Source: Ponticaulis koreensis DSM 19734
GTDB taxonomy: Bacteria > Pseudomonadota > Alphaproteobacteria > Caulobacterales > Hyphomonadaceae
Length of the DNA: 64,000 bases
Direction: 5' to 3'
Assembly: GCF_000420665.1 (NCBI RefSeq)
Contig: NZ_ATVJ01000001.1
Coordinates: forward strand, 1,426,001-1,490,000
Shown here: positions 1 through 64,000 of the stretch, piece after piece
Numbering within the stretch: the stretch's first letter is position 1
Layout: each line of letters begins with the position of its first letter
Translations under genes and position numbers: made by a program
Notes under the pieces: model-generated
The model's database searches: none
Seen by the model: the letters and a program-made list of their open reading frames with translations, nothing else
What the model was told of the DNA's origin: nothing

Positions 1-207
1 CTGTATATAACGCCACATGATGAACAGTACGCCGAAGATCGGCAGAACGGTCGCTGCGGTCAGCAGATAGAGAAACCAGAGCGGGTCTGTTTCGAATTGT
101 TTTGAAATCAGCGTGCCGCCGAGAATCGCAGCGGTGTAAAGCGCCATAAGTGGCCAGAACCAGACCTGATAACGGCGTTTCGCCTGTTTGAATGTTACGT
201 GAGCCAT
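1..207 (-). CDS. Membrane protein, partial (C-terminus beyond window start)
   Basis: The reading frame starts with ATG at 207 after an AGGCTT-like ribosome site and runs off the left edge without a stop, so only the first 69 codons are visible. They encode a basic N-terminus (MAHVTFKQAKRRYQ) and two hydrophobic stretches, at about residues 17-31 and 43-65, which look like transmembrane helices. I do not recognise the family. The gene is divergent from the OmpA-like lipoprotein and shares the 177-base gap with it. Confidence 0.6.
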   Translation of the reverse strand, partial: MAHVTFKQAKRRYQVWFWPLMALYTAAILGGTLISKQFETDPLWFLYLLTAATVLPIFGVLFIMWRYIQ

Positions 208-384
208 ATAAGCCTCCTTGCTAAGTGAGGATGACTTTATGTAAAGCGCCCTTGTCTGTCAAGCGTCATTGTCATTTTGTCGTCAAATGGCGACATCACT
301 GCGTTCTGACCAGTTTGTAACGGAACAAAATGCACGCTGGGCCGTATGCTATCGGTACACGAATTCTGAATGGAGTAGATCGAT

Positions 385-1020
385 ATGAAACATCTGATCA
401 TTGCATCATCCGCGACAGCCCTTCTGCTCGCAGGGTGTGCGACTGATGGTGGCCCAAGCCAGCGCGTACTGACAGGCGCAGGTATCGGCGCGGTAACAGG
501 CGGCGCTCTTGGCACACTTGCAGGCGGCGATGACGGACGCAATGCTGCCATCGGTGCAGCCGTAGGCGCGATCGCTGGTGCTGCAGTCGGCGACTATATG
601 GACCGTCAGGAAGAACGCCTTCGTCAGCAAACAGCAGGCACTGGCATTGAGGTAGATCGTCAGGGCGACCAGATTTATCTGACAGCCCCATCCAATGTGA
701 CATTTGAGGTCAACAGCGCGTCTATCCAGCCTCAATTCTATGGCACGCTGAACGACATTGCGCGCACGCTCGTAGACTATCCGTCTACTGCGGTAGATGT
801 TGTGGGCCACGCAAGTGCAGACGGCCCTGCCGATTATAACATGCAGTTGTCCCAGCGCCGTGCGGTGACGGTTGCGGACTACCTGAATGCACAAGGCATT
901 GACGCAGTGCGTCTCTATGCAACCGGCATGGGTGAGACACAGCCGCTCCCCGGCATTTCGCCGGAAGATCCGGCCAACCGCCGTGTCGAAATTGTTCTGA
1001 CGCCAATTACACAAGGTTGA
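385..1020 (+). CDS. OmpA-family outer-membrane lipoprotein with glycine-zipper
   Basis: A 211-residue lipoprotein. The N-terminus is a lipoprotein signal peptide with lipobox LLAGC (lipidated Cys18). Residues about 30-70 are a Gly/Ala-rich glycine-zipper segment of the kind that packs in or against membranes. Residues about 100-208 form an OmpA C-terminal domain, including the peptidoglycan-contact region (VDVVGHASADG, then the LSQRRAVTVADYL helix and a conserved NRRVEI strand). The family (YiaD/Pal-like) tethers the outer membrane to peptidoglycan. Start: ATG at 385 follows GGAG at 371-374. It is a single gene, ended by the hairpin at 1055-1080. Confidence 0.88.
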   Translation: MKHLIIASSATALLLAGCATDGGPSQRVLTGAGIGAVTGGALGTLAGGDDGRNAAIGAAVGAIAGAAVGDYMDRQEERLRQQTAGTGIEVDRQGDQIYLTAPSNVTFEVNSASIQPQFYGTLNDIARTLVDYPSTAVDVVGHASADGPADYNMQLSQRRAVTVADYLNAQGIDAVRLYATGMGETQPLPGISPEDPANRRVEIVLTPITQG

Positions 1021-1050
1021 TAAGCCGTAGAGACCAGAGTCTCTGGATAC

Positions 1051-1089
1051 AAAAAAGCCGGTGAGTTAACTCACCGGCTTCTCTTTTTT
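1051..1089. terminator. Bidirectional rho-independent terminator
   Basis: A perfect palindromic stem AAGCCGGTGAG/CTCACCGGCTT (1055-1080, TTAA loop) is flanked by A6 on the left and a T-rich tract on the right. It can therefore end both the lipoprotein (+) and the MFS gene (-), which converge here. Confidence 0.85.
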
Positions 1090-1110
1090 GTCAGATGGTT
1101 GCGTATCTGA

Positions 1111-2700
1111 TTATTCTGGCATGTCGCGCTTCAGGCGCATTGCAGAGAAGAAGAAGAACACGCCTGCCACGGCATACAGCACTGTCAGAAACAGCATCGA
1201 AATACGCGTGCTTGATTGGTTGTGCTCTTCACAGAAGACGAACTGTTCTTCGGTGACTGGTCGCTCAAGATCTGCGAGAACAGCATTGCGCGCTTCAACT
1301 GAAATCGGGCTCATTCTGTTCGACGTGTCCTCTGAGAGGACTGTCCAGAACGATCTGGCTTCACCAGAGTCAATCCGAGCTTCACGTTCAGCAAAGATAA
1401 CTGCGCGTTCGGCAGCATCACACATGGAGCGATCCAGAATCTCGGAATAGCCTGCTTCTTCAAGAGCCGGAGAGAATGCGAGGTCTGACACGATACCTGC
1501 TGCGGGCGGGCCCAGACCATACCCCAGGAGGTTCACGACGAAAAGCATGATCGCTGTGGACGTCGCACGAACGCGGTTGGATACGACACCTGCAGCAATA
1601 GAATACTGAGCAGCAAGATAGCCGTATTTGATCCCGTTGCCGACGGCTAGGCCGATGACGCAGATCGCGCCGATTGCGGATGTAAATGCCAGGCCAAAGA
1701 ATGGAACACACAAGATGAGGCCACCTGCAGACAGCCACGCAACGGCCGAGGATGATTTCATCTTGCTGGCGATATATCCGAGGAGGAATGTGCCGATCGC
1801 GCCGCCTGCATAAGCAGGTACGTTAAACCATACGGATGCTTCACCAGCGGTCAGTCCGAATGCGCGTTGAAGGTACAGGGACTGGAATGCTGAGATGGCG
1901 TATCCGCAGAATGCCGCCATAGTTGCGCCGCCGACCATCCACCAGTAAGACGGTTTTGAGAAAAGTTCCTTGAATGCCTCACCGAAGGTCGCCCTGGCGA
2001 CAGACTGTTTCGCGCCAGCTGGCTCAGTATAACCGCGCGGAGGCTCTTTTACAGTGAAGTATAGGATCAGGCCGATCACGACGCCCGGAATGCCGAGAAT
2101 GAAGAACGCATAGCGCCAGCCGAATTCATCAGCGATCGGGCCCGCAATCAGGTTTGCGCCCAGCGTGCCGAGCGTGACACCCATCGCGTAATAACCCATT
2201 GCAGAAGAACGTTTCTTCGGAGGGTAATAATCCGCGATCAGAGAGTTTGCTGGAGGCGTACAGCCGGCTTCACCAATGCCCACACCAACGCGACATGCCA
2301 GCAGGACCCAGAAGCCGCCAATCGTCACACCAAGAAGTGTGATTTCGGTCGCCAGGCCACAAAGTGCCGTCATAACAGACCAGAGCGCCACACAGATCGC
2401 GATAATCAGGACACGGTTGCGGCGTTCAGCAATACGTGCAAGCGGAATGCCTACAATGGTGTAGAGGAACGCAAAGCCAAAGCCTGTAAGAAGACCGAAA
2501 GCTGTATCCGAAATTCCAAGCTCTGCTTTGAGTGGCCGCGCAACAACTGAAAGAAGCGCACGGTCAATGAAGTTCAGAATGTAGATGATCAAAAGCGCGT
2601 TGAGAACATAGGTGCGGTATCCGAATGACCCGAACCCTTCATTCTGCGCCTGTTCCGGCTTATCCGTGGCCGGATCACCTGAATCAGTAATGTTAGTCAT
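1111..2700 (-). CDS. Spinster-like MFS transporter
   Basis: A 529-residue major facilitator carrier with about 12 hydrophobic helices. The N-terminal segment (LLIIYILNFIDRALLSVVARPLKAELG, with DR after helix 1, and LLTGFGFAFLYTIVGIPLARIAERRNR forming the helix 2-3 loop) is typical of the spinster-type/AGZA-like MFS carriers common in alphaproteobacteria. Substrate cannot be read from sequence. Oddity: between the last two helices (about residues 415-495) lies an unusually long hydrophilic, acidic loop with two cysteines, predicted to be periplasmic. Start: ATG at 2700 with GGGAGG just upstream. It is an apparent monocistron ending at the terminator at 1051-1089. Confidence 0.85.
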   Translation of the reverse strand: MTNITDSGDPATDKPEQAQNEGFGSFGYRTYVLNALLIIYILNFIDRALLSVVARPLKAELGISDTAFGLLTGFGFAFLYTIVGIPLARIAERRNRVLIIAICVALWSVMTALCGLATEITLLGVTIGGFWVLLACRVGVGIGEAGCTPPANSLIADYYPPKKRSSAMGYYAMGVTLGTLGANLIAGPIADEFGWRYAFFILGIPGVVIGLILYFTVKEPPRGYTEPAGAKQSVARATFGEAFKELFSKPSYWWMVGGATMAAFCGYAISAFQSLYLQRAFGLTAGEASVWFNVPAYAGGAIGTFLLGYIASKMKSSSAVAWLSAGGLILCVPFFGLAFTSAIGAICVIGLAVGNGIKYGYLAAQYSIAAGVVSNRVRATSTAIMLFVVNLLGYGLGPPAAGIVSDLAFSPALEEAGYSEILDRSMCDAAERAVIFAEREARIDSGEARSFWTVLSEDTSNRMSPISVEARNAVLADLERPVTEEQFVFCEEHNQSSTRISMLFLTVLYAVAGVFFFFSAMRLKRDMPE

Positions 2701-3228
2701 GTATTGCCTCCCGAGAAGGCGTAACTAAAACGATTTACTTCGCGAATACCAGACCCATCGGACGAGAATTGTTTCATCTCGCAGCTTTGTTAGTCGGCTG
2801 ATATCCGGAGTAGTAAGATGCTACGAGAATCAGCCTGTTTCCTGAGGGTGAGGCGCAAACGTTTCGATTTCTTACATACTGCAATTATTTGGGCGTCGGG
2901 GCTGTCCGACTTGCTAGAGCGAAAGGGCTTCGGGCGGATATAAAAGCGGCGCTGAGCCGAGAAGTGACGAAAACATTTGTGAGGTTGATAACTGTAAGTC
3001 CGTATTTTCTCGAATTTCTCAATTATGACGATACAGAGAGAGAACGTGGAAGCTCGAATGACCTCATGTTTAACTTTCAGTATGTTGGTGATGATGCCTA
3101 AGGCGGGTTTGTTTTTTCTTCCGGAAATGACGGTTCATCGAAGGTTTGAGCTTGAGCGCCGAAAAGATTCTATGCGAAGAATGCCCGGCAGATTTTTTTA
3201 CCCCGTGCGGGAGAAACAGGAGTTTTCA
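2701..3228. other. 528-bp non-coding gap between divergent MFS and S9 peptidase genes
   Basis: This holds the two divergent promoters. I see no supported gene. A 70-codon frame at 2889-3101 and an N-terminal extension of the peptidase frame from 3025 both lack ribosome sites and plausible protein composition. No long hairpin or recognised operator stands out. The sequence is more AT-rich than the flanks. Confidence 0.5.
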
Positions 3229-5184
3229 ATGCCAGCCTTTTCCGTGCGCGGAAGCATTGTGCGTTTCGTTGGCCTCGTTGCAGGATGTCTATTGGTTTCT
3301 CAAGCGGCGTCCGCTCAGCTACCTATAGAAGAGTATTCTAACCCTGCAGACTTTCGTTCTCTTGATTTGTCACCGGACGGTGAGCGTCTTGCAGGTATCC
3401 GATGGATCGATGGGAACGAGTACTTGTGTATTTTCGACATCAATCCGATCGGGCAGGAGTGCCTTGTTGAAATTGGAGAACTCCGTGCCGATGGAACCGG
3501 TTATATTGATGAGAACCATGTTCTGATCATAGCAACTGAGGAACAGGCCCGCATGGGTGGAAGCCGTCGCTTTACGTTCGATGAGTCACGCGCGTTTGTG
3601 ATCGATCTGGAAGACGGCGATGTAGAAACGCTCCTTCATCGAACAGACAATCTCTACGCCCGTCAGGGCGGGCTTGGTCGCGTCATCGGCGCAAATCCGG
3701 ATGAAGGTGTAGTTTATATGCTGGCATATTCAGATAGCCGGCCACCGACCCAGGATGTATTCGAAGTGTCGCTGAGTTCAGGTCGTGGTCGAAGGGTGCA
3801 TCGGGGCGATGATTATACAACCGGATGGCTGCTGCTACCTGATGGTGAGCCTTTGCTTCGCGAGAACTTCAATCAGGAAGACGATGTCTACTATCTGGAA
3901 GTTCGTGACGGGCGTTCATGGGAAGTTATTTATGCTCGCCAGGAGGCAATCCCGTCCTTTACGATTCAGGGGTTGAGCGAAGACCTGCAGAATGCTGTCG
4001 TTGTTCGCGATACTGAAGACGGCGCGAGTACGGGACTGTATTTCGTATCGCTCAGCGATGGCGAACTCACCGGACCGTTTCTTGTTGAGGAAGGCAAGGA
4101 AATCGAGCGTATCATCATGGATGGTGACCGCATCATTCTCGGCGTTCAGTATTCAGGCCTGACGCCGTCTTATCACATGCTGAACGAGTCGCACGATGCG
4201 GTGGTTAACCAGATCGTCGACATGTTTCCGGGTGTGAGCGTCACATTGGTTGACTGGACCAGCGATTGGGATCGCTTGCTATTCCTTCTGTCGGGGGGGG
4301 CTTACCCGGGTACCTACGTCGTTTATGACGTGCCTTCCCAATCGTTCGTGTTCCAGACACGTTCGCGCACAGCGTTCACCCCAGAACAAATCGCACCGCA
4401 GCAGGCGATAACCTATGAGGCCCGCGACGGTCTTGAGATCAACGCCATTCTGACCTGGCCGCTGGGGGTGGACCCCGCTCAGGCGAGCAATCTGCCGCTG
4501 ATTGCGATGCCGCACGGTGGGCCGGAGGCGTATGACAAACTGCAGTTTGACTGGCTGTCACAGCCTTTCGCAAGCCGGGGATACATGGTGCTTCAGCCAA
4601 ATTTCCGTGGATCATCGGGTTTCGGTCAGAATTTCACTCAGGCCGGACATCGCCAGTGGGGGCGAGCGATGCAGGATGACGTGACCGACGGTGTTCAGTT
4701 GTTGATTGACGAAGGGCTGGTCGATCCGGATCGGATCTGCATCGTCGGTTGGAGTTATGGCGGGTATTCAGCTCTGGCAGGTGGTGCCTTTACGCCGGAT
4801 CTTTATAACTGCGTCGCGTCTGTCGCAGGTGTAAGTGACTTGCCGGAGATGATTGCCTTCGAACGACGTACCGCCGGGCGTGAAAGCTGGGTGTATGAAT
4901 ATTGGAACAGACAGTTTGGCGATGATCCGGAAGTTCTGGAGCCGATTTCCCCATATTATCACGCTGATGCGTTCCAGGCGCCAGTACTCCTGCTGCATGG
5001 ATCTTATGACACTGTCGTTCCGCCAGAACAGAGTGAGCGTATGGAAGCTGCACTCGTTCGTGCTGGCAAGCCAGTGGAGATGCAAATTTTCGAAGATCAG
5101 AATCATTCCATTATGGAAGAGTCTGCACGGTTCCAGACATTGGATGCGCTAATGCGTTTTGTCGAAACGCATATTGGTGAGTGA
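3229..5184 (+). CDS. Secreted S9-family prolyl oligopeptidase-like peptidase
   Basis: A 651-residue serine peptidase. The open frame extends upstream to 3025, but ATG 3229 is chosen because it follows CAGGAG and begins a clean signal peptide (basic start, hydrophobic core, SQAASA-Q cleavage at about residue 29). Residues about 30-390 are beta-propeller-like (repeated LDLSPDGERLAG-type strands). The C-terminal alpha/beta hydrolase carries nucleophile Ser509 (GWSYGGY), Asp594 (LLHGSYDTVV) and His626 (DQNHSI). The family cleaves short peptides, often after proline or acyl-blocked residues; here it is probably periplasmic. A run of eight G lies within the coding region at 4293-4300. A weak hairpin follows at 5202-5233. 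Confidence 0.9.
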   Translation: MPAFSVRGSIVRFVGLVAGCLLVSQAASAQLPIEEYSNPADFRSLDLSPDGERLAGIRWIDGNEYLCIFDINPIGQECLVEIGELRADGTGYIDENHVLIIATEEQARMGGSRRFTFDESRAFVIDLEDGDVETLLHRTDNLYARQGGLGRVIGANPDEGVVYMLAYSDSRPPTQDVFEVSLSSGRGRRVHRGDDYTTGWLLLPDGEPLLRENFNQEDDVYYLEVRDGRSWEVIYARQEAIPSFTIQGLSEDLQNAVVVRDTEDGASTGLYFVSLSDGELTGPFLVEEGKEIERIIMDGDRIILGVQYSGLTPSYHMLNESHDAVVNQIVDMFPGVSVTLVDWTSDWDRLLFLLSGGAYPGTYVVYDVPSQSFVFQTRSRTAFTPEQIAPQQAITYEARDGLEINAILTWPLGVDPAQASNLPLIAMPHGGPEAYDKLQFDWLSQPFASRGYMVLQPNFRGSSGFGQNFTQAGHRQWGRAMQDDVTDGVQLLIDEGLVDPDRICIVGWSYGGYSALAGGAFTPDLYNCVASVAGVSDLPEMIAFERRTAGRESWVYEYWNRQFGDDPEVLEPISPYYHADAFQAPVLLLHGSYDTVVPPEQSERMEAALVRAGKPVEMQIFEDQNHSIMEESARFQTLDALMRFVETHIGE

Positions 5185-5201
5185 TGAAAACCGGAGTGCC
5201 G

Positions 5202-5233
5202 GTGCCCTGTGACTGCAAATGGTTACAGGGCAC
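5202..5233 (+). terminator. Possible terminator hairpin after S9 peptidase
   Basis: Perfect 9-bp stem GTGCCCTGT/ACAGGGCAC (5202-5210, 5225-5233) with a 14-base loop, just after the peptidase stop. It is not followed by a clear T run, so it may be a weak terminator or a 3'-end stabiliser. Confidence 0.45.
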
Positions 5234-5266
5234 TCTATCGATATCTCTTAGATAACGTAGCGGGTG

Positions 5267-5620
5267 TTATTCAGTTATAACACAGTAAGATAGGTCGGCG
5301 GTGCGCGTGTCACGCGCCTGAATCACGCAGTAATTCTGAGTGTCAGCGCGGAAGGTCACGCCGTGGGACATGCGGACAATTGGCATATCAGGGCAGCGTC
5401 CCCCATCGGCGATAAGAGCCATCAATCTGTCTATTTCGCTATTGCCGTTGCCATCGGCGAGTTCGCTGCCTTCCGGGCAAGTGCGGTCACCATAGACGAG
5501 CATACGTCCCTCCGGCAGTTCGATATCGTCGAACGGAGGTGGCAGTGTGTCTTCAGCCATAACCACTGGTGCAGATGCGCAGGCAGTAAAAATCGCTGCG
5601 AGTATCGCAGTGTATTTCAT
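5267..5620 (-). CDS. Small secreted protein of unknown function
   Basis: A 117-residue protein with an N-terminal signal peptide (MKYTAILAAIFTACASAPVVMA, cleavage near residue 22). The mature part is acidic and has four cysteines (in RTCPEG, GGRCPD, NYCVIQ and SYCVIT), suggesting two disulfides in the periplasm. I do not recognise a family. It is convergent with the S9 peptidase and lies downstream of the beta-oxidation cluster terminator, so it is probably transcribed alone. Confidence 0.6.
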   Translation of the reverse strand: MKYTAILAAIFTACASAPVVMAEDTLPPPFDDIELPEGRMLVYGDRTCPEGSELADGNGNSEIDRLMALIADGGRCPDMPIVRMSHGVTFRADTQNYCVIQARDTRTADLSYCVITE

Positions 5621-5714
5621 TGAATGAGTTCCCCTGATTTTGCGTCCCGGCGTTAGGGTTGCACCATTCTGCCGGGGGCAGCAATGCCGGAGCTGTATTT
5701 ACTCTGGCGGATCC

Positions 5715-5743
5715 AAAAAAGCCGGGGCGTGAACCCCGGCTTT
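5715..5743 (-). terminator. Rho-independent terminator of beta-oxidation cluster
   Basis: GC-only stem GCCGGGG/CCCCGGC (5721-5727, 5734-5740). Read on the minus strand it is followed by a T6 run. It lies 45 bases after the stop of the multifunctional beta-oxidation enzyme. Confidence 0.85.
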
Positions 5744-5787
5744 GCAGTCGGGCGACAGCAAGGCCGCCCGTGGAGGAATAGTTCGCC

Positions 5788-8016
5788 TTAAGCAGCCGCT
5801 TTTTCCTGCTTTGCTGGTGGGAAGCGGGAGTAGAAGGTTTCACCCTTCTCAGCCATTTCGCGTAGCATTGCATTCGGACGGAAGCGTTCGCCATGTGCGT
5901 CCGCGAGGCGGTCTGCTTCTTCAACGAAGGCTTTAATGCCCCATTTGAGGTCCATGTAAGACGCACAGCCGCCTGTGTATGGCGCAAAGCCCCATGCCAG
6001 GATCGAGCCGATATCTGCGTCACGTGCGTCTGTGATCACGCCTTCTTCAAAGCAGCGCGACACTTCGATGCACTGACGGAAGAGGAAGCGCGTGGTCAGC
6101 TCTTCTTTGAGGTCAGGCGGGCACTCGTCGACCTTTACTTCCAGCTTGTCGGAAAGGTCCGGCCAGAGGCGTGTCGGCTTACCGTTATCGCCATACTCGT
6201 AATAGCCCTTGCCGGCTTTACGGCCGACGCGGCCTTTGTCTTCCACGAGCCATGCGAGGAACTGGCTGGATGGTTGCTCGTTGGCATCAGCGCCTGCAGC
6301 TTTGGCATACTGGCGACCGATTTTCAGAGCTGTATCGAGGCCAACAGAGTCCGAAACTTCCAATGGGCCCATTGGCATGCCGCACTGACGGCCGACATTC
6401 TCGATGATGGCAGGCTTGATGCCTTCCATCAGCATTTCCATGCCTTCCTGCGTGTATGTGCCGAAGCATCGTGATGTGTAGAAGCCACGGAAATCGTTCA
6501 CGACGATTGGCGTTTTGCGGATCTTCAGAACATAGTCGATCGTCTTGGCAAGCGTTTCTTCGGTAGTTTTGTCACCAAGGATGATCTCGACAAGGCCCAT
6601 ACGCTCAACCGGCGAAAAGAAGTGGACGCCGATATAGTTTTCAGGGCGGACAGATGCTTCTGCGAGACCGGTGATTGGCAGGGTAGACGTGTTGGAGCCC
6701 ATGACCGCTGTGTCGGCGAGGTGCTCTTCCGCCATTTTCGTGACTTTGGCTTTCAGCTCTGTGTCCTCGAACACGGCCTCAACCACAATGTCTGCGCCCT
6801 TGATCTGGGAGTAGTCTGTGCTTGGCGTGATGAGAGAGAGAATGCCGTCCGCTTTCTCCTGGCTCATCTTGCCGCGAGACACCTGCTTGTCGAGGATGCG
6901 CTTGGAGTAAGCCTTACCTTTTTCGGCGCTCTCCTGAGAGATGTCGAGAAGGACGGTTTCAATACCAGCCATCGCCTGAACGTGAGCAATACCCGCGCCC
7001 ATGAGGCCAGCGCCGAGAACAGCTGCTTTCTTGACTTCGTATTTTGCGGGTGCTGCCGGACGGGATGCGCCCTTGGACAGTTCCTGCATGGACACGAAGA
7101 GCGAGCGGATCATGCCTTTGGCTTCCGGACGCTGCTGCGTGTCGATGAAGTAGCGTGTCTCAATGCGAAGACCTGCATCGATTGGCACCTGAGAGCCTTC
7201 ATAGAGGCATTTCAGAATGTTCGTCTGCGCAGGATAATTGCCATAGGTTTTCGATGAAATCATCGCATTGCCCATGGTGGAGATTTGTGTCGCCTTAGGG
7301 TGCTGGTTTGGAACGCCGCCCGGGAATTTGAAGCCTTTCTCGTCCCATGGCGCTTTCGCGTTCGGGTTGGCTTTTGCCCATGCTTTGGCTTTCTCGACCA
7401 GCTCAGCTGTTGGCGAGAGTTCGTTCACAACGCCAAGGCCGAGGGCTTCGTCAGCCTTCATGGATTTGCCTTCCAGAATGTACTGGCTGGCAGCCATCAG
7501 GCCGATTAGACGCGGTAGGCGCTGTGTGCCACCTGCGCCTGGCAGAAGGCCGATTTTCGCTTCTGGCAGACCAAGTTGAAGCTTCGGATTGTCGTTCGCC
7601 GCAACGCGGTAGTGACATGCCAGCGCGAGTTCCAGACCGCCGCCGAGAGCGAGGCCGTTAATTGCGGCAGCAACCGGCTTGCCGCAGGTTTCCAACTCGC
7701 GGAAGGTTTTGTTCAGCACGAAAGACCGGTCGAACAGCTTTTTGAGTTTTGTCTGCTCGTCTTCGTCTTGTGCAGCGCCGCCGCCTGCGGACTGGTTCAT
7801 CTCGCCAAGGTCAGCGCCCGCGCAGAAGCCTGATGGCTTGCCGGATGTAATGACGAGGCCTTTGATTTCGTCATTGGATGCAACTTCAGCGGCCAGAGCG
7901 ACGATATCCTGAACGACCTGACCGGTCAGTGTGTTCATGGAGCGGCCCGGTACGTCGAAGGTTGCCAGCGCAATGCCGTCGCCGTCGATTTCGAATTTGA
8001 ATGTTTCGAGGTTCAT
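5788..8016 (-). CDS. FadB/FadJ-like enoyl-CoA hydratase / 3-hydroxyacyl-CoA dehydrogenase
   Basis: A 742-residue bifunctional beta-oxidation enzyme. The N-terminal crotonase fold (about 1-190) has oxyanion-hole sequences FCAGADLGEM and GGGLELALACHY and the second catalytic glutamate in LPEAKIGLLPGAGG. The middle has an NAD-binding Rossmann motif (VLGAGLMGAGIAH, about residue 333) and the hydroxyacyl-CoA dehydrogenase signature VHFFSPVERMGLVEI. The C-terminal dehydrogenase half includes GRKAGKGYYEY. It hydrates trans-2-enoyl-CoA and oxidises 3-hydroxyacyl-CoA to 3-ketoacyl-CoA. It is the last gene of a minus-strand operon with thiolase, matching the alpha/beta (FadJI/FadBA) subunit pairing, and is followed by a strong terminator. 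Confidence 0.93.
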   Translation of the reverse strand: MNLETFKFEIDGDGIALATFDVPGRSMNTLTGQVVQDIVALAAEVASNDEIKGLVITSGKPSGFCAGADLGEMNQSAGGGAAQDEDEQTKLKKLFDRSFVLNKTFRELETCGKPVAAAINGLALGGGLELALACHYRVAANDNPKLQLGLPEAKIGLLPGAGGTQRLPRLIGLMAASQYILEGKSMKADEALGLGVVNELSPTAELVEKAKAWAKANPNAKAPWDEKGFKFPGGVPNQHPKATQISTMGNAMISSKTYGNYPAQTNILKCLYEGSQVPIDAGLRIETRYFIDTQQRPEAKGMIRSLFVSMQELSKGASRPAAPAKYEVKKAAVLGAGLMGAGIAHVQAMAGIETVLLDISQESAEKGKAYSKRILDKQVSRGKMSQEKADGILSLITPSTDYSQIKGADIVVEAVFEDTELKAKVTKMAEEHLADTAVMGSNTSTLPITGLAEASVRPENYIGVHFFSPVERMGLVEIILGDKTTEETLAKTIDYVLKIRKTPIVVNDFRGFYTSRCFGTYTQEGMEMLMEGIKPAIIENVGRQCGMPMGPLEVSDSVGLDTALKIGRQYAKAAGADANEQPSSQFLAWLVEDKGRVGRKAGKGYYEYGDNGKPTRLWPDLSDKLEVKVDECPPDLKEELTTRFLFRQCIEVSRCFEEGVITDARDADIGSILAWGFAPYTGGCASYMDLKWGIKAFVEEADRLADAHGERFRPNAMLREMAEKGETFYSRFPPAKQEKAAA

Positions 8017-8035
8017 TTATGTGTCTCCTGAAGTG

Positions 8036-8248
8036 TCAGGTTTGATCATTGTCATCGGAAGAGTCGGCCTGCGTGTCGGCTTTGCGTTGGAAGGAGGCGG
8101 TCAACGCCGCGCCAATCGCAACACCGCAACCTATACCGACCGCCAGCATTGACGGTTGGTCGGTTGCCGCCATCAGGCCTGCGCCCATCGCAGTTCCACA
8201 GCCAATTCCTATGGCCATGCCTGCGCCCGGGCTAATCTTTCCGGCCAT
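8036..8248 (-). CDS. Small glycine-zipper membrane protein in beta-oxidation operon
   Basis: A 70-residue protein whose ATG lies 2 bases after the thiolase stop, suggesting translational coupling; its own stop is 19 bases before the multifunctional enzyme. Residues about 8-26 and 36-52 are two related hydrophobic segments (AIGIGCGTAMGAGL and AVGIGCGVAIGAAL), an internal duplication with GxxxG-type spacing and one Cys each. A charged tail (QRKADTQADSSDDNDQT) follows. It probably forms a membrane hairpin. No known function; possibly it anchors the neighbouring enzymes to the membrane, which is conjecture. Confidence 0.6.
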   Translation of the reverse strand: MAGKISPGAGMAIGIGCGTAMGAGLMAATDQPSMLAVGIGCGVAIGAALTASFQRKADTQADSSDDNDQT

Positions 8249-8250
8249 GA

Positions 8251-9456
8251 TTAAACCCGCTCAATCACAGTTGCTGTGCCCATGCCCGCACCGACGCAAA
8301 GCGTGATGAGAGCGGTCTCTTTGTCTGAGCGCTCAAGCTCGTCGACCATTGTGCCGAGGATCATGCCGCCGGTCGCACCGAGCGGGTGACCCATAGCGAT
8401 TGCGCCGCCGTTTACGTTGATCTTGTCGTGAGCGATGTCGTGCGCCTGCATGAAGCGCAGAACTACAGACGCGAACGCCTCGTTCAGCTCGTAAAGGTCG
8501 ATGTCAGACGCTTCCATGCCGAGCTTTTTGAGAAGCTTGGTGGTCACGAATTCCGGACCGGTGAGCATGATGGATGGTTCAGAACCGATAGATGCAAAGC
8601 CTTTCACGCGTGCACGTGGTTTTAGGCCCAGCGCGTCACCCATTTCCTTCGTGCCGAAGAGAACGGCAGACGCACCATCAACGATACCGGAAGAGTTACC
8701 AGCGTGGTGGACGTGGTTGATTGCTTCCACTTCAGGGTAGCGACGCTTCACAACTTCATCAAAGCCCATGCCGCCAAGACCGGCAAAGCTAGGGTTGAGG
8801 CCAGCCAGAGACTGCATGTCAGCTTCCGGACGCATATGCTCGTCACGGTCAAGAATGGTTGCGCCCATCTGGTCTTTCACAGGCACGATAGACTTGCCGA
8901 AACGATCTTCTTCCCAGGCTTGTGCTGCGCGGCGCTGGCTCTCGACAGCGAAGGCGTCAACGTCGTCGCGGGAGAAGCCGTATTTCGTCGCGATGAGGTC
9001 CGCGCCAATGCCTTGCGGGGCGAAGTAAGATTTCAGAGCGATGCTCGGGTCTGTTGACCATGCGCCGCCATTTGAGCCCATTGGCACACGAGACATGGCT
9101 TCAACGCCGCCGCCGATTGCCATGTCAGCTTCGCCTGTCATGACCTTCGCTGCAGCCATGTTGCAGGCTTCAAGGCCTGAGGCGCAGAAACGGTCAACCT
9201 GAACACCGCCGACAGTTTCGGCATAGTCTGCGTTCAGAACGGCGATACGTGCGATGTCTGAGCCTTGCTCGCCAACCGGAGAGACGCAGCCGAGAACGAC
9301 GTCGTCTACTTTAGAAGTGTCGAGGTCGTTGCGGTCGCGCACAGCCTGAAGGGCCTGTGTTGCGAGGCTAAGCGCGGTGATTTCATGCAGCGCGCCGCTG
9401 GCCTTTCCTTTCCCGCGCGGTGTGCGTACCGCGTCATAAATATATGCTTCTGCCAT
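8251..9456 (-). CDS. Acetyl-CoA C-acetyltransferase (thiolase)
   Basis: A 401-residue thiolase. Nucleophile Cys91 lies in [10 protein letters not shown], His357 in [11 protein letters not shown] and the second active-site Cys387 in TLCVGAGMG. It cleaves 3-ketoacyl-CoA to acetyl-CoA plus a shortened acyl-CoA. Length and the [12 protein letters not shown] start fit the FadA/FadI-like degradative subgroup. It lies 24 bases after the thioesterase stop and is coupled to the 70-residue protein behind it, consistent with the beta subunit of a trifunctional complex. Confidence 0.93.
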
Positions 9457-9480
9457 TTGGTGTTCTCCCTTTCGGATCTC

Positions 9481-9915
9481 TTATTCCGGTGTCGGAAATT
9501 TCATGAGCATGGCGCTCGAAGTGGCGCGTACGCACAGGCGTCCGCGTTCATCGAACAGCTTGCTCTCAAGGTAGGCGACTGAACGTCCAAGCTGTGTAAC
9601 CTCTGCCTCGCAGATAACGGGGCCAAGGCGTACCGGACGCAGATAGTGAGCGTGCAGGTCAATCGAGCTGGACATGTATTTGCCGCCCGATTTGACAAGC
9701 ACTGCCGGGCCCATAGTGTCGTCCAGCATGGCCATCAGGAAACCGCCCTGAATAACGCCTGCCGGGTTCAGAAACTCGGGCTTTGGATTGAATTTGATTT
9801 TGATCCAGCCGCGCGCCGTGTCGGCATCCTGAAACTCGAAGCCGAGATGCTTCGCAGCCGCCGGCGCTGCGGGGCTGTCATTTCTGAAAAACTGTGCCGG
9901 ATCAAAATCGGACAT
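9481..9915 (-). CDS. PaaI-family hotdog-fold thioesterase
   Basis: A 144-residue hotdog protein. The frame opens at 9936, but ATG 9915, 4 bases after the preceding dehydrogenase stop, is preferred (MSDFDPAQFF). The core motif NPAGVIQGGFLMAMLDDTMG matches the helix and catalytic region of PaaI/YbgC-like acyl-CoA thioesterases, followed by the SSIDLHAHYLRPVRLG strand. It probably hydrolyses acyl-CoA, possibly to relieve CoA trapping during beta-oxidation. Its position inside the operon supports this. Confidence 0.85.
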   Translation of the reverse strand: MSDFDPAQFFRNDSPAAPAAAKHLGFEFQDADTARGWIKIKFNPKPEFLNPAGVIQGGFLMAMLDDTMGPAVLVKSGGKYMSSSIDLHAHYLRPVRLGPVICEAEVTQLGRSVAYLESKLFDERGRLCVRATSSAMLMKFPTPE

Positions 9916-9919
9916 CAGA

Positions 9920-11086
9920 TTACATTGTCCTCGCAATCAGCATCTTCATGACTTCGTTTGCGCCGCCATAAATGCGCTGGACACGGCTGTCTGCGTACAT
10001 TTGGGCGATCGGATATTCATCCATATAACCATAGCCGCCGTGCAATTGGAGGCATTCATCCACGATTTTACATTGCAAATCGGACACCCAGTATTTCGAC
10101 ATGCTGGCCGTCGCAGAATCCAGTTTGTTTTCAAGGAGCAGGTCGGTGCAGCGGTCTACGAACACTTTTGCGACAGTTGCCTCGGTTTTGCATTCCGCCA
10201 GCTTGAACTGGGTGTTTTGAAAGTCCCAGATGGTTTTGCCGAAGGCTTTGCGCTGCTTCACATACTCAACGGTCACATGGATAGCGCGCTCAATCGTAGC
10301 CATGCCCTGAACGCCGATAATGTGACGCTCCTGCGGAAGCTTTTGCATGAGCTGGATGAAGCCCATGCCTTCCTTGCCGCCGAGAACAGCGTCCGGGCCG
10401 AGCTGAACATCATTGAAGAACAGCTCTGAAGTATCTGCTGCGTGCTGGCCGATTTTCTCAAGATTGCGGCCGCGCTCAAACCCCGCCGCACCATCGGTTT
10501 CCACCAGCATGATGGAGACGCCTTTGGCGCCTTCGGTCGGGTCCGTCTTTGCGCAAACAAGAATGAGGTTCGCGTTCTGGCCATTCGAGATGAAGGTCTT
10601 CGAACCATTAAGCACATAACCGTCCGCATTCTTCTTTGCGGTGGTTTTGATGTTCTGAAGGTCGGATCCCGTGCCCGGCTCTGTCATTGCGATGGCGGTG
10701 ATGATCTCGCCCGTTGCGATCTTGGGCAGGTATTTCTGCTTCTGCTCTTCAGTGCCGAAGCTTTCAATGTAAGGCGCGATAATGCCATTATGGAGGGTGA
10801 TACCGAAGCCATCGATACCCTTCCAGCCCATCTGTTCTGCGATGATGGCTTCGTGACGGAAGTCGCCGCCCATGCCGCCATACTCTTCGGAAACGGATGC
10901 GCAAAGAATGCCCATCTCACCGGCTTTCAGCCACATCTCTTTGGGAACGATGCCGTCTTTTCGCCATTGCGGTACGTGCGGTGCACATTCTTTTTCAAAG
11001 AACTGTCCAACCGAGTCCGAGAAGATTGAAACTTCTTCGTCGAGACGCCAGCCTGAGGCCGGAATGTCGAGAGGTGATTGCAGCAT
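9920..11086 (-). CDS. Acyl-CoA dehydrogenase
   Basis: A 388-residue flavoprotein of the short/medium-chain acyl-CoA dehydrogenase family. Recognisable are AMTEPGTGSDLQNIKTTA (FAD/substrate contact), GYVLNGSKTFISNG, the QLHGGYGYMDEYP segment and the C-terminal catalytic-base region RIYGGANEVMKMLIART. It catalyses alpha,beta-dehydrogenation of acyl-CoA, passing electrons to ETF. It starts at ATG 11086 after GAGGGAAAT and heads the thioesterase-thiolase-FadB transcript. A MerR/LiuR-like motif lies 25-39 bases upstream. Confidence 0.93.
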   Translation of the reverse strand: MLQSPLDIPASGWRLDEEVSIFSDSVGQFFEKECAPHVPQWRKDGIVPKEMWLKAGEMGILCASVSEEYGGMGGDFRHEAIIAEQMGWKGIDGFGITLHNGIIAPYIESFGTEEQKQKYLPKIATGEIITAIAMTEPGTGSDLQNIKTTAKKNADGYVLNGSKTFISNGQNANLILVCAKTDPTEGAKGVSIMLVETDGAAGFERGRNLEKIGQHAADTSELFFNDVQLGPDAVLGGKEGMGFIQLMQKLPQERHIIGVQGMATIERAIHVTVEYVKQRKAFGKTIWDFQNTQFKLAECKTEATVAKVFVDRCTDLLLENKLDSATASMSKYWVSDLQCKIVDECLQLHGGYGYMDEYPIAQMYADSRVQRIYGGANEVMKMLIARTM

Positions 11087-11107
11087 ATTTCCCTCCGAGA
11101 TTTTTAT

Positions 11108-11129
11108 ATAACGTTTGCGTCAACGATAT
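11108..11129. promoter_or_regulatory. Candidate MerR/LiuR-type operator before acyl-CoA dehydrogenase
   Basis: The 15-mer ACGTTTGCGTCAACG at 11111-11125 is identical to one at 52767-52781. It shares 18 of 22 aligned positions with the dyad in front of the merR gene at 13606-13627. Position just upstream of the operon start fits a promoter operator. Confidence 0.6.
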
Positions 11130-11252
11130 AGGCATTCTGCAGGGCTTTGTCGCCCCGTGACGTTGCGGCAGGCGCGCCCAAAAATGCAGTATTTCGGCAG
11201 AAAAACGTGAACCGGGCCTGCTGGAGGCCCTGTGTCTTAATAGGTTTGAAAA

Positions 11253-13037
11253 TTAGAACGCGTCGGCTTCCAGAGCCATCATGCTTTCTGCGCCTGCTTT
11301 CAGCATATCCAGGTGAGAGCTGGCTTTCGGTAGGACGCGCTCCATATAGTAGCGCGCTGTTTTCAGCTTATTCGCGTAATACGGATCAGAGCCGTCATCC
11401 TTCTCAAGCGCTGTCTTCGCCATCATCGCCCACATATAGGCCATGGCTGTGTAGCCGAAGAGGTGGACGTAGTCGGTTGATGCTGCCGCCGCATTGTTGA
11501 AGTTGGAGAGGCCGTTCTGCATGAGCCATGTCGTGCCAGCTTCCAGCTTCTTCTTCGCGTCGGACAGAGCGTCCGTGAAGAGTTTCATGTCGCCATTGTC
11601 AGCGTTCTCGCCAACAAAATCGTCCATCTCTTTGAAGAAGGTGAAGATTGCGCGGCCACCGTTTGCAGCCAGCTTGCGGCCGACAAGGTCGAGCGCCTGA
11701 ATGCCGTTCGTGCCTTCATAGATCATCGCGATACGCGCATCGCGCATATACTGCTCCACGCCCATTTCCTGCGTGTAGCCAATACCGCCGTGAAGCTGCA
11801 GGCATTCAGACGTCGTCTTGAAGCCGATGTCTGTCAGGAAGGCTTTCACGACAGGCGTCATGAGGGCCATATAGTCGCCCGCTTTCTGACGAACGGCGTC
11901 GTCCGGAGATTTGTGCAGAAGGTCGCCGTAAAGAGCGGTCCAGAACATGAAAGCGCGTGCGCCCTCGGTGAAGGCGCGGCTGTCCATCAGCATGCGGCGG
12001 ACATCCGGATGTACGATAATCGGGTCTGCCGGCTTTTCAGGGGCAGCCGGACCGGAGAGCGCGCGGCTCTGCAGGCGGTCGCGAGCAAAATCAGCTGCGT
12101 TCTGATAAGCTATTTCGGCTTGGGCGAGGCCCTGCATACCGACGCCAAGGCGCGCTTCGTTCATCATGACGAACATTGTGCGCATGCCTTTATGCTCTTC
12201 GCCAACAAGCCAGCCTGTCGCGCCATCATAGTTCATGACGCAGGTCGCATTGCCGTGAATGCCCATCTTCTCTTCAAGGCCGCCGCACTCGAGTGCGTTG
12301 CGCTCGCCCGGATTGCCATCAGCGTCCGGAATGAATTTCGGCACAACAAAGAGAGAGATGCCTTTAATGCCTTCAGGGCCGCCTTCAATGCGTGCGAGCA
12401 CGAGGTGGATGATGTTTTCAGACAAGTCCTGCTCGCCGCCGGAAATCCAGATTTTCTGGCCGGTGATTTTGTAAGAGCCGTCAGCCTGCGGAACGGCTTT
12501 TGTTTTGATAAGGCCGAGGTCTGTGCCGCACTGAGGTTCAGTGAGGTTCATCGTGCCGGACCATTTGCCGTTGATCATCTTCGTGACGTAGGTCTGCTTT
12601 TGCTCTTCAGAGCCGCCCGCGAGCAGCGCCTGATACGCGCCATGGGTAAGGCCCGGATACATGGAGAAGGCCATGTTGGACGAAGACTGCATTTCGTTGA
12701 TCGCGATGTTCACAACGCCCGGCAGGCCCTGACCGCCATATTTCGGGTCAGCTGAAAGCGAGAGCCACTCTGCATCGACCAGCTGCTCGTAAGCGGCAGG
12801 GAATCCGTCTGGCGTTTTGACCGTCGCGTCTGGATTGCGTTTGCAGCCTTCCTTGTCGCCGGAATAGTTCAGCGGGAACAGGACATCTTCTGCGAATTTC
12901 GCGCCGCCTTCGAGAATCTGGTCGATCAGATCGGGAGAAGCGTCAGAGAAGCCTGGCAGGTTGGAGTAATTCTGTAGCGAGAGCACATCGTGAAGGATGA
13001 ACTGCATGTCGCGAACAGGAGCCTTATAACGTGGCAT
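11253..13037 (-). CDS. FadE-like long acyl-CoA dehydrogenase with C-terminal extension
   Basis: A 594-residue acyl-CoA dehydrogenase of the larger (FadE5/AidB-like) subclass. An N-terminal extension (MPRYKAPVRDMQFILHDVLS) precedes the core domains. Seen are NLTEPQCGTDLGLIKTKA, YKITGQKIWISGGEQD, LQLHGGIGYTQEMGVEQYMRDARI, MIYEGTNGIQALDLVGRK and then a roughly 140-residue C-terminal helical domain. Its likely role is dehydrogenation of medium- to long-chain acyl-CoA. It lies 63 bases after merR and 166 bases before the second dehydrogenase, which has its own candidate operator. Confidence 0.92.
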   Translation of the reverse strand: MPRYKAPVRDMQFILHDVLSLQNYSNLPGFSDASPDLIDQILEGGAKFAEDVLFPLNYSGDKEGCKRNPDATVKTPDGFPAAYEQLVDAEWLSLSADPKYGGQGLPGVVNIAINEMQSSSNMAFSMYPGLTHGAYQALLAGGSEEQKQTYVTKMINGKWSGTMNLTEPQCGTDLGLIKTKAVPQADGSYKITGQKIWISGGEQDLSENIIHLVLARIEGGPEGIKGISLFVVPKFIPDADGNPGERNALECGGLEEKMGIHGNATCVMNYDGATGWLVGEEHKGMRTMFVMMNEARLGVGMQGLAQAEIAYQNAADFARDRLQSRALSGPAAPEKPADPIIVHPDVRRMLMDSRAFTEGARAFMFWTALYGDLLHKSPDDAVRQKAGDYMALMTPVVKAFLTDIGFKTTSECLQLHGGIGYTQEMGVEQYMRDARIAMIYEGTNGIQALDLVGRKLAANGGRAIFTFFKEMDDFVGENADNGDMKLFTDALSDAKKKLEAGTTWLMQNGLSNFNNAAAASTDYVHLFGYTAMAYMWAMMAKTALEKDDGSDPYYANKLKTARYYMERVLPKASSHLDMLKAGAESMMALEADAF

Positions 13038-13100
13038 AGGTCTTTTCTTTCTTTAGGTATGGTGCCGAGTTTTGCGGACGGTGTCAGGGCCGCAGCCGTC

Positions 13101-13598
13101 TCAGTCTTCTTCGGTTTCAAAGCTTTTGCGCGCAACAGCGTCATAGGCGCGCGCAGCTTCGGATTCATTTTCGGATGGGCCGATCGTCTCGAGTTTGCTT
13201 TCCAGCCAGGACACGCCTTTGTGAAGCGCGTCGAGTGCTTCATCGATTTCGAGGCGTTGCTGGTTCAGCACTTCGATCTGCTGTTTGTGCTTTTTATAAG
13301 CGGCGCGCAGCTGCGACCGTTGATTGTCGCCCAGATCGTAAAGGTCGAGAATTTCGCGAATATCATTGAGCGAGAACCCGACTTTGCGGCCTGACAGGAT
13401 AAGCTTCAGGCGGGCGCGGTCGCGGTTTGAGTAGACGCGGTTCATGCCGTCGCGGTCGGGCGAGAGGAGGCCCTTGTCTTCATAAAAGCGGAGGGCGCGC
13501 GGCGTGACACCGAATTCGCGGGCGAGTTCGCTGATGGCGTAAGTACGCGTATCGAGCGGTTTTTTGCTTTCAGAGAGTGCGTTCATGACGGGGAGCAT
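13101..13598 (-). CDS. MerR-family regulator (LiuR-like) of acyl-CoA catabolism
   Basis: A 165-residue regulator. Residues about 20-90 form the MerR winged helix (YAISELAREFGVTPRALRFYEDKGLLSP, then NRVYSNRDRARLKLILSGRKVGFSLNDIREILDLYD). A dimerising coiled coil follows (about 95-140). There is no C-terminal metal-cysteine pattern, so a metal sensor is unlikely. Position at the head of acyl-CoA dehydrogenase genes matches LiuR-type regulators of branched-chain/fatty acid degradation; naming is inference. ATG 13598 (AGAG upstream) is preferred over the in-frame ATG at 13586. A dyad overlaps its promoter at 13606-13627, suggesting autoregulation. Confidence 0.85.
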   Translation of the reverse strand: MLPVMNALSESKKPLDTRTYAISELAREFGVTPRALRFYEDKGLLSPDRDGMNRVYSNRDRARLKLILSGRKVGFSLNDIREILDLYDLGDNQRSQLRAAYKKHKQQIEVLNQQRLEIDEALDALHKGVSWLESKLETIGPSENESEAARAYDAVARKSFETEED

Positions 13599-13605
13599 AC
13601 TTCTC

Positions 13606-13627
13606 TTAACGTGAACGTCAACGTTAA
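13606..13627. promoter_or_regulatory. Palindromic operator at merR promoter
   Basis: Outer arms TTAACGT/ACGTTAA are perfect inverted repeats around GAACGTCA. The site begins 8 bases upstream of the merR start codon and contains the ACGT-N3-CGTCAACG core found at two other places in the window. It is the expected location for MerR-type autoregulation. Confidence 0.65.
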
Positions 13628-13716
13628 TTTTCAGACTCGTCTGACGGTTTCGGAAATTCTCCGGCGTTTTCAGAGGGCGGCAAAAATTACCGGGTTAAGA
13701 CAGGTTTTTACCATTC

Positions 13717-13731
13717 TTAACTCCCCCTTAA
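13717..13731 (+). promoter_or_regulatory. CtrA-type box (TTAA-N7-TTAA) upstream of PodJ-like gene
   Basis: TTAA-CTCCCCC-TTAA exactly fits the consensus of the alphaproteobacterial cell-cycle regulator CtrA, 65 bases before the PodJ-like ATG. A degenerate TTAA-N7-TTTT copy lies just upstream (13695-13709), and a GANTC site at 13634-13638. Confidence 0.55.
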
Positions 13732-13795
13732 TACGAACGGTGGCTTTTAAGATTTTCATTAGTATTGCGGTAATGCGTCAACTTGAGGGGTGTCC

Positions 13796-16700
13796 ATGTC
13801 AGCGCGTGGCCCATGGAGCGTCAAAGGCATAGATTCCAAAGCGCGTGAAGCGGCTCTGCAGGCTGCACGCAATGAAGGAATTACGCTTGGGGATTATCTG
13901 AACAGATTGCTCCTCGAATCCGATCAGAACGCCGCAGAAGCGGAAGCGCGTCGCCAGCAGGCAGCGCCGCATACTGCGCATAATGATGTACCGGACATGG
14001 AAAGGCCTGCGCCGCGCGCGACGAGCACCAGCACAGCCGCGCTTGATGAACTGACGCGCCGCGTTGAGGCGGCTGAAGCCCGTTCACGCCTCGCGATCAC
14101 CGATATTGATAAGTCTGTCGTGGGTTTGCTGAACCGTCTCGACGATACCGAGAAGTCCCAGCAGGCTATTGAAGGGCGCATTGATGTCGCTGCTGAAGAG
14201 CTGCAACAGGCGCAAGCACTTCTGAAGCGCCGCATCGATCAGATTGAAGCGGATGATGCCTCTCATCAGAGCCTGCGCGCTATGCGCTCGCTCGAAAAGG
14301 CGCTGGAAAACCTATCCGAGCGTATCGAGCAGACCCGCAGCGAAACCGAAGCCAAGCACGCCAGCGCTGAAAACCAGCTGAAATCACTGGATGAGCGCCT
14401 TGGCGAGGTGGACCAGTCCGTCATCCAGAAAGTTACTGGCCTTCAAAACTCTGTAACCTCGCAGATCGAGAACGCGTCCGCGAAAGTTGATCGCGCACTC
14501 TCTGAAACGGTTGCGCGCACCGAAGGCGCAAACAAGCATCTCACAGACCGTATGACTCAGGTCGAGCGCGACGTTACCGAGATCAACCACAATGTATCCG
14601 GCACGCTGACAAAGGTTTCTGAAAGCGTTGAGCGCTTCGGGCGTAATATCGCCGAAACCGAAAATCGCAGCGTTCAGGCTTTCGATCTGGTGTCTCGCCT
14701 CGAAGAGCAGGCGAAAGCACAACGTGATGACGTTGAAGGTCAGCTTGAAGACATTGCCGAGCGTCTGTCCCGTGCGGAAATGACGACCGACTCGGCGCTT
14801 TCCGGTCTTGAATCCAGCTTTTCGAAGCTTGATGAACGTCTTGGCCAGTTCGAGGGCGAAGGCCTTGTTGGGCTCCGTGCTGAATTTGAAGAGCGTATCG
14901 AGTCGATCAAGTCAGAGCTGGCGCAGACGATCTCAGAAACCCGTGCTGAGCTGACAGGCCAGATCGAGACTGCTGCGTCTCAATCAACTGAAGTCTTCTC
15001 TGAGATGAACTCGGCGGTGAATGAAATCGCCAAGCGTATGCGCCGCACCGAGCAGCGCCAGACGCAGGCCGTTGAGGCCATTGGCGAGGAAGTCACCGGC
15101 ATTGCTGATAAGCTCGACAAGCGTGTTGCGACTGTCGAACAGCGCAATGATTCAGAGATTGGCAGCGCTCTGCGTGACCAGCTGAATGATTTTGCGAGCG
15201 CCTTTCAGAAGCGTCTTTCCGAGATTGAAACCCGCGATACCGGCGAGCCGCTTGAATCCGTCACCGCGAAAATGGACGAGCTTGCAAGCGCGTTAAACTC
15301 CCGCGTCGAGGCCTCAGAAGAGCGCAGTGCGTCTGCCATCCGTGATTTCACAGATCACGTGACCACTCTGACGAAGAACCTTCAAGCGCGTCAGGATGAG
15401 AGTGTAAACCGTCTTTCCAACGAAATTCAGGCGAGCGAACAGCGCCAGTCTGAAAAGGTTGAGACCGCGCTTGGTAAGGTGACAGACCGTATTGCGCAGG
15501 TTGAGCAGGCAACATCGTCCTCAATCAGCCCGATCCAGAAAGCAATGGCGTCTCTGGCTGAGCGCCTCTCTGCGGTGGAAGACTTCTCGAATCCGGATGG
15601 CGTGTCCCGCCCTGCGGCGCCGCCAATGTCTTTCGATAGCTTTGAAGCGCGCCTCGATGCAGCTGATGCGAAGCAAAAAAGCGCAGCTGCTCCGGAGATT
15701 CCGGAAGAGCTCGAAGCCGATTTCGACCTGCCCGAACCGCCAGCTCCAAAAGCTGAAACGGCCAAACCTGCACCTGTCGAAGATGATCTATGGGCTGACT
15801 TTGGCGATGACGAGTTTGAAACACCGTCACCGAAAGCCAGCTTTGATGATGATCTCGATGAGCCGGATGACGGCTTCGCCGCGGACGTTCCAGGCTCCGG
15901 CTTTGACCTCGACGCTGCCGAGTTCGACGAAAACACATCCTTTGAGAATGATAGTTTCGACGATGATGCGCCTATGTCTGTTCCAGATGCGGGCAGCGCT
16001 TCAGATTATCTGTCACGTGCCCGCGCCGCGGCAAATGCTGCGCAAGAAAGCGGTCGCGGCCGCAAAGCACCGAAGGTTCTCGCTGCTAAGGGCAGTAAAA
16101 AGAGCGGTGGTAGCTCCAAGCTGCCTCTGATCGCTGCGGCATCGGTTATCGCAATCGCTGCGGCAGGCGCAGCAGGCTTCATGCTGATGCGCGGTAAGCA
16201 GGATTCAAGTCTCGATTATCTTGATGGTCCATCTGCTCGTGGGCAGGTCGATGGTCGTACGCCGCTTGTGCCGTCTGCGGGTGCTGGCGAGCTGTCTGCG
16301 CTGGAAAATGGCGCAGATGCTGGTATTGGCCTTGAGATTGTCGGCCCTGAAGTCATTGAAAGCGAAGCGGGCGTTTCAGATACTATCGAAGAAACAACGC
16401 CGCGCCGCGAAGAACGCCTCATCGAATCTGAACCAGCACCGGCTCCAGCACCGCGTTCTGCCGAGACCGCAGAGGCGCCAGCGCCTGCACCGGTTGAGAC
16501 GGCTCGCAATAACAGCCCGACCACCAGTGATCTCAATCGCAGCCAGCTGACCGGTCAGTCGATTCCCATCCAGAACGCTGTACCGATCGCACCGTCTGAA
16601 ATGGCCTCTGCCCAGCCGGCCTCTGCCGAGCCAGCCGCGGCTCCGCCGCCTGTTGTGACGCCGGTTACCCAGTATCAGGACGGCATGCGCCTGCTTGAAG

Positions 16701-17467
16701 AAGGCAATATCCGCGAAGCGGTTACGCTGATTCAGAATTCGGCTGATGATGGCCTCGCAATGGCCCAGTATCGCATGTCCAAGCTCTATGAGCGTGGTCA
16801 TGGTGTGCCGCGTGATCTTGCGCAGTCGCGCCAGTGGACTGAACTTGCAGCGGAAAATGGCAATGTAAAAGCCATGCACGACCTCGCTGTCTTCTTTGCC
16901 GAAGGCGAGGGCGGCCCGCAAAGCTATGCTGGCGCCGCCCAGTGGTTCCGCTCTGCGGCTGAATACGGCCTTGTCGACAGCCAGTATAATCTGGGCGTGC
17001 TCTATGAGCAGGGCCTTGGTGTTACAGCTGATCCTGCTGAAGCGCTCTACTGGTATGCTGTTGCCGAACAAATGGGTGATAGCGGTGCCGGGTCTAAGGT
17101 GTCCGAGCTTGCTGCGCAGATTGACCCGACGGCGGCCCAGTCAGCACTTCGACGCGCTGCGGCTTACACGCCAACACAAAGCGATCCTGCAGCTAACGGT
17201 ATTTTCCCGCAGCAGCCTCGCGCGGCGACATCTACACCAGCGGCAACATCTGCGCCGACCGAGCTTGCTCTGAACGGACAGGTGCGTCAGGCGCAAGAGC
17301 TGCTGAACGAGCTTGGCTATAATGCAGGCTTCCCTGATGGCCGTTTTGGCAACCAGACGCGTAACGCCATTCTCGCTTTCCAGGGCGCGAACGGTTATCC
17401 GCAATCAGGTCAGGTGACGCCAACTCTGCTTCGCCAGATGCGCGCAGCGGCTGATACCGGTCTCTAA
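13796..17467 (+). CDS. PodJ-like polar localisation protein (coiled coil, Sel1 repeats, peptidoglycan-binding)
   Basis: A 1223-residue envelope-spanning protein. The frame opens at GTG 13790, but ATG 13796 with GAGGGG 5 bases upstream is chosen. The N-terminus (RGPWSVKGIDSKAREAAL) is the hallmark of alphaproteobacterial PodJ/Sel1 proteins. Residues about 80-620 are a long Glu/Arg/Gln-rich coiled coil in the cytoplasm, and about 640-740 an acidic Pro-rich region. A transmembrane helix lies near 775-797, then a Pro/Ala-rich periplasmic stretch, Sel1-like repeats at about 958-1098 (AMAQYRMSKLYERGHGV and DSQYNLGVLYEQGLGV) and a peptidoglycan-binding domain at about 1157-1220. This order matches PodJ, which organises the flagellar/pilus pole in Caulobacter. 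The CtrA box upstream supports cell-cycle control. Confidence 0.85.
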   Translation: MSARGPWSVKGIDSKAREAALQAARNEGITLGDYLNRLLLESDQNAAEAEARRQQAAPHTAHNDVPDMERPAPRATSTSTAALDELTRRVEAAEARSRLAITDIDKSVVGLLNRLDDTEKSQQAIEGRIDVAAEELQQAQALLKRRIDQIEADDASHQSLRAMRSLEKALENLSERIEQTRSETEAKHASAENQLKSLDERLGEVDQSVIQKVTGLQNSVTSQIENASAKVDRALSETVARTEGANKHLTDRMTQVERDVTEINHNVSGTLTKVSESVERFGRNIAETENRSVQAFDLVSRLEEQAKAQRDDVEGQLEDIAERLSRAEMTTDSALSGLESSFSKLDERLGQFEGEGLVGLRAEFEERIESIKSELAQTISETRAELTGQIETAASQSTEVFSEMNSAVNEIAKRMRRTEQRQTQAVEAIGEEVTGIADKLDKRVATVEQRNDSEIGSALRDQLNDFASAFQKRLSEIETRDTGEPLESVTAKMDELASALNSRVEASEERSASAIRDFTDHVTTLTKNLQARQDESVNRLSNEIQASEQRQSEKVETALGKVTDRIAQVEQATSSSISPIQKAMASLAERLSAVEDFSNPDGVSRPAAPPMSFDSFEARLDAADAKQKSAAAPEIPEELEADFDLPEPPAPKAETAKPAPVEDDLWADFGDDEFETPSPKASFDDDLDEPDDGFAADVPGSGFDLDAAEFDENTSFENDSFDDDAPMSVPDAGSASDYLSRARAAANAAQESGRGRKAPKVLAAKGSKKSGGSSKLPLIAAASVIAIAAAGAAGFMLMRGKQDSSLDYLDGPSARGQVDGRTPLVPSAGAGELSALENGADAGIGLEIVGPEVIESEAGVSDTIEETTPRREERLIESEPAPAPAPRSAETAEAPAPAPVETARNNSPTTSDLNRSQLTGQSIPIQNAVPIAPSEMASAQPASAEPAAAPPPVVTPVTQYQDGMRLLEEGNIREAVTLIQNSADDGLAMAQYRMSKLYERGHGVPRDLAQSRQWTELAAENGNVKAMHDLAVFFAEGEGGPQSYAGAAQWFRSAAEYGLVDSQYNLGVLYEQGLGVTADPAEALYWYAVAEQMGDSGAGSKVSELAAQIDPTAAQSALRRAAAYTPTQSDPAANGIFPQQPRAATSTPAATSAPTELALNGQVRQAQELLNELGYNAGFPDGRFGNQTRNAILAFQGANGYPQSGQVTPTLLRQMRAAADTGL

Positions 17468-17481
17468 AAGCTAAGCTGTTT

Positions 17482-18174
17482 CTAGAATTTCCAGCGCGCG
17501 CCGGATGAGCGATCTGGCGCGAGGCGCGTTGTCGGCACGGCATAGACGCGGTCGGTTCCCATCATGAAGACCTGAAGCCCGCGCGGGAAGAGCGGTTGGT
17601 ACGGCGTTTCAAGCACATTCAGCCCGCCGGTAAAGGCACCCATGCTTGGCAGGATGAGGCTGTTACCATCCGTCACGAAACAACGGCGTCGGACCATTTT
17701 GTTTCCGCGCCCGATAAGGCGTGCGCACGGGTGAAGGTGTCCTGAAATCTCGCCCGTTTCACCTGTTGGTTCGTGACGGAATGTCAGGCGACCGAGTTTG
17801 AGTTCTTTGCAGGCTGTGCCGCCAAGACCTTCAGGAGGGTCTGGATCGTGGTTTCCTTCCACCCATACCCAGTCGAGCGATTCGGTGAGCGCGCAAATAG
17901 CGCTCCAATCGTCTTCGGCAAGGCGTTCATGGGCGCGTGGATCGTGAAAGCTGTCACCCAGCGAGATGACACGTTCCGGGTTCAGCTCTGCAATCAGGCG
18001 GGTGATCAGGCCGAGCGTTGTGCGGGTGTCATAAGGCGGTAAGTGCTGGCCTGCGCGGGCATAGCTGGAGCCCTTTTCAAAGTGCAGGTCGGAAACGATC
18101 AGCGTTTTCTGTGCGGGCCAGTAAAGCGCACCCTCTTTGAGCGGGCGAAGATCGTGTCCGCAAAGCCTGATCAT
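17482..18174 (-). CDS. pdeM: Ligase-associated DNA damage response endonuclease PdeM
   Basis: A calcineurin-like metallophosphoesterase of about 230 residues from ATG 18174 (MIRLCGHDLRPL, where family similarity begins). The frame extends to TTG 18234 without a good ribosome site. Metal-ligand motifs are all present: SDLHFEKG, GDSFHD, WVEGNHD and EISGHLHPC. The family (PdeM) is a Mn-dependent phosphodiesterase encoded with an Lhr-core helicase, and often an ATP-dependent ligase and exonuclease, in bacterial repair clusters. The helicase partner is nearby at 20992-23490 on the same strand but separated by other genes. It is 42 bases after the enoyl-CoA hydratase. Confidence 0.88.
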   Translation of the reverse strand: MIRLCGHDLRPLKEGALYWPAQKTLIVSDLHFEKGSSYARAGQHLPPYDTRTTLGLITRLIAELNPERVISLGDSFHDPRAHERLAEDDWSAICALTESLDWVWVEGNHDPDPPEGLGGTACKELKLGRLTFRHEPTGETGEISGHLHPCARLIGRGNKMVRRRCFVTDGNSLILPSMGAFTGGLNVLETPYQPLFPRGLQVFMMGTDRVYAVPTTRLAPDRSSGARWKF

Positions 18175-18276
18175 ATGACCAGCTGGCTCGTCTGAGAGTT
18201 TAAGTCCGGGGCGCATATCCAAGGGATTGCGCAAGTCGCGGGGAGGGTCAATCTCCCCGCTGCGAATGGCTGCGGC

Positions 18277-19068
18277 TTAGTGGCCCTTGAAGTTCGGTGC
18301 ACGCTTTTCAACGAAGGCACGTGCGCCTTCCTTATGGTCTTCAGACTCGCCCGTGTAGATCTGCGTGAAGGCTTCGCGCTCCAGCATGGTCTGATAGTTC
18401 TCTGTAGAGGACAGGCGTACATTCTCTTTCATGTAGCGATAAGCGAGCTGCGCGCCAGAGGAGATTCGTGTGGCGAGTTCTGTGACCGCTTCGTCAAAGC
18501 CGTCCGCATCAGCAACTTTATTGACGAGACCAAGACGCAGAGCCTCGTCGACTGTCACCATTTCAGAGAGGAAGAGAAGCTCTTTCGCTTTGGCTTCGCC
18601 GAGTGTTCGAACCAGCGGCCATGTAATGCCGAAATCGCCTGCAAAGCCGACCTTTGCGAACGCGGTTGTGAAGCGCGCGCGGCTGGAGGCAATGCGTAGG
18701 TCACACGATAGCGCGATAGAGAAGCCAGCGCCCGCGGCAACGCCGTTCACAGCCGCAATTGTCACCTTAGGCATGGAGTTCAAAAGGCCGGACATGCGAT
18801 GAATGCCAAGCTGGCGGTTCACTTTTTGCTCGGTTGTCTGCTCTGCGCCGCGGCCAGCATTCATGGCTTTCACGTCGCCGCCTGCGCAGAATGCACGGTC
18901 GCCAGTGCCCGTTACAACAACGCAGCGCACATCATCATCCTGCGCCCATTTCTCGAGAAGCGGGATGCCGACCTCAAAAGTTTCCTGAGACAGCGCATTC
19001 ATCGCTTCAGGACGATTGAATGTAAGCGTGGCGATACCGTTTTCGACTTTGTGCAGCAGATCTGACAT
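18277..19068 (-). CDS. Enoyl-CoA hydratase/isomerase family protein
   Basis: A 263-residue crotonase-fold protein. The first oxyanion segment is AFCAGGDVKAMN and the second GVAAGAGFSIALSCDLRIA, followed by FTTAFAKVGFAGDFGITWPLVRTLG. The usual first catalytic glutamate position reads Ala-Gly-Phe rather than Gly-Leu-Glu. An acidic residue at the second site is replaced by the AGDFG segment, resembling isomerase/hydrolase members rather than a standard hydratase. The exact reaction is therefore uncertain. ATG 19068 has GGGAGA upstream. It sits in the minus-strand run leading into pdeM. Confidence 0.85.
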   Translation of the reverse strand: MSDLLHKVENGIATLTFNRPEAMNALSQETFEVGIPLLEKWAQDDDVRCVVVTGTGDRAFCAGGDVKAMNAGRGAEQTTEQKVNRQLGIHRMSGLLNSMPKVTIAAVNGVAAGAGFSIALSCDLRIASSRARFTTAFAKVGFAGDFGITWPLVRTLGEAKAKELLFLSEMVTVDEALRLGLVNKVADADGFDEAVTELATRISSGAQLAYRYMKENVRLSSTENYQTMLEREAFTQIYTGESEDHKEGARAFVEKRAPNFKGH

Positions 19069-19153
19069 GTGCGTTTCTCCCTTTATTGCGAAGACTGATT
19101 GCGCGGATTGGTGTGCAGGTCAATTTACTGTTGGGGGAGCGTATCGATTTATG

Positions 19154-19196
19154 TGTTGTCCCACAATTTTCAAAATCCCAAAATTGTGGGACAACA
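19154..19196. repeat. Perfect 17-bp inverted repeat before nucleotidyltransferase
   Basis: Arms TGTTGTCCCACAATTTT (19154-19170) and AAAATTGTGGGACAACA (19180-19196) are exact reverse complements with a 9-base spacer. The right arm ends 4 bases before the ATG at 19201 and contains GGGA, the only good ribosome site. In mRNA the stem would hide it; as DNA it is a typical dimeric-regulator operator. Confidence 0.9.
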
Positions 19197-19200
19197 GCGT

Positions 19201-20175
19201 ATGTTTCGCGCTTTTAATGATGAGCAGGCCCGCACAATTGTAAATCTCGAGCAACGCTACGAGGTCTGGATGGAGGCATGTCAGCAACTTGCCGCCATGC
19301 CCTACGACCTTCGAATTAAGAGCTCAAAGGATCGCAAGTATCTATACGAAATAACTGGTCGAGACGGAAACGGTATCAGCCTCGGGGCGCTCGATGACGA
19401 GAAGCTCGAACAATTTGAAGATTACAGAAATCGGAAAGCCGAGCTGAAGAGCCGGATTGAAACGAGCGTTTCAAGTGTGGATGAAAGCTGCGCCATGTAT
19501 CGCGCACTCAGACTTCCACTTTTGGCCAGCCAGGCTGGAGATATCCTCCGAAGAGCTGATGAGCGAGGCATGCTCGGTTCCGATTTGCTCGTCGTTGGTA
19601 CCAACGCCATTCCGGCGTACCAGTTAGAATCTAATGGATATCTCGTGGGCATTCCGGACGAGACGGAAGATTTTGACCTGGCATGGGCCGCGAGCGCGCA
19701 ACCGGAAGAAGGTGCAAAACCGGTCTGGTCTCTATTGAAGGCCGTAGACAGTACCTACACGATGAATACAGAGCGGCCGTTTCAGGCTCGGAACGCCAAA
19801 GCCTATGAAGTTGAGCTGCTGGTTGCGCCCTCGAAAGTCGATATGCTGGATCGTCTGGATGTGCCCAAGCCTGTTCCTCTGCCCGAACAGGAGTGGCTCC
19901 TGCTTGGCCGTCCTCTCAGTCGTGTGGTCGTCTGTCGGGATGGAAAGCCAGCGAGGCTTTACGTGCCTGATCCTCGATATTTCGCGCTTCATAAACTCTG
20001 GATGTCCCGTCAGTCGAAACGAAATCCAAATAAGCGAAACAAAGACAGGATTCAGGGAAATATCTTGCTGAACGCAGTTCGGGACGCCATGTCTCATTAC
20101 CCTCTCAACGAAGCGTTTGAAGCTAGCTTACCGAGCGAGCTTATGATGGATTTCGAGAACTGGCGTCGGGGCTGA
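19201..20175 (+). CDS. GSU2403-type nucleotidyltransferase-fold protein
   Basis: A 324-residue protein. The frame opens at 19099, but ATG 19201, directly after the inverted repeat with GGGA 9 bases upstream, is the likely start (MFRAFNDEQARTIV). The N-terminal helical part has RKYLYEITGRDG. The centre carries the nucleotidyltransferase-like segment LLVVGTNAIPAYQ then TEDFDLAWA, an acidic pair in the position of catalytic aspartates (DFD). The C-terminal KPARLYVPDPRYFALHKLWMSRQ matches the GSU2403/NTP_transf_8-like family, whose substrate is unknown. It is opposite in strand to its neighbours and splits the lhr-pdeM locus, which suggests transfer. Confidence 0.75.
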   Translation: MFRAFNDEQARTIVNLEQRYEVWMEACQQLAAMPYDLRIKSSKDRKYLYEITGRDGNGISLGALDDEKLEQFEDYRNRKAELKSRIETSVSSVDESCAMYRALRLPLLASQAGDILRRADERGMLGSDLLVVGTNAIPAYQLESNGYLVGIPDETEDFDLAWAASAQPEEGAKPVWSLLKAVDSTYTMNTERPFQARNAKAYEVELLVAPSKVDMLDRLDVPKPVPLPEQEWLLLGRPLSRVVVCRDGKPARLYVPDPRYFALHKLWMSRQSKRNPNKRNKDRIQGNILLNAVRDAMSHYPLNEAFEASLPSELMMDFENWRRG

Positions 20176-20382
20176 AAGTTCGGTCACTGGGGTATCGGGT
20201 GCAGAATTTGCGCTTTGCTCGCAGATGATTTGGTTTCTGACTTTTTACGTTTAAGATCGAACATCTGAATTGCGAACACCGAACGCAGCCGAAATCGATT
20301 CGGCGCGCGTCTGTTATGTGAACTGGTCGCCACAGCGAATAATTTTGCTGAATGTTGATGATGAGGCCGCTCGCATAGGTGA
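20176..20382. other. Gene-free, disturbed stretch in the nucleotidyltransferase island
   Basis: AT-richer than the flanks. No supported frame, ribosome site or terminator is visible. A near-palindrome around GCCGAAATCGATTCGGC lies at about 20289-20305. Confidence 0.4.
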
Positions 20383-20988
20383 ATGTTGAATGGAATTGTT
20401 TCGACACTGGAGGACGTTGAAGTGGCGCAAGCGGCGGCAACAAGACATATTGAGGAGTGTCGAGAGGCAATGCCCGATGATCAGCAGTAAAATTGCATTC
20501 TGATCGGTCACGCTGATCGAGAACCATTGTACGCTATCAGTGCAAGGTTCGTTGGTAGCATTGAGCCATATTCGGCCATTTGTGAGGAACAACGGCCGTT
20601 TGAAGCATCGAGCAATGGTCAAACCTATCCTGCCGTCTCATGTAGCTTTAATGGATTACGTTCCGAGTTACCAATGAGCGCTGATTTCGCCGACCAATTC
20701 GGCGAAAATTGGGATGATGGTCGTTTTACCGACGTGTGAGATACCGTTTCTTATCAGAACGATGCTTGGGGGCTCGGCTGGCCTCAGTCAGATGCGGGTT
20801 CCGTTACATACTCGGTAACGTGGCAGTGGCCCGGTTTAGGTCGTGTGAATACCTTAGATTCTGGGTTGAGAGAGTGTTCTGAGGTTGACAGCGGTCCCTG
20901 TATTAGCGACCCGGGATTACCGTTTTCCGAAATGCTCGAAGCGATAGCGATTGCCGAACATGAGTTCGAGCAAAGAAACAGAGAATAA
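20383..20988 (+). pseudogene. Decayed gene of unknown function (two in-frame stops)
   Basis: One reading frame runs from ATG 20383 to TAA 20986-20988 if two internal stops are ignored: TAA at 20488-20490 and TGA at 20737-20739. Sense sequence continues on both sides with protein-like composition. Before the TGA it reads MSADFADQFGENWDDGRF; after it, DTVSYQNDAWGLGWPQSD and later FSEMLEAIAIAEHEFEQRN. The product resembles nothing I recognise. It ends 3 bases before the helicase stop on the other strand. Either this is a remnant of cargo that came with the nucleotidyltransferase, or the first 35 codons are a separate small gene. Confidence 0.5.
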
Positions 20989-20991
20989 CAG

Positions 20992-23490
20992 CTACCCGCC
21001 CGGCACGTCATCGCCGAAGGCTTCCATGAGTAGGTCCTCTTCGGCCTCAGCGAGAATGGCTTCAGAGGCTGAAACGCCTGCCACAGGTTCACGGCCAACT
21101 TCCAGCATGACCGGAACGGCGAAGGGCGAAATGCGCTCAAGGTCTGCATGCACGATGTGGCCCTTCACGCGCTCAAGCAGCTGACCAAGACGGCGGATAT
21201 CCAGCTGACCTTCACCGGCTTCCTCGCGGGCTGCCTGCAGAAGGATATGGTCCGGCTCATGGCTGCGCAGCACGTCATAGATGAGATCGGTTGAGAAGGT
21301 GACCTGACGGCCTGTCTTCTCTGTGCCCGGCTGGCGGCGCAGGATCAGGCCTGCAATCTGCGCGCATTGTTTGAAGGTGCGTTTCATCATGAAGCTCTCA
21401 TCCAGCCATTCTTCAAGATCATCGCCCAGCATGTCCTGATGGAAGAGCTTGCCCATATCTAGCCCGCCCATCGGCTCCAGCCCCCAGATCGCCATGGCGT
21501 ATTCGGAGCCGACAAAGCCGAGCGGACGATAGCCCCAGCGCTCCAGTCTGCGGGTGAGCAGCATGCCAAGTGTCTGGTGCGCGAGCCGCCCATCAAACGG
21601 ATAGCAGACAAGGTAATGCCGCCCGGCGCGGGGGAAGGTTTCAACCAGCATTTTATCTGCAGGCGGGATGAACGAGCGTAGCTTCTGAATGCGTATCCAT
21701 TCGGCGACCTGTTCTGGCAGATGTGCCCAGCCGGCTTCATTGTGCAGGAGCTTCCTGACGCGGTCTGCCAGAAAGGTGGAGAGCGGAAATTTGCCGCCCG
21801 CATAATAGGGGATAGCAGGTTCCGGATCATTCGAACGTGTGGTGATGACGTTTGTCTCTGCAATGCCTTCAAAGGCCAGCACTTCTCCGCCGAACAGGAA
21901 GGTGTCGCCCGGCGTGAGGCTTTCGATAAAGCCTTCTTCGATTTCGCCCAGAACCTTGCCGCCATAGGCAGGTGAGGTGATGCGGCCCTGACCATCGCGC
22001 TTGATACGCGAGAAGACTTTGACCTTCAGCATAGCCGCTTCGATAATCGTGCCGACATTCAGGCGATGGCCCTGCGCATCTCGCGGTGTGCGGGCGTGCC
22101 AGAGGCCGTCCTTACGCTTCACGATGCGTTTGAACCGGTCATAGCTTCGCAGCGCATAGCCGCCCGTCGCGACGAGATCGACGACGCGCTCGAATGTGTC
22201 CCAGTCGATATGGGCATAGGGCGCAACGGACGTAATTTCTTCAAACAGACGGGCCATATCGAAGCCCTCGCCACAGGCGCGGCCCATCACATGCTGGGCG
22301 AGCACATCCAGCCCGCCTTTGACGCGGTCAGAGCCGTCCAGCGCGCGGTCATCCACGGCTTCTTTCGCGGCGCGGCATTCGAGAACCTCAAAACGGTTGG
22401 TCGGTACAAGGAGGGCGCGGGAGGGCTCATCCAGACGGTGGTTGGCCCGGCCAATGCGCTGGATGAGGCGGGAGGAGCCTTTTGGCGCCCCCATCTGGAT
22501 CACAAGGTCTACATCGCCCCAGTCAATGCCGAGGTCGAGCGTAGAGGTGCAGACTACCGCGCGAAGTATGCCCTTCGCCATGGCCGCTTCTACCTTGCGG
22601 CGCTGTTCTACATCCAGCGAGCCATGATGAAGCGCGATGGGCAGGCTGTCATCATTGGCCTGCCACAGCTCCTGAAACAACAGCTCTGCCTGAGAACGCG
22701 TATTGACGAAAACCAGCGCAAGGCGGGCCTTTTTGATTTCCTTGTACACTTCGCCAATCGCGAACCGCCCCGAATGGCCGGACCAGGGAATGCGCTCTTT
22801 CGAAATGAGAAGATCGATATTCGCGTCTGCACCGCCCGCCGCCGTAATTGTTGTTGCGCCGCCCAGCCAGTGAGTGAGTTTATCCGGATCAGCTACAGTT
22901 GCAGACAGGCCGGTAAGGCGCAGGTTCGGTGCCCAGCTTTTCAACGTGGCAAGGCCAAGCGCCAGAAGGTCTCCGCGCTTGGTGGGCGCTATGGCGTGGA
23001 TCTCGTCAATGATTACGCATTTCAGGTCTTCGAAAAATTCGCTCGCCCTGTCAGAGGCAATGAACAGCGCGAGCTGTTCCGGCGTGGTCAGCAGGATGTC
23101 AGGCGGATTGGCGCGCTGTCGCTGGCGGCGCGATTGCGGCGTGTCACCGGTGCGCGTCTCAATGCGGATATCGAGCCCCATCTCCTCAACCGGTGTGTTG
23201 AGATTTCGGTGAACATCGACGGCGAGCGCCTTCAGCGGCGAAATATAGAGTGTGTGCAGGCGAGGGCGCGTATTGTTCGACTGACGCTTTTGCTTCGCCA
23301 GATCAATCAGGCTTGGCAGGAAACCGGCCAGCGTTTTGCCTGCACCTGTTGGTGCAATCAGAAGCGCGCTTTCATCGCGGGTCGCAGCATCGGCGAGCGC
23401 CAGCTGATGGGCGCGCGGCTGCCAGCCCCGTGAGGCGAACCAGTCTTCAAACAGGTCAGGAAGTGAAATGCGGGGTGCGCCGTCAGCCAT
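20992..23490 (-). CDS. Ligase-associated DEXH-box DNA helicase (Lhr-core type)
   Basis: An 832-residue SF2 helicase. Motif I is APTGAGKTLAGFLPSL, motif II IIDEIHAI, motif III TGLSATV, and the second RecA domain has VFVNTRSQAELLFQ, VVCTSTLDLGIDWGDVDLVIQ and RLIQRIGRANHR (motifs IV-VI). The C-terminus has the winged-helix/Lhr-core domain, including VLGEIEEGFIESLTPGDTFLFGG. These helicases translocate 3'-5' on single-stranded DNA and are encoded with PdeM, ligase and exonuclease in damage-response clusters. Here only PdeM is present, about 2.8 kb downstream on the same strand. Start: ATG 23490. Confidence 0.9.
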   Translation of the reverse strand: MADGAPRISLPDLFEDWFASRGWQPRAHQLALADAATRDESALLIAPTGAGKTLAGFLPSLIDLAKQKRQSNNTRPRLHTLYISPLKALAVDVHRNLNTPVEEMGLDIRIETRTGDTPQSRRQRQRANPPDILLTTPEQLALFIASDRASEFFEDLKCVIIDEIHAIAPTKRGDLLALGLATLKSWAPNLRLTGLSATVADPDKLTHWLGGATTITAAGGADANIDLLISKERIPWSGHSGRFAIGEVYKEIKKARLALVFVNTRSQAELLFQELWQANDDSLPIALHHGSLDVEQRRKVEAAMAKGILRAVVCTSTLDLGIDWGDVDLVIQMGAPKGSSRLIQRIGRANHRLDEPSRALLVPTNRFEVLECRAAKEAVDDRALDGSDRVKGGLDVLAQHVMGRACGEGFDMARLFEEITSVAPYAHIDWDTFERVVDLVATGGYALRSYDRFKRIVKRKDGLWHARTPRDAQGHRLNVGTIIEAAMLKVKVFSRIKRDGQGRITSPAYGGKVLGEIEEGFIESLTPGDTFLFGGEVLAFEGIAETNVITTRSNDPEPAIPYYAGGKFPLSTFLADRVRKLLHNEAGWAHLPEQVAEWIRIQKLRSFIPPADKMLVETFPRAGRHYLVCYPFDGRLAHQTLGMLLTRRLERWGYRPLGFVGSEYAMAIWGLEPMGGLDMGKLFHQDMLGDDLEEWLDESFMMKRTFKQCAQIAGLILRRQPGTEKTGRQVTFSTDLIYDVLRSHEPDHILLQAAREEAGEGQLDIRRLGQLLERVKGHIVHADLERISPFAVPVMLEVGREPVAGVSASEAILAEAEEDLLMEAFGDDVPGG

Positions 23491-23606
23491 GATTGGAACA
23501 TAGCGTGAAAACGCCGTGCGTCATCTGCGAACTACAACCTGACAAAATTCTCATTTGATTTCGGGCGGGGTTCGGGCTGATGTGAGTTCTAATACGGAGA
23601 CCAGTC

Positions 23607-24275
23607 ATGCGTTTTGCCCTTCCAGTTATCGCCCTCGCTTTCAGTGCCGCCGGACCGGCTTTAGCCGATGAAAGCTGGCCAGCGCTATTTCGTGATGCCG
23701 TCGGCCCGTATCAGGGTGAGGAAACGCTTCATAGCTTCGATATGTCTGTCACGCGCGGGTCGGGCGATGTGCTGTTTCGCTATAGCTATGATCCGGCCTC
23801 GTCGACGCCTGTGACGATTCACGAACAGACCGACCAGATTAGCGAAGCAGACCTTCTTGAAAGCGTTTCAGACGATGCTGGCGACATCTGGTGTGATGGC
23901 ATGGAAGACCGCGTGAAGGGTGACGTAGAGCTGGCCGCCGAAAGCGACACAACGGCCACCTTCACTTTCACGCCAACAACGCCGGAAGATGCCGAAGACT
24001 TCGAGCGCCAGATCGCAGAACGCTCCATCGGGACTGTGGTGGTCGATAAAGAAACGCGTCAGCTCGTCTCCTTCCAGTATCATCTGCCGGAATCCTTCAA
24101 GCCGATGATCATCGCCCGTGTGCACACATTCGATATGTTCGGCACATGCGAGGCGGGGCCATCCGGTCGCCCGTATCTTTCCGAACTCACTATGGCGTTT
24201 GATGTGTCGGCCATGGGCCAGCGCCAGAGCGAATCCAGCATTCAGCGTGTCGAGAATGTGGAAGTCGCGCGCTAG
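23607..24275 (+). CDS. Secreted protein of unknown function
   Basis: A 222-residue protein with an N-terminal signal peptide (MRFALPVIALAFSAAGPALA-D). The mature part is beta-rich and acidic, with two cysteines (DIWCDGME and FGTCEAG). It has strands such as FTFTPTTPEDAEDF and IGTVVVDKETRQLVSFQYHLP, recalling periplasmic lipid- or ligand-binding barrels of the LolA/DUF1849 type; I cannot assign a family. Ribosome site GGAGA precedes ATG 23607. The next gene, kdsB, starts 77 bases later, so they may be cotranscribed. Confidence 0.65.
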   Translation: MRFALPVIALAFSAAGPALADESWPALFRDAVGPYQGEETLHSFDMSVTRGSGDVLFRYSYDPASSTPVTIHEQTDQISEADLLESVSDDAGDIWCDGMEDRVKGDVELAAESDTTATFTFTPTTPEDAEDFERQIAERSIGTVVVDKETRQLVSFQYHLPESFKPMIIARVHTFDMFGTCEAGPSGRPYLSELTMAFDVSAMGQRQSESSIQRVENVEVAR

Positions 24276-24352
24276 AGAACACTCAGCGTTTGACATGGGC
24301 GCGAGGTGTGCGGCATCTGCTTGCAGCGAATCTCTCACCCTCTGAGGCCCCA

Positions 24353-25153
24353 ATGCGTACACTCATCGTAGTTCCTGCCCGCTATGGTTCCACCCGTTTT
24401 CCGGGTAAGCCGCTTATGGAAATTGCAGGTAAATCCATGGTGCTGCGCGTGGCGGAGACGGCGAAGGCTGCTGCGGATATTATCGGCGATGCAGGCTATG
24501 TGGTCGCGACAGATGACGAACGCATTGCGGCGCATTGCGAGGCAGAAGGCGTGCCGGTTGTCCTGACGCCTGAAGACGTTGCGACAGGCACAGACCGGGC
24601 GCTTGCGGCTGTCTCGGCACTGGGGCTTGAGCCTGAAGTTGTCATCAATCTGCAGGGCGATGCGCCGTTTACCCCGCCGCAAATGGTGGCCGATGTCGGC
24701 AAGGCTGTTCTAGAGACCGGCGATGATGCAGCAACGCCGGTTGTGCGCCTGACATGGGAGGCCCTGGACGAGCTGCGTGAGCATAAGAAGATCGCGCCAT
24801 TCTCCGGCACAACGTGCGTGCGCGGGCCGGATGAACGTGCGTTATGGTTCTCCAAGAACATCATTCCGGGCCTGCGCAAGGAAGAGAAAATGCGCGGCGA
24901 GGGGGAGTTCTCACCCGTGCTGCGCCATATCGGGCTTTATGCCTATTCTCTAAGCGCGCTGAAGGCGTTCGCTGAGATGCCGGAGTCTCACTATGAGGCG
25001 CTGGAAGGTCTTGAGCAGCTGCGCATGTTGGAAGCCGGCATGAAAATTCGGGTGGTGGAAGTGCCTGCGCCGGAAGTTTCTATTTCGGGTGTAGATACGC
25101 CAGAGGACCTCGCGCTGGCCGAACGTATCCTGAAAGAAAAAGGCCTCGTCTGA
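24353..25153 (+). CDS. kdsB: 3-deoxy-manno-octulosonate cytidylyltransferase
   Basis: 266 residues from ATG 24353 (GAGG upstream); the frame opens earlier at 24290 without family similarity. The N-terminal nucleotide-binding motif VVPARYGSTRFPGKPL, VVATDDERIAAHCEAEG, INLQGDAPFTPPQMV and SGVDTPEDLALAERIL are KdsB features. It activates Kdo as CMP-Kdo for lipopolysaccharide inner-core synthesis in the cytoplasm. It stops 4 bases before the convergent permease gene. Confidence 0.9.
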   Translation: MRTLIVVPARYGSTRFPGKPLMEIAGKSMVLRVAETAKAAADIIGDAGYVVATDDERIAAHCEAEGVPVVLTPEDVATGTDRALAAVSALGLEPEVVINLQGDAPFTPPQMVADVGKAVLETGDDAATPVVRLTWEALDELREHKKIAPFSGTTCVRGPDERALWFSKNIIPGLRKEEKMRGEGEFSPVLRHIGLYAYSLSALKAFAEMPESHYEALEGLEQLRMLEAGMKIRVVEVPAPEVSISGVDTPEDLALAERILKEKGLV

Positions 25154-25157
25154 GCGA

Positions 25158-26837
25158 TCAGGATTTGAGGTTTGCTCGCGTGATCAGCATAACGGGCAGA
25201 ATACCAATCGCAATGAGGATAAGCGCGGCGACAGAGGCTTCTGCGAGGCGCTCATCCGAGGCAAGGCGATAGACCTGCGTTGCCAGCGTTTCGAAATTGG
25301 CAGGACGTAGCAGAAGCGTTGCGGGCAGTTCGCGCATCGTGTCGATGAAGACCAGCAGTCCCGCCGAATAGAGCGCAGGCTTGAGGCCCGGCAGGTGCAC
25401 TTCAAATACAATACGTGAGAGGCGTGAGCCGAGCGTGCGGGCTGCTTCGTCCATAGCGCGCGGGATTGATGATACAGCAGGCTCGACCGTGTTGTAGGAC
25501 ACAGTCAGGAAGCGGATCACATAAGCGTAAATCAGCGTAACGACCGTGCCTGTGAGGAAGAGGCCGGGTGCCCAGCCAAACTGGTCGAGCATCCAGCGTG
25601 AAATCGATTTATCAATTGTCGTCATCGGCAGAAGAAGACCAACCGCGAGCAGCGTGCCGGGCAGAGCGTAGCCGAGCGTCGCAAGGCGTGTTGCCGCGCT
25701 CATCGGTCCGGTTTTCTGGTTGCGCGTACGACCGCGCTGGGCATAGGCGAGGAACAGCGAGAGCGCGAGTGTGAGGCCTGCAGCGATAACCGACATGGTG
25801 ACAGAGTTCGTCGCGAAAGACACAAACTGAGGCATGCCGTTGCGGGCGATATCGCCAGCCGCAAGGTAGACGAGGCGGGCGACAGGGAAGGCAAAGCCGA
25901 TCAGGATTGGCATGATGCAGGCAAAAGCGGCTAGCCATTGCAGCGGTCTGGACGGTTTCATGCGGCGCAGAACGGTATCGCGGGCGATATCATTATTGGC
26001 CTGAGACGGGCGGAAGCGGCGCTCAGCCATCACCAGAATGGCCATGATAACCAGAAGCAGACCTGACAGGCGCAGCGCTGAAACCGGATCGCCCATGCCG
26101 TACCAAGCGCGATAAATGCCGGTCGAGAAGGTCGGAACGCCAAAATAGTCCGCTACGCCGAAGTCGGCTGCTGTTTCCATCAGTGTGAGGGCAATGCCGC
26201 CCAGAATGGCTGCACGGGCGGCTGGTAGTGCAACGCTCCAGAAGGCGCGCAGCGGTGAGGCGCCAAGCGAGCGGGCAGCAGCAAAGCGGGTCTGAGACTG
26301 ATTCAGAAAGGCAGATCGCGCGAGCAGATAGACATACGGGTAGAGTACGAAGGAAAGCACCAGCCCCGCGCCCGGAAGTGTGCGGATCGCCGGAAACCAG
26401 TAATCATCTGCGCCCCAGCCCATCAGGCCGCGTAGCGCAGACTGAACAGGGCCGGCATAGTCCATCAGGTCTGTATAGACGTATGAGGCGATATAGGCCG
26501 GTGAAGCGATTGGCAGAACCAGAAGCCATTCGACGACTTTGCGCCCCGGAAACTCAATCGATGTGACGAGCCATGCGCTCACCGTGCCAATGCTGCCGGT
26601 CAGAACGCCAACCATAACCAGAAGCGCCAGCGTGTTAATCACATATTCGGACAGCACCGTTTCGGAGAGGTGTGACCACGTGCCATCACTCTCGCCCATC
26701 GAGCCTATGATAACTCCGAACAGAGGCAGGGTGAGGAGGGCCGCGATCAAAAAGACAAGGCTTGCCAGCGCAACTCGACGCAAATGATTTTGCGTTTGCG
26801 ACTGAGGTCTTATAGCGATGCTTTTTGACGCGTTCAT
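25158..26837 (-). CDS. Fe(III) ABC transporter permease (FbpB-like)
   Basis: A 559-residue inner-membrane protein with two homologous halves of about six helices each. Each half carries an EAA-type cytoplasmic loop (ARSLGASPLRAFWSVALPAARAAI and ARTLGSRLSRIVFEVHLPGLKPAL). The fused double permease is typical of Fe(III)/thiamine-type importers. It is divergent from the ATPase gene with only 39 bases between start codons, so both promoters must overlap. Its specificity is inferred from the iron-binding protein two genes away. Confidence 0.88.
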   Translation of the reverse strand: MNASKSIAIRPQSQTQNHLRRVALASLVFLIAALLTLPLFGVIIGSMGESDGTWSHLSETVLSEYVINTLALLVMVGVLTGSIGTVSAWLVTSIEFPGRKVVEWLLVLPIASPAYIASYVYTDLMDYAGPVQSALRGLMGWGADDYWFPAIRTLPGAGLVLSFVLYPYVYLLARSAFLNQSQTRFAAARSLGASPLRAFWSVALPAARAAILGGIALTLMETAADFGVADYFGVPTFSTGIYRAWYGMGDPVSALRLSGLLLVIMAILVMAERRFRPSQANNDIARDTVLRRMKPSRPLQWLAAFACIMPILIGFAFPVARLVYLAAGDIARNGMPQFVSFATNSVTMSVIAAGLTLALSLFLAYAQRGRTRNQKTGPMSAATRLATLGYALPGTLLAVGLLLPMTTIDKSISRWMLDQFGWAPGLFLTGTVVTLIYAYVIRFLTVSYNTVEPAVSSIPRAMDEAARTLGSRLSRIVFEVHLPGLKPALYSAGLLVFIDTMRELPATLLLRPANFETLATQVYRLASDERLAEASVAALILIAIGILPVMLITRANLKS

Positions 26838-26876
26838 GATCTCGCTCTAGACCGGGCGCATTCAATAGTCAAAGTA

Positions 26877-27932
26877 ATGCTTATGACACTCATTCTCGAA
26901 AATCTGACCCATTCATATGGGGATATGCAGACACTGAACGCGCTTTCTCTCTCGGTCCGCAGCGGAGAGGTTGTCTCGCTTCTCGGTCCTTCGGGATGTG
27001 GGAAAACGACGCTGCTGCGCCTTGTCGCAGGATTGGAGCATCTTTCCAGCGGTCAGATCATGCTGAACAATGAGCTGCTCGCCGCGCCGGACCACCATCC
27101 TGCGCCAGAAAAGCGCCCTGTTGGTCTGGTGTTTCAGGAGCATGCGCTGTTCCCGAATATGTCGGTGGCCGAGAATATCGAGTTCGGTCTGAAATCCATG
27201 CCGCCGGCGGAACGTCAGGCCCGTCGTAAGGCGCTGCTCGAAATGGTCGGGCTTGCCGGTTATGACCAACGAAAGCCGGGCACCTTGTCAGGTGGTCAGC
27301 AGCAGCGTGTGGCGCTGGCCCGTGCGCTTGCGCCTGCGCCAAAGGTCATGCTGCTCGATGAGCCTTATGCGAGCGTCGACATTATGCTGCGCCGTGAGCT
27401 GCGTGAGGCGGCTCGTGTTCTTCTGAAAGAAGCGGGTAGCGCTTCCATTCTGGTGACGCACGATCCTGAAGAAGCGCTGGAAATGTCGGACAAGATCGCT
27501 GTCATGTCCAAAGGTCGCATCCTGCAGGTGGACGAGCCAGATAAGGTGATCAACGAGCCAGTTTGTGCGGAAGTCGCCAGCCTTTTTGGCGATGCACAGT
27601 TGTTTGACGGTCATATTGAAGGCGAAGAGTTTGTTTGCGCTGCGGGCCGGTTTGGGCTCGGAGAGGTCGCACGCCGTGAAGGTCCAGTCAGCTCCATGGT
27701 GATCCGTCCGTCAGGTGTACGCTTTACGGCGGCCGAAGATGGCGAATGGGTGGTGCGCGATGTGCGTTATCGCAGTTCCGGACGTGTGTTGTTCGTTTCC
27801 CGCGTGGATGCCGCGGCGATCTCTCTCGTGCGCGTAGATGCTGACGAAAACGCCCTGCCGGAGATCGGCGCGAAAGGGCATTTATCCCTTCGTCAGCGTA
27901 ATGCCTTCCTTTTCGACAAAGAGTCGCAATGA
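26877..27932 (+). CDS. Fe(III) ABC transporter ATP-binding protein (FbpC-like)
   Basis: A 351-residue ABC ATPase: Walker A GPSGCGKTTLL (about residue 37), signature LSGGQQQRVALARAL, Walker B VMLLDEPYASVD, and H-loop LVTHDPEEAL. A C-terminal regulatory/TOBE-like domain (about 235-345) follows. It powers the divergent permease. ATG 26877 and ATG 26883 are both possible; neither has a strong ribosome site. It is followed by the binding-protein gene after 63 bases. Confidence 0.9.
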   Translation: MLMTLILENLTHSYGDMQTLNALSLSVRSGEVVSLLGPSGCGKTTLLRLVAGLEHLSSGQIMLNNELLAAPDHHPAPEKRPVGLVFQEHALFPNMSVAENIEFGLKSMPPAERQARRKALLEMVGLAGYDQRKPGTLSGGQQQRVALARALAPAPKVMLLDEPYASVDIMLRRELREAARVLLKEAGSASILVTHDPEEALEMSDKIAVMSKGRILQVDEPDKVINEPVCAEVASLFGDAQLFDGHIEGEEFVCAAGRFGLGEVARREGPVSSMVIRPSGVRFTAAEDGEWVVRDVRYRSSGRVLFVSRVDAAAISLVRVDADENALPEIGAKGHLSLRQRNAFLFDKESQ

Positions 27933-27964
27933 GCGGCCTTGTAGACTCGCACATAACGGCCTAG

Positions 27965-27981
27965 ATAAGAACGGTTCTCAA
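27965..27981. promoter_or_regulatory. Irr-box-like iron control element
   Basis: AGAA-CGG-TTCT at 27968-27978 matches the AGAA-N3-TTCT core of the rhizobial/rhodobacterial Irr box (ICE), but the outer TTT/AAA flanks are poor. It lies 18 bases before the start codon of the periplasmic iron-binding protein. Confidence 0.45.
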
Positions 27982-27995
27982 TAAAGGAGGCCGTT

Positions 27996-29054
27996 TTGGC
28001 TCATCTGAAATCTGCTTCGCTCGCGCTGTGTTTTGGTCTTGCTGCCTGCGGGGGAAGTTCGCCGGATGAAACCACTGAAACGTCTGCGACACCTGCCAAT
28101 GCAGGCGTCGTGAATGTCTATTCCGCCCGCCACTATGATTCAGATCACGCGCTATATGAGCAGTTTGAAGCCGAGACCGGCATTCGCGTGAACCTACTCG
28201 AAGGCGAGAGTGAGCAGCTTATCCAGCGCCTCGTGAATGAGGCAGAGTTCTCACCAGCCGACATTCTGATCACTGTTGATGCAGGCCGCCTGTTCCGCGC
28301 GGTTGAGGCAGATGTCTTCCAACCGCTGGATGACGAGTTGCTCCAGTCCCGCGTGCCGGATTATGTGCGCGACCCGAACAATCTCTGGTACGGCTTCACC
28401 AAGCGTGCGCGCGTGATTGTGTACAATAAATCCGAGGGCGCACCTGAAGGTCTGGCGACGTATGAAGACCTCGCAGATCCGGCCTATCAGGGCGAAGTCT
28501 GCATGCGGTCATCGTCTAACATCTACAACATCTCGCTTCTGGCTTCGATTGTGGAGCGTGATGGTGAAGAGGCGGCTCAGGAATGGGCTGAAGGCGTGGT
28601 TGAGAACTTTGCGCGTCCGCCGCAGGGCAATGACACATCCATTCTTCAATCCATCGCAGCGGGTGAGTGCGGCATTGGCCTTGCGAACACCTATTACATT
28701 GCTCGTTTTGCAGCGTCGGATAATCCTGAACTTCGCGCGGTTTACGATAATATCGGCATCATCTTCCCGAACCAGGATGGATCCGGTACGCACGTCAACG
28801 TATCTGGCGGTGGTCTCACCCAGTATGCGCCGAACCGTGAAAATGCGATCGAGCTGCTTCACTTCCTGACGCGCGAAGACGTTCAGACAGCGTTCTCTGC
28901 AGGCAATAACGAGTATCCGGTCAATCTTGAGGCTGAGCTGGCGCCGCAAGTGTCCGGCCTTGGTGATTTCCGCGAGGATGATCTGCAGGTAACTGCGCTT
29001 GGCACCAATCAGGCGACGGCTGTTCGCGTGTTTGACCGGGCAGGCTGGCGCTAA
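27996..29054 (+). CDS. Fe(III)-binding periplasmic lipoprotein (FutA/FbpA-like)
   Basis: A 352-residue substrate-binding protein. The start is TTG 27996, supported by a perfect AAAGGAGG at 27984-27990. A lipoprotein signal with LAAC box precedes VVNVYSARHYDSDHALYEQFEAETGI, the first strand of iron-binding class proteins. The tandem tyrosines in GIGLANTYYIARFA are the Fe(III) ligands expected for FutA/FbpA. It delivers ferric iron to the permease and ATPase encoded just upstream. Control by an Irr-like element is suggested by the site at 27965-27981. Transcription probably ends at the hairpin at 29081-29116. Confidence 0.9.
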   Translation: MAHLKSASLALCFGLAACGGSSPDETTETSATPANAGVVNVYSARHYDSDHALYEQFEAETGIRVNLLEGESEQLIQRLVNEAEFSPADILITVDAGRLFRAVEADVFQPLDDELLQSRVPDYVRDPNNLWYGFTKRARVIVYNKSEGAPEGLATYEDLADPAYQGEVCMRSSSNIYNISLLASIVERDGEEAAQEWAEGVVENFARPPQGNDTSILQSIAAGECGIGLANTYYIARFAASDNPELRAVYDNIGIIFPNQDGSGTHVNVSGGGLTQYAPNRENAIELLHFLTREDVQTAFSAGNNEYPVNLEAELAPQVSGLGDFREDDLQVTALGTNQATAVRVFDRAGWR

Positions 29055-29069
29055 GCGTCCCGTCTTAGT

Positions 29070-29750
29070 TTAAGTCTTTGCAAGAGCTGCCCGCACTGCT
29101 GCGTCGGCAGCTCTTGTTGTTTCTGGCAGGCGGTATTTCGGGCTGGTATTAAGGACGAACCCGATAGCCTCTTCCAGCGTAATCCTGTTGCCGACAGATA
29201 CGAAGATCGGGTTCACACCGTTCTGTGTGCGAAGCGCCGCGCCAATGGTTTCACCGTCCATAACCACAGGCGACCAGCTGCCGCGCGGCTCAGCGGGCAT
29301 CTCCCATTCTCCGCAGAGATGGTTCTTTGCGCAGCCGATTACCGGCCAGTCCAGCAGAACGCCCAGATGGCAGGCGAGACCGAAACGTCTTGGATGGATG
29401 CGCCCATGGCCGTCACAAATGATGACGTCCGGCCAGAACGCGCGATCACACTGTGCAAAGAGCGGTAAGACAGCAGGCAGCTCGCGGAAGGAAAACAGGC
29501 CTGGAACATAGGGAAATGCTGTCTTCCCGCGCGAGGTGTGCGAGGCGACATGCTGCACGGACGGGTAGTCGAAGCGCGAAAGTGCTGCAACCAGTTCATC
29601 GCTTTCCTCATCATAGGCGACGTCCAGTCCGCCTATGGTGTGCACCGTTCTGTCCAGTGGTGTTTCTATCACCTTGTTCGCCATCTCTTTTTGGAGCGAC
29701 AAAGCTTCAGCTTCGGTTTTGGGCCAGTCCGGAGAAATTTGCGTGCTCAA
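29070..29750 (-). CDS. nfi: Endonuclease V
   Basis: A 226-residue deaminated-DNA repair nuclease. The motifs are GGLDVAYDEES (first metal Asp), FPYVPGLFSFRELPAVL (wedge and Glu), DGHGRIHPRRFGLACHLG (catalytic Asp and His) and IGCAKNHLCGEW (Lys). It nicks the second phosphodiester 3' to inosine. It is convergent with the iron-binding protein; its last codons form an 11-bp stem-loop that could end transcription from the other side. Confidence 0.93.
   Translation of the reverse strand: MSTQISPDWPKTEAEALSLQKEMANKVIETPLDRTVHTIGGLDVAYDEESDELVAALSRFDYPSVQHVASHTSRGKTAFPYVPGLFSFRELPAVLPLFAQCDRAFWPDVIICDGHGRIHPRRFGLACHLGVLLDWPVIGCAKNHLCGEWEMPAEPRGSWSPVVMDGETIGAALRTQNGVNPIFVSVGNRITLEEAIGFVLNTSPKYRLPETTRAADAAVRAALAKT
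29081..29121 (+). terminator. Hairpin inside endonuclease V coding end, likely terminator for iron-binding gene
   Basis: Perfect 11-bp arms CAAGAGCTGCC (29081-29091) and GGCAGCTCTTG (29106-29116) with a 14-base loop, followed by a TTGTTTC stretch. It lies 27 bases after the iron-binding gene stop but within the last codons of nfi. Confidence 0.5.
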
Positions 29751-29884
29751 TGCGTCACTTTCTGATCAATCTGCAGCATTGTTCTTCAACACGGGAATAG
29801 AGGCAAGGAATGGCGTGTTGTGCGGTTGACCGGACTCATCTGGTCCGCAAAGTAGAAACACCCTTCGAGTAAATGGAGCCCTGT

Positions 29885-31510
29885 TTGGCTGATATCTTTA
29901 CAACGTCTTCGCCCAATGAATGGTGGCGCGGTGCGACCTTCTACCAGATCTATCCGCGTAGTTTTCAGGATACGAATGGCGATGGCGTTGGCGATCTCAA
30001 AGGGATTACCGAGCGGCTGGAATATGTTGCATCGCTGAACGTGGATGCGATCTGGCTGTCGCCCTTTTTCAAGTCGCCGATGAAGGACTTCGGATATGAC
30101 GTGTCCGACTATTGCGACGTTGATCCGATTTTCGGGACGATTGAGGATTTCGAGGCGCTGTTCAAACGGGCCAAGGAGCTCGGTCTGAAAGTCATTATCG
30201 ATCAGGTTTATTCCCACACATCCGACCAGCATAACTGGTTTCTGGAGAGCCGGAAAAGCCGGACGAATGATAAGGCGGACTGGTATATCTGGGCTGATGC
30301 CAAGCCGGACGGATCGCCGCCAAATAACTGGCAGGCTTATTTTGGCGGCTCATCCTGGCAATGGGACTCCAGCCGCAAACAATACTTCATGCATAACTTT
30401 CTGAGTTCCCAGCCGGACCTCAACCTGCACCATCCAAAGGTTCAGGACGCTCTGCTTGATGTGACCCGTTTCTGGCTGGATCGCGGTGTGGACGGTTTCC
30501 GCCTCGATGTCGTGAACTGCTTCATGCACGACCCTGAACTTCGCGATAATCCGCCGTCAGGTCGCCCGATTGAGGAAGTGGTTCGCAGCTTTGATATGCA
30601 GGATCATATCTATAGTGAAACTCACCATGAGACGGTGAATTTCCTGACGCGTATGCGCTGGGTGCTCGACGGCTATGAGGGCAATAAGTTCACGGTCGCA
30701 GAAGTCTCCAGCCCTGACCCGTTCAAGTTTCAGCGCGAATATACATCCGGTCATCAACGTCTGAACACGTCTTACAATTTCGACTTCCTCTATCTTGATC
30801 ATCTGACGGGTTGGTCGATTGCGAATTCACTTTCCAGCTGGGAAGGCGATCCGGCCCATGGCTGGCCAAGCTGGGCGTTTTCCAACCATGACGCGCCGCG
30901 CGTTCTCTCGCGTTGGTCGGATGGGATGAACACGGTTGTCCATGCCAAGCTTTATCTGCTTTTGCTGCTGAGTATGCGTGGCACGGTCTTTATGTATCAG
31001 GGCGAGGAGCTGGGCCTGCCGACGGGCAATGTGCCGTATGAATTCCTGCAAGACCCCGAAGCCATCGAGAACTGGCCGCATACACTGGGCCGCGATGGGG
31101 CGCGCACGCCGTTCCCATGGTCGTCAACGGAAGAGAATGCAGGCTTCACCACTGGTGAGCCATGGCTGCCGGTAGATCCGGCGCATGCCGCGCTAGCCCC
31201 TGATGTTCAGGAGGCGGATGAGTACTCCACATTGGTGTTTGCACGAGAAGCGATCCGTCTGCGCCGTGATCTGGCCCCGATCCGGATTGGTGATCTGGCG
31301 TTCATCACGGCAGAAGAATACCTGCTCGCGTTTAAACGGAAGCAGGGCGATGAGACGATTCTCTGCGTGTTCAATCTCTCAAACCGGCCGCTGGAGTATG
31401 ATTTCGAGCTGCCAGAGAAGCGCGAGCTGATCATTTCGAATATCGGCGTGGAGCCGCACAATATCGAAAATGAGATACCGGCGCTCACCGGCTATTGGTG
31501 GAAAATATAG
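29885..31510 (+). CDS. GH13 alpha-glucosidase
   Basis: A glycoside hydrolase of about 541 residues. TTG 29885 has GGAG six bases upstream; ATG 29873 in the same frame is the alternative. Conserved GH13 regions: IIDQVYSHTSDQH (region I), GFRLDVVNCF (nucleophile Asp), FTVAEVSSPD (acid/base Glu) and FSNHDAPRVLSRW (transition-state Asp). The opening WWRGATFYQIYPRSFQDTNGDG is typical of the maltase/oligo-1,6-glucosidase subfamily, with QGEELGLPTGNVP late in the barrel. No signal peptide, so it is cytoplasmic. No sugar transporter is adjacent. Confidence 0.92.
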   Translation: MADIFTTSSPNEWWRGATFYQIYPRSFQDTNGDGVGDLKGITERLEYVASLNVDAIWLSPFFKSPMKDFGYDVSDYCDVDPIFGTIEDFEALFKRAKELGLKVIIDQVYSHTSDQHNWFLESRKSRTNDKADWYIWADAKPDGSPPNNWQAYFGGSSWQWDSSRKQYFMHNFLSSQPDLNLHHPKVQDALLDVTRFWLDRGVDGFRLDVVNCFMHDPELRDNPPSGRPIEEVVRSFDMQDHIYSETHHETVNFLTRMRWVLDGYEGNKFTVAEVSSPDPFKFQREYTSGHQRLNTSYNFDFLYLDHLTGWSIANSLSSWEGDPAHGWPSWAFSNHDAPRVLSRWSDGMNTVVHAKLYLLLLLSMRGTVFMYQGEELGLPTGNVPYEFLQDPEAIENWPHTLGRDGARTPFPWSSTEENAGFTTGEPWLPVDPAHAALAPDVQEADEYSTLVFAREAIRLRRDLAPIRIGDLAFITAEEYLLAFKRKQGDETILCVFNLSNRPLEYDFELPEKRELIISNIGVEPHNIENEIPALTGYWWKI

Positions 31511-31591
31511 ATCCAGTCCTGTCAGATGTGTGATCGCTTTGTGCTCAAAGGTCGCGTTGACGTCTGACCGCCAAGGCCTCATCTGACCGGA

Positions 31592-31966
31592 ATGACAAGA
31601 GTTTCCCCTATCTCGGCAGGCCTAGCAGAGCGCTGCCCGAATTGTGGCCAGGGCCGTGTGTTCCGGGGCTATCTTAAATTCAAGCCAAACTGCGAGGCGT
31701 GCGGTCAAGACTTTTTGAGCTCTGACACAGCTGATGGACCGGCCTTCTTCGTTGGCTTCCTCGTGCTGATCATTTTCGCACCATTCGGATTTATCATTCC
31801 GATGGCGAATATCGGTCTGGCTCTGAAACTGTTTCTGATGTTTGTGCTGACCGTCGTTACGATCGTCGCGAGCCTGATCATGCTGCCTAAGGCCAAGTCT
31901 TTGATGATGGCTCTACAGGTAGCGAACAAGGCGAAGGAAGCCGAGCTCGATCACGGCGAAGACTAG
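31592..31966 (+). CDS. DUF983 membrane protein with zinc ribbon
   Basis: A 124-residue protein. The N-terminus has two CxxC pairs (RCPNCGQG and NCEACGQD), a probable zinc ribbon. Two strongly hydrophobic helices follow (about 50-70 and 75-98), then a charged tail. This is the DUF983 arrangement, common in alphaproteobacteria and of unknown function. It starts at ATG 31592 without a clear ribosome site and stands alone. Confidence 0.85.
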   Translation: MTRVSPISAGLAERCPNCGQGRVFRGYLKFKPNCEACGQDFLSSDTADGPAFFVGFLVLIIFAPFGFIIPMANIGLALKLFLMFVLTVVTIVASLIMLPKAKSLMMALQVANKAKEAELDHGED

Positions 31967-32027
31967 ATTCGTTGCTCCATAAAAAGCTGCCAGCCTTTGG
32001 AGGGGCTGGCACAGTTGAGCGAAAACT

Positions 32028-32549
32028 TCAGGCGGATATCAGTTTGAAATCGCGTTGGACGATCTGCCAGCTTCCGAGGAAGTGGCTGACGGGTTTGCCA
32101 TCCGAACGTCTGATTGTTGTCTCTATCAGCGCTGTCCGACGGGTCTTTTCCGTCACCTTCGTTTCCACCGTATAGGTCTGCCCGGATGGCATCGGACGTA
32201 GGTAGCGCGATGATAAATCAACGGTTGAAAAGCCGCGTGGTTCCTCCAGTAGCGTAGAGAAGGCGTGGCCTTGTGCGACATCCGCCACGACGGTCTGCAT
32301 GCCGCCCTGAATGATGCCATCATAGCTGTCGAGGGGCGCTTCGGCCCGCCAGGCGAGGGTGAGATATCCCGGCCCAGTGTCGATCAGCTCCAGTGTTTCT
32401 GAAAGGCCAGCCGTTCTCATAAAAGGTAAATCACGCGTGCGCCCTTCCGGCTGAAGGGCTGTGCGCACAGCCGTTAGTCCCCAGTTTTCGGGCTGCAGGG
32501 CATTGGCATTTTCGCTGAGTGTTGCAGTATCCGCCATCCAAGTCTCCAA
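32028..32549 (-). CDS. PaaI-family thioesterase
   Basis: A 173-residue hotdog-fold protein. The core SYDGIIQGGMQTVVADVAQGHAFS is the active-site helix of PaaI-type thioesterases, followed by STVDLSSRYLRPMPSG. An N-terminal extension of about 60 residues precedes the fold. Substrate is unknown. It is divergent from the MAPEG gene and convergent with DUF983, apparently monocistronic. Confidence 0.82.
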   Translation of the reverse strand: METWMADTATLSENANALQPENWGLTAVRTALQPEGRTRDLPFMRTAGLSETLELIDTGPGYLTLAWRAEAPLDSYDGIIQGGMQTVVADVAQGHAFSTLLEEPRGFSTVDLSSRYLRPMPSGQTYTVETKVTEKTRRTALIETTIRRSDGKPVSHFLGSWQIVQRDFKLISA

Positions 32550-32655
32550 AATGCACGTTTAAGTTGCGCTAAGGTTAACCATACTCGTTTCGATATTTCA
32601 ACTAGGTTTGTGCGTCGGTTGAGATAAGGTGCCAGAAAAACAACGGGAGAGAGAC

Positions 32656-33102
32656 ATGCCTACAACGATGGAAAGCCTGAATAGCGCAGCATTACTGCCG
32701 GTATTGGCGCTGATTGCATGGACGCTGATTATCTGGGTCTGGATGTATGCCACGCGTATTCCGGCCATGAGCAAAGCCGGAATTGATCCGCAGAGCGGAC
32801 AGCGCACGGGCAAGCTGGCAAATGCGCTGCCGGATTCAGTGGCGTTCAAAGCAGACAATTACAATCACTTGCTGGAACAGCCTGTGATCTTCTATGCGAT
32901 GGCTTTCTTCCTGTCTCTTGGCGGTGGCCATGACAGCGTGAATGTTGCGCTATTGTGGGGCTATGTCGTGCTGCGTGTCATCCATTCCCTGATCCAGTGC
33001 ACGGTTAATCATGTTGTGTCGCGTTTTCTCGTCTTCGCGCTTTCAACAATCTGTCTGATTGTCATTGTGGTGCGAGAGATTCTGCGCATATTCCTCGGCT
33101 GA
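32656..33102 (+). CDS. MAPEG-family membrane protein
   Basis: A 148-residue four-helix membrane protein from ATG 32656 (GGGAGAGAG upstream); the frame opens at GTG 32629. FKADNYNHLLEQPVIFYAMAF is the characteristic MAPEG segment between helices 1 and 2 (Glu and Asn glutathione contacts), and LRVIHSLIQCTVNHVVSRF is the third-helix signature. Eukaryotic members are glutathione-dependent; the bacterial role is unknown. Its stop overlaps the start of the next gene (TGATG), so they are translationally coupled. Confidence 0.85.
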   Translation: MPTTMESLNSAALLPVLALIAWTLIIWVWMYATRIPAMSKAGIDPQSGQRTGKLANALPDSVAFKADNYNHLLEQPVIFYAMAFFLSLGGGHDSVNVALLWGYVVLRVIHSLIQCTVNHVVSRFLVFALSTICLIVIVVREILRIFLG

Positions 33103-33758
33103 TGACACAAGACGGATTTCAGCCTGACCCTTTATTTCTTAAGCCAACAGACCGCGCAGCGACGGCTTCGGAGCTGCGCTATCTGAGGCATCTTCTCAGA
33201 GTTTCGCGGTCGGTGCTGAAAATGCACTTTCACCGGCTGATCAGGTTGCCTGTCATTGCGGTGCTGGTCGCTGTGATGTGCTGGATTTCGATCGCCGTCT
33301 CGCAGGGAATGGGTATCTGGTTTTATCTGTTCTGGGGCGGGTTTGGTGTTCTGTTGATCGCATGGATCAGCAAGGACATGATAGGCGAGTCCCGTCTCCA
33401 TCAACGCAAATTCGAAACGGCGATTGAGGCGGCGCGCGTCCGGATCGCGCAAGTCGATGCACGCTCTGTCATGCGCGTTGAACGCAGCGGTGAGCAATCG
33501 GATATCTTATTGATGGAGCTGGAGAGCGGCCAGACGCTCGTTCTGTTCGCCAATGATTTCAGTTCAAAGGCGTTTCCGTGCCTGTCTTTCTCTTTGCGTG
33601 ATTTTCTGAATTCTGAGGGCGGGGCCGTCTGGCACCATATTCGCTATCGCAGCGCCAAAGTGAAAGAGGTGGAACAGGTGGAGCTACGCATAGATGCGGA
33701 TACACTCTCGCCGATGCAGCTTCTGCCCGAGCCGCCAGCCAGCTATGTAGGTGGCTGA
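33102..33758 (+). CDS. Membrane protein of unknown function
   Basis: A 218-residue protein coupled to MAPEG by a TGATG overlap. Residues about 50-68 and 72-90 are two transmembrane helices. The remainder is cytoplasmic with a beta-rich segment (VMRVERSGEQSDILLMELESGQTLVLFANDF) that might be a ligand-binding or YcxB-like PH-type domain. I do not recognise a family with confidence. It precedes prfA by 72 bases. Confidence 0.65.
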   Translation: MTQDGFQPDPLFLKPTDRAATASELRYLRHLLRVSRSVLKMHFHRLIRLPVIAVLVAVMCWISIAVSQGMGIWFYLFWGGFGVLLIAWISKDMIGESRLHQRKFETAIEAARVRIAQVDARSVMRVERSGEQSDILLMELESGQTLVLFANDFSSKAFPCLSFSLRDFLNSEGGAVWHHIRYRSAKVKEVEQVELRIDADTLSPMQLLPEPPASYVGG

Positions 33759-33830
33759 AACTCACGCCGCCCTCTGTTCATTCGGGCAGACTTCGATTAT
33801 CTCAGGCGTCTTCCAGGAGATCATCAGACA

Positions 33831-34907
33831 ATGGCCACTATTCCAGCGCACCGCCTCGAACAGGTAATCGACCGCTTTGAGGAAGTCGAAGCCCGTATGG
33901 GTGCGGTATCCGATCCGGACGAAATTGTCGCGCTGTCGAAAGAGCATGCCGAACTGCGCCCTGTTGCCGAGAAGGCAAAAGAGCTTGCGCAGGCTCGCGC
34001 TGACTACGAAGAAGCCGAAACCATGATGGAGGGCGATGACCCTGAAATGGCCGAGCTTGCGCGCGAGGAATACTACGCGTTGAAAGAGTCGATCCCCGAT
34101 CTGGAAAACGAAGTTCAAATCTTGCTTCTGCCAAAAGATCAGGATGATGATGCGAACGCAGTTCTCGAAGTGCGTGCCGGTACGGGTGGTGATGAAGCCG
34201 CGCTGTTCGCGGGCGATCTTTTCCGCATGTACCAACGCTACGCTCAGCTTCGGGGCTGGAAGATGAATGTCATCTCTGCGTCCGAGGGTGATGCGGGCGG
34301 CTATAAGGAAATCATCGCCGACATTGAGGGCGATGGTGTGTTCGGTAAGCTGAAGTTTGAATCCGGGGTGCATCGCGTCCAGCGGGTTCCGAAGACTGAA
34401 AGCGGTGGCCGTATTCACACGTCTGCGGCGACCGTGGCAGTTCTGCCAGCGCCAGAGAATGTCGAAATTGAAGTCAAACAGGAAGATATCCGGATCGATA
34501 CGATGCGCGCGTCCGGTGCAGGCGGTCAGCACGTTAACACGACTGACTCTGCTGTCCGGATCACCCACCTTCCAACCGGCATCGTCGTGACCTCATCTGA
34601 GAAGTCTCAGCACGCAAACCGCGCCAAGGCGATGGAAGTGCTTAAAGTCCGCCTCTACGAGAAAGAGCGCGAGGAGAAAGACGCTGCTCGCTCTGAGGCC
34701 CGTAAATCGCAGGTTGGCTCCGGTGACCGTTCAGAGAAAATCCGCACCTATAACTTTCCGGAAAACCGCGTGTCCGATCACCGCATCAAGTTGACGCTCC
34801 ATAAAATGGATACCGTTCTGGCGGGTGATGATCTTGGCGACGTGATCAATGCCCTTCTGGCTGAGGATCAAGCTGCCAAGCTCGCAGATATGGAAGCTGA
34901 AGGCTGA
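33831..34907 (+). CDS. prfA: Peptide chain release factor 1
   Basis: 358 residues. The catalytic GGQ lies in [19 protein letters not shown], and the domain-3 region [25 protein letters not shown] is typical of RF1/RF2. The TETSG-equivalent start of domain 3 and overall length fit RF1, which reads UAA and UAG. It is followed at 2 bases by a MOSC gene and then prmC, its GGQ methyltransferase, in one operon. Confidence 0.95.
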
Positions 34908-34909
34908 TC

Positions 34910-35677
34910 GTGTCGGCAGGGCGGCTTGCAGCGATATACCGCCATCCGGTGAAGGGCTTCACACCCGAGGCTGTGAATGCCGTTACCCTGACCGAGGGCG
35001 AAGGCTTCCCCGCAGATCGCGTCTACGCGATTGAGAATGGCCCGTCAGGGTTTGATCCGGACGCGCCTGCACATGTCAGCAAGATGAAGTTTACAGTGCT
35101 GGCGCGCAGCGCGGTGGTCGCAAAGCTTCAAACCCGCTTTGATGAGGCGAGCGGCCAGTTTCATATCACCGATGAGGTGGGCGAGACCCGCGCGTTCTGT
35201 CTAGGTGACGCAGCCGGGCGCGAGGGGCTGGCAGATTATCTGGCGTCTTCATTCGGTGAGGCCTTTCCGGGACCGTTAAAGGTTCTTGAGGCGCCGGGCG
35301 CGTTCCGGTTTTCAGATCATCATCTCGGCCATGTCTCGCTGCTGAACCTTGCTAGCGTTGATGCTGTGTCGCAGGCATTTGGTCGCGAGGTCGAAGCCTC
35401 CCGTTTTCGTATGAACCTCATCTTCGATGGGCTGTCTGCCTGGGAAGAAGACGAATGGGCTGAGGGCGATATTCTGAAACTTGGCGAAGCAGAGCTGCGC
35501 GTCTTCAAGCCGACTGTTCGCTGCAAAGCGACACATGCCAGCCCGGACGGGCAGGGCTATGATCTTGATACCGTGCCGCTGCTGCACAAGCATTTCGGGC
35601 GCAACACGCTCGGGCTATATGCGCATGTCGCTAAAACCGGCATTGTGCGAGTTGGTGACCAGCTGGAGCGGGCGTGA
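34910..35677 (+). CDS. MOSC domain-containing protein
   Basis: 255 residues from GTG 34910, 2 bases after the prfA stop. It has an N-terminal MOSC beta-barrel half (AIYRHPVKGFTPEAVNAVTLTEGEGFPADRVYAI) and the C-terminal MOSC segment VEASRFRMNLIFDG, then KPTVRCKATHASPDG with a candidate Mo-cofactor sulfur-handling cysteine. MOSC proteins transfer or bind sulfur/molybdenum cofactor; an exact role is not clear. Its stop overlaps the start of prmC by 4 bases (GTGA), so it sits unusually between RF1 and its methyltransferase. Confidence 0.88.
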   Translation: MSAGRLAAIYRHPVKGFTPEAVNAVTLTEGEGFPADRVYAIENGPSGFDPDAPAHVSKMKFTVLARSAVVAKLQTRFDEASGQFHITDEVGETRAFCLGDAAGREGLADYLASSFGEAFPGPLKVLEAPGAFRFSDHHLGHVSLLNLASVDAVSQAFGREVEASRFRMNLIFDGLSAWEEDEWAEGDILKLGEAELRVFKPTVRCKATHASPDGQGYDLDTVPLLHKHFGRNTLGLYAHVAKTGIVRVGDQLERA

Positions 35678-36534
35678 GCACTGGACTGACGTATCGGGGG
35701 CTTCTTCAGAGGGGCGCATCACAGCTCGATGCGGCTGGTATTGAGGGTGCCCGTGACGACGCAAAGTTTCTGCTGTTTGAGGCGGCGGGAATCTCCTCAT
35801 CTGATTTCATTATGCGTGAGCAGGACGCTGTCGATGATACGCTGGTTGCCCTGTTCGATAAGATGATTGAGCGCCGTAAGAACCACGAACCGGTCTCGCT
35901 CATCATCGGGCATATCGACTTCATGGGGCTGAGCTTTCTCACCGACGAGCGCGCACTGGCGCCGCGGTCGGACAGTGAAAGGCTGGTGGAAGCGGCGCTG
36001 TCTCTGACCGAGGGCGTAGAGCAGGGAAGCGTAGTCGATCTTGGCACGGGCACTGGCTGCCTTCTACAGAGTTTTTTGTACTATCGCCCCCACTGGACGG
36101 GAACAGCTGTCGATCTGAGCCCTGATGCGCTGAGTCTGGCGCGCGAGAATGCTGTTCGTGTGGGTGTTCGGGAGCGGGTGGCTTTGCTTGAGGGCAGCTG
36201 GGAGGTTGGGCGCGAAGCGATCTCGCAGGCCGATATAGTTATGTCTAATCCGCCCTATATCGTCTCTGATGTTATAAAAACGCTCGATCCTGAAGTGCTG
36301 AATCATGACCCGCATCTGGCGCTTGATGGTGGCGAAGATGGCCTTGATGCCTATCGTGCGATCACAAGCCTTTGTGATGACAGTTTGAAAGCGGGGGCAT
36401 GGCTTGCCTTCGAAATTGGTTATGATCAGGGAAAAGCCGTTGAGAAACTGCTGGATGGGCATGGTTTTGCGGAGTTGACCATTCTGAAAGACTTTTCAGG
36501 GCATGATCGTGTGGTACTCGGAAGAAAACAGTGA
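35674..36534 (+). CDS. prmC: Peptide chain release factor N5-glutamine methyltransferase
   Basis: 286 residues from GTG 35674. The SAM-binding motif is VVDLGTGTGCLLQSFL, and the catalytic NPPY motif lies in DIVMSNPPYIVSDV. The N-terminal helical domain recognises the release factor. The segment LAPRSDSERLVEAAL replaces the common LIPRPDTE. It methylates the glutamine of the GGQ loop in RF1 and RF2. It is third in the prfA-MOSC-prmC operon with overlapping ends. Confidence 0.9.
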   Translation: MSTGLTYRGLLQRGASQLDAAGIEGARDDAKFLLFEAAGISSSDFIMREQDAVDDTLVALFDKMIERRKNHEPVSLIIGHIDFMGLSFLTDERALAPRSDSERLVEAALSLTEGVEQGSVVDLGTGTGCLLQSFLYYRPHWTGTAVDLSPDALSLARENAVRVGVRERVALLEGSWEVGREAISQADIVMSNPPYIVSDVIKTLDPEVLNHDPHLALDGGEDGLDAYRAITSLCDDSLKAGAWLAFEIGYDQGKAVEKLLDGHGFAELTILKDFSGHDRVVLGRKQ

Positions 36535-36582
36535 AAAAAGGGCTTGGCGGAATCGAAGATTGACGCTAGGCAGAAGTACGCG

Positions 36583-36598
36583 AACCAGTTGACTGGTT
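36583..36598. promoter_or_regulatory. 16-bp dyad upstream of DUF4167 gene
   Basis: AACCAG-TTGA-CTGGTT is a perfect inverted repeat. A second short dyad (AGTAG-TTAG-CTACT) lies at 36662-36675, 28 bases before the ATG. Both are candidate regulator sites or 5'-UTR hairpins. Confidence 0.35.
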
Positions 36599-36702
36599 TA
36601 AGTCGGGGCTCCCCTTCAGATTCGTTGAAACTGATGCACTGAACGAAGGGCTGTCATTTCTAGTAGTTAGCTACTGGCTATCAGCAGACGCAGGATGGAT
36701 AT

Positions 36703-37350
36703 ATGAAACGCCGAAGTGGGCGTGGGCGTAAGCCAAGCAATCCGGCCAATCGTTCATATGAGAGCAATGGACCGGACGTAAAAATTCGTGGTAACGCCAA
36801 CCAGATTTACGACAAATATCTCCAGTATGCCCGGGATGCTCAAACCTCTGGCGATCGAATTAATGCGGAAGCTTACTTCCAGCACGCGGAACACTATTTC
36901 CGCATTATGATGGCGAACCAGCCGAAAGAACGTCCTCCGCAGGACGATCAGGATGGAGACGATCAGGACAATGAAGCGAGCGCTGACGACCAGTCTGGCG
37001 AAACTTCAGAGCGTCAGGATCGTAGTCAGGGCCGCAACCGCCGCAATAACCGCAACGACCGTAATCGTGACCGCGACAATAACAATGTCGACGAGATGAA
37101 GGTTGTTGATGGCGATAGCGATGACGATCAGGCCGAAGAAGTGTCTTCTGACTCAGAGTCTGATGAAGGTGAGCGCAAGGAAACGCGTCGCCGCCGTCCA
37201 GCGCGCCGCCGTCGCAATGACGATGAAGCGAGCAACGCTAAAGCATCGGATGACAATAATTCTGATGATGATGCCGGCCTTCGCGCGATGATGGCGCGTA
37301 CGCCTGCCAGCGATCTCGACACGGACAGTGTCGAAGCTGTCGACAGCTAA
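36703..37350 (+). CDS. DUF4167 domain protein with acidic disordered tail
   Basis: A 215-residue protein. Residues about 1-75 form the DUF4167 domain (basic RRSGRGRKPSNP start, then VKIRGNANQIYDKYLQYARDA and AEAYFQHAEHYFRIM). This domain is almost restricted to alphaproteobacteria. The rest is low-complexity: Asp/Asn/Arg-rich, alternating acidic and RNRRNNRNDRNRD-type basic blocks, probably disordered and possibly RNA-binding. Function is unknown. It ends near a hairpin at 37364-37389 shared with the convergent regulator. Confidence 0.88.
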   Translation: MKRRSGRGRKPSNPANRSYESNGPDVKIRGNANQIYDKYLQYARDAQTSGDRINAEAYFQHAEHYFRIMMANQPKERPPQDDQDGDDQDNEASADDQSGETSERQDRSQGRNRRNNRNDRNRDRDNNNVDEMKVVDGDSDDDQAEEVSSDSESDEGERKETRRRRPARRRRNDDEASNAKASDDNNSDDDAGLRAMMARTPASDLDTDSVEAVDS

Positions 37351-37363
37351 TAAGCCAATTAAG

Positions 37364-37392
37364 AAAGGCGGTCCTAAGCGGCCGCCTTTTCT
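37364..37392. terminator. Bidirectional terminator hairpin overlapping regulator stop
   Basis: Stem AAAGGCGG (37364-37371) / CCGCCTTT (37382-37389) with a T-rich right side. The loop contains the TAG stop of the minus-strand regulator, so the hairpin's right arm encodes its last residues (EKAAA). Confidence 0.6.
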
Positions 37393-37754
37393 GTATCTTC
37401 CTCGCTGATCAGGCCGCGTTCTGACGCTTCCTTGATAAAGAGTTCTGAGAACTCGCTGAGGAATACCGATCCCTTCACCGTGCGCTGGATCAGAACATTG
37501 CGTAGGTCGGATGGGTCTTTCTTCCGTTTGACAAGATCCAGAGCTGACAGAGCGTCGATCGCGCGTGTGACGGCTGGCTTTGTGATGTTCAGTGTGCGGG
37601 CGAGGCCGCGTACTGTGTGAGGTTGTGGCTTCAGATATACCTGCATCAGGATCGCCTGCTGGCGGAGTGTCAGGTCGGGCCAGTCGCCGCTGACCACCTG
37701 AGAGGTGACATCACACCAGATTTCGAGTGCATTTTGCGTGCTTATGCGGGCCAT
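37374..37754 (-). CDS. MarR-type winged-helix regulator
   Basis: A 126-residue protein with a winged helix-turn-helix: LTLRQQAILMQVYLKPQPHTVRGLARTLNITKPAVTRAIDALSALDLVKR, then a basic wing KKDPSDLRNVLIQRT. This matches MarR-like regulators that are short at both ends. Its target is unknown. It is divergent from the bacteriohemerythrin. The gap contains a CtrA box with a GANTC site, so this may be a cell-cycle-linked regulator. Confidence 0.82.
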   Translation of the reverse strand: MARISTQNALEIWCDVTSQVVSGDWPDLTLRQQAILMQVYLKPQPHTVRGLARTLNITKPAVTRAIDALSALDLVKRKKDPSDLRNVLIQRTVKGSVFLSEFSELFIKEASERGLISEEDTEKAAA

Positions 37755-37822
37755 TGGGGTGGTCCTTTATTCGTGAGTGAAGAAAGACTCGACGTATTCG
37801 CAGAATCAGGCAAGCCACCGGA

Positions 37823-37837
37823 TTAACGATTCGTTAA
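37823..37837. promoter_or_regulatory. CtrA-type box with embedded GANTC methylation site
   Basis: TTAACGATTCGTTAA is a perfect palindrome around one T. It fits TTAA-N7-TTAA exactly, and its spacer contains GATTC (37828-37832), the CcrM recognition sequence. It lies 69 bases before the MarR-type gene start. Confidence 0.6.
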
Positions 37838-38015
37838 TGGCCTGTGGAAATCTCTGACGCAGAAGCGCAGAAGGCCCGTGATTGCTGGCGAATTATTTTT
37901 CAGCCTTTTCTCTCTTTTTTTCATCAATAACGCGAAAATGATGAATAAAAGCGTACAGGATATTAACCAGTGTATTTGTATGGGTATTTCCAGATTTTGG
38001 TGTTGGAGACCTGTA

Positions 38016-38420
38016 ATGACCATTATGAACTGGGATGCGAGCCTGGATGTTGGTGTCGATCAGATGAACCGCGAACATCAGGGGCTGCTGGACCTTATGA
38101 ATCGTCTGCACGATGCGCGTGACGCCGGAAAAACCGGTAAGGAAGTCCTCGATATTCTCGATGCGCTTGGCGCAGCAACGGTTCAGCATTTCCAGGATGA
38201 AGAAGACTTTATGGAGCGCTCCGGCTATCCGAAGTTCAAAACGCATAAACTCATCCATGAAGACCTTCTGAAGAAGTTCACTGGTTACGCCGAAGCGGCA
38301 CATGCTAGCCATGGCAAGCTGGAAGACGGGTTCTTCTTCTTCCTGAAGCACTGGCTGACCGCACATATCAAAGGCATTGATATGCAGTACGGCCCGAACG
38401 CGCAAAAACTGGCAAGTTAG
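38016..38420 (+). CDS. Bacteriohemerythrin
   Basis: 134 residues from ATG 38016 (GGAG seven bases upstream); the frame opens earlier at 37878 with unrelated sequence. All diiron ligands of the family are present: His21, His58, Glu62, His77, His81, His117 and Asp122. It is a single-domain cytoplasmic O2-binding protein, with possible oxygen storage, sensing or delivery roles. It is convergent with the S24 repressor gene. Confidence 0.93.
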   Translation: MTIMNWDASLDVGVDQMNREHQGLLDLMNRLHDARDAGKTGKEVLDILDALGAATVQHFQDEEDFMERSGYPKFKTHKLIHEDLLKKFTGYAEAAHASHGKLEDGFFFFLKHWLTAHIKGIDMQYGPNAQKLAS

Positions 38421-38430
38421 TCGCCTGAAC

Positions 38431-39054
38431 TTACTGGCTGGCCCATAGGATACGGGCCATCCAGCGGATCGAAGAGCGTGCTTCCTTGCGAACCGGATAG
38501 GCGGGGTTGGCAGAGATCAGCTCAACCGTGTCTTCTGTCGTGCGGCCAAGCGTTTTAGCCAGAATTTCACCCTGAACGGTTTTGGCGACGACGCGGTCGC
38601 CGCGGCGTACCTGCGCGCCCGGTGCTACGATAACGCGGTCGCCTTCGCGGAAGATAGGCTCCATAGAGTCGCCTGTGATCTCGAGCGCGTAGACAGCTTC
38701 ATCTGTCAGACCCGGAAAGCGGATCGCTTCCCAGCCTTGCCCGACGGGAAACCCTGAATCGTCGAAATAGCCGTCATTGCCCGCCTGCGCGAGGCCGATG
38801 AGCGGGACAGAACGCCCCGGGCGGCCTTCAACCAGATCAGCAAATTCTTCAAAGGTGGAGCCGACAGCCTCAAGTGCGCGTGAGACGCTCTCGGTTGAGG
38901 GCCAGCGCGCTTTGCCATCGCGTGAAACGCGCTTGGATTTGTTGAATGATGTCGGGTCGAGACCGGCAGCGCGGGCAAGGCCTGAGGCTGAAAGGCCATG
39001 ACGCTCGGCAAGAAGATCGAGGCCCTTCCACATATCGGAATGTCGCATGCCCAC
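38431..39054 (-). CDS. LexA-like S24 repressor/peptidase
   Basis: A 207-residue protein. The N-terminal helix-turn-helix (LAERHGLSASGLARAAGLDPTSFNKSKR) is joined to an S24 self-cleavage domain with nucleophile Ser130 (ITGDSMEPIF) and Lys167 (ILAKTLGR), spaced as in LexA. A candidate cleavage pair Ala91-Gly92 lies in GLAQAGN. This may be an SOS-type or stress-responsive repressor. Two similar 12-bp dyads sit in its upstream region, suggesting autoregulation. ATG 39054 has GGAGG upstream. Confidence 0.87.
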   Translation of the reverse strand: MGMRHSDMWKGLDLLAERHGLSASGLARAAGLDPTSFNKSKRVSRDGKARWPSTESVSRALEAVGSTFEEFADLVEGRPGRSVPLIGLAQAGNDGYFDDSGFPVGQGWEAIRFPGLTDEAVYALEITGDSMEPIFREGDRVIVAPGAQVRRGDRVVAKTVQGEILAKTLGRTTEDTVELISANPAYPVRKEARSSIRWMARILWASQ

Positions 39055-39062
39055 CTCCTATG

Positions 39063-39106
39063 GGTATGTTTTCCGATATTTATCACATGGTGTAGGAATG
39101 TCTACC
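39063..39106. promoter_or_regulatory. Tandem candidate operators of S24 repressor
   Basis: Two related 12-bp imperfect dyads, GGTATGTTTTCC (39063-39074) and GGAATGTCTACC (39095-39106), fit GGWA-N4-TWCC with centres 32 bp apart (about three helical turns). The first starts 8 bases upstream of the repressor ATG. Confidence 0.45.
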
Positions 39107-39127
39107 TATTTTGGCGTGTGCTCTATG

Positions 39128-39349
39128 CTAGGCCTTCCGAACTTCCGAATGGCTTTTGAGGACCCCTGAATCGTCGGTTTCAATTCGATAGGCAGGGCAG
39201 TCTTCGCTGGCGTCGCGGGTGACCTTTTCGCCTTTGATCTTCAGCGTTCGTTTTTGAGTGTAAACCTTTTGCACTTCACCGGAGGCCGTGCCGTTTCCCC
39301 AATCCCATTTCACTCTGTCGCCGACTGAATAACTGTTCTTCGTGGTCAT
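39128..39349 (-). CDS. Hypervirulence-associated (HVA1) tudor-domain small protein
   Basis: A 73-residue protein matching the HVA1/DUF2945 tudor-like domain: YSVGDRVKWDWGNGTASGEV, a short basic turn TQKRTLKIKGEKVTRDA, and AYRIETDDSGVLKSHSEV. The family is a small beta-barrel of unknown function in bacteria, possibly nucleic-acid related. ATG 39349 has AGGAAG upstream. It lies ahead of the S24 repressor on the same strand. Confidence 0.85.
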   Translation of the reverse strand: MTTKNSYSVGDRVKWDWGNGTASGEVQKVYTQKRTLKIKGEKVTRDASEDCPAYRIETDDSGVLKSHSEVRKA

Positions 39350-39467
39350 ATCTCTTCCTTTCGTTGAAAAGGAAACAAGCGGCTCGCGACCATGGTTCCC
39401 TAGAGCTTCCGGACGCGCTAACTAGGCGCGTGAAAAAAAAAAGGCGATTCATGCGGAAGGGCGCTCC

Positions 39468-40493
39468 ATGTCGATCTATAAATTGGGTCAGTCGGTTCTG
39501 ACGAAATTCGAACCGGAAACCGCCCACCGTATGACGATCAAAGCGCTCAAAGCCGGCTTCGGGCCGAAGGGCGCGCCTCAGCTTGATCCATTGCTCAAAA
39601 CGGTGCTTCCTAAATCCGGTCTGGAACTGAATTCGCCGCTCGGTCTTGCCGCCGGTTTTGACAAGAATGCTGAAGTGCCGAGCGCTATGTCTGGCTTTGG
39701 GTTCGGCTTTGTCGAATGCGGAACCGTGACGCCGCAGCCTCAACCCGGCAATCCGCGTCCACGCCTTTTCCGCCTGACCGAAGACCGCGCGGTGATCAAC
39801 CGTATGGGTTTTAACAATGACGGGCTGGATGTCTTCGTTGCTAATTTGAAAAAGTATCGCGGTCAGGCGAGGCTTGGTGCGAATGTTGGCGCGAACAAGG
39901 TCAGCGAAGACAAGATCGCAGATTACGAAACTGGTGTGAGAGCCGTCTGGGCGCATTGCGACTATGTGACGATCAACATTTCCTCGCCAAACACGCCAGG
40001 ACTGCGCGGCCTTCAGGATAAGGCATCTCTGACAGATCTTCTGACCCGATGCGGTGAGGCCGCGTCTGCTGCGGAAGAAGCAGACAAGGTTTCACGCCCT
40101 GTCTTTCTGAAGCTTGCGCCAGACCTTGATGAAACCGCAATCGACGACATTGTCGGCGTAATCGATACGGCGGGCAGCTGGCTGTCCGGCTTGATTATTT
40201 CTAACACGACGCTGGAACGACCTGACACGCTTCAAAGTGTTCATAAGGGCGAGATGGGCGGACTGTCGGGTGCGCCACTCTTTGAATTATCGACCAAAAT
40301 TCTGCGTGCCTTCGCAGACCGTCTTGAAGGGCGCTTTGACCTGATTGGTGCGGGCGGAATTAGCTCTGCTGAACAGGCTTACGAAAAATTAAGTGCCGGA
40401 GCGCACGCGGTTCAGGTTTATTCAGCTCTGGTTTATCTTGGTGTCGATATGGTGTCGGACATCAATCGGGGCTTGGTGGGATATCGCAGTTAA
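39468..40493 (+). CDS. pyrD: Dihydroorotate dehydrogenase (quinone), class 2
   Basis: 341 residues. The membrane-associating N-terminal helix (EPETAHRMTIKALKAGF), PLGLAAGFDKNAEV, RLFRLTEDRAVINRMGFNNDG, NISSPNTPGLRGLQ (class 2 catalytic Ser) and AGGISSAEQAYEKLSAGAHAVQVYSA are family features. It oxidises dihydroorotate to orotate using ubiquinone in pyrimidine synthesis. A run of ten A lies 26 bases before the ATG. Confidence 0.95.
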   Translation: MSIYKLGQSVLTKFEPETAHRMTIKALKAGFGPKGAPQLDPLLKTVLPKSGLELNSPLGLAAGFDKNAEVPSAMSGFGFGFVECGTVTPQPQPGNPRPRLFRLTEDRAVINRMGFNNDGLDVFVANLKKYRGQARLGANVGANKVSEDKIADYETGVRAVWAHCDYVTINISSPNTPGLRGLQDKASLTDLLTRCGEAASAAEEADKVSRPVFLKLAPDLDETAIDDIVGVIDTAGSWLSGLIISNTTLERPDTLQSVHKGEMGGLSGAPLFELSTKILRAFADRLEGRFDLIGAGGISSAEQAYEKLSAGAHAVQVYSALVYLGVDMVSDINRGLVGYRS

Positions 40494-40569
40494 TCTGCAG
40501 CGAAGGGCTAAATTTTGCCTTTTATGTCGTTTACCCCGATGATCACGGAACTCAGATCGAGGGGAACAC

Positions 40570-43392
40570 ATGCTCGGATCACTTTCAAAATCACTCGCGG
40601 CGCGCCTGACGTGCCAGACGGCTGCTGCAGCGCTTCTGGCTATGGGTATGGCAGGCGCTGCTTACGCTGAAACTGTTACAGGTACGCTGGCAGACGGCGA
40701 CGCCACGACAGACGCAGGCGGATATTCCGACCGGTACGAATTCGAGGTGTCTAGCGCAGGTATGCTCTATGTCGATCTCGTTTCAGACGATTTCGACACT
40801 TACCTCACACTGGTCACACCATCCGGCGAACTGCTTGAGAATGATGACTACGGCATGAGCTTCAACTCACGCGTCATGTTCAACACAGAAGAGACCGGCA
40901 CCTTTATTGCCATTGTCTCTTCCTACGATACGGACGGCGCGGGCGAGTACACGCTCGAATACAACACGATAGAGTTGAATGAGGGCGGCCCGGCGGCGAC
41001 GATCGCGGCAGATGGCGAGACCATTTCCGGTGAACTCGCAATGGGTGACGGCTTCAACGAACACGGGTCTTTCTTCGATACATATGAAGTCGAGATTGAA
41101 GAAGGCGCTCATATTTTCTTCAGCGTCTCTTCTGACGAGTTCGACACGCTGATCGCGCTGATTTCTCCTTCGGGCGAAGAATACGTCAATGACGACTATG
41201 GCATGGGCGTGAATTCCGGCCTGATGATGCAGGCAGAAGAGAGCGGTTCATACGAATTCGTCGTCACCAGTTATGGCGAAGGTGCGACAGGCGCTTACGA
41301 ACTCGACTATCAGGTCAGCGATGCACCATTCGGCGGCATGCCTGAAGTTCTGACCTATCTCACGGATGTGGTTGAAGGTGAACTGTCCGAGGATGACGGC
41401 ATGATGCCAAACGGTAGTGTTGTCGATCTTTATGAAATTTCTCTGCAGCAGGGCACATCCATGATGGTGCGCCTCGACTCAGACGATTTCGACACGGTTC
41501 TCACCATTACGTCTCCATCCGGCGAAGAGATGTTCAACGATGACTTCGGTGACTCGCTGAATTCCGGCCTGATGATACTGGCGGAAGAGACAGGCATTTA
41601 CACGATTGAAGTCGGTGCTTTCGGCATGGACGGCTTGGGCGCGTACACGATGGATTATCGCACAAGCGATGAGCCGTTTTCTGGCGCACCTGAAACGCTC
41701 GAGCCGGGTTCGGGCGAAATTTATGGTCGTCTTGAACTCGGTGACGGGGTTCACCTGTCCGGCGCGCTTCAGGATGTGTATCAGCTTGAAGTGGCTGAAG
41801 GTGAAACGCTGATCCTGCGTCTGAATTCCGAACAGTTCGATCCATTCCTGCGTGTCACCACGCCGCAAGGTTATGATATTGAGAATGACGATTTTGCCGG
41901 TGAACTGAATTCGGCGATTATGACGGTCGCTGAAACGGCGGGCACATACACAATCGTTGCCACCAGCTATGGCGCTGGCGAAGCAGGCGATTATGCGTTC
42001 AGCTATCAGGTGTCCGACGAGATCGAAGCCGGACCGGCAACATCTCTCTCTCGTGATGGTGGAGACGTTGAAGGCATGTTGACGCTTGGCGATGGCATCA
42101 ATGAAGACGGGACGCTGTATGATCTCTATGAGATCGAGCTTGTCGAAGGTGAAACCTTCCAGCTGTTCCAGCGCTCCGATGCTTTTGATAGCTATCTGAC
42201 GGTGGCGACACCTTCAGGCGAAGAGTTCGTCAATGACGATTTCGGTGGTGGCTTTGACTCACGCGTCGCATTTGAAGCGCCTGAAAGTGGTGTCTACACG
42301 GTTACCGCCTCAACATTCGGCTCTGGTGAAGCTGGAAGCTACACAATCAGCTACGCTGTAAGTGACGAGCCAATCGGTGGTCCGCCGGTGGAACTCAATG
42401 GTGATGAGGGCTCCCTCGAAGCTGAGCTTTCCATCACTGATGCGACCGGTGAAAACGGCTCCTACATGGATGAGTATACGCTGGATGTTCCGGCGGGTGC
42501 ATTGCTGACTGTCGACATGAACTCCATCGATTTTGATACGTTCCTCATGGTTCGCGGCCCGGATGGTTCCGAGACGTTCAATGACGACTTTGAAGGCAGC
42601 CTGTCACATTCTCGCGTGGAACTGACAGCGTTCGCAGGCGGTGAGTACACCATCACAGCATCAGCTTACTCAGCAGGTGAGTATGGTGATTACGAACTGT
42701 CCTTCATGATCGATGAAGACAATCCGCGCGACTTCTTCACTGGCGAGCTGGCAGAAGGCGATGATCTGGCTGAAGAAGGCCAGTATCAGGACAGCTATGA
42801 GATCGACGCTGAAGTTGGTCAGGATCTGGTTGTTGATCTTCGCTCTGCCGAGTTCGACACCTATCTGACGGTGATCGCGCCGGATGGCGAGACGCTTGAG
42901 AATGACGACTATACTGGGCTTGGCCATTCACATGTAGAACAGCGCGTCCGCGTGCCGGGTACATATACCGTTCTGGTTCGTAGCTTCGGTGAGGGTGAAA
43001 CCGGTTCGTACACGGTTGAATACAGCCAGGAAGAAGGCCCGGTAATGGGCGGGGAACTGGAAGCAGAAGCTGAAATCGGTTCTGGTGACTCCATCAATGG
43101 CGTGCTGGAAGAGGGCGATGCGCTGCACGAAGCGGGTGAGTTCCGCGACGTGTACTCATTCGAAGCCGGTGTTGGTGAAGAGGTCGCATTTGATCTGTTC
43201 TCGGCTGGATTCGACACGTATCTGATCGTTGTGTCACCGGATGGCGCGTGGACAGAAAATGATGATTATAACGGCTCGCTTGATCATTCTCACATTACGA
43301 TGACAACAGATCAGGCCGGTGAGTACATGGTTATTGTTACCAGCTATGATCTGGAAGAAACAGGTGATTACCTCCTGTTCCGTCGCAGCTGA
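40570..43392 (+). CDS. Secreted protein of eight pre-peptidase C-terminal (PPC) repeats
   Basis: A 940-residue, very acidic protein. Signal peptide residues 1-33 (AAYA-E). Eight PPC-type beta-sandwich units start near residues 35, 150, 265, 380, 498, 613, 720 and 838. Each has a FDTYL-type strand, a P-S/D-G turn, an ENDDY/NDDF loop (probable Ca2+ or turn motif) and a GETGSY-type end. Units 6-8 carry SLSHSR/HSH motifs like the repeats in the next gene. No catalytic domain is visible. GAGGGG precedes ATG. A strong terminator follows, then the PPC-caspase gene. It is possibly a substrate-binding, adhesive or inhibitory partner of that protease (inference). Confidence 0.85.
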   Translation: MLGSLSKSLAARLTCQTAAAALLAMGMAGAAYAETVTGTLADGDATTDAGGYSDRYEFEVSSAGMLYVDLVSDDFDTYLTLVTPSGELLENDDYGMSFNSRVMFNTEETGTFIAIVSSYDTDGAGEYTLEYNTIELNEGGPAATIAADGETISGELAMGDGFNEHGSFFDTYEVEIEEGAHIFFSVSSDEFDTLIALISPSGEEYVNDDYGMGVNSGLMMQAEESGSYEFVVTSYGEGATGAYELDYQVSDAPFGGMPEVLTYLTDVVEGELSEDDGMMPNGSVVDLYEISLQQGTSMMVRLDSDDFDTVLTITSPSGEEMFNDDFGDSLNSGLMILAEETGIYTIEVGAFGMDGLGAYTMDYRTSDEPFSGAPETLEPGSGEIYGRLELGDGVHLSGALQDVYQLEVAEGETLILRLNSEQFDPFLRVTTPQGYDIENDDFAGELNSAIMTVAETAGTYTIVATSYGAGEAGDYAFSYQVSDEIEAGPATSLSRDGGDVEGMLTLGDGINEDGTLYDLYEIELVEGETFQLFQRSDAFDSYLTVATPSGEEFVNDDFGGGFDSRVAFEAPESGVYTVTASTFGSGEAGSYTISYAVSDEPIGGPPVELNGDEGSLEAELSITDATGENGSYMDEYTLDVPAGALLTVDMNSIDFDTFLMVRGPDGSETFNDDFEGSLSHSRVELTAFAGGEYTITASAYSAGEYGDYELSFMIDEDNPRDFFTGELAEGDDLAEEGQYQDSYEIDAEVGQDLVVDLRSAEFDTYLTVIAPDGETLENDDYTGLGHSHVEQRVRVPGTYTVLVRSFGEGETGSYTVEYSQEEGPVMGGELEAEAEIGSGDSINGVLEEGDALHEAGEFRDVYSFEAGVGEEVAFDLFSAGFDTYLIVVSPDGAWTENDDYNGSLDHSHITMTTDQAGEYMVIVTSYDLEETGDYLLFRRS

Positions 43393-43441
43393 TCTGACGT
43401 GAAATCATAAGCGGACTAAGCTGTTAGTCCTCAGCTTCATA

Positions 43442-43475
43442 AAGCCCGTCTGTATTTAGCAGGCGGGCTTTTTTT
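43442..43475 (+). terminator. Rho-independent terminator after PPC-repeat gene
   Basis: Stem AAGCCCGTCTG / CAGGCGGGCTT (43442-43470, one G-U pair), followed by a T7 run. Confidence 0.9.
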
Positions 43476-43678
43476 GGGCGATAGGGACATGATTTTTCGG
43501 CGGTTTCTATCGATTTTTTTAAAAATTACATTTCGTTCAGGTTAGGTTTATGTGACAATTCCTACTGTCAATACCTAGATCGCAGGTGTTTGGCTGGACG
43601 ACACAGTGCTTGAAAGGGAAGGTCACTAGTCCGTTTTACAGCTGACCATCAGGGGTAAACGCAATACGAGGGGACGTT

Positions 43679-46309
43679 ATGTTCAAGGGACCAAAACTTT
43701 CTACGCTGAAGCGCTCAACCAGCGCTGTTGCCGTCGCATCTGCTATCGCAATCGGGTTCTCCGGTTTGGCGATTGCGCAGGTCGCCAAGGGTGACACATT
43801 CACAGGCAATCTGGCTGCAGGGGATGAGCAGCTCCAGTCCGGTGAGTATCAGGACAGCTATACATTCACGGCGAATGCTGGAGATCAGATCACGGTTGAT
43901 CTGACGTCTACGCAGTTCGACCCATACCTCATTCTGATCCCGCCGGTTGGCGACCAGATGGACAATGATGACTGGGAAGGATCGCTCTCTCATTCACGCA
44001 TTGAGACAACAGCGTCCAGCAGCGGCACGTATGAAGTGCTCGTCACCAGCTTCGCGCCAGGTGAAACGGGCAGCTATATGCTCGAATATGATGCAGGCGC
44101 CGGTTACGGCGGTGGCTATGGTGGCGGTGCTGCGCAAGGCGCGACTGGCACACTCGCACCGGGCGACCAGACGCTTACCACCGGTGAGTACTCCGACCGC
44201 TACGAATTTACAGCCGGCCCGGGCGAGGCGGTGTCTATCGACCTGACGTCTAACGACTTCGACCCATATCTGATCGTGCAGACACCGGATGGCGAGCAGC
44301 TTGATAATGATGATTATCAGGGCAGCCTGTCGCGGTCCCACATTGATGCGACGGCCGCAAATGGCGGCACTTACATGGTGCAGGTGACAAGCTATTCACC
44401 AGGTGAAACAGGCGCATACTCGCTGTCCTTCAACGGCTCTGGTGGCGGTCAGCCCGGCTATGGCGGTGGTAGCAGCTCCGGCTCCACAGGCTCGCTTTCG
44501 TCCGCTGACGAACAGCTTCAGTCCGGTGAGTTCCTCGACCGATACACACTGAATGCGTCTGCTGGCGAGAACATCATTGTTGATCTCACATCTGACCAGT
44601 TTGACCCGTACATCATTCTCGTGACGCCAAACGGCGAGCAGATCGAGAATGATGACTGGGAAGGTTCTCTGTCTCATTCCCGCGTTGAAACGGTTGCGTC
44701 TCAGGGCGGTGCATATGAAGTCATCGTAACCAGCTTTGCGCCGGGAGAAACCGGCTCTTACGCGCTTTCTATGGAAAGCGGCGGTTCTGGAGGCTTCTCC
44801 GGTGGCGGATATGCTGGCAGCTTCTCCGGCATGTCTGAAACAGGCACGCTGGCGCGCGGCGACGAGACATTGGAAGGCGGCGAGTTCTTCGATGTCTATC
44901 CGTTCTCAGGCTCTGCTGGTCAGCGTTTGTCTATCGAAATGACGTCAACCGAGTTTGATACCTGGGTTGGTCTGGTTGGCCCTGAAGGCATTATCGACGC
45001 GAACGATGATGCGCCGAATATGGGCACAAATAGCCGCCTCGATATCTCTCTGCCAACGTCTGGTGAGTACTCTGTGATCGCGACATCTTTCGCAGCAGGT
45101 GAAACTGGCCGGTACAATCTGAACGTCAGTGCTGGCGGCGGATCTTCACGTCCTGTCACGAACTCTAACAATGCTTCGGAACTGTATGTCGGTGCGTCTG
45201 TGAACGGTCAGCTGACGACCAGCGACCGCCGCGGTCAGTACGGCGAATATGAAGATACATATTCCTTCCAGGCTCAGGCAGGCCAAAACGTCCGTGTCAC
45301 AATGGAATCCGGACCAATCGATACCTATCTGCGCCTGACGGGTCCGGGCGGTGTATCGCTTGAAAACGATGACTATAACGGCTCGCTCGATCAGTCTGTC
45401 ATCGAATTCCGTGCACCGTCTTCAGGTCGCTACACCGTAACGGCGACATCTTACGCTGAAGGTGAAACGGGCTCTTACACCCTGTCCGTAACGGATGGCA
45501 CGGGTAACTCCCAGCTCATCCCGAACAATGGTGGTGGCTATGGCGGTGACAGCACGGAAATCTATGGCATCTTCGTAGGCATCTCAGATTATCCGAGCTT
45601 CTATAACGACCTGCCATATACCGCTCAGGACGCTGTACTGGCCCATGATGCGGTACGTGACTTTGGCGGCATGAACGCGAGCAATGCGATCCTGCTGACA
45701 GACGAAGAAGCGACCGAGGCGAACCTGCGTCAGGCCTTCCAGACTCTGTCTGCCCGTATGGATGACGATGACACATTCGTGTTCTTCTTCTCCGGCCACG
45801 GTAACCGCGTAGAAATTCGGGGCGCGGCCGAAACAGCCGACCTTGATGGTATGGATGAGACAATCGAGCTCTATGACAATCCGCTGACTGATACTCAGTT
45901 CGATGCGCTTCTCGACAGCATGCCGGTCGAACGTGCGTTGATCATTCTCGACAGCTGCTATTCAGGTGGTTTCGCAAAAGATGTGATCTCGTCTCCGGGC
46001 CGTATGGGCCTCTTCTCTTCGGAAGAAGATGTTGTGTCTCTCGTGGCGTCCAAGTTTGAAGCGGGCGGATATCTGGCTCACTTCTTCCGCGCTGCGCTGG
46101 AAACAGGTGAAGCGGATATCAACGGTGACAGTCAGCTCGACGCAATTGAGCTCAGCCAATATCTGCGCACAAGTTATCTGCTTGAGCATCAGAGCAAGCG
46201 TCAGCTGGAAAGCTTTGAATCGCTCGATGATATCGACGTGACTTACCAGCACCTCGTCGTCGACCGTTCAGGCGTTTCGCCTTACGAAGTCTTCTTCGAG
46301 CTTCGTTAG
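43679..46309 (+). CDS. Secreted PPC-repeat caspase-like (C14) protease
   Basis: An 876-residue exported protein. Signal peptide 1-33 (GLAIA-Q). Five PPC units at about 38-136, 155-252, 270-365, 386-483 and 504-604 are joined by Gly-rich linkers (GYGGGYGGG). The C-terminal caspase-fold domain (about 625-876) begins IYGIFVGISDYPSF. Catalytic His707 is in FFFSGHGNRVE and Cys760 in LIILDSCYSGGF. After it, DINGDSQLDAIE (813-824) has the spacing of an EF-hand loop, hinting at Ca2+ activation as in metacaspases. Expected specificity is after Arg/Lys (family knowledge). Predicted location is the periplasm or outside the cell. It is transcribed separately from the preceding PPC gene. Confidence 0.9.
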   Translation: MFKGPKLSTLKRSTSAVAVASAIAIGFSGLAIAQVAKGDTFTGNLAAGDEQLQSGEYQDSYTFTANAGDQITVDLTSTQFDPYLILIPPVGDQMDNDDWEGSLSHSRIETTASSSGTYEVLVTSFAPGETGSYMLEYDAGAGYGGGYGGGAAQGATGTLAPGDQTLTTGEYSDRYEFTAGPGEAVSIDLTSNDFDPYLIVQTPDGEQLDNDDYQGSLSRSHIDATAANGGTYMVQVTSYSPGETGAYSLSFNGSGGGQPGYGGGSSSGSTGSLSSADEQLQSGEFLDRYTLNASAGENIIVDLTSDQFDPYIILVTPNGEQIENDDWEGSLSHSRVETVASQGGAYEVIVTSFAPGETGSYALSMESGGSGGFSGGGYAGSFSGMSETGTLARGDETLEGGEFFDVYPFSGSAGQRLSIEMTSTEFDTWVGLVGPEGIIDANDDAPNMGTNSRLDISLPTSGEYSVIATSFAAGETGRYNLNVSAGGGSSRPVTNSNNASELYVGASVNGQLTTSDRRGQYGEYEDTYSFQAQAGQNVRVTMESGPIDTYLRLTGPGGVSLENDDYNGSLDQSVIEFRAPSSGRYTVTATSYAEGETGSYTLSVTDGTGNSQLIPNNGGGYGGDSTEIYGIFVGISDYPSFYNDLPYTAQDAVLAHDAVRDFGGMNASNAILLTDEEATEANLRQAFQTLSARMDDDDTFVFFFSGHGNRVEIRGAAETADLDGMDETIELYDNPLTDTQFDALLDSMPVERALIILDSCYSGGFAKDVISSPGRMGLFSSEEDVVSLVASKFEAGGYLAHFFRAALETGEADINGDSQLDAIELSQYLRTSYLLEHQSKRQLESFESLDDIDVTYQHLVVDRSGVSPYEVFFELR

Positions 46310-46331
46310 GCGTGAGCGACATGGATAGAAA

Positions 46332-46357
46332 AAGCCCGCTGAAGAGCGGGCTTTTTT
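46332..46357 (+). terminator. Rho-independent terminator after PPC-caspase gene
   Basis: AAGCCCGCT-gaag-AGCGGGCTT (46332-46353) followed by T6, 23 bases after the stop. Confidence 0.92.
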
Positions 46358-46495
46358 GTGTTTGAGAACGGCGCTTGTGGACGGACGTGCAAGAGCACAG
46401 GCGAATAAAATTCTGAAATATCAGAGGTGATATGAGTTATTTTGGTTGTATTATTTGAAAAATAGTTGGCGGGCTGTGGGTAACTCTGGTTAAAT

Positions 46496-46511
46496 CCTAA
46501 CAATTCCTTAA
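46496..46511. promoter_or_regulatory. Near-consensus CtrA box before glycosyltransferase
   Basis: CTAA-CAATTCC-TTAAC differs from TTAA-N7-TTAAC at one base and lies 18 bases upstream of the ATG at 46530. It is a weak candidate only. Confidence 0.3.
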
Positions 46512-46529
46512 CGAGGGGTTGTCAGGGAT

Positions 46530-48047
46530 ATGGCTGATGGGTGGGGTAGTGACAATCTAATCGCCGGTCTTCGGACCGGCGATGCTGCCCATGAAGCCGA
46601 CCTCTATGATGCCGCCCATCTGGAATGGCTTCGTTTTGGCGCAGAGAATGATCTCCTCGAAGCTTACCCTGAAGCAAGCTGTAAGAGAGGCGTGACAACA
46701 GCTCAGATGACTTTTGTGAAGCAGGTCGCCGCGGTTCTGGGCGTTGGTGTTCTGCTTGTCCCGATGAGCTTGTTTTCAGCAATAAGTGCTTTGGCCTTCT
46801 TCGTATTTTTTCTGTTGATCATCTACCGTTGTGTATTGCTTTGCGCTGGCTTTGGCTCTCGCACCACATCTCCGCTTACCGGTGATGGCGCAAAGCGCCG
46901 ATTTATCTGGCCACGTTATAGCGTTCTGGTGCCCGTCTTCCGTGAACCAGAAGCCATTGGGCCTCTGATCGCGGCGCTGAAAGGGCTCGATTATCCGAAA
47001 CGCCAACTGGAGATTCTGATCCTTCTGGAAGAGAGCGATACAGAAACGCTGGCAGCAATCGAGCAGTTGAAATTGCGGCCGTATTTCAAAGTGCTCATCG
47101 TGCCCGAGGGCGAGGTGCAGACGAAACCTCGCGCACTGAATTTCGGGCTCAAGCTTGCGACCGGTCAGATGATCGCCGTGTATGATGCCGAAGACGCTAT
47201 GCATTCAACTCAGCTGAAAGATGCTGTGCGCGCCTTCCAATATGCGCGTGAGGAAGCAAGCAGTAAGCCACTTGCCTGCGTTCAGGCGCCGCTTATTCCG
47301 CACAATAGCGGGGAGAGCTGGATCGCTGCGCAGTTTACCCAGGAGTACCGCGTCCATTTCGGCCTGATCGTACGGGGCCTAAGTACACTTCGCCTGCCGG
47401 TCATGCTGGGCGGAACGAGCAATCATTTTGACCGCGCCGCGCTTGAGAAAGTGGGCGGCTGGGATCCTTATAATGTGACAGAAGATGCAGACCTTGGTTT
47501 GCGCTTTGCCGCTGCGGGGTATCGTGTGGGCCATATCTCTCCGCCAACATTTGAAGAGGCACCGATAGGCCTTCGCCAATGGATCGGTCAGCGCTCGCGT
47601 TGGGTGAAAGGCTTTATCCAGACAGCAGGTGTTTTCTTCCGTGCCTCACCGGCCTCGCGTATCAGAGTGATGGGGCTGAAGAATTACGTCTCAGCGGTAT
47701 TGCTGTTATCTGGCTCAGTATTATCAGCAGTGTTTCACGGGCCGTTTGCGCTCTGGCTTGTTGCGCAGGCCGTGCTGCCGGGGCTCACGCCACCATCAGA
47801 AGCGATTATCCTCTGTCTGACAGGCTTCAGCGTGCATATCCTCTCTGTCGTCATGTCCGGCGCTCTCGCATCGGCTGGCGCAATCCGGGCGCTGATCACG
47901 GCTCCGTTCTACTGGCCACTTCAGACGGTTGCGGCGGGCAAAGCGATCTATGAGCTGATTGTCCGGCCATTCTATTGGGATAAAACTCAGCATGGTGTCA
48001 GCGTGAAAAGTCTTTCCCGCAAGCAGCTTCGCACCGTCAAGGTTTGA
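46530..48047 (+). CDS. Family 2 glycosyltransferase, cellulose-synthase-like
   Basis: A 505-residue membrane glycosyltransferase. The cytoplasmic GT-A core shows YSVLVPVFREPEAIGPLI, DAEDAM (DxD), NVTEDADLGLRFA (TED) and QRSRWVKGFIQ (QxxRW), the processive GT2 set. Two helices precede (about 65-105) and about four follow the core. It probably polymerises or exports a beta-linked polysaccharide; the product is unknown. A 60-residue N-terminal soluble part with LEWLRFGAENDLLEAYPEAS may be a GspE_N/MshEN-like regulatory piece. No PilZ domain. The deacetylase gene follows 32 bases later. Confidence 0.88.
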   Translation: MADGWGSDNLIAGLRTGDAAHEADLYDAAHLEWLRFGAENDLLEAYPEASCKRGVTTAQMTFVKQVAAVLGVGVLLVPMSLFSAISALAFFVFFLLIIYRCVLLCAGFGSRTTSPLTGDGAKRRFIWPRYSVLVPVFREPEAIGPLIAALKGLDYPKRQLEILILLEESDTETLAAIEQLKLRPYFKVLIVPEGEVQTKPRALNFGLKLATGQMIAVYDAEDAMHSTQLKDAVRAFQYAREEASSKPLACVQAPLIPHNSGESWIAAQFTQEYRVHFGLIVRGLSTLRLPVMLGGTSNHFDRAALEKVGGWDPYNVTEDADLGLRFAAAGYRVGHISPPTFEEAPIGLRQWIGQRSRWVKGFIQTAGVFFRASPASRIRVMGLKNYVSAVLLLSGSVLSAVFHGPFALWLVAQAVLPGLTPPSEAIILCLTGFSVHILSVVMSGALASAGAIRALITAPFYWPLQTVAAGKAIYELIVRPFYWDKTQHGVSVKSLSRKQLRTVKV

Positions 48048-48079
48048 ACCCGCCCCGATTGGCGCTATCTGATAGCTCA

Positions 48080-49018
48080 ATGCTGCCAATTTTCTATCAT
48101 GACAGATATGACGCTGAGACTGTGCCGGACGGGCACCGGTTTCCCATGCGCAAATACCGCGAGACGGGACGTCGCCTGAAGGAGATTGGCCTCGTCACGT
48201 CAACTAATCCGATCCGTCGGCCAAAGCCTGCAGACTTTGAGATGATCGCGCTCGCGCATGACCCGTCCTATGTGGATGCCGTCTTCCATCAGACGGTAGA
48301 TTATAAAACCGCGCGTACCATCGGCTTTGAGATGACAGGGGCTGTCGCCATGCGCTCGCGTCTTTCCTGTATGGGCACATATCTTGCCGGTGAGGCCGCG
48401 CTTTACATAGGTATTGCCTGCAACGCGGCAGGTGGCAGCCACCATGCTAAATACACTCATGGCGCTGGTTTTTGTGTGTTTAATGATGTGGGCGTTGCTA
48501 TCCGTGCGCTGCAGAAGACCGAACGCATCCGTAAGGCGCTCGTGATTGATTGCGATGTGCATCAGGGCGATGGCACGGCAGACATTTTCCAGAATGACGA
48601 CAGCGTCTTCACCTTCTCGCTCCATTGCGAGGATAACTGGCCAGTGCGCAAGGTCGCTTCAACGCTGGATGTCGGGCTCGATCAGGGGCTAGGCGATGAA
48701 GGCTATCTGAGTGAGTTAGAGGCCGCACTGGAACGTGTGCTGGACGCGTCATCTCCGGACATTGTTTTCTACAATGCGGGTGTAGACCCGCATATCGATG
48801 ACCGGCTGGGCAAGCTGAAGCTCAGTGATGAGGGCATTCGCGGGCGCGACCGGCTGGTTATCTCCCGCGTCCGCGAGCGTGGCTTGCCGCTCGTCTGTGT
48901 GATGGGCGGCGGGTACAGCCATGATGTGAGCCATCTGGCCCGGCTTCATGCTTTCGCATTCGAAGAAGCCGCCCGAGCATTGAAAGCTGAAGCCGATCAG
49001 CGGGTCTCGTCAGGATGA
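48080..49018 (+). CDS. Histone deacetylase-family amidohydrolase
   Basis: 312 residues from ATG 48080 (the frame opens at TTG 48044). Arginase/deacetylase motifs: AGGSHHAKYTHGAGFCVFNDVGVA (His pair), VIDCDVHQGDGTADIF (Zn Asp and His), YNAGVDPHIDD (Zn Asp) and VMGGGYSHD (transition-state Tyr). Class IV-like bacterial members remove acyl groups from amines or lysines. It is downstream of a polysaccharide synthase, so deacetylation of an amino sugar or polyamine is possible but unproven. The 3' end overlaps the convergent channel gene by 22 bases. Confidence 0.88.
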   Translation: MLPIFYHDRYDAETVPDGHRFPMRKYRETGRRLKEIGLVTSTNPIRRPKPADFEMIALAHDPSYVDAVFHQTVDYKTARTIGFEMTGAVAMRSRLSCMGTYLAGEAALYIGIACNAAGGSHHAKYTHGAGFCVFNDVGVAIRALQKTERIRKALVIDCDVHQGDGTADIFQNDDSVFTFSLHCEDNWPVRKVASTLDVGLDQGLGDEGYLSELEAALERVLDASSPDIVFYNAGVDPHIDDRLGKLKLSDEGIRGRDRLVISRVRERGLPLVCVMGGGYSHDVSHLARLHAFAFEEAARALKAEADQRVSSG

Positions 49019-50184
49019 TCGATTTTGTCCGACATGCCCGTATCGTCGCTTTCGCGCGGCGCCGGTGATGGCGTAAACTCGATCTCTGAATCCTCAATGT
49101 GAATTTCACCGCGGCGGCGAGGCAGGGCGTATGCGTGTTCCTGCTGTAGCCATGACACCATCTTCTCTCGGATTTCGCAGCGCAAATCCCAGGCGATAGG
49201 CGAGTTCTTCGCGCTCATCAGGCCACGCAGCGTGATGGTTTCCTGCGTCGTGTCGATGACCTGCAGCACTTGTACATCGCCGTCCCAAAGCTCGCTGTCT
49301 TCCAGAAACTCTTTCAGCTTGGCGCGGATCTCGCTGACAGGGGCTGTGTAATCCAGATGCCATGTCACGGACCCGATGATGGAGGAGCCTTCGCGGGTCC
49401 AGTTCTGGAACGGCTTTTCGACAACCTGCGTCAGCGGCACGACGAGACGTCGCCAGTCCCAGATTTTCACAACCACATAGGTGGAGGTGATTTCGTCAAT
49501 CCAGCCCCATTCACCCTCCATAATGACGGCGTCGCCAATGCGGAGCGGCTGAGTGAGGGCGATCTGTATGCCCGCGATCAGGTTAGACAGAACAGGCCGC
49601 GCTGCAAAGCCGATCACAATGCCGGCGACACCGGCGGAGGCGAACAGTGAAATGCCGATAGAGCGCACAGATGGGAAGGTCATCAACATGGCGGCAACAG
49701 TGACCAGCAGGATCAGCATGGTCATCATTCGGCTTAGGAGGCGCATGCGCGTCGAGACCTTACGGGCTTCCAGATTGTCTTCGGCGTCCATGTCGTATTT
49801 CGACACGCGGTTTTCGGTGAACGCCGTGATGATGCGATTGAGCAGCCAGCCTGCAATGCCGATCAGAAGGATGGTCACAATCTGATTGACTAGCCCGCGC
49901 CAGCTATCGGGCATCTGAACCATCGGCAGGGCGAGCTCTGCTGCCAGCACGCACATTCCGAGAAGCGACACTGTTCGCGCGCGCCTGAGCGCTCGGGCAA
50001 ACAGTTTGTCGCCGTCCTTGCCGACCGCGCGGGTTAAAAGGGCATAAATGATGGTGTGAATGACGACAGCAGCAGCGACGGCTCCGACGAGAATGGCAAC
50101 GGCCATCATATTATTAACGGTGACGTCTGCGAAAACTTCCGCGACTGGCTCCATAGCGTCAGAGGTCGGAGAGTTAGCTGTCAT
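48997..50184 (-). CDS. MscS-family mechanosensitive ion channel
   Basis: A 395-residue membrane protein. Four hydrophobic helices occur in the first half. The pore-lining helix region (IGISLFASAGVAGIVIGFAARPVLSNLIAGIQIALTQPLRIGD) is the MscS signature, followed by the beta domain (VIMEGEWGWIDEITSTYVVVKIWDWRRLVVPL) and a C-terminal cytoplasmic domain. It protects against hypo-osmotic shock. The acidic tail ends SDKIDHPDETR and overlaps the end of the deacetylase gene. Confidence 0.92.
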   Translation of the reverse strand: MTANSPTSDAMEPVAEVFADVTVNNMMAVAILVGAVAAAVVIHTIIYALLTRAVGKDGDKLFARALRRARTVSLLGMCVLAAELALPMVQMPDSWRGLVNQIVTILLIGIAGWLLNRIITAFTENRVSKYDMDAEDNLEARKVSTRMRLLSRMMTMLILLVTVAAMLMTFPSVRSIGISLFASAGVAGIVIGFAARPVLSNLIAGIQIALTQPLRIGDAVIMEGEWGWIDEITSTYVVVKIWDWRRLVVPLTQVVEKPFQNWTREGSSIIGSVTWHLDYTAPVSEIRAKLKEFLEDSELWDGDVQVLQVIDTTQETITLRGLMSAKNSPIAWDLRCEIREKMVSWLQQEHAYALPRRRGEIHIEDSEIEFTPSPAPRESDDTGMSDKIDHPDETR

Positions 50185-50327
50185 TCTGTCATCCTTTGTC
50201 TGTCCGGAAACGCGAAAATGCCCGCATCCCAGCGAAGCTGGAAGAAGCAGGCTTGGCGTCTCTTTGATTGTCCCTAAATGTTAAAGCCTCAGCTCCGGAA
50301 CTGTTCCGAAAACCGCGTTAGGCAGGC

Positions 50328-50564
50328 ATGGCGATTTCAACTGATATGATTTTAAGCGTTATCGGCTTGCTGGTGATGGCTGGTTTCGCGGTTTTCTCTT
50401 CGTATCGCGCCAGTGCGCCGCGGGATGATATGCGTCCGAAACTGCTGCCATGGCGGCTTATAATGATTGTGAGCGCGTTTGTTGCGATCCTGTTCTTCGT
50501 GCACCTGATCAATATTCTGGGTTATGAGACAGGGCCCGGCAAAGGGCTGCTCGGCCGCTTTTAA
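50328..50564 (+). CDS. Small two-helix membrane protein
   Basis: A 78-residue protein with hydrophobic helices at about 7-24 and 44-63, joined by a polar loop (SYRASAPRDDMRPKLLP), and a short tail. The segment FFVHLINILG resembles many small alphaproteobacterial membrane proteins of unknown role. ATG 50328 follows AGGCAGGC. Confidence 0.65.
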   Translation: MAISTDMILSVIGLLVMAGFAVFSSYRASAPRDDMRPKLLPWRLIMIVSAFVAILFFVHLINILGYETGPGKGLLGRF

Positions 50565-50656
50565 GTCAGCATTACAGATGTTTCATCGGATTGTTTTGGA
50601 ACATCAGCCCGACCGTCTCCGTTGACTTGCCATAGGTAGAAAACGGAGGAAAACTT

Positions 50657-51256
50657 ATGAAATACCTCATTACATCCGCCGCATCGCTCGCTCTTCTGAC
50701 AGGCACATCGTCTGCTCAGCTTGGCTCGGTCACATCTGACACGACGGGGCAGCTCGGCACGAGCGTGGGTGAAGGCATAGACCTTCAGACAACAGTAGAC
50801 ACGTCCGCTACATCTGTATTCGACGCTGATACGGTGCCGGTGGAAAGCACGCTGGCAACAAGCCTCGAAGGTTCGCTCGAGACATACGAACTTGAAAATG
50901 CCGGTGACCGGCTGGAAAACCAGCTTCGTGGCCGCGCCGAAATGATGCGCGAAGAGACGAACCAAGGTGTCGTTGAAGCCAGAAACGAAGGCTGGCAGGC
51001 CACGCGCATCAATACGAGGGTTGAGCCGGTCCCAACGCCGGTAACCGTCTACACACGTGACGGCGCAGAGGTTGGCACAGTCGATCGCATGGACAATGGC
51101 ATGATCTATGTCCGTGGCAATGGTGAGGCTGATGCTGAAACCATGCAGGTTTCAGGTGACAGCGCCGCATTCCACGCTGACGCCAACGCTGTCGTACTCG
51201 ATGCGAACGAAGCAGAATTCCGTGCAAACGTGGAAGCATCAGCCGGTTCACGATAG
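50657..51256 (+). CDS. Secreted protein of unknown function
   Basis: A 199-residue protein with a signal peptide (MKYLITSAASLALLTGTSSA-Q) and GGAGG upstream. The mature part is acidic and low in aromatics. A central helix (YELENAGDRLENQLRGRAEMMREETNQGVVEARNEGW) and a beta-rich VTVYTRDGAEVGTVDRMDNGMIYVRG segment resemble PRC-barrel-like strands. There are no cysteines. The family is unknown. It ends at the terminator at 51283-51306. Confidence 0.65.
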   Translation: MKYLITSAASLALLTGTSSAQLGSVTSDTTGQLGTSVGEGIDLQTTVDTSATSVFDADTVPVESTLATSLEGSLETYELENAGDRLENQLRGRAEMMREETNQGVVEARNEGWQATRINTRVEPVPTPVTVYTRDGAEVGTVDRMDNGMIYVRGNGEADAETMQVSGDSAAFHADANAVVLDANEAEFRANVEASAGSR

Positions 51257-51282
51257 GCTTCGTTAGCCGCTGATAGAGAGAG

Positions 51283-51309
51283 CCCCGGACGCAAGTCCGG
51301 GGTTTTCTT
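51283..51309. terminator. Rho-independent terminator with GCAA tetraloop
   Basis: CCCCGGAC-gcaa-GTCCGGGG (51283-51302) followed by TTTTCTTT. It sits between the convergent secreted-protein and monooxygenase genes. Confidence 0.9.
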
Positions 51310-51318
51310 TATGTGGCG

Positions 51319-52698
51319 TCAGGCCGTTTCCATGGCCCGGGGCTGCACAGGCAGAGCCTTTTGTTTTGAGATTGCGCGCGCTTCGCCAAGCTTCAGCTCA
51401 CGGTTCAGATCCTTACAATAAGCGTTGAAGTCGATCTGTATGGTGTGACGCGGCGAGGCGTAGAAATGACCTCGGTGAAATTCATCGTCTTTCTTAGTGA
51501 TCGCCTGCATCTCTTCGGGCGGTGGAAGGGCGTATTCGCCCGTCAGATAAGCTGCGATAAGCTTGGATTGTTGTTCGGCGAGATTGACGAGGGTCGGCAG
51601 AGGCTGTGCCAGCCCGACAAAGAACAGATTGTCGAACCCGTCTCGCACCATGCGCTTGAACAGGTCGAACTTATGGTTTTCATCGGGCTTCAGGAGATCG
51701 TCGGAGAAGAACGGGAAGCTGATTTTATATCCGGTCGCCCAGACGATGGCATCGATCTCTTCGCGTGTACCATCCTTGAAGACAACGCCATCGCCGTCCA
51801 GCCGGTCAATTGCTCCTTTCACATTGATATCACCGCAGCCAACGCGGGTCAGGAATTCGCCCGAGACAGACGGATGACCTTCAAGAGGTTCGTGGTCAGG
51901 CTTTGGAAGTCCGTAATCCTCCATATTGCCGATGGATTTCTTAATGGCGCCGCGGGCGAGTTTCCTGCCAAGGCCAGAGGGCAGCCATGCAGGCAAAACG
52001 GCTTTGTCCGCGGGTTTGCCGTTCATGTATTTTGGTAGCACCCAGATACCCCGGCGCAGCGAAATATAGAGTGTGTCGGCAATCGGGCGTTGGGACAGTT
52101 CAGAAGAGATATCCATAGCGGAGTTTCCGCCACCCACGACCATGACTTTCTTGCCGCGGAAATCATATGGTTCAAACGGGTCGCGGTAATGATGGCTATG
52201 GACCTGATAGCCATCAAACTCACCAGGATACTCATCCGGAATGCGTGGGTCCCAATGGTGTCCGTTGGCGACGATTAGCGCGTCATACACCCGCGTTTCG
52301 CCAGTTGAGAGGCGAACCTCCCAGAGACCGTCATCGCGTCGTGCAGCATGGTCGACACCTGTGTTGAAGGTGATCGTCTCGCGCACACCGAAATGATCGA
52401 CATATTCATGGAAGTATTGAAGCAGCTGGGAATGGTGCGGAAAGTCCGGCCAGTCCTTCGGAACGGGAAAATCCTCGAACGCCAGACGCCATTTCGATGT
52501 GTCGATGTGCAGGCTTTCATAGCAGGACGACATACCGTTCGGATTGTTGAAATACCAGTTGCCGCCAATATTGTCCGAGACCTCAAAACAGTCATACGGG
52601 ATGTTCGCATCCTTCAGACGTTTGGCGGTGGTGAAGCCGGACGGGCCTGCGCCGATAATGCAGACTTTCGGCAGGTGGGCTGGGCCGTTGAAACCCAT
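51319..52698 (-). CDS. Flavin-containing monooxygenase
   Basis: A 459-residue FAD/NADPH enzyme. The FAD Rossmann motif is IIGAGPSGFTTAKRL (about residue 14), the NADPH motif VMVVGGGNSAMDISSEL, and FDGYQVHSHHY matches the F-x-G-x3-H-x3-Y fingerprint of FMO/Baeyer-Villiger enzymes. A C-terminal ATGYKISFPFF segment closes the FAD site. It oxygenates nucleophilic N/S centres or ketones; the substrate is unknown. It is divergent from the acyl-CoA dehydrogenase pair, with a shared regulatory site between them. Confidence 0.9.
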   Translation of the reverse strand: MGFNGPAHLPKVCIIGAGPSGFTTAKRLKDANIPYDCFEVSDNIGGNWYFNNPNGMSSCYESLHIDTSKWRLAFEDFPVPKDWPDFPHHSQLLQYFHEYVDHFGVRETITFNTGVDHAARRDDGLWEVRLSTGETRVYDALIVANGHHWDPRIPDEYPGEFDGYQVHSHHYRDPFEPYDFRGKKVMVVGGGNSAMDISSELSQRPIADTLYISLRRGIWVLPKYMNGKPADKAVLPAWLPSGLGRKLARGAIKKSIGNMEDYGLPKPDHEPLEGHPSVSGEFLTRVGCGDINVKGAIDRLDGDGVVFKDGTREEIDAIVWATGYKISFPFFSDDLLKPDENHKFDLFKRMVRDGFDNLFFVGLAQPLPTLVNLAEQQSKLIAAYLTGEYALPPPEEMQAITKKDDEFHRGHFYASPRHTIQIDFNAYCKDLNRELKLGEARAISKQKALPVQPRAMETA

Positions 52699-52763
52699 CT
52701 TGTCTCTCCCTGTATTGTGCGGCGTCTCAAACGGGCCGCGCTTTTAAGTGGAGTGTATGGGGC

Positions 52764-52785
52764 TTTACGTTTGCGTCAACGCGTG
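52764..52785. promoter_or_regulatory. MerR/LiuR-like operator, third copy of shared motif
   Basis: The 15-mer ACGTTTGCGTCAACG (52767-52781) is identical to the one at 11111-11125 and related to the merR dyad. It lies 69 bases upstream of the monooxygenase start. Confidence 0.55.
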
Positions 52786-52937
52786 ACGCTACGGCATAAT
52801 AGCTATGTTCAGGCAGGATATGCCGGAAAATATCGGATTTTTCAGTTTAGATCGAAAAACGTGCTTCTTTGCGCTGGGATAGGGGCGCACATTGGCTAGA
52901 TTTACAGAATAAGACTGAGTAACCTTAAGCGGTTCAC

Positions 52938-52951
52938 GATAGTTTACTATC
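52938..52951. promoter_or_regulatory. 14-bp dyad before dehydrogenase operon
   Basis: GATAGT-TT-ACTATC is a perfect inverted repeat 50 bases before the ATG at 53002, a candidate operator or promoter element. Confidence 0.4.
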
Positions 52952-53001
52952 TAAAGCCTTCAGGGCTGAACCCGATAATATACGTCACGAGGGAGAATAA
53001 A

Positions 53002-54216
53002 ATGGCGGACGGAATGGACCCGACCCTTGACCAGTTCAGGGCCGAAACACGGGCCTGGCTGCAAGAGAACTGCCCGGCGAGCATGCGCACCCCGCAAGTA
53101 GAAGACGAAACCGTGTGGGGCGGCCGCAAAGAAAAATTCAAGAACCCGGACTCCAAGCTCTGGCTTGAGCGCATGGCCGCTAAAGGCTGGACCGCGCCAA
53201 CATGGCCGAAAGCTTATGGCGGCGGTGGCCTTACCAAGGAAGAAAACCTTATCCTGCAGCAGGAACTCAAGCGCATCAAAGCGCGTCCTGCGCTGAACTC
53301 TTTCGGTCTCTGGATGCTTGGCCCTGTTCTTCTGGAATATGCCAATGAAGAGCAGAAGCAGAAATTCCTGCCGGATATCGTCAACGGCAAAATCCGCTGG
53401 TGTCAGGGCTATTCAGAGCCGGGCGCAGGTTCTGACCTCGCAGGCCTTCAGACCAAGTGTGAAGACAAGGGCGATCACTGGCTGGTGAATGGCCAGAAAG
53501 TCTGGACGTCTTATGCCGATCAGGCTGACTGGATTTTCTGTCTGGTTCGTACCGACACTTCCAAAAAGCATGAAGGCATTTCCTTCCTTCTGTTCGACAT
53601 GGAAAGCGAAGGCGTCGAAGCGCGTCCAATCAAGCTAATCTCCGGTTCGTCTCCGTTCTGTGAAACCTTCTTCAACGACGTGAAGGTTCCGAAGGATCAC
53701 CTCGTAGGTCGTCTGAATGGCGGCTGGGAGATTGCGAAACGCCTTCTCCAGTATGAGCGTTCAAACATCTCAGCGACTGGCTTTGGTGCTGACCGTGCTG
53801 GCACACCGCCGCTTCATGAGCGCGCGAAAGAGTATGTGGGCACAGATGCGAGCGGCAAACTGCTCGATCCGGACCTGCGCATGCGTCTTGCGGACCTCGC
53901 AATGGATGACAAAGCCTTCAAGCTGACGGTTGCCCGCATGGCAGAGCAATCTAAAGCTGGTGAGGAAGTCGGTCACACGGCGAGCATCGTGAAATATGCT
54001 GCGGCGAAGCTGAACCAGAAGAAGACAGAAATGACTGTCGAAACGCTTGGTTATCAGGGCCTTGGCTGGGAAGGCGAGGGCTTCACAGATCTGGAGCTAG
54101 CGTCCAACAAAGCGATGCTGCGTGCCAAAGCGAACTCGATTGAAGGCGGCACTTCAGAGGTGAACCTCAATGTGATCGCGAAGCGCGTTCTCGGACTGAA
54201 AGAGCATAAGGGGTGA
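53002..54216 (+). CDS. Acyl-CoA dehydrogenase (subunit 1 of a pair)
   Basis: 404 residues. Features: AKGWTAPTWPKAYGGGGLTKEENLILQQEL, YSEPGAGSDLAGLQTKC, WLVNGQKVWTSYADQADW and the C-terminal IEGGTSEVNLNVIAKRVLGL (catalytic-base region with Glu). This N-terminal style is typical of dehydrogenases of the steroid/long-side-chain type (FadE28-like), which form heteromers with a second subunit. GAGGGAG precedes ATG. The second dehydrogenase follows 64 bases later. Confidence 0.9.
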   Translation: MADGMDPTLDQFRAETRAWLQENCPASMRTPQVEDETVWGGRKEKFKNPDSKLWLERMAAKGWTAPTWPKAYGGGGLTKEENLILQQELKRIKARPALNSFGLWMLGPVLLEYANEEQKQKFLPDIVNGKIRWCQGYSEPGAGSDLAGLQTKCEDKGDHWLVNGQKVWTSYADQADWIFCLVRTDTSKKHEGISFLLFDMESEGVEARPIKLISGSSPFCETFFNDVKVPKDHLVGRLNGGWEIAKRLLQYERSNISATGFGADRAGTPPLHERAKEYVGTDASGKLLDPDLRMRLADLAMDDKAFKLTVARMAEQSKAGEEVGHTASIVKYAAAKLNQKKTEMTVETLGYQGLGWEGEGFTDLELASNKAMLRAKANSIEGGTSEVNLNVIAKRVLGLKEHKG

Positions 54217-54280
54217 AACCAACGCAACGTTGGCGCGCCCTGAGCGCTGCCGACCTGCGTTTGTTATCAAGGAAACGAAA

Positions 54281-55417
54281 ATGACATTCGTACTTACTGA
54301 AGAGCAGAACATGCTCAAGGAAGCCGCTCAGGATTTCATGTCCGAGCAGCTCTCACTCACACACTTCCGCAAGCAACGTAATGCGGGCGCAAACGGTAAA
54401 GACCCTGAAAGCTGGGGCGCTATGGCCGAAATGGGTTGGTATGGCGTTCTGGTCCCGGAAGAATTCGGTGGGTCTGAATTTGGCTATGTCGGCATGGGGC
54501 AGGTACTGGAAGCTCAGGGCCGCACGCTGGCGTCTTCTCCGCTTTTGCAGACAGCTATGGTCGGCGTATCAGCACTGGTTCTTGGCGGTACAGACGCACA
54601 GAAGTCTACGGTTCTGCCGAAGATCGCTGAAGGTAAGATTACAACGGCTCTGGCTGTGGACGAGCATGCTCACCACGCGCCGGCCAATGTTGCGATGACG
54701 GCTGAAGCAGCAGGTGGCGGCTACACGCTCACCGGTAAGAAAGTGTTTGTGCCAAACGGTCATTTCGCCGACCTCTTCATCATCGCAGCACGTACATCCG
54801 GTTCTGCGGGCGATACAGACGGCATCACGTTGTTCATGGTACCACGTGACACGGACGGCCTGACAATCGGCGAGCTCAGCACGCTTGATTATCATGGTGC
54901 AGCGAACCTTGAACTGAACGGTGTTGTGGTTCCGGCTGCAGACGTTCTGGGCGAAGTTGGCGGCGGCTTTGCGCTTCTGGATGCTGTTCTCGACCGTGGC
55001 CGTATTGGTGCGGCGGCTGAACTGCTCGGCCTGTCTGTGGCGGCGTTTGAAATGACGCATGAATATTTGCAGACGCGTAAGCAGTTCGGTCAGCTGATTG
55101 GGTCTTTCCAGTCTCTGCAGCACCGTGCAGCGATCATGTTCTCTGAAATCGAGCAGACGCGTTCTTGTGTGGCGGGTGCTCTGGCGGCCCTCGATGAAGG
55201 CCGTGATGATGTTGCTCAGATGGCATCTCTTGCGAAAGCCAAAGCCTCTCATCTGGCACACCTCGTCACGAATGAGACAATCCAGATGCATGGCGGTATC
55301 GGCATGACAGACGAACATGATGCAGGTTTCTTCATCAAGCGTGCGCGCGTTGTTGAGGCGATGTTCGGGGGTGAAGGTTTCCATAAGGAACGCTATGCGA
55401 GCCTTCTCGGTTTCTAG
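54281..55417 (+). CDS. Acyl-CoA dehydrogenase (subunit 2 of a pair)
   Basis: 378 residues from ATG 54281 (AAGGA upstream); the frame opens at 54230. It has FVLTEEQNMLKEAAQDFMSEQ, MAEMGWYGVLVPEEFGGSEFG, YTLTGKKVFVPNGHFAD and QMHGGIGMTDEHDAGFFIKRA. The terminal motif is MFGGEGFHKERYASLLGF rather than the usual GGT-x-E, and the FAD-site TEPGAGSD-type segment is replaced by AVDEHAHHAPANV. It is probably the non-catalytic or substrate-shaping partner of the first subunit in an alpha2beta2 enzyme (inference). A strong terminator follows. Confidence 0.88.
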   Translation: MTFVLTEEQNMLKEAAQDFMSEQLSLTHFRKQRNAGANGKDPESWGAMAEMGWYGVLVPEEFGGSEFGYVGMGQVLEAQGRTLASSPLLQTAMVGVSALVLGGTDAQKSTVLPKIAEGKITTALAVDEHAHHAPANVAMTAEAAGGGYTLTGKKVFVPNGHFADLFIIAARTSGSAGDTDGITLFMVPRDTDGLTIGELSTLDYHGAANLELNGVVVPAADVLGEVGGGFALLDAVLDRGRIGAAAELLGLSVAAFEMTHEYLQTRKQFGQLIGSFQSLQHRAAIMFSEIEQTRSCVAGALAALDEGRDDVAQMASLAKAKASHLAHLVTNETIQMHGGIGMTDEHDAGFFIKRARVVEAMFGGEGFHKERYASLLGF

Positions 55418-55745
55418 ACTGTCCTGAAAAGGGACTCTGACTGTCCCAATTCTCGCATTAAGCGAAAGGCCCGATGAAAATCGGGCCTTTTTTTTAACCT
55501 TTTGAATCTGTTTGATTCTTTGGATTTTAATTCAGAAATGAAAGAAGTGCCTGCTTTGTTTGCAGGCAAAATGCAGCAAAAACAGTGAATTATAAAAATT
55601 CTTCTCTGGAATATCCCCTTTTGCGCGAGCGCTGTTGCGAGTCTTGAAAACGCAATGATACGTTAACTCTACAGCTTGGTATTTTTGTTGCTGGTACTCG
55701 TTTAAATCGTGCGCTCGGGGCGCACCAAACGAACCTGGAGACGAC
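55418..55745. other. 328-bp intergenic region before ParA-type gene
   Basis: It contains the terminator at 55465-55495, two GANTC sites 10 bp apart (55504-55508 and 55514-55518), and a 7-bp stem TGCCTGC/GCAGGCA at 55548-55568 whose role is unclear. The rest is AT-rich and promoter-like. No gene is supported. Confidence 0.5.
55465..55495 (+). terminator. Rho-independent terminator after dehydrogenase pair
   Basis: AAAGGCCCGA-tgaaaa-TCGGGCCTTT (55465-55490) followed by a T-rich tail. Confidence 0.93.
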
Positions 55746-56540
55746 ATGAAGATCGTAACAATTGGCAGCTTCAAGGGTGGTACGGGGAAAACAACTTTGT
55801 GTGCAGTGCTGGCGACAGCCCTGACTCAACGTGGATTGAAGACCCGTGTTATCGAACTTGAAACGTCTACTAAACCTCTGGCTCGCTTTGAGGCTGCGCG
55901 CGAATTTGCAGACCTGAACAGCCCTAACGTCGCTGATCTTCACGTATCTGGAGGTCACCCTGACGTTCAGGACTGGCAAATGGGTTTCCGCAATCAGGCT
56001 GAAGAAGCTGCGCGTAAAGGCTATGACGTTCTGCTGATCGATACGGTTTCTGTGTGGAAGCCTGAAGTCATTGCAGCTCACCTAGTTGCCGATCTTGTCA
56101 TCACGACGGTTACTGAGAGCCCTGTTGATCTCTATCAGATCATGCCGACAAACGGCCCGAGCATGCAGGCGACGCGCCCTTACTCACAGCTGATCGATCT
56201 TGTTCGCCGTCACGCGCAAAAGCGGAACAAAACCGACTTTGGCTGGTTTATGTGCCTGAACCGCAAATCCCATCTGATTACGCGAGTTGGCGAAAGCGTG
56301 CGCGAGCAGCTGCTCGATTTCTGCGAAGAGTCCAATATCGACCTGCTCGAAGGTCTGGTTGACCGCGTTGGCTACCGCATCATGATGGAGACAGGCGTGA
56401 CGCCGGTAGACGATATTGCCGGTGAACCGATCCAGCGCAGCTTCCTGGCGGCACGCACGGAATCACGTCGCCTTGCAGCGCAGGTTATCCGTCAGTTGAA
56501 CCTTCAGCCGGGCCAGCGTGCGAACTACGCGATTGCGTAA
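55746..56540 (+). CDS. Orphan ParA/MinD-type ATPase
   Basis: A 264-residue deviant-Walker ATPase. The P-loop GSFKGGTGKTTLCAVLA carries the signature lysine, and LLIDTVSVWKPEVIA is the Walker A' equivalent but lacks the usual DxPP/DTPP proline. The C-terminal half has LLEGLVDRVGYRIMMETG and QRSFLAARTESRRLAAQVI. ParA-family proteins form ATP-dependent dimers on DNA or membrane and position cargo. No parB or adapter is adjacent. Within alphaproteobacteria a cell-pole or chemoreceptor-cluster role is possible but unproven. CTGGAG precedes ATG. Confidence 0.85.
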   Translation: MKIVTIGSFKGGTGKTTLCAVLATALTQRGLKTRVIELETSTKPLARFEAAREFADLNSPNVADLHVSGGHPDVQDWQMGFRNQAEEAARKGYDVLLIDTVSVWKPEVIAAHLVADLVITTVTESPVDLYQIMPTNGPSMQATRPYSQLIDLVRRHAQKRNKTDFGWFMCLNRKSHLITRVGESVREQLLDFCEESNIDLLEGLVDRVGYRIMMETGVTPVDDIAGEPIQRSFLAARTESRRLAAQVIRQLNLQPGQRANYAIA

Positions 56541-56570
56541 CGCTTAAAAGGTTTATACTCCGTACAAGAA

Positions 56571-56599
56571 AAGGCCTGAGCATTGCTCAGGCCTTCTTT
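56571..56599. terminator. Terminator between ParA-type gene and ccr
   Basis: AAGGCCTGAG-cattg-CTCAGGCCTT (56571-56595). The right side is T-rich and the left side A-rich, so it can serve both convergent genes. Confidence 0.88.
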
Positions 56600-56624
56600 G
56601 ATTCTGGTTGGCTGATAGCGAGCC

Positions 56625-57902
56625 TTAGCTCGCTTTGCCCGGCGCGTTCTCAAGAACATCTTCAACAGAGCGAAGGCCCGGTTTCGGAGATGTAACCAGA
56701 ACAGCCATATTGCCCGGAAGGTGCTGGTTATCGAGCATCTTCTCGTGTGCTTCCGGAATGTCGCTCCATGGGAAGACTTCGGACATGCACGGATCGATAC
56801 GGCGGTCGATCACAAGCTGGTTCGCCTGCGACGCCTGTTTCAGGTTCGCGAAGTGGGAGCCCTGAACACGTTTCTGACGCATCCAGAGGAAGCGGGCGTC
56901 CATGGTCAGGTTGAAGCCTGTTGTACCGGCGCAAATCACGACCATACCGCCACGTTTTACGACGAAAACAGAAACCGGCATTGTGGACTCGCCAGGGTGT
57001 TCGAACACCATGTCGACGTCCTTTTTGCCCGTGATTTCCCAGATCGCCTTACCGAATTTGCGGCTCTCTTTCATATAATCATTGAACTCAGGGCCGTTCA
57101 CAGTCGGCAGCTGACCCCAGCAATTAAAGTCTTTTCGGTTGAGTACGGCTTTGGCGCCCATACTCATCACGAAGTCGCGCTTCGACTCGTCTGACACGAC
57201 GCCGATTGCGTGTGCACCGGTAACGGCGCAAAGCTGTGTCGCAAACGAACCGAGACCACCGGACGCGCCCCAGACGAGGACGTGCTCACCCGGACGCAGA
57301 ACGTGCGGACGGTGGCCAAACAGCATGCGGTATGCGGTTGCGAGCGTCAGCGTGTAACACGCGCTCTCTTCCCATGTGAGGTGCTTCGGACGTGGCATAC
57401 ACTGGCGCGCCTGAACGCGGCAGAATTGAGCGAAGGAACCGTCCGGAGTTTCATAACCCCAGATGCGCTGGCTTGGCGAAAACATAGGGTCGCCGCCATT
57501 ACATTCCTCGTCGTCGCCGTCATCCTGGTTACAGTGGATAACAACTTCGTCGCCTGGCTTTACACGCGTTACCTTGCGGCCAACAGCCCAGACAATGCCT
57601 GATGCGTCGGAACCAGCTACGTGGAAGTCAGCTTTGTGTACGTCGAACGGTGAAATTGGCTCACCAAGACCGGCCCAAACACCGTTATAGTTTACACCAG
57701 CGGCCATAACGAGAACCAGAACTTCATCGGAATCGATTTCTGGCACTGGAACCTGCTCAAGCTGCATTGCTTGATTCGGACGACCATGGCGCTCACGGCG
57801 AATGGACCATGCGTGCATGAATTTTGGGACGTGGAACTCCGGTGGAATCTCACCAACGTCGTAAATATCTTTTTGCTCGCGAGCCTGATTGGCTAAAGAC
57901 AT
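56625..57902 (-). CDS. ccr: Crotonyl-CoA carboxylase/reductase
   Basis: A 425-residue MDR-superfamily enzyme. The length, insert HCNQDDGDDEECNGGDPMFSPSQRIWGYETPDGSFAQF, AAGVNYNGVWAGLGEPISP and the nucleotide-binding VLVWGASGGLGSFATQL with INRxKDF-like VLNRKDF distinguish Ccr from other oxidoreductases. It reductively carboxylates crotonyl-CoA to ethylmalonyl-CoA with NADPH and CO2, the key step of the ethylmalonyl-CoA pathway for acetyl-CoA assimilation. It is divergent from ecm across a 275-base region with a 20-bp dyad. Confidence 0.95.
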   Translation of the reverse strand: MSLANQAREQKDIYDVGEIPPEFHVPKFMHAWSIRRERHGRPNQAMQLEQVPVPEIDSDEVLVLVMAAGVNYNGVWAGLGEPISPFDVHKADFHVAGSDASGIVWAVGRKVTRVKPGDEVVIHCNQDDGDDEECNGGDPMFSPSQRIWGYETPDGSFAQFCRVQARQCMPRPKHLTWEESACYTLTLATAYRMLFGHRPHVLRPGEHVLVWGASGGLGSFATQLCAVTGAHAIGVVSDESKRDFVMSMGAKAVLNRKDFNCWGQLPTVNGPEFNDYMKESRKFGKAIWEITGKKDVDMVFEHPGESTMPVSVFVVKRGGMVVICAGTTGFNLTMDARFLWMRQKRVQGSHFANLKQASQANQLVIDRRIDPCMSEVFPWSDIPEAHEKMLDNQHLPGNMAVLVTSPKPGLRSVEDVLENAPGKAS

Positions 57903-58080
57903 GCAGTTCTCCCCAAGAACGGTTAGAATATATCCGCCGTGATTTTGTTGTACGTGCGGACATCGAGGCCGCTAACCTGACCGCTGGAAATGAAGAGTCA
58001 AGTATTTTTGCTGCGCCGCAATATAGTTTCTGGGTAAGTGTTGCGCGAAACCGAAGAAACATGCGCCTGAAGGGGGAAAT

Positions 58081-58100
58081 ATTTCGTAGTCTGACGAAAT
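58081..58100. promoter_or_regulatory. Inverted repeat between ccr and ecm
   Basis: ATTTCGT-N6-ACGAAAT (58081-58087, 58094-58100) is a perfect 7-bp dyad, 78 bases before the ecm ATG and 179 bases from the ccr start. It is a candidate operator for divergent control. A shorter GTGT-N8-ACAC element follows at 58126-58141. Confidence 0.5.
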
Positions 58101-58177
58101 GTCTCGCCTCTTCTGCGCGTCGTTTGTGTTGCATTGCACACTAACTCGGGTTTATCTGGCGCCGGGAGAAAACGAAA

Positions 58178-60166
58178 ATGACTGAGACGCCTTACCAGCA
58201 CGCGGCCGACAGGCCGTGGATTTTCCGCACTTATGCGGGCCATTCAACAGCCGCAGAGTCCAATGCGCTGTACCGGAGAAACCTTGCAAAAGGTCAGACC
58301 GGTCTTTCAATTGCCTTCGACCTGCCAACGCAGACTGCTTATGACGCAGACCATGTGCTCTCACGTGGTGAAGTGGGCAAAGTGGGCGTGCCAATTGGCC
58401 ATCTGGGCGATATGCGCACCCTGTTTGACGAAATTCCAGTCGCCGAGATGAACACCTCGATGACGATCAACGCACCTGCAGCGTGGATGCTTGCCCTTTA
58501 TGTAGCGCTGGCAGACGAGCAGGGCGCAGATCGCAAAGCGCTGCGTGGTACGACGCAGAACGACATCATCAAAGAATATCTCTCGCGCGGTACTTATGTC
58601 TTCCCGCCAAAGCCGAGCATGCGCCTCATCGCAGATATGGTCAGCTGGTGCTACACAGAGACTCCGAAGTGGAACCCGCTGAATGTGTGTTCCTACCACC
58701 TTCAGGAAGCGGGTGCGACGCCTGAGCAGGAGCTTGCTTACGCGCTTGCAACAGCGTGCGCCGTCCTCGACGCGACGAAAGAAGGTGGTCAGGTTCCTGA
58801 CGAAGACTTCGAAATCGTCTTTGGACGTATCTCCTTCTTTGTGAATGCTGGTGTGAAGTTCGTCACCGAGCTTTGCAAAATGCGTGCATTCGTCGACATG
58901 TGGGAAGAGATCGGTCGTGAACGCTATGGCGTGACAAATCCGAAATCGCTCCTCTTCCGTTATGGTGTTCAGGTGAACTCGCTCGGCCTTACTGAGCCGC
59001 AGCCGGAAAACAACGTCTATCGTATCCTGATCGAGGCGTTGGCTGTCACACTGTCCAAGCGTGCCCGCTGCCGTGCGCTTCAGCTGCCAGCCTGGAACGA
59101 AGCGATGGGCCTGCCGCGTCCATGGGACCAGCAATGGTCTCTGCGCCTGCAGCAAATCCTCGCATACGAAACAGATCTGCTCGAATTTGAAGACCTGTTC
59201 GACGGATCTCATGTCGTCGAAGCGAAGACGAACGAACTGAAAGAAAAAGCCCGCGCGGAACTCGCCAAAATCGACGCTGCCGGCGGCGCTGTCGATTCGG
59301 TTGAGTATATGAAAGCCCAGCTCGTTGAGAGCCAGCGCCAGCGTGTTGCCGGTATCGAAACGGGCGACCACATGGTCGTTGGCGTCAACGCTTACAAGGA
59401 AACGGAAGAAAGCCCGCTCTCTGCTGGCGAGAAATCCATCCAGAAAGTCGACCCTATGCTTGAGGCTGAAACCGTTGCCAAGCTGAAAGCGTGGCGCGCG
59501 GCGCGTGATGCCAAAGCAGTTGATGCGGCGCTGGAAGGCCTGCGCTCTGCGGCGGTTGAAGGCCGTAACATGATGGAGCCGAGCATTGTCGCGGCGAAAG
59601 CTGGCGTCACAACTGGTGAGTGGGGCGGCGTTCTGCGTGAAGTCTTCGACCAGTATCGCGGCCCGACAGGTGTGTCTCTCGTAATCGCTTCCGATCCGGA
59701 ATCCAGAGAGGCCGAGATCAAGGCCGAGGTCGAGCGCGTCTCTGAAGTGCTGGGCAGCACGCTGACATATGTTCTGGGTAAGCCGGGTCTTGATGGACAC
59801 TCAAACGGCGCAGAGCAGATCGCTTCAAAAGCGCGTCAGGTGGGCATGAATGTTCGCTATGACGGCATCCGCTTTACACCGGAAGAGATTGTCGCGCAGG
59901 CAGTTGAAGAGAAGGCTCACGTGGTTGGTCTCTCAATCCTTTCCGGATCTCACGTCGAGCTGGTGCGCGATGTAGCCGCTAAAATGCGTGAAGCTGGCAT
60001 TGGCCATGTACCGCTCGTTGTCGGTGGTATCATTCCGCCTGAAGACGAACTGGTTCTGAAGCAGGTCGGCGTCGCGCGCGTCTATACGCCGAAAGACTAT
60101 AAGTTAAACGAGATCATGGCAGACATCGTCGCCACGGTTGAGAAGAGCGCGTCAGAAACTGTGTAG
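58178..60166 (+). CDS. ecm: Ethylmalonyl-CoA mutase (B12-dependent)
   Basis: 662 residues. The N-terminal mutase barrel (about 1-500) includes GLSIAFDLPTQTAYDADH and MNTSMTINAPAAWML. The C-terminal B12 domain carries the DxHxxG motif in GKPGLDGHSNGAEQIA, followed by VVGLSILSGSHVELV and VGGIIPPEDE. The sequence is shorter than methylmalonyl-CoA mutase large subunits, and its divergent neighbour is ccr, which identifies it as the MeaA/Ecm type converting ethylmalonyl-CoA to methylsuccinyl-CoA. GGGAG precedes ATG. Confidence 0.94.
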   Translation: MTETPYQHAADRPWIFRTYAGHSTAAESNALYRRNLAKGQTGLSIAFDLPTQTAYDADHVLSRGEVGKVGVPIGHLGDMRTLFDEIPVAEMNTSMTINAPAAWMLALYVALADEQGADRKALRGTTQNDIIKEYLSRGTYVFPPKPSMRLIADMVSWCYTETPKWNPLNVCSYHLQEAGATPEQELAYALATACAVLDATKEGGQVPDEDFEIVFGRISFFVNAGVKFVTELCKMRAFVDMWEEIGRERYGVTNPKSLLFRYGVQVNSLGLTEPQPENNVYRILIEALAVTLSKRARCRALQLPAWNEAMGLPRPWDQQWSLRLQQILAYETDLLEFEDLFDGSHVVEAKTNELKEKARAELAKIDAAGGAVDSVEYMKAQLVESQRQRVAGIETGDHMVVGVNAYKETEESPLSAGEKSIQKVDPMLEAETVAKLKAWRAARDAKAVDAALEGLRSAAVEGRNMMEPSIVAAKAGVTTGEWGGVLREVFDQYRGPTGVSLVIASDPESREAEIKAEVERVSEVLGSTLTYVLGKPGLDGHSNGAEQIASKARQVGMNVRYDGIRFTPEEIVAQAVEEKAHVVGLSILSGSHVELVRDVAAKMREAGIGHVPLVVGGIIPPEDELVLKQVGVARVYTPKDYKLNEIMADIVATVEKSASETV

Positions 60167-60191
60167 CTGACAGCAGCAACAAAAAACGATT

Positions 60192-60226
60192 AAGGCGGAT
60201 GGTCGTTCGATCGTCCGCCTTTTTTG
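60192..60226. terminator. Terminator between ecm and efflux gene
   Basis: Arms AAGGCGGA/TCCGCCTT (60192-60221) with an imperfect inner stem, T-run on the right and A-rich on the left; bidirectional for convergent genes. Confidence 0.85.
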
Positions 60227-60229
60227 TGT

Positions 60230-61474
60230 TCACTCGGCTGCCTCGTCCTGACCATGGCCGAACAGCTTGCCCTTCTCGGTCACGAACACGATGATCAGAC
60301 TGACGACACCAAGGCCTACATAGCCCATCAGAACAGGGATAAGAGTGCCGTCATACTGGCGGGCAATAAAGCCGCCAATGCTGGCTGCCATTGTTGTCGA
60401 CGCAAAGCCCAGCAGTGCAGAGGCCGTGCCCGCAATCCGGCCCAATGGCTCCATCGCCATGGAATTGAAATTCGGGCCCATAAAGCCGAAATTCATGAAG
60501 ACCAGTGCAAAGAAGAACATGAACACATAGAGGTTCGGGCCGAACACGTGTGTCACGATCAGCAGAACGACGCTGAAGAATGTGAAACCGATCATCGCCG
60601 CATGAGAGATTACGCGCTGGCCGAACTTTTCGACAATGCGGGAGTTGGTGAAATTCGCGACGCTCATGGCTGCGGCAATACCCGCAAACCAGAAGACGAA
60701 TGTTTCCGGCGTCTGGAAGATGTCGTTGAAGATTTGCTCTGATGAGGAGATGAAGGCAAATAGCGCACCAAAGATCACGCCGCTTGCCAGCATATAGCCG
60801 AGCGCAAGGCGGGTTTTAAATACGGTGGCATAGGCTTCAAAAATGGCTTTCGGCGCGATGCTGGTGCGTTTTTCGGGCGGACGGGTCTCTGGCATTCGGA
60901 AGTGCGACCAGACGAGCATAATCGCGCCGCCAATCGCCAGAATACCGAATGTGCTCTGCCAGATATGGAAGACGTTCAGAACGGTCTGTCCGATGAGAGG
61001 GGCCAGAATTGGCACCACCATGAAGACGGTCATGACCAGTGACATGATCCGCGCCATGCCGCGGCCTACATAAAGGTCCCGTACAACGCTCACCGCGATC
61101 ACACGCGTGCCTCCGGCTGCGACGCCGAGGACAAACCGCCATATCAGAAGCGTTTCGAAATTATGCGCCAGCGTGCACCCAAGGCTCGCAAGAACATACC
61201 CAATCAACACAAGGTTCAGAACGCCTTTCCGGCCAAACCTGTCCGTGATCGGCCCCCAGAGCAGCTGTGATGTGCCAAAGCCCAGCATATAGATCACAAC
61301 GATCAGCTGGGCGTCGTTTTCCGTTGGTGCGTTGAGAGCACGGCCGATTTCGGACATGGCTGGCAGCATGACATCAATCGCGAGCGCATTGAGCGCCATG
61401 AGATAGGCGGTCATTGCAACGAATTCTGGTGTTGAGATATTCTTGCCGGTCGGGGGGGCGGACGTCGTAGTCAT
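60230..61474 (-). CDS. Bcr/CflA-type multidrug efflux MFS transporter
   Basis: A 414-residue protein with about 12 helices. LMALNALAIDVMLPAMSEIGRAL, GFGTSQLLWGPITDRFGRKGVLN (motif A) and FVLGVAAGGTRVIAVSVVRDLY (motif C-like region of drug exporters) are typical of Bcr/CflA. Proton-driven export of drugs or metabolites is inferred. A run of seven G on the plus strand (61452-61458) lies in codons 6-9. Two dyads lie upstream. Confidence 0.9.
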   Translation of the reverse strand: MTTTSAPPTGKNISTPEFVAMTAYLMALNALAIDVMLPAMSEIGRALNAPTENDAQLIVVIYMLGFGTSQLLWGPITDRFGRKGVLNLVLIGYVLASLGCTLAHNFETLLIWRFVLGVAAGGTRVIAVSVVRDLYVGRGMARIMSLVMTVFMVVPILAPLIGQTVLNVFHIWQSTFGILAIGGAIMLVWSHFRMPETRPPEKRTSIAPKAIFEAYATVFKTRLALGYMLASGVIFGALFAFISSSEQIFNDIFQTPETFVFWFAGIAAAMSVANFTNSRIVEKFGQRVISHAAMIGFTFFSVVLLIVTHVFGPNLYVFMFFFALVFMNFGFMGPNFNSMAMEPLGRIAGTASALLGFASTTMAASIGGFIARQYDGTLIPVLMGYVGLGVVSLIIVFVTEKGKLFGHGQDEAAE

Positions 61475-61512
61475 TCTGGGTCCGTTACTCCCTTTTTGCT
61501 AGAAAGGAAACG

Positions 61513-61559
61513 GTCAAATTTTGACTGTTTCGATGAGTTATTCTCACCAACGTCGAAAC
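61513..61559. promoter_or_regulatory. Two dyads in the efflux/trhO divergent region
   Basis: GTCAAA-T-TTTGAC (61513-61525) is a perfect palindrome. GTTTCGA (61527-61533) pairs with TCGAAAC (61553-61559) around a TGAG-TTATT-CTCA inner stem. They are candidate TetR/MarR-type operators or an mRNA leader hairpin. Confidence 0.4.
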
Positions 61560-61658
61560 GGTGCGAGAAATTTCTGGCCGAAGCTCGCCTGACGGAAAAA
61601 TTCTTCGAGCTGCCCGAGACCAATTGATAGAGAGGGGCATTTTGCTGTATCTGGCCCC

Positions 61659-62645
61659 ATGACCACATATACAGTTGCTGCCCTTTATAAATTTACTGCC
61701 TTTCCGGACTTTGAAAGCTGGCAGGAGAAAATCCGTGATTTCGCGAATGCGCGCGAGATTTGCGGCTCTCTTCTGATCGCGAGCGAAGGCATTAACGGCA
61801 CAATCGCCGGCCCGACCGAAACGGGCATGCGCGAGATGATCGACTATCTGGAAGCCATTTCTGCTATTGGCACGCTGGAGGTGAAATACTCCCACGCGCA
61901 GGCCAAACCGTTTAAACGTATGAAAGTCCGCCTGAAGGAAGAGATTGTGCGCATGGGCGTGCCGGGCATCGACCCGAACCGCACTGTTGGCACCTATGTC
62001 GATCCGAAAGACTGGAACAAGCTGATTGCGGACCCTGAAACGCTGGTCATTGATACGCGTAACTCTTTTGAGTTCGACATGGGTACGTTTAAAGGCGCAG
62101 TGGACCCTGAAACACGCACCTTCCGCGAGTTTCCAGGCTGGGTGGACCAGCATGTCGGCAAGCCGGGTGAGCGCAACGCCAAGAAGATCGCCATGTTCTG
62201 TACTGGCGGTATTCGGTGTGAGAAGGCGACAGCCTATCTGAAAGAAATGGGCCATGACGAGGTGTATCACCTCAAGGGTGGCATCCTGAAGTATCTTGAA
62301 GATGTGCCTCAGGAGGAAAGCCTCTGGCAGGGCGAATGCTTCGTTTTTGACGAACGGGTCGGCATTAAGCACGGCCTTGAGCTGGGCGAATATGTCAGCT
62401 GCCATGCGTGCGGCCGGGGCGTCAGCCCTGAAGGTCAGACGTCCGAGAACTATGTGCCGGGCGTCTCCTGCGACTATTGTATCGACAAGTTCACGGAGAA
62501 TGATCGCGAGCGGTTCCGCCAGCGCCAGCTCCAGCTGGAGCTGGCCAAAAAGCGCGGTGAAGCGGGTATGGGGCCAGAGGCACGTCCGGACCTTCTGCGC
62601 GAACACCGCGAAGCCGAAGACATGCAGGAAAACGGGGAGGGGTAA
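61659..62645 (+). CDS. trhO: tRNA U34 hydroxylase TrhO (rhodanese family)
   Basis: 328 residues. N-terminal ferredoxin-like domain (VAALYKFTAFPDFESWQEKI and LLIASEGINGTIAGP), rhodanese domain with catalytic Cys in MFCTGGIRCEKATAYLKE, and C-terminal zinc-type cysteines (SCHACGRG, SCDYC). TrhO makes 5-hydroxyuridine at position 34 of tRNAs using O2. Its stop overlaps the start of the glutathione transferase gene by one base. Confidence 0.93.
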   Translation: MTTYTVAALYKFTAFPDFESWQEKIRDFANAREICGSLLIASEGINGTIAGPTETGMREMIDYLEAISAIGTLEVKYSHAQAKPFKRMKVRLKEEIVRMGVPGIDPNRTVGTYVDPKDWNKLIADPETLVIDTRNSFEFDMGTFKGAVDPETRTFREFPGWVDQHVGKPGERNAKKIAMFCTGGIRCEKATAYLKEMGHDEVYHLKGGILKYLEDVPQEESLWQGECFVFDERVGIKHGLELGEYVSCHACGRGVSPEGQTSENYVPGVSCDYCIDKFTENDRERFRQRQLQLELAKKRGEAGMGPEARPDLLREHREAEDMQENGEG

Positions 62646-63295
62646 TGCCCGTACCCGTTCTCTACAGCTTCCGCCGATGCCCTTATGCCATGCGTGCGCG
62701 CCTTGCGATCCAGTCTTCCGGCACGCAGGTCGAGCTGCGGGAAATCCACTTGAAGCACAAGCCCGAGCATATGCTGGAGGCATCGCCCAAAGGCACGGTG
62801 CCTGTTCTTATTTTTCCGGATGGCAGCGTGATCGATGAAAGCCTCGATGTGGCTAGATGGGCACTCGCAGAGGCTGACCCCCAAGGCTGGCTGGCGCCGT
62901 TTGAAGCTGATCGCGAAGCGTCCGACTTCCTGATTGCGCGCAATGATGGCCCGTTCAAACATCATCTCGACCGGTATAAATATGCCAGCCGCTATGAAGA
63001 TGTGGATGCGAGTGAGCATCGCGCTGAAGGGCTCAAAATTCTGGAAGACCTTGATGCCCGTCTGGCCGACACCGGCTATCTGATGGCGCCGGCATTCACT
63101 TTTGTGGATGCCGCCATCGCCCCGTTTGTGCGCCAGTTCCGCATTCCGGACAAAGACTGGTTTGATAATCTGCCTCTGCCTGCGCTCATCAAATGGGTGC
63201 ACGACTTCATGGAAAGCGACCGCTTTGCCAGCGTCATGGAAAAGTATCCCCGGTGGGAAGGCGGCGAGGGCGAGCTGTTTCCGGCTGCCCTCTAG
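62645..63295 (+). CDS. Glutathione S-transferase family protein
   Basis: 216 residues. The thioredoxin-fold N-terminus has YSFRRCPYAMRARLAIQSSG with a candidate catalytic Cys, then KGTVPVLIFPDGSVIDESLDVARW (glutathione-binding SNAIL/TRAIL region). The helical C-terminal domain ends PRWEGGEGELFPAAL. The ATG at 62645 overlaps the trhO stop, so the two are translationally coupled. Cys-type members reduce disulfides or glutathionyl adducts; the substrate is unknown. Confidence 0.9.
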   Translation: MPVPVLYSFRRCPYAMRARLAIQSSGTQVELREIHLKHKPEHMLEASPKGTVPVLIFPDGSVIDESLDVARWALAEADPQGWLAPFEADREASDFLIARNDGPFKHHLDRYKYASRYEDVDASEHRAEGLKILEDLDARLADTGYLMAPAFTFVDAAIAPFVRQFRIPDKDWFDNLPLPALIKWVHDFMESDRFASVMEKYPRWEGGEGELFPAAL

Positions 63296-63301
63296 CTGTT
63301 C

Positions 63302-64000
63302 CTAATCCAGCGCGAAGCTAAGGCTGGCAAAGCTTGTCGCATAGTCGGCGCCAAAAGCACGTTCTGATACGGGCATGGCCCACGCTGCGTGAAGATACCA
63401 GTCACCTTCCGGCGGGCGGTCGAAGTTGACCATACCGTTTTCATCAGTCGTGATTTTGACCGGCTCGGTTATCGTGTCCCTGCGGTTGATATGCAGCGTG
63501 CCCCCTTCAAGTGGTTCACCCAGATAGAGAAGCTGGAAGGACAGTGTCTCGGAGCACCCCTCTGACGGGCTTTCGAGCGGGATGATTTCCAGCACATGGC
63601 CGACCGGCTGGCTGATAAAGCCTGTTTCACAAGCTGCCTCACCTTCCGGCAGGACAAGCGCTTTCATGAAGCGGGAATAAACTTCTGTGCCGGGGCGGTT
63701 CAGGTCTCCGCTGGACGCCCTGTGGCGCAGTATGGGTGAAATACCTTCCTCTGCGGCGTATTCCAGAAACGTCTCGGCATCCAGCCGACTACTTGCGCGG
63801 AATGTTGTGAGCGTAAGCATGTGAGCTTCATCCGGGGACATATCGAGCTGGAGCGTGTCGCCCGGCTGCAAATCTGCTGCTTCCGTCAGAAGTGAGCGGC
63901 GCATGCTCGCAGATTCCAGCGTCATGGAAACCAGACGCGCCGGATGCATATTGTAAGAGGCCAGGTCGTCAGCATGCCCGGAGAAGAAGCTCACGGTGAC
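63302..64000 (-). CDS. DUF4198-like secreted protein, partial
   Basis: The frame is open to the right edge, so the 5' end with the expected signal peptide lies beyond the window; 232 codons and the stop are visible. The sequence has a beta-rich middle and a C-terminal module (GEPLEGGTLHINRRDT, then ITTDENGMVNFDRPPEGDWYLHAAWAM) that matches DUF4198/CbiK-type periplasmic proteins, which are often linked to metal uptake. The assignment is moderate. It is convergent with the glutathione transferase, 6 bases apart. Confidence 0.7.
   Translation of the reverse strand, partial: VTVSFFSGHADDLASYNMHPARLVSMTLESASMRRSLLTEAADLQPGDTLQLDMSPDEAHMLTLTTFRASSRLDAETFLEYAAEEGISPILRHRASSGDLNRPGTEVYSRFMKALVLPEGEAACETGFISQPVGHVLEIIPLESPSEGCSETLSFQLLYLGEPLEGGTLHINRRDTITEPVKITTDENGMVNFDRPPEGDWYLHAAWAMPVSERAFGADYATSFASLSFALD

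Follow-up and report, generated by a model that had tools for sequence, protein, structure and literature searches.

A PPC-fused metacaspase-like protein, predicted to be exported, in Ponticaulis koreensis and relatives from at least four bacterial phyla

Introduction

Discussion of the bacterial relatives of caspases has centred on intracellular cell death and defence. Among known systems, the closest to the protein described below are the metacaspases and orthocaspases of subfamily C14B, represented by AtMC4, TbMCA2, CgMCA-I and yeast Mca1 and, in bacteria, by GSU0716 (3bij). Here, we analysed a window of 64,000 nucleotides from Ponticaulis koreensis DSM 19734 that encodes a protein of this kind, which we call a PPC-caspase or PPC-orthocaspase. 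It has the fold and catalytic dyad of the C14B proteins, as well as their acidic S1 residues and two calcium-ligand positions (D723 and D738), although the fold matches are at about 15–22% identity. It differs from them in its predicted export, its N-terminal array of PPC units and an EF-hand-like loop in the p10-like half. The VALVIGN-type C14 proteins of Alphaproteobacteria likewise carry the C14 domain behind a signal-peptide-like segment, but they have no PPC between the two, lack the EF-hand-like loop (0/24), in many cases contain a DACRDNP-type Cys motif and are placed apart from the PPC-caspases in the tree.

The PPC-type beta-sandwich is shared with secreted PPC proteases (E495/vibriolysin type, KerSMD and VhaC). 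In those enzymes, a metalloprotease or serine protease is followed by PPC on its C-terminal side, whereas here PPC lies N-terminal to a cysteine protease, and the protein is thus not a classical secreted PPC protease. The nearest precedent is found in cyanobacterial calpains, in which PPC is also N-terminal to a cysteine peptidase, an arrangement described as unusual, although the peptidase is a C2 calpain rather than a C14 domain (PMC4631099). The full-length structural model matched the fold of the ColG collagen-binding domains (5iku, s3as3b); its hits to Cry toxins and neuropilin, which are beta-rich but unrelated, had very low TM-scores and were disregarded. Similarity to the EACC1-associated caspases (NF047832) is recognisable across residues 631–830, but the score of 42.9 bits is far below the cut-off of 140. 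Within PPC unit 5, residues 519–588 matched PliG-type g-type lysozyme inhibitors (4dy5, E = 1e-4; 4dy3 and 4dxz), which suggests that certain proteins with the PPC fold may act as inhibitors.

Gene and domain organization

The PPC-caspase gene is translated without interruption into 876 amino acids from an ATG start preceded by a ribosome-binding-like site (AGGGGA), and the opposite strand of this region contains short ORFs only (Table 1). Pfam searches found PPC (PF04151) in five stretches, with an E-value of 3.2e-33 and 114.8 bits against a cut-off of 25.9, and Peptidase_C14 (PF00656) at residues 632–767, with 43.2 bits against a cut-off of 21.4. Both families therefore exceed their cut-offs, and the ORF, Pfam and alignment results, together with inspection of the N-terminus, bear out the architecture proposed in an earlier sequence-only reading of this DNA, namely a signal-peptide-like N-terminus, five PPC units and a C14 domain with His707 and Cys760. 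That reading included neither the adjoining gene with eight PPC units nor the calcium-site residues and EF-hand-like loop. In the whole 3.4 Mb genome, a single C14 gene and two genes with a PPC match were detected, the latter being the two that adjoin here.

Table 1. Features of the PPC-caspase locus, in positions of the window
Feature	Position	Strand	Evidence
PPC-only gene (940 aa; signal-peptide-like N-terminus; eight PPC units), candidate partner	40570..43392	+	ORF; Pfam
Intrinsic terminator-like hairpin after the PPC-only gene	43441..43475	+	43430-43486 folds at -25.7 kcal/mol, z -5.4
PPC-caspase (PPC-orthocaspase) gene	43679..46309	+	ORF/translation; Pfam PPC x5 and Peptidase_C14 over cut-off
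Predicted Sec signal peptide, residues 1-34 (AIA/Q)	43679..43780	+	Inspection and crude script
PPC unit 1, residues 39-142	43793..44104	+	Pfam; beta-sandwich in model
PPC unit 2, residues 154-256	44138..44446	+	Pfam; beta-sandwich in model
PPC unit 3, residues 268-369	44480..44785	+	Pfam; beta-sandwich in model
PPC unit 4, residues 385-489	44831..45145	+	Pfam; beta-sandwich in model
PPC unit 5, residues 506-611, adjoining the protease	45194..45511	+	Pfam; unit tree
C14 metacaspase-like catalytic domain, residues 626-876	45554..46306	+	Pfam; structure model; Foldseek
Catalytic His707	45797..45799	+	Metacaspase alignment; invariant 29/29
Catalytic Cys760	45956..45958	+	Metacaspase alignment; invariant 29/29
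EF-hand-like loop DINGDSQLDAIE, residues 813-824	46115..46150	+	Pattern; helix-loop-helix in model
Intrinsic terminator-like hairpin after the PPC-caspase gene	46330..46357	+	46322-46366 folds at -22.1 kcal/mol, z -5.6

Catalytic domain

His707 (within SGHGN) and Cys760 (within LDSCYSGG) fall in the His and Cys columns of metacaspases in alignments with PDB sequences. The assignment of the dyad in the sequence-only reading thus holds, and both residues are invariant in the 29 family members. The top PDB sequence match was Arabidopsis metacaspase-4, at 8.4e-11 when the single sequence was searched and at 5.2e-23 for a family profile, and the dyads of the two proteins align. An AlphaFold (AF2) model of the C14 domain had a mean pLDDT of 79 and a pTM of 0.83; used as a Foldseek query, it matched metacaspases best (E = 2.7e-12, TM 0.61), which places it in the caspase/hemoglobinase fold. 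In the full-length model, confidence is low for the loop at 783–792, behind the conserved SSEED motif.

In AtMC4, a basic residue is pocketed by Ser84 and Asp137 together with Asp352/Ser350 (PMC7206013), while in TbMCA2, Cys92, Asp95, Ser156 and Asp211 are important (PMC4357240; see also PMC6426788 for the metacaspase pocket). S705 and D758 occupy the positions of AtMC4 Ser84 and Asp137, and D651 that of TbMCA2 Asp95, whereas no alignment could be obtained for the pocket residue on the p10 side. These three residues and the dyad are invariant in 29/29 family members, and cleavage after Arg or Lys rather than after Asp is therefore predicted. The catalytic domain is thus metacaspase-like, with an acidic S1 pocket of the C14B type; membership in the caspase subfamily C14A, which has a basic S1 pocket for Asp, was rejected because the pocket positions are acidic. 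It is also the most constrained segment of the protein, with 79% identity to the L016 protein, compared with 61% for PPC and 28% for the 18-codon linker between PPC unit 5 and C14.

Processing

Known metacaspases process themselves at sites between p20 and p10 or inside these units (PMC7206013, PMC9622860), and maturation of the PPC-caspase could take place solely inside the catalytic domain, at Lys/Arg of the loop at 838–857 or at R775, leaving PPC and p20 joined. K840 and R841 do lie within a flexible, low-confidence loop, and R775 is kept in 25 of the 29 members; however, R775 adjoins a strand and is replaced by Val in the other four, and the sequence of the loop is unconserved, so that we regard this route as unlikely.

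The sequence-only reading had suggested that self-processing frees the protease or the repeats; in such a model, the PPC array would be a pro-region from which the protease cuts itself free once exported. Metacaspases are known to self-process (PMC7206013), certain secreted proteases bearing PPC occur both with and without it (PMC3327674), and the full-length model shows low-confidence linkers between all domains, which, being rich in Gly, would be accessible. Three members (L066–L068) even have five to six Lys/Arg in the PPC–C14 linker. In the Ponticaulis protein and its two nearest relatives, however, this linker contains no Lys or Arg, nor does it in 11 of the 29 members overall, and no Lys/Arg site is conserved among the 29. 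The sole Lys/Arg in the other inter-domain linkers is R491, which is followed by Pro. Given the predicted cleavage after Lys/Arg, a poorly conserved linker devoid of these residues argues against a conserved release site, and we consider self-release unlikely.

Calcium-site residues and the EF-hand-like loop

The Ca2+ ligands of CgMCA-I include Asp198, Asp214 and Asp245 (PMC9622860). D723 and D738 correspond to the first two and are each invariant in the 29 family members; D768 is a possible counterpart of Asp245, present in 26/29, although the register against the eukaryotic ligand is uncertain and the correspondence inexact. A further candidate site is the loop at residues 813–824, which fits an EF-hand-like pattern (a 12-residue loop D-x-[DN]-x-[DNS]-x-x-hydrophobic-xxx-E between helices); the models show the flanking helices and a short strand at loop positions 7–9. 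The pattern was found in 23 of 28 family members, many of them with canonical EF-hand loops such as DRDENGEVTAIE and DEDGDGSVSSFE, but in none of 24 other alphaproteobacterial C14 domains, and it is missing in four members from Myxococcota. The loop is a lone, unpaired hand, and the Pfam profile EF-hand_6 reached 12 bits, in one relative. Since some archaeal orthocaspases have been reported to carry EF-hand motifs (PMC6426788), such a loop in an orthocaspase has a precedent. Together, these positions point to calcium dependence, which conserved ligands alone do not imply, and calcium-rich surroundings may serve as the switch for activity.

In another alphaproteobacterium (L057:1-4743), three consecutive C14 genes were found. 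Two of these are near-duplicates whose starts resemble signal peptides, and the third has an EF-hand-like loop as well.

Export

The N-terminus, MFKGPKLSTLKRSTSAVAVASAIAIGFSGLAIA followed by Q, resembles a Sec signal peptide by inspection and by a crude script, with K3, K6, K11 and R12 in the n-region, a hydrophobic core and AIA before the Q; export, as proposed in the sequence-only reading, is therefore likely. The same script detected a signal-like N-terminus in 26 of 27 PPC-caspase members, a soft count, as the relaxed version is also positive for a few ORFs that are probably not secreted, while a stricter one missed obvious signals. PPC-caspases of Myxococcota and other groups carry lipobox or AxA-type signal sequences, and these differing types suggest that export has been retained across the family. 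Lipobox-like motifs (LAGC and STAC) occur in several members from Myxococcota and Rhodothermota, some of which may be lipoproteins. The Ponticaulis genome also encodes the type II secretin GspD (521 bits against a cut-off of 351).

The view that bacterial caspase-like proteins are usually intracellular did not hold in our class-wide sample of alphaproteobacterial C14 proteins: among the 21 with readable starts, 17 had, by eye, a signal-peptide-like segment immediately N-terminal of the domain. This agrees with a 2012 survey by Asplund-Samuelsson et al., in which probable signal peptides and architectures of an extracellular kind were noted in many cases and roles at the surface or in fratricide were considered (PMC3501461). 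For a bacterial C14 protein, export is thus ordinary, and the special part of the present family is its conserved fusion to PPC.

Distribution and phylogeny of the family

Using the catalytic domain only as query, we found matches in Gammaproteobacteria (including SAR86 MAGs), Myxococcota, Rhodothermota and Planctomycetota, as well as in further genomes of Alphaproteobacteria and of the phylum of the Rhodothermaceae MAG. The family thus spans at least four phyla, Pseudomonadota included. It is rare but widespread: PPC-caspases are encoded in 4 of 105 Hyphomonadaceae genomes, with close matches in approximately 1% of the sampled Alphaproteobacteria, in 4 of 247 genomes of the Rhodothermaceae phylum and in 1 of 199 of the planctomycete's class, the source genome itself. 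A phage or plasmid origin was rejected, as we found no phage match and the plasmid matches were remote C14 proteins of 30–33% identity.

Although PPC was absent from the query, all 29 members (the Ponticaulis protein counted) have 1–6 PPC units N-terminal of C14. The repeats are therefore not the peculiarity of one protein that the sequence-only reading took them for; the fusion is fixed across the clade. In the tree, one branch separates 27 PPC-caspase sequences from 13 other C14 domains (98/98, 99% bootstraps), with the caveats that the outgroup branches are long, that members were chosen by similarity and that most of them come from MAGs. In a tree of individual PPC units, unit 5 clusters with the protease-adjacent units of Rhodothermota and Planctomycetota (87/83), whereas units 1–3 of the Ponticaulis array form a separate lineage group (98/95). 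Considering also that three family members have a single PPC and C14, the core architecture looks like one PPC plus C14, with the five-unit array expanded locally.

In the open-access literature, no paper was found that deals with caspase-family proteins and pre-peptidase C-terminal domains together, and PPC goes unmentioned in the text of the main prokaryotic metacaspase surveys; within that literature, the family is apparently undescribed.

Four proteins from marine gammaproteobacteria (L018, L019, L020 and L029) have, ahead of the PPC array, an N-terminal region of approximately 200 aa with two to three Cys-containing repeats (DFGDDxSxWANDxxCDDPRF...HDASDCR), a motif for which no Pfam family was found in L019.

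The neighbouring PPC-only gene

Directly upstream of the PPC-caspase gene lies a gene whose product consists of PPC units and nothing else. The two genes adjoin in all four genomes of the Ponticaulis group that have the caspase (the present one, G080, G081 and G085). Elsewhere in the genus, G082 and G083 gave no PPC match, and G084 contains other PPC proteins and no caspase match. Terminator-like hairpins follow each gene, both identified by folding and neither listed by the promoter/terminator scan, and the two genes are thus probably transcribed separately; the strong hairpin between them weakens the case for an operon. Nor is the PPC-only gene a recent copy of the PPC array of the caspase, since its eight units form a clade of their own (97/86), apart from that array. 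At L014:10839-13668, in a near-identical Ponticaulis relative, two additional genes lie between the caspase and the downstream glycosyltransferase.

In Rhodothermota (n=2), two short PPC-only genes lie immediately upstream of the PPC-caspase (L022:2111-4512 and L024:6389-8330), some of them with lipobox-like signals. Given that the partner units of Ponticaulis and Rhodothermota fall apart in the unit tree, the association with PPC-only genes seems to have arisen more than once. At L017, a one-PPC gene is located a few genes from the PPC-caspase, while no PPC-only neighbour was seen beside the genes of Myxococcota or most of those of Gammaproteobacteria. In Planctomycetota (n=2), PPC-caspase genes are paired (L030:4328-7765 with 8327-10750 and L028:1813-4107 with 6261-7658), and an acidic stretch is inserted close to the C-terminus of the second copy.

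Proposed function

We consider it fairly probable that the protein is an exported, calcium-dependent protease specific for Arg/Lys that is kept outside the cell by its PPC array. A cysteine protease of the metacaspase/orthocaspase type would be exported by Sec, and the type II secretion system present in the genome could take it across the outer membrane. Joined by Gly/Ser-rich linkers, the five PPC beta-sandwiches make up an N-terminal array whose most likely role would be to anchor the enzyme to the cell surface or a matrix, or to position it there, and the C-terminal C14 domain would cleave proteins after Arg or Lys. Ca2+ bound at D723, D738 and probably D768, and perhaps also at the EF-hand-like loop, would most likely support activity, so that activity would be low in the cytoplasm, where calcium is scarce, and would set in outside the cell, especially in water rich in calcium. 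The adjoining protein with eight PPC units is probably a functional companion in the same compartment, as a scaffold, inhibitor or substrate.

A surface cell-death or fratricide factor that targets neighbouring cells would be in line with a general proposal for extracellular prokaryotic metacaspases (PMC3501461) and with the patchy distribution of PPC-caspases. However, no toxin, immunity or delivery module was seen beside the gene, which has terminator-like hairpins of its own, and there are no phage copies and only remote plasmid relatives of its C14 domain, which makes such a role improbable. That the C14 domain is non-proteolytic and serves in binding or regulation, as the existence of bacterial pseudo-orthocaspases might suggest (PMC6426788), is very improbable given the invariance of dyad and pocket and the constraint on the catalytic domain.

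Extended to the family, the reading of an exported, calcium-dependent protease would make these proteins secreted orthocaspases of several phyla, activated by export and Ca2+ through the metacaspase site and the EF-hand-like loop and accompanied by PPC-only partners, a generalization that we put forward tentatively. That a clade spread over at least four phyla looks exported, has its catalytic and calcium apparatus complete and invariably carries PPC suggests a proteolytic role of the caspase fold outside the cell, and whether the PPC-orthocaspase is an export-activated, calcium-dependent protease is now a directly testable question.
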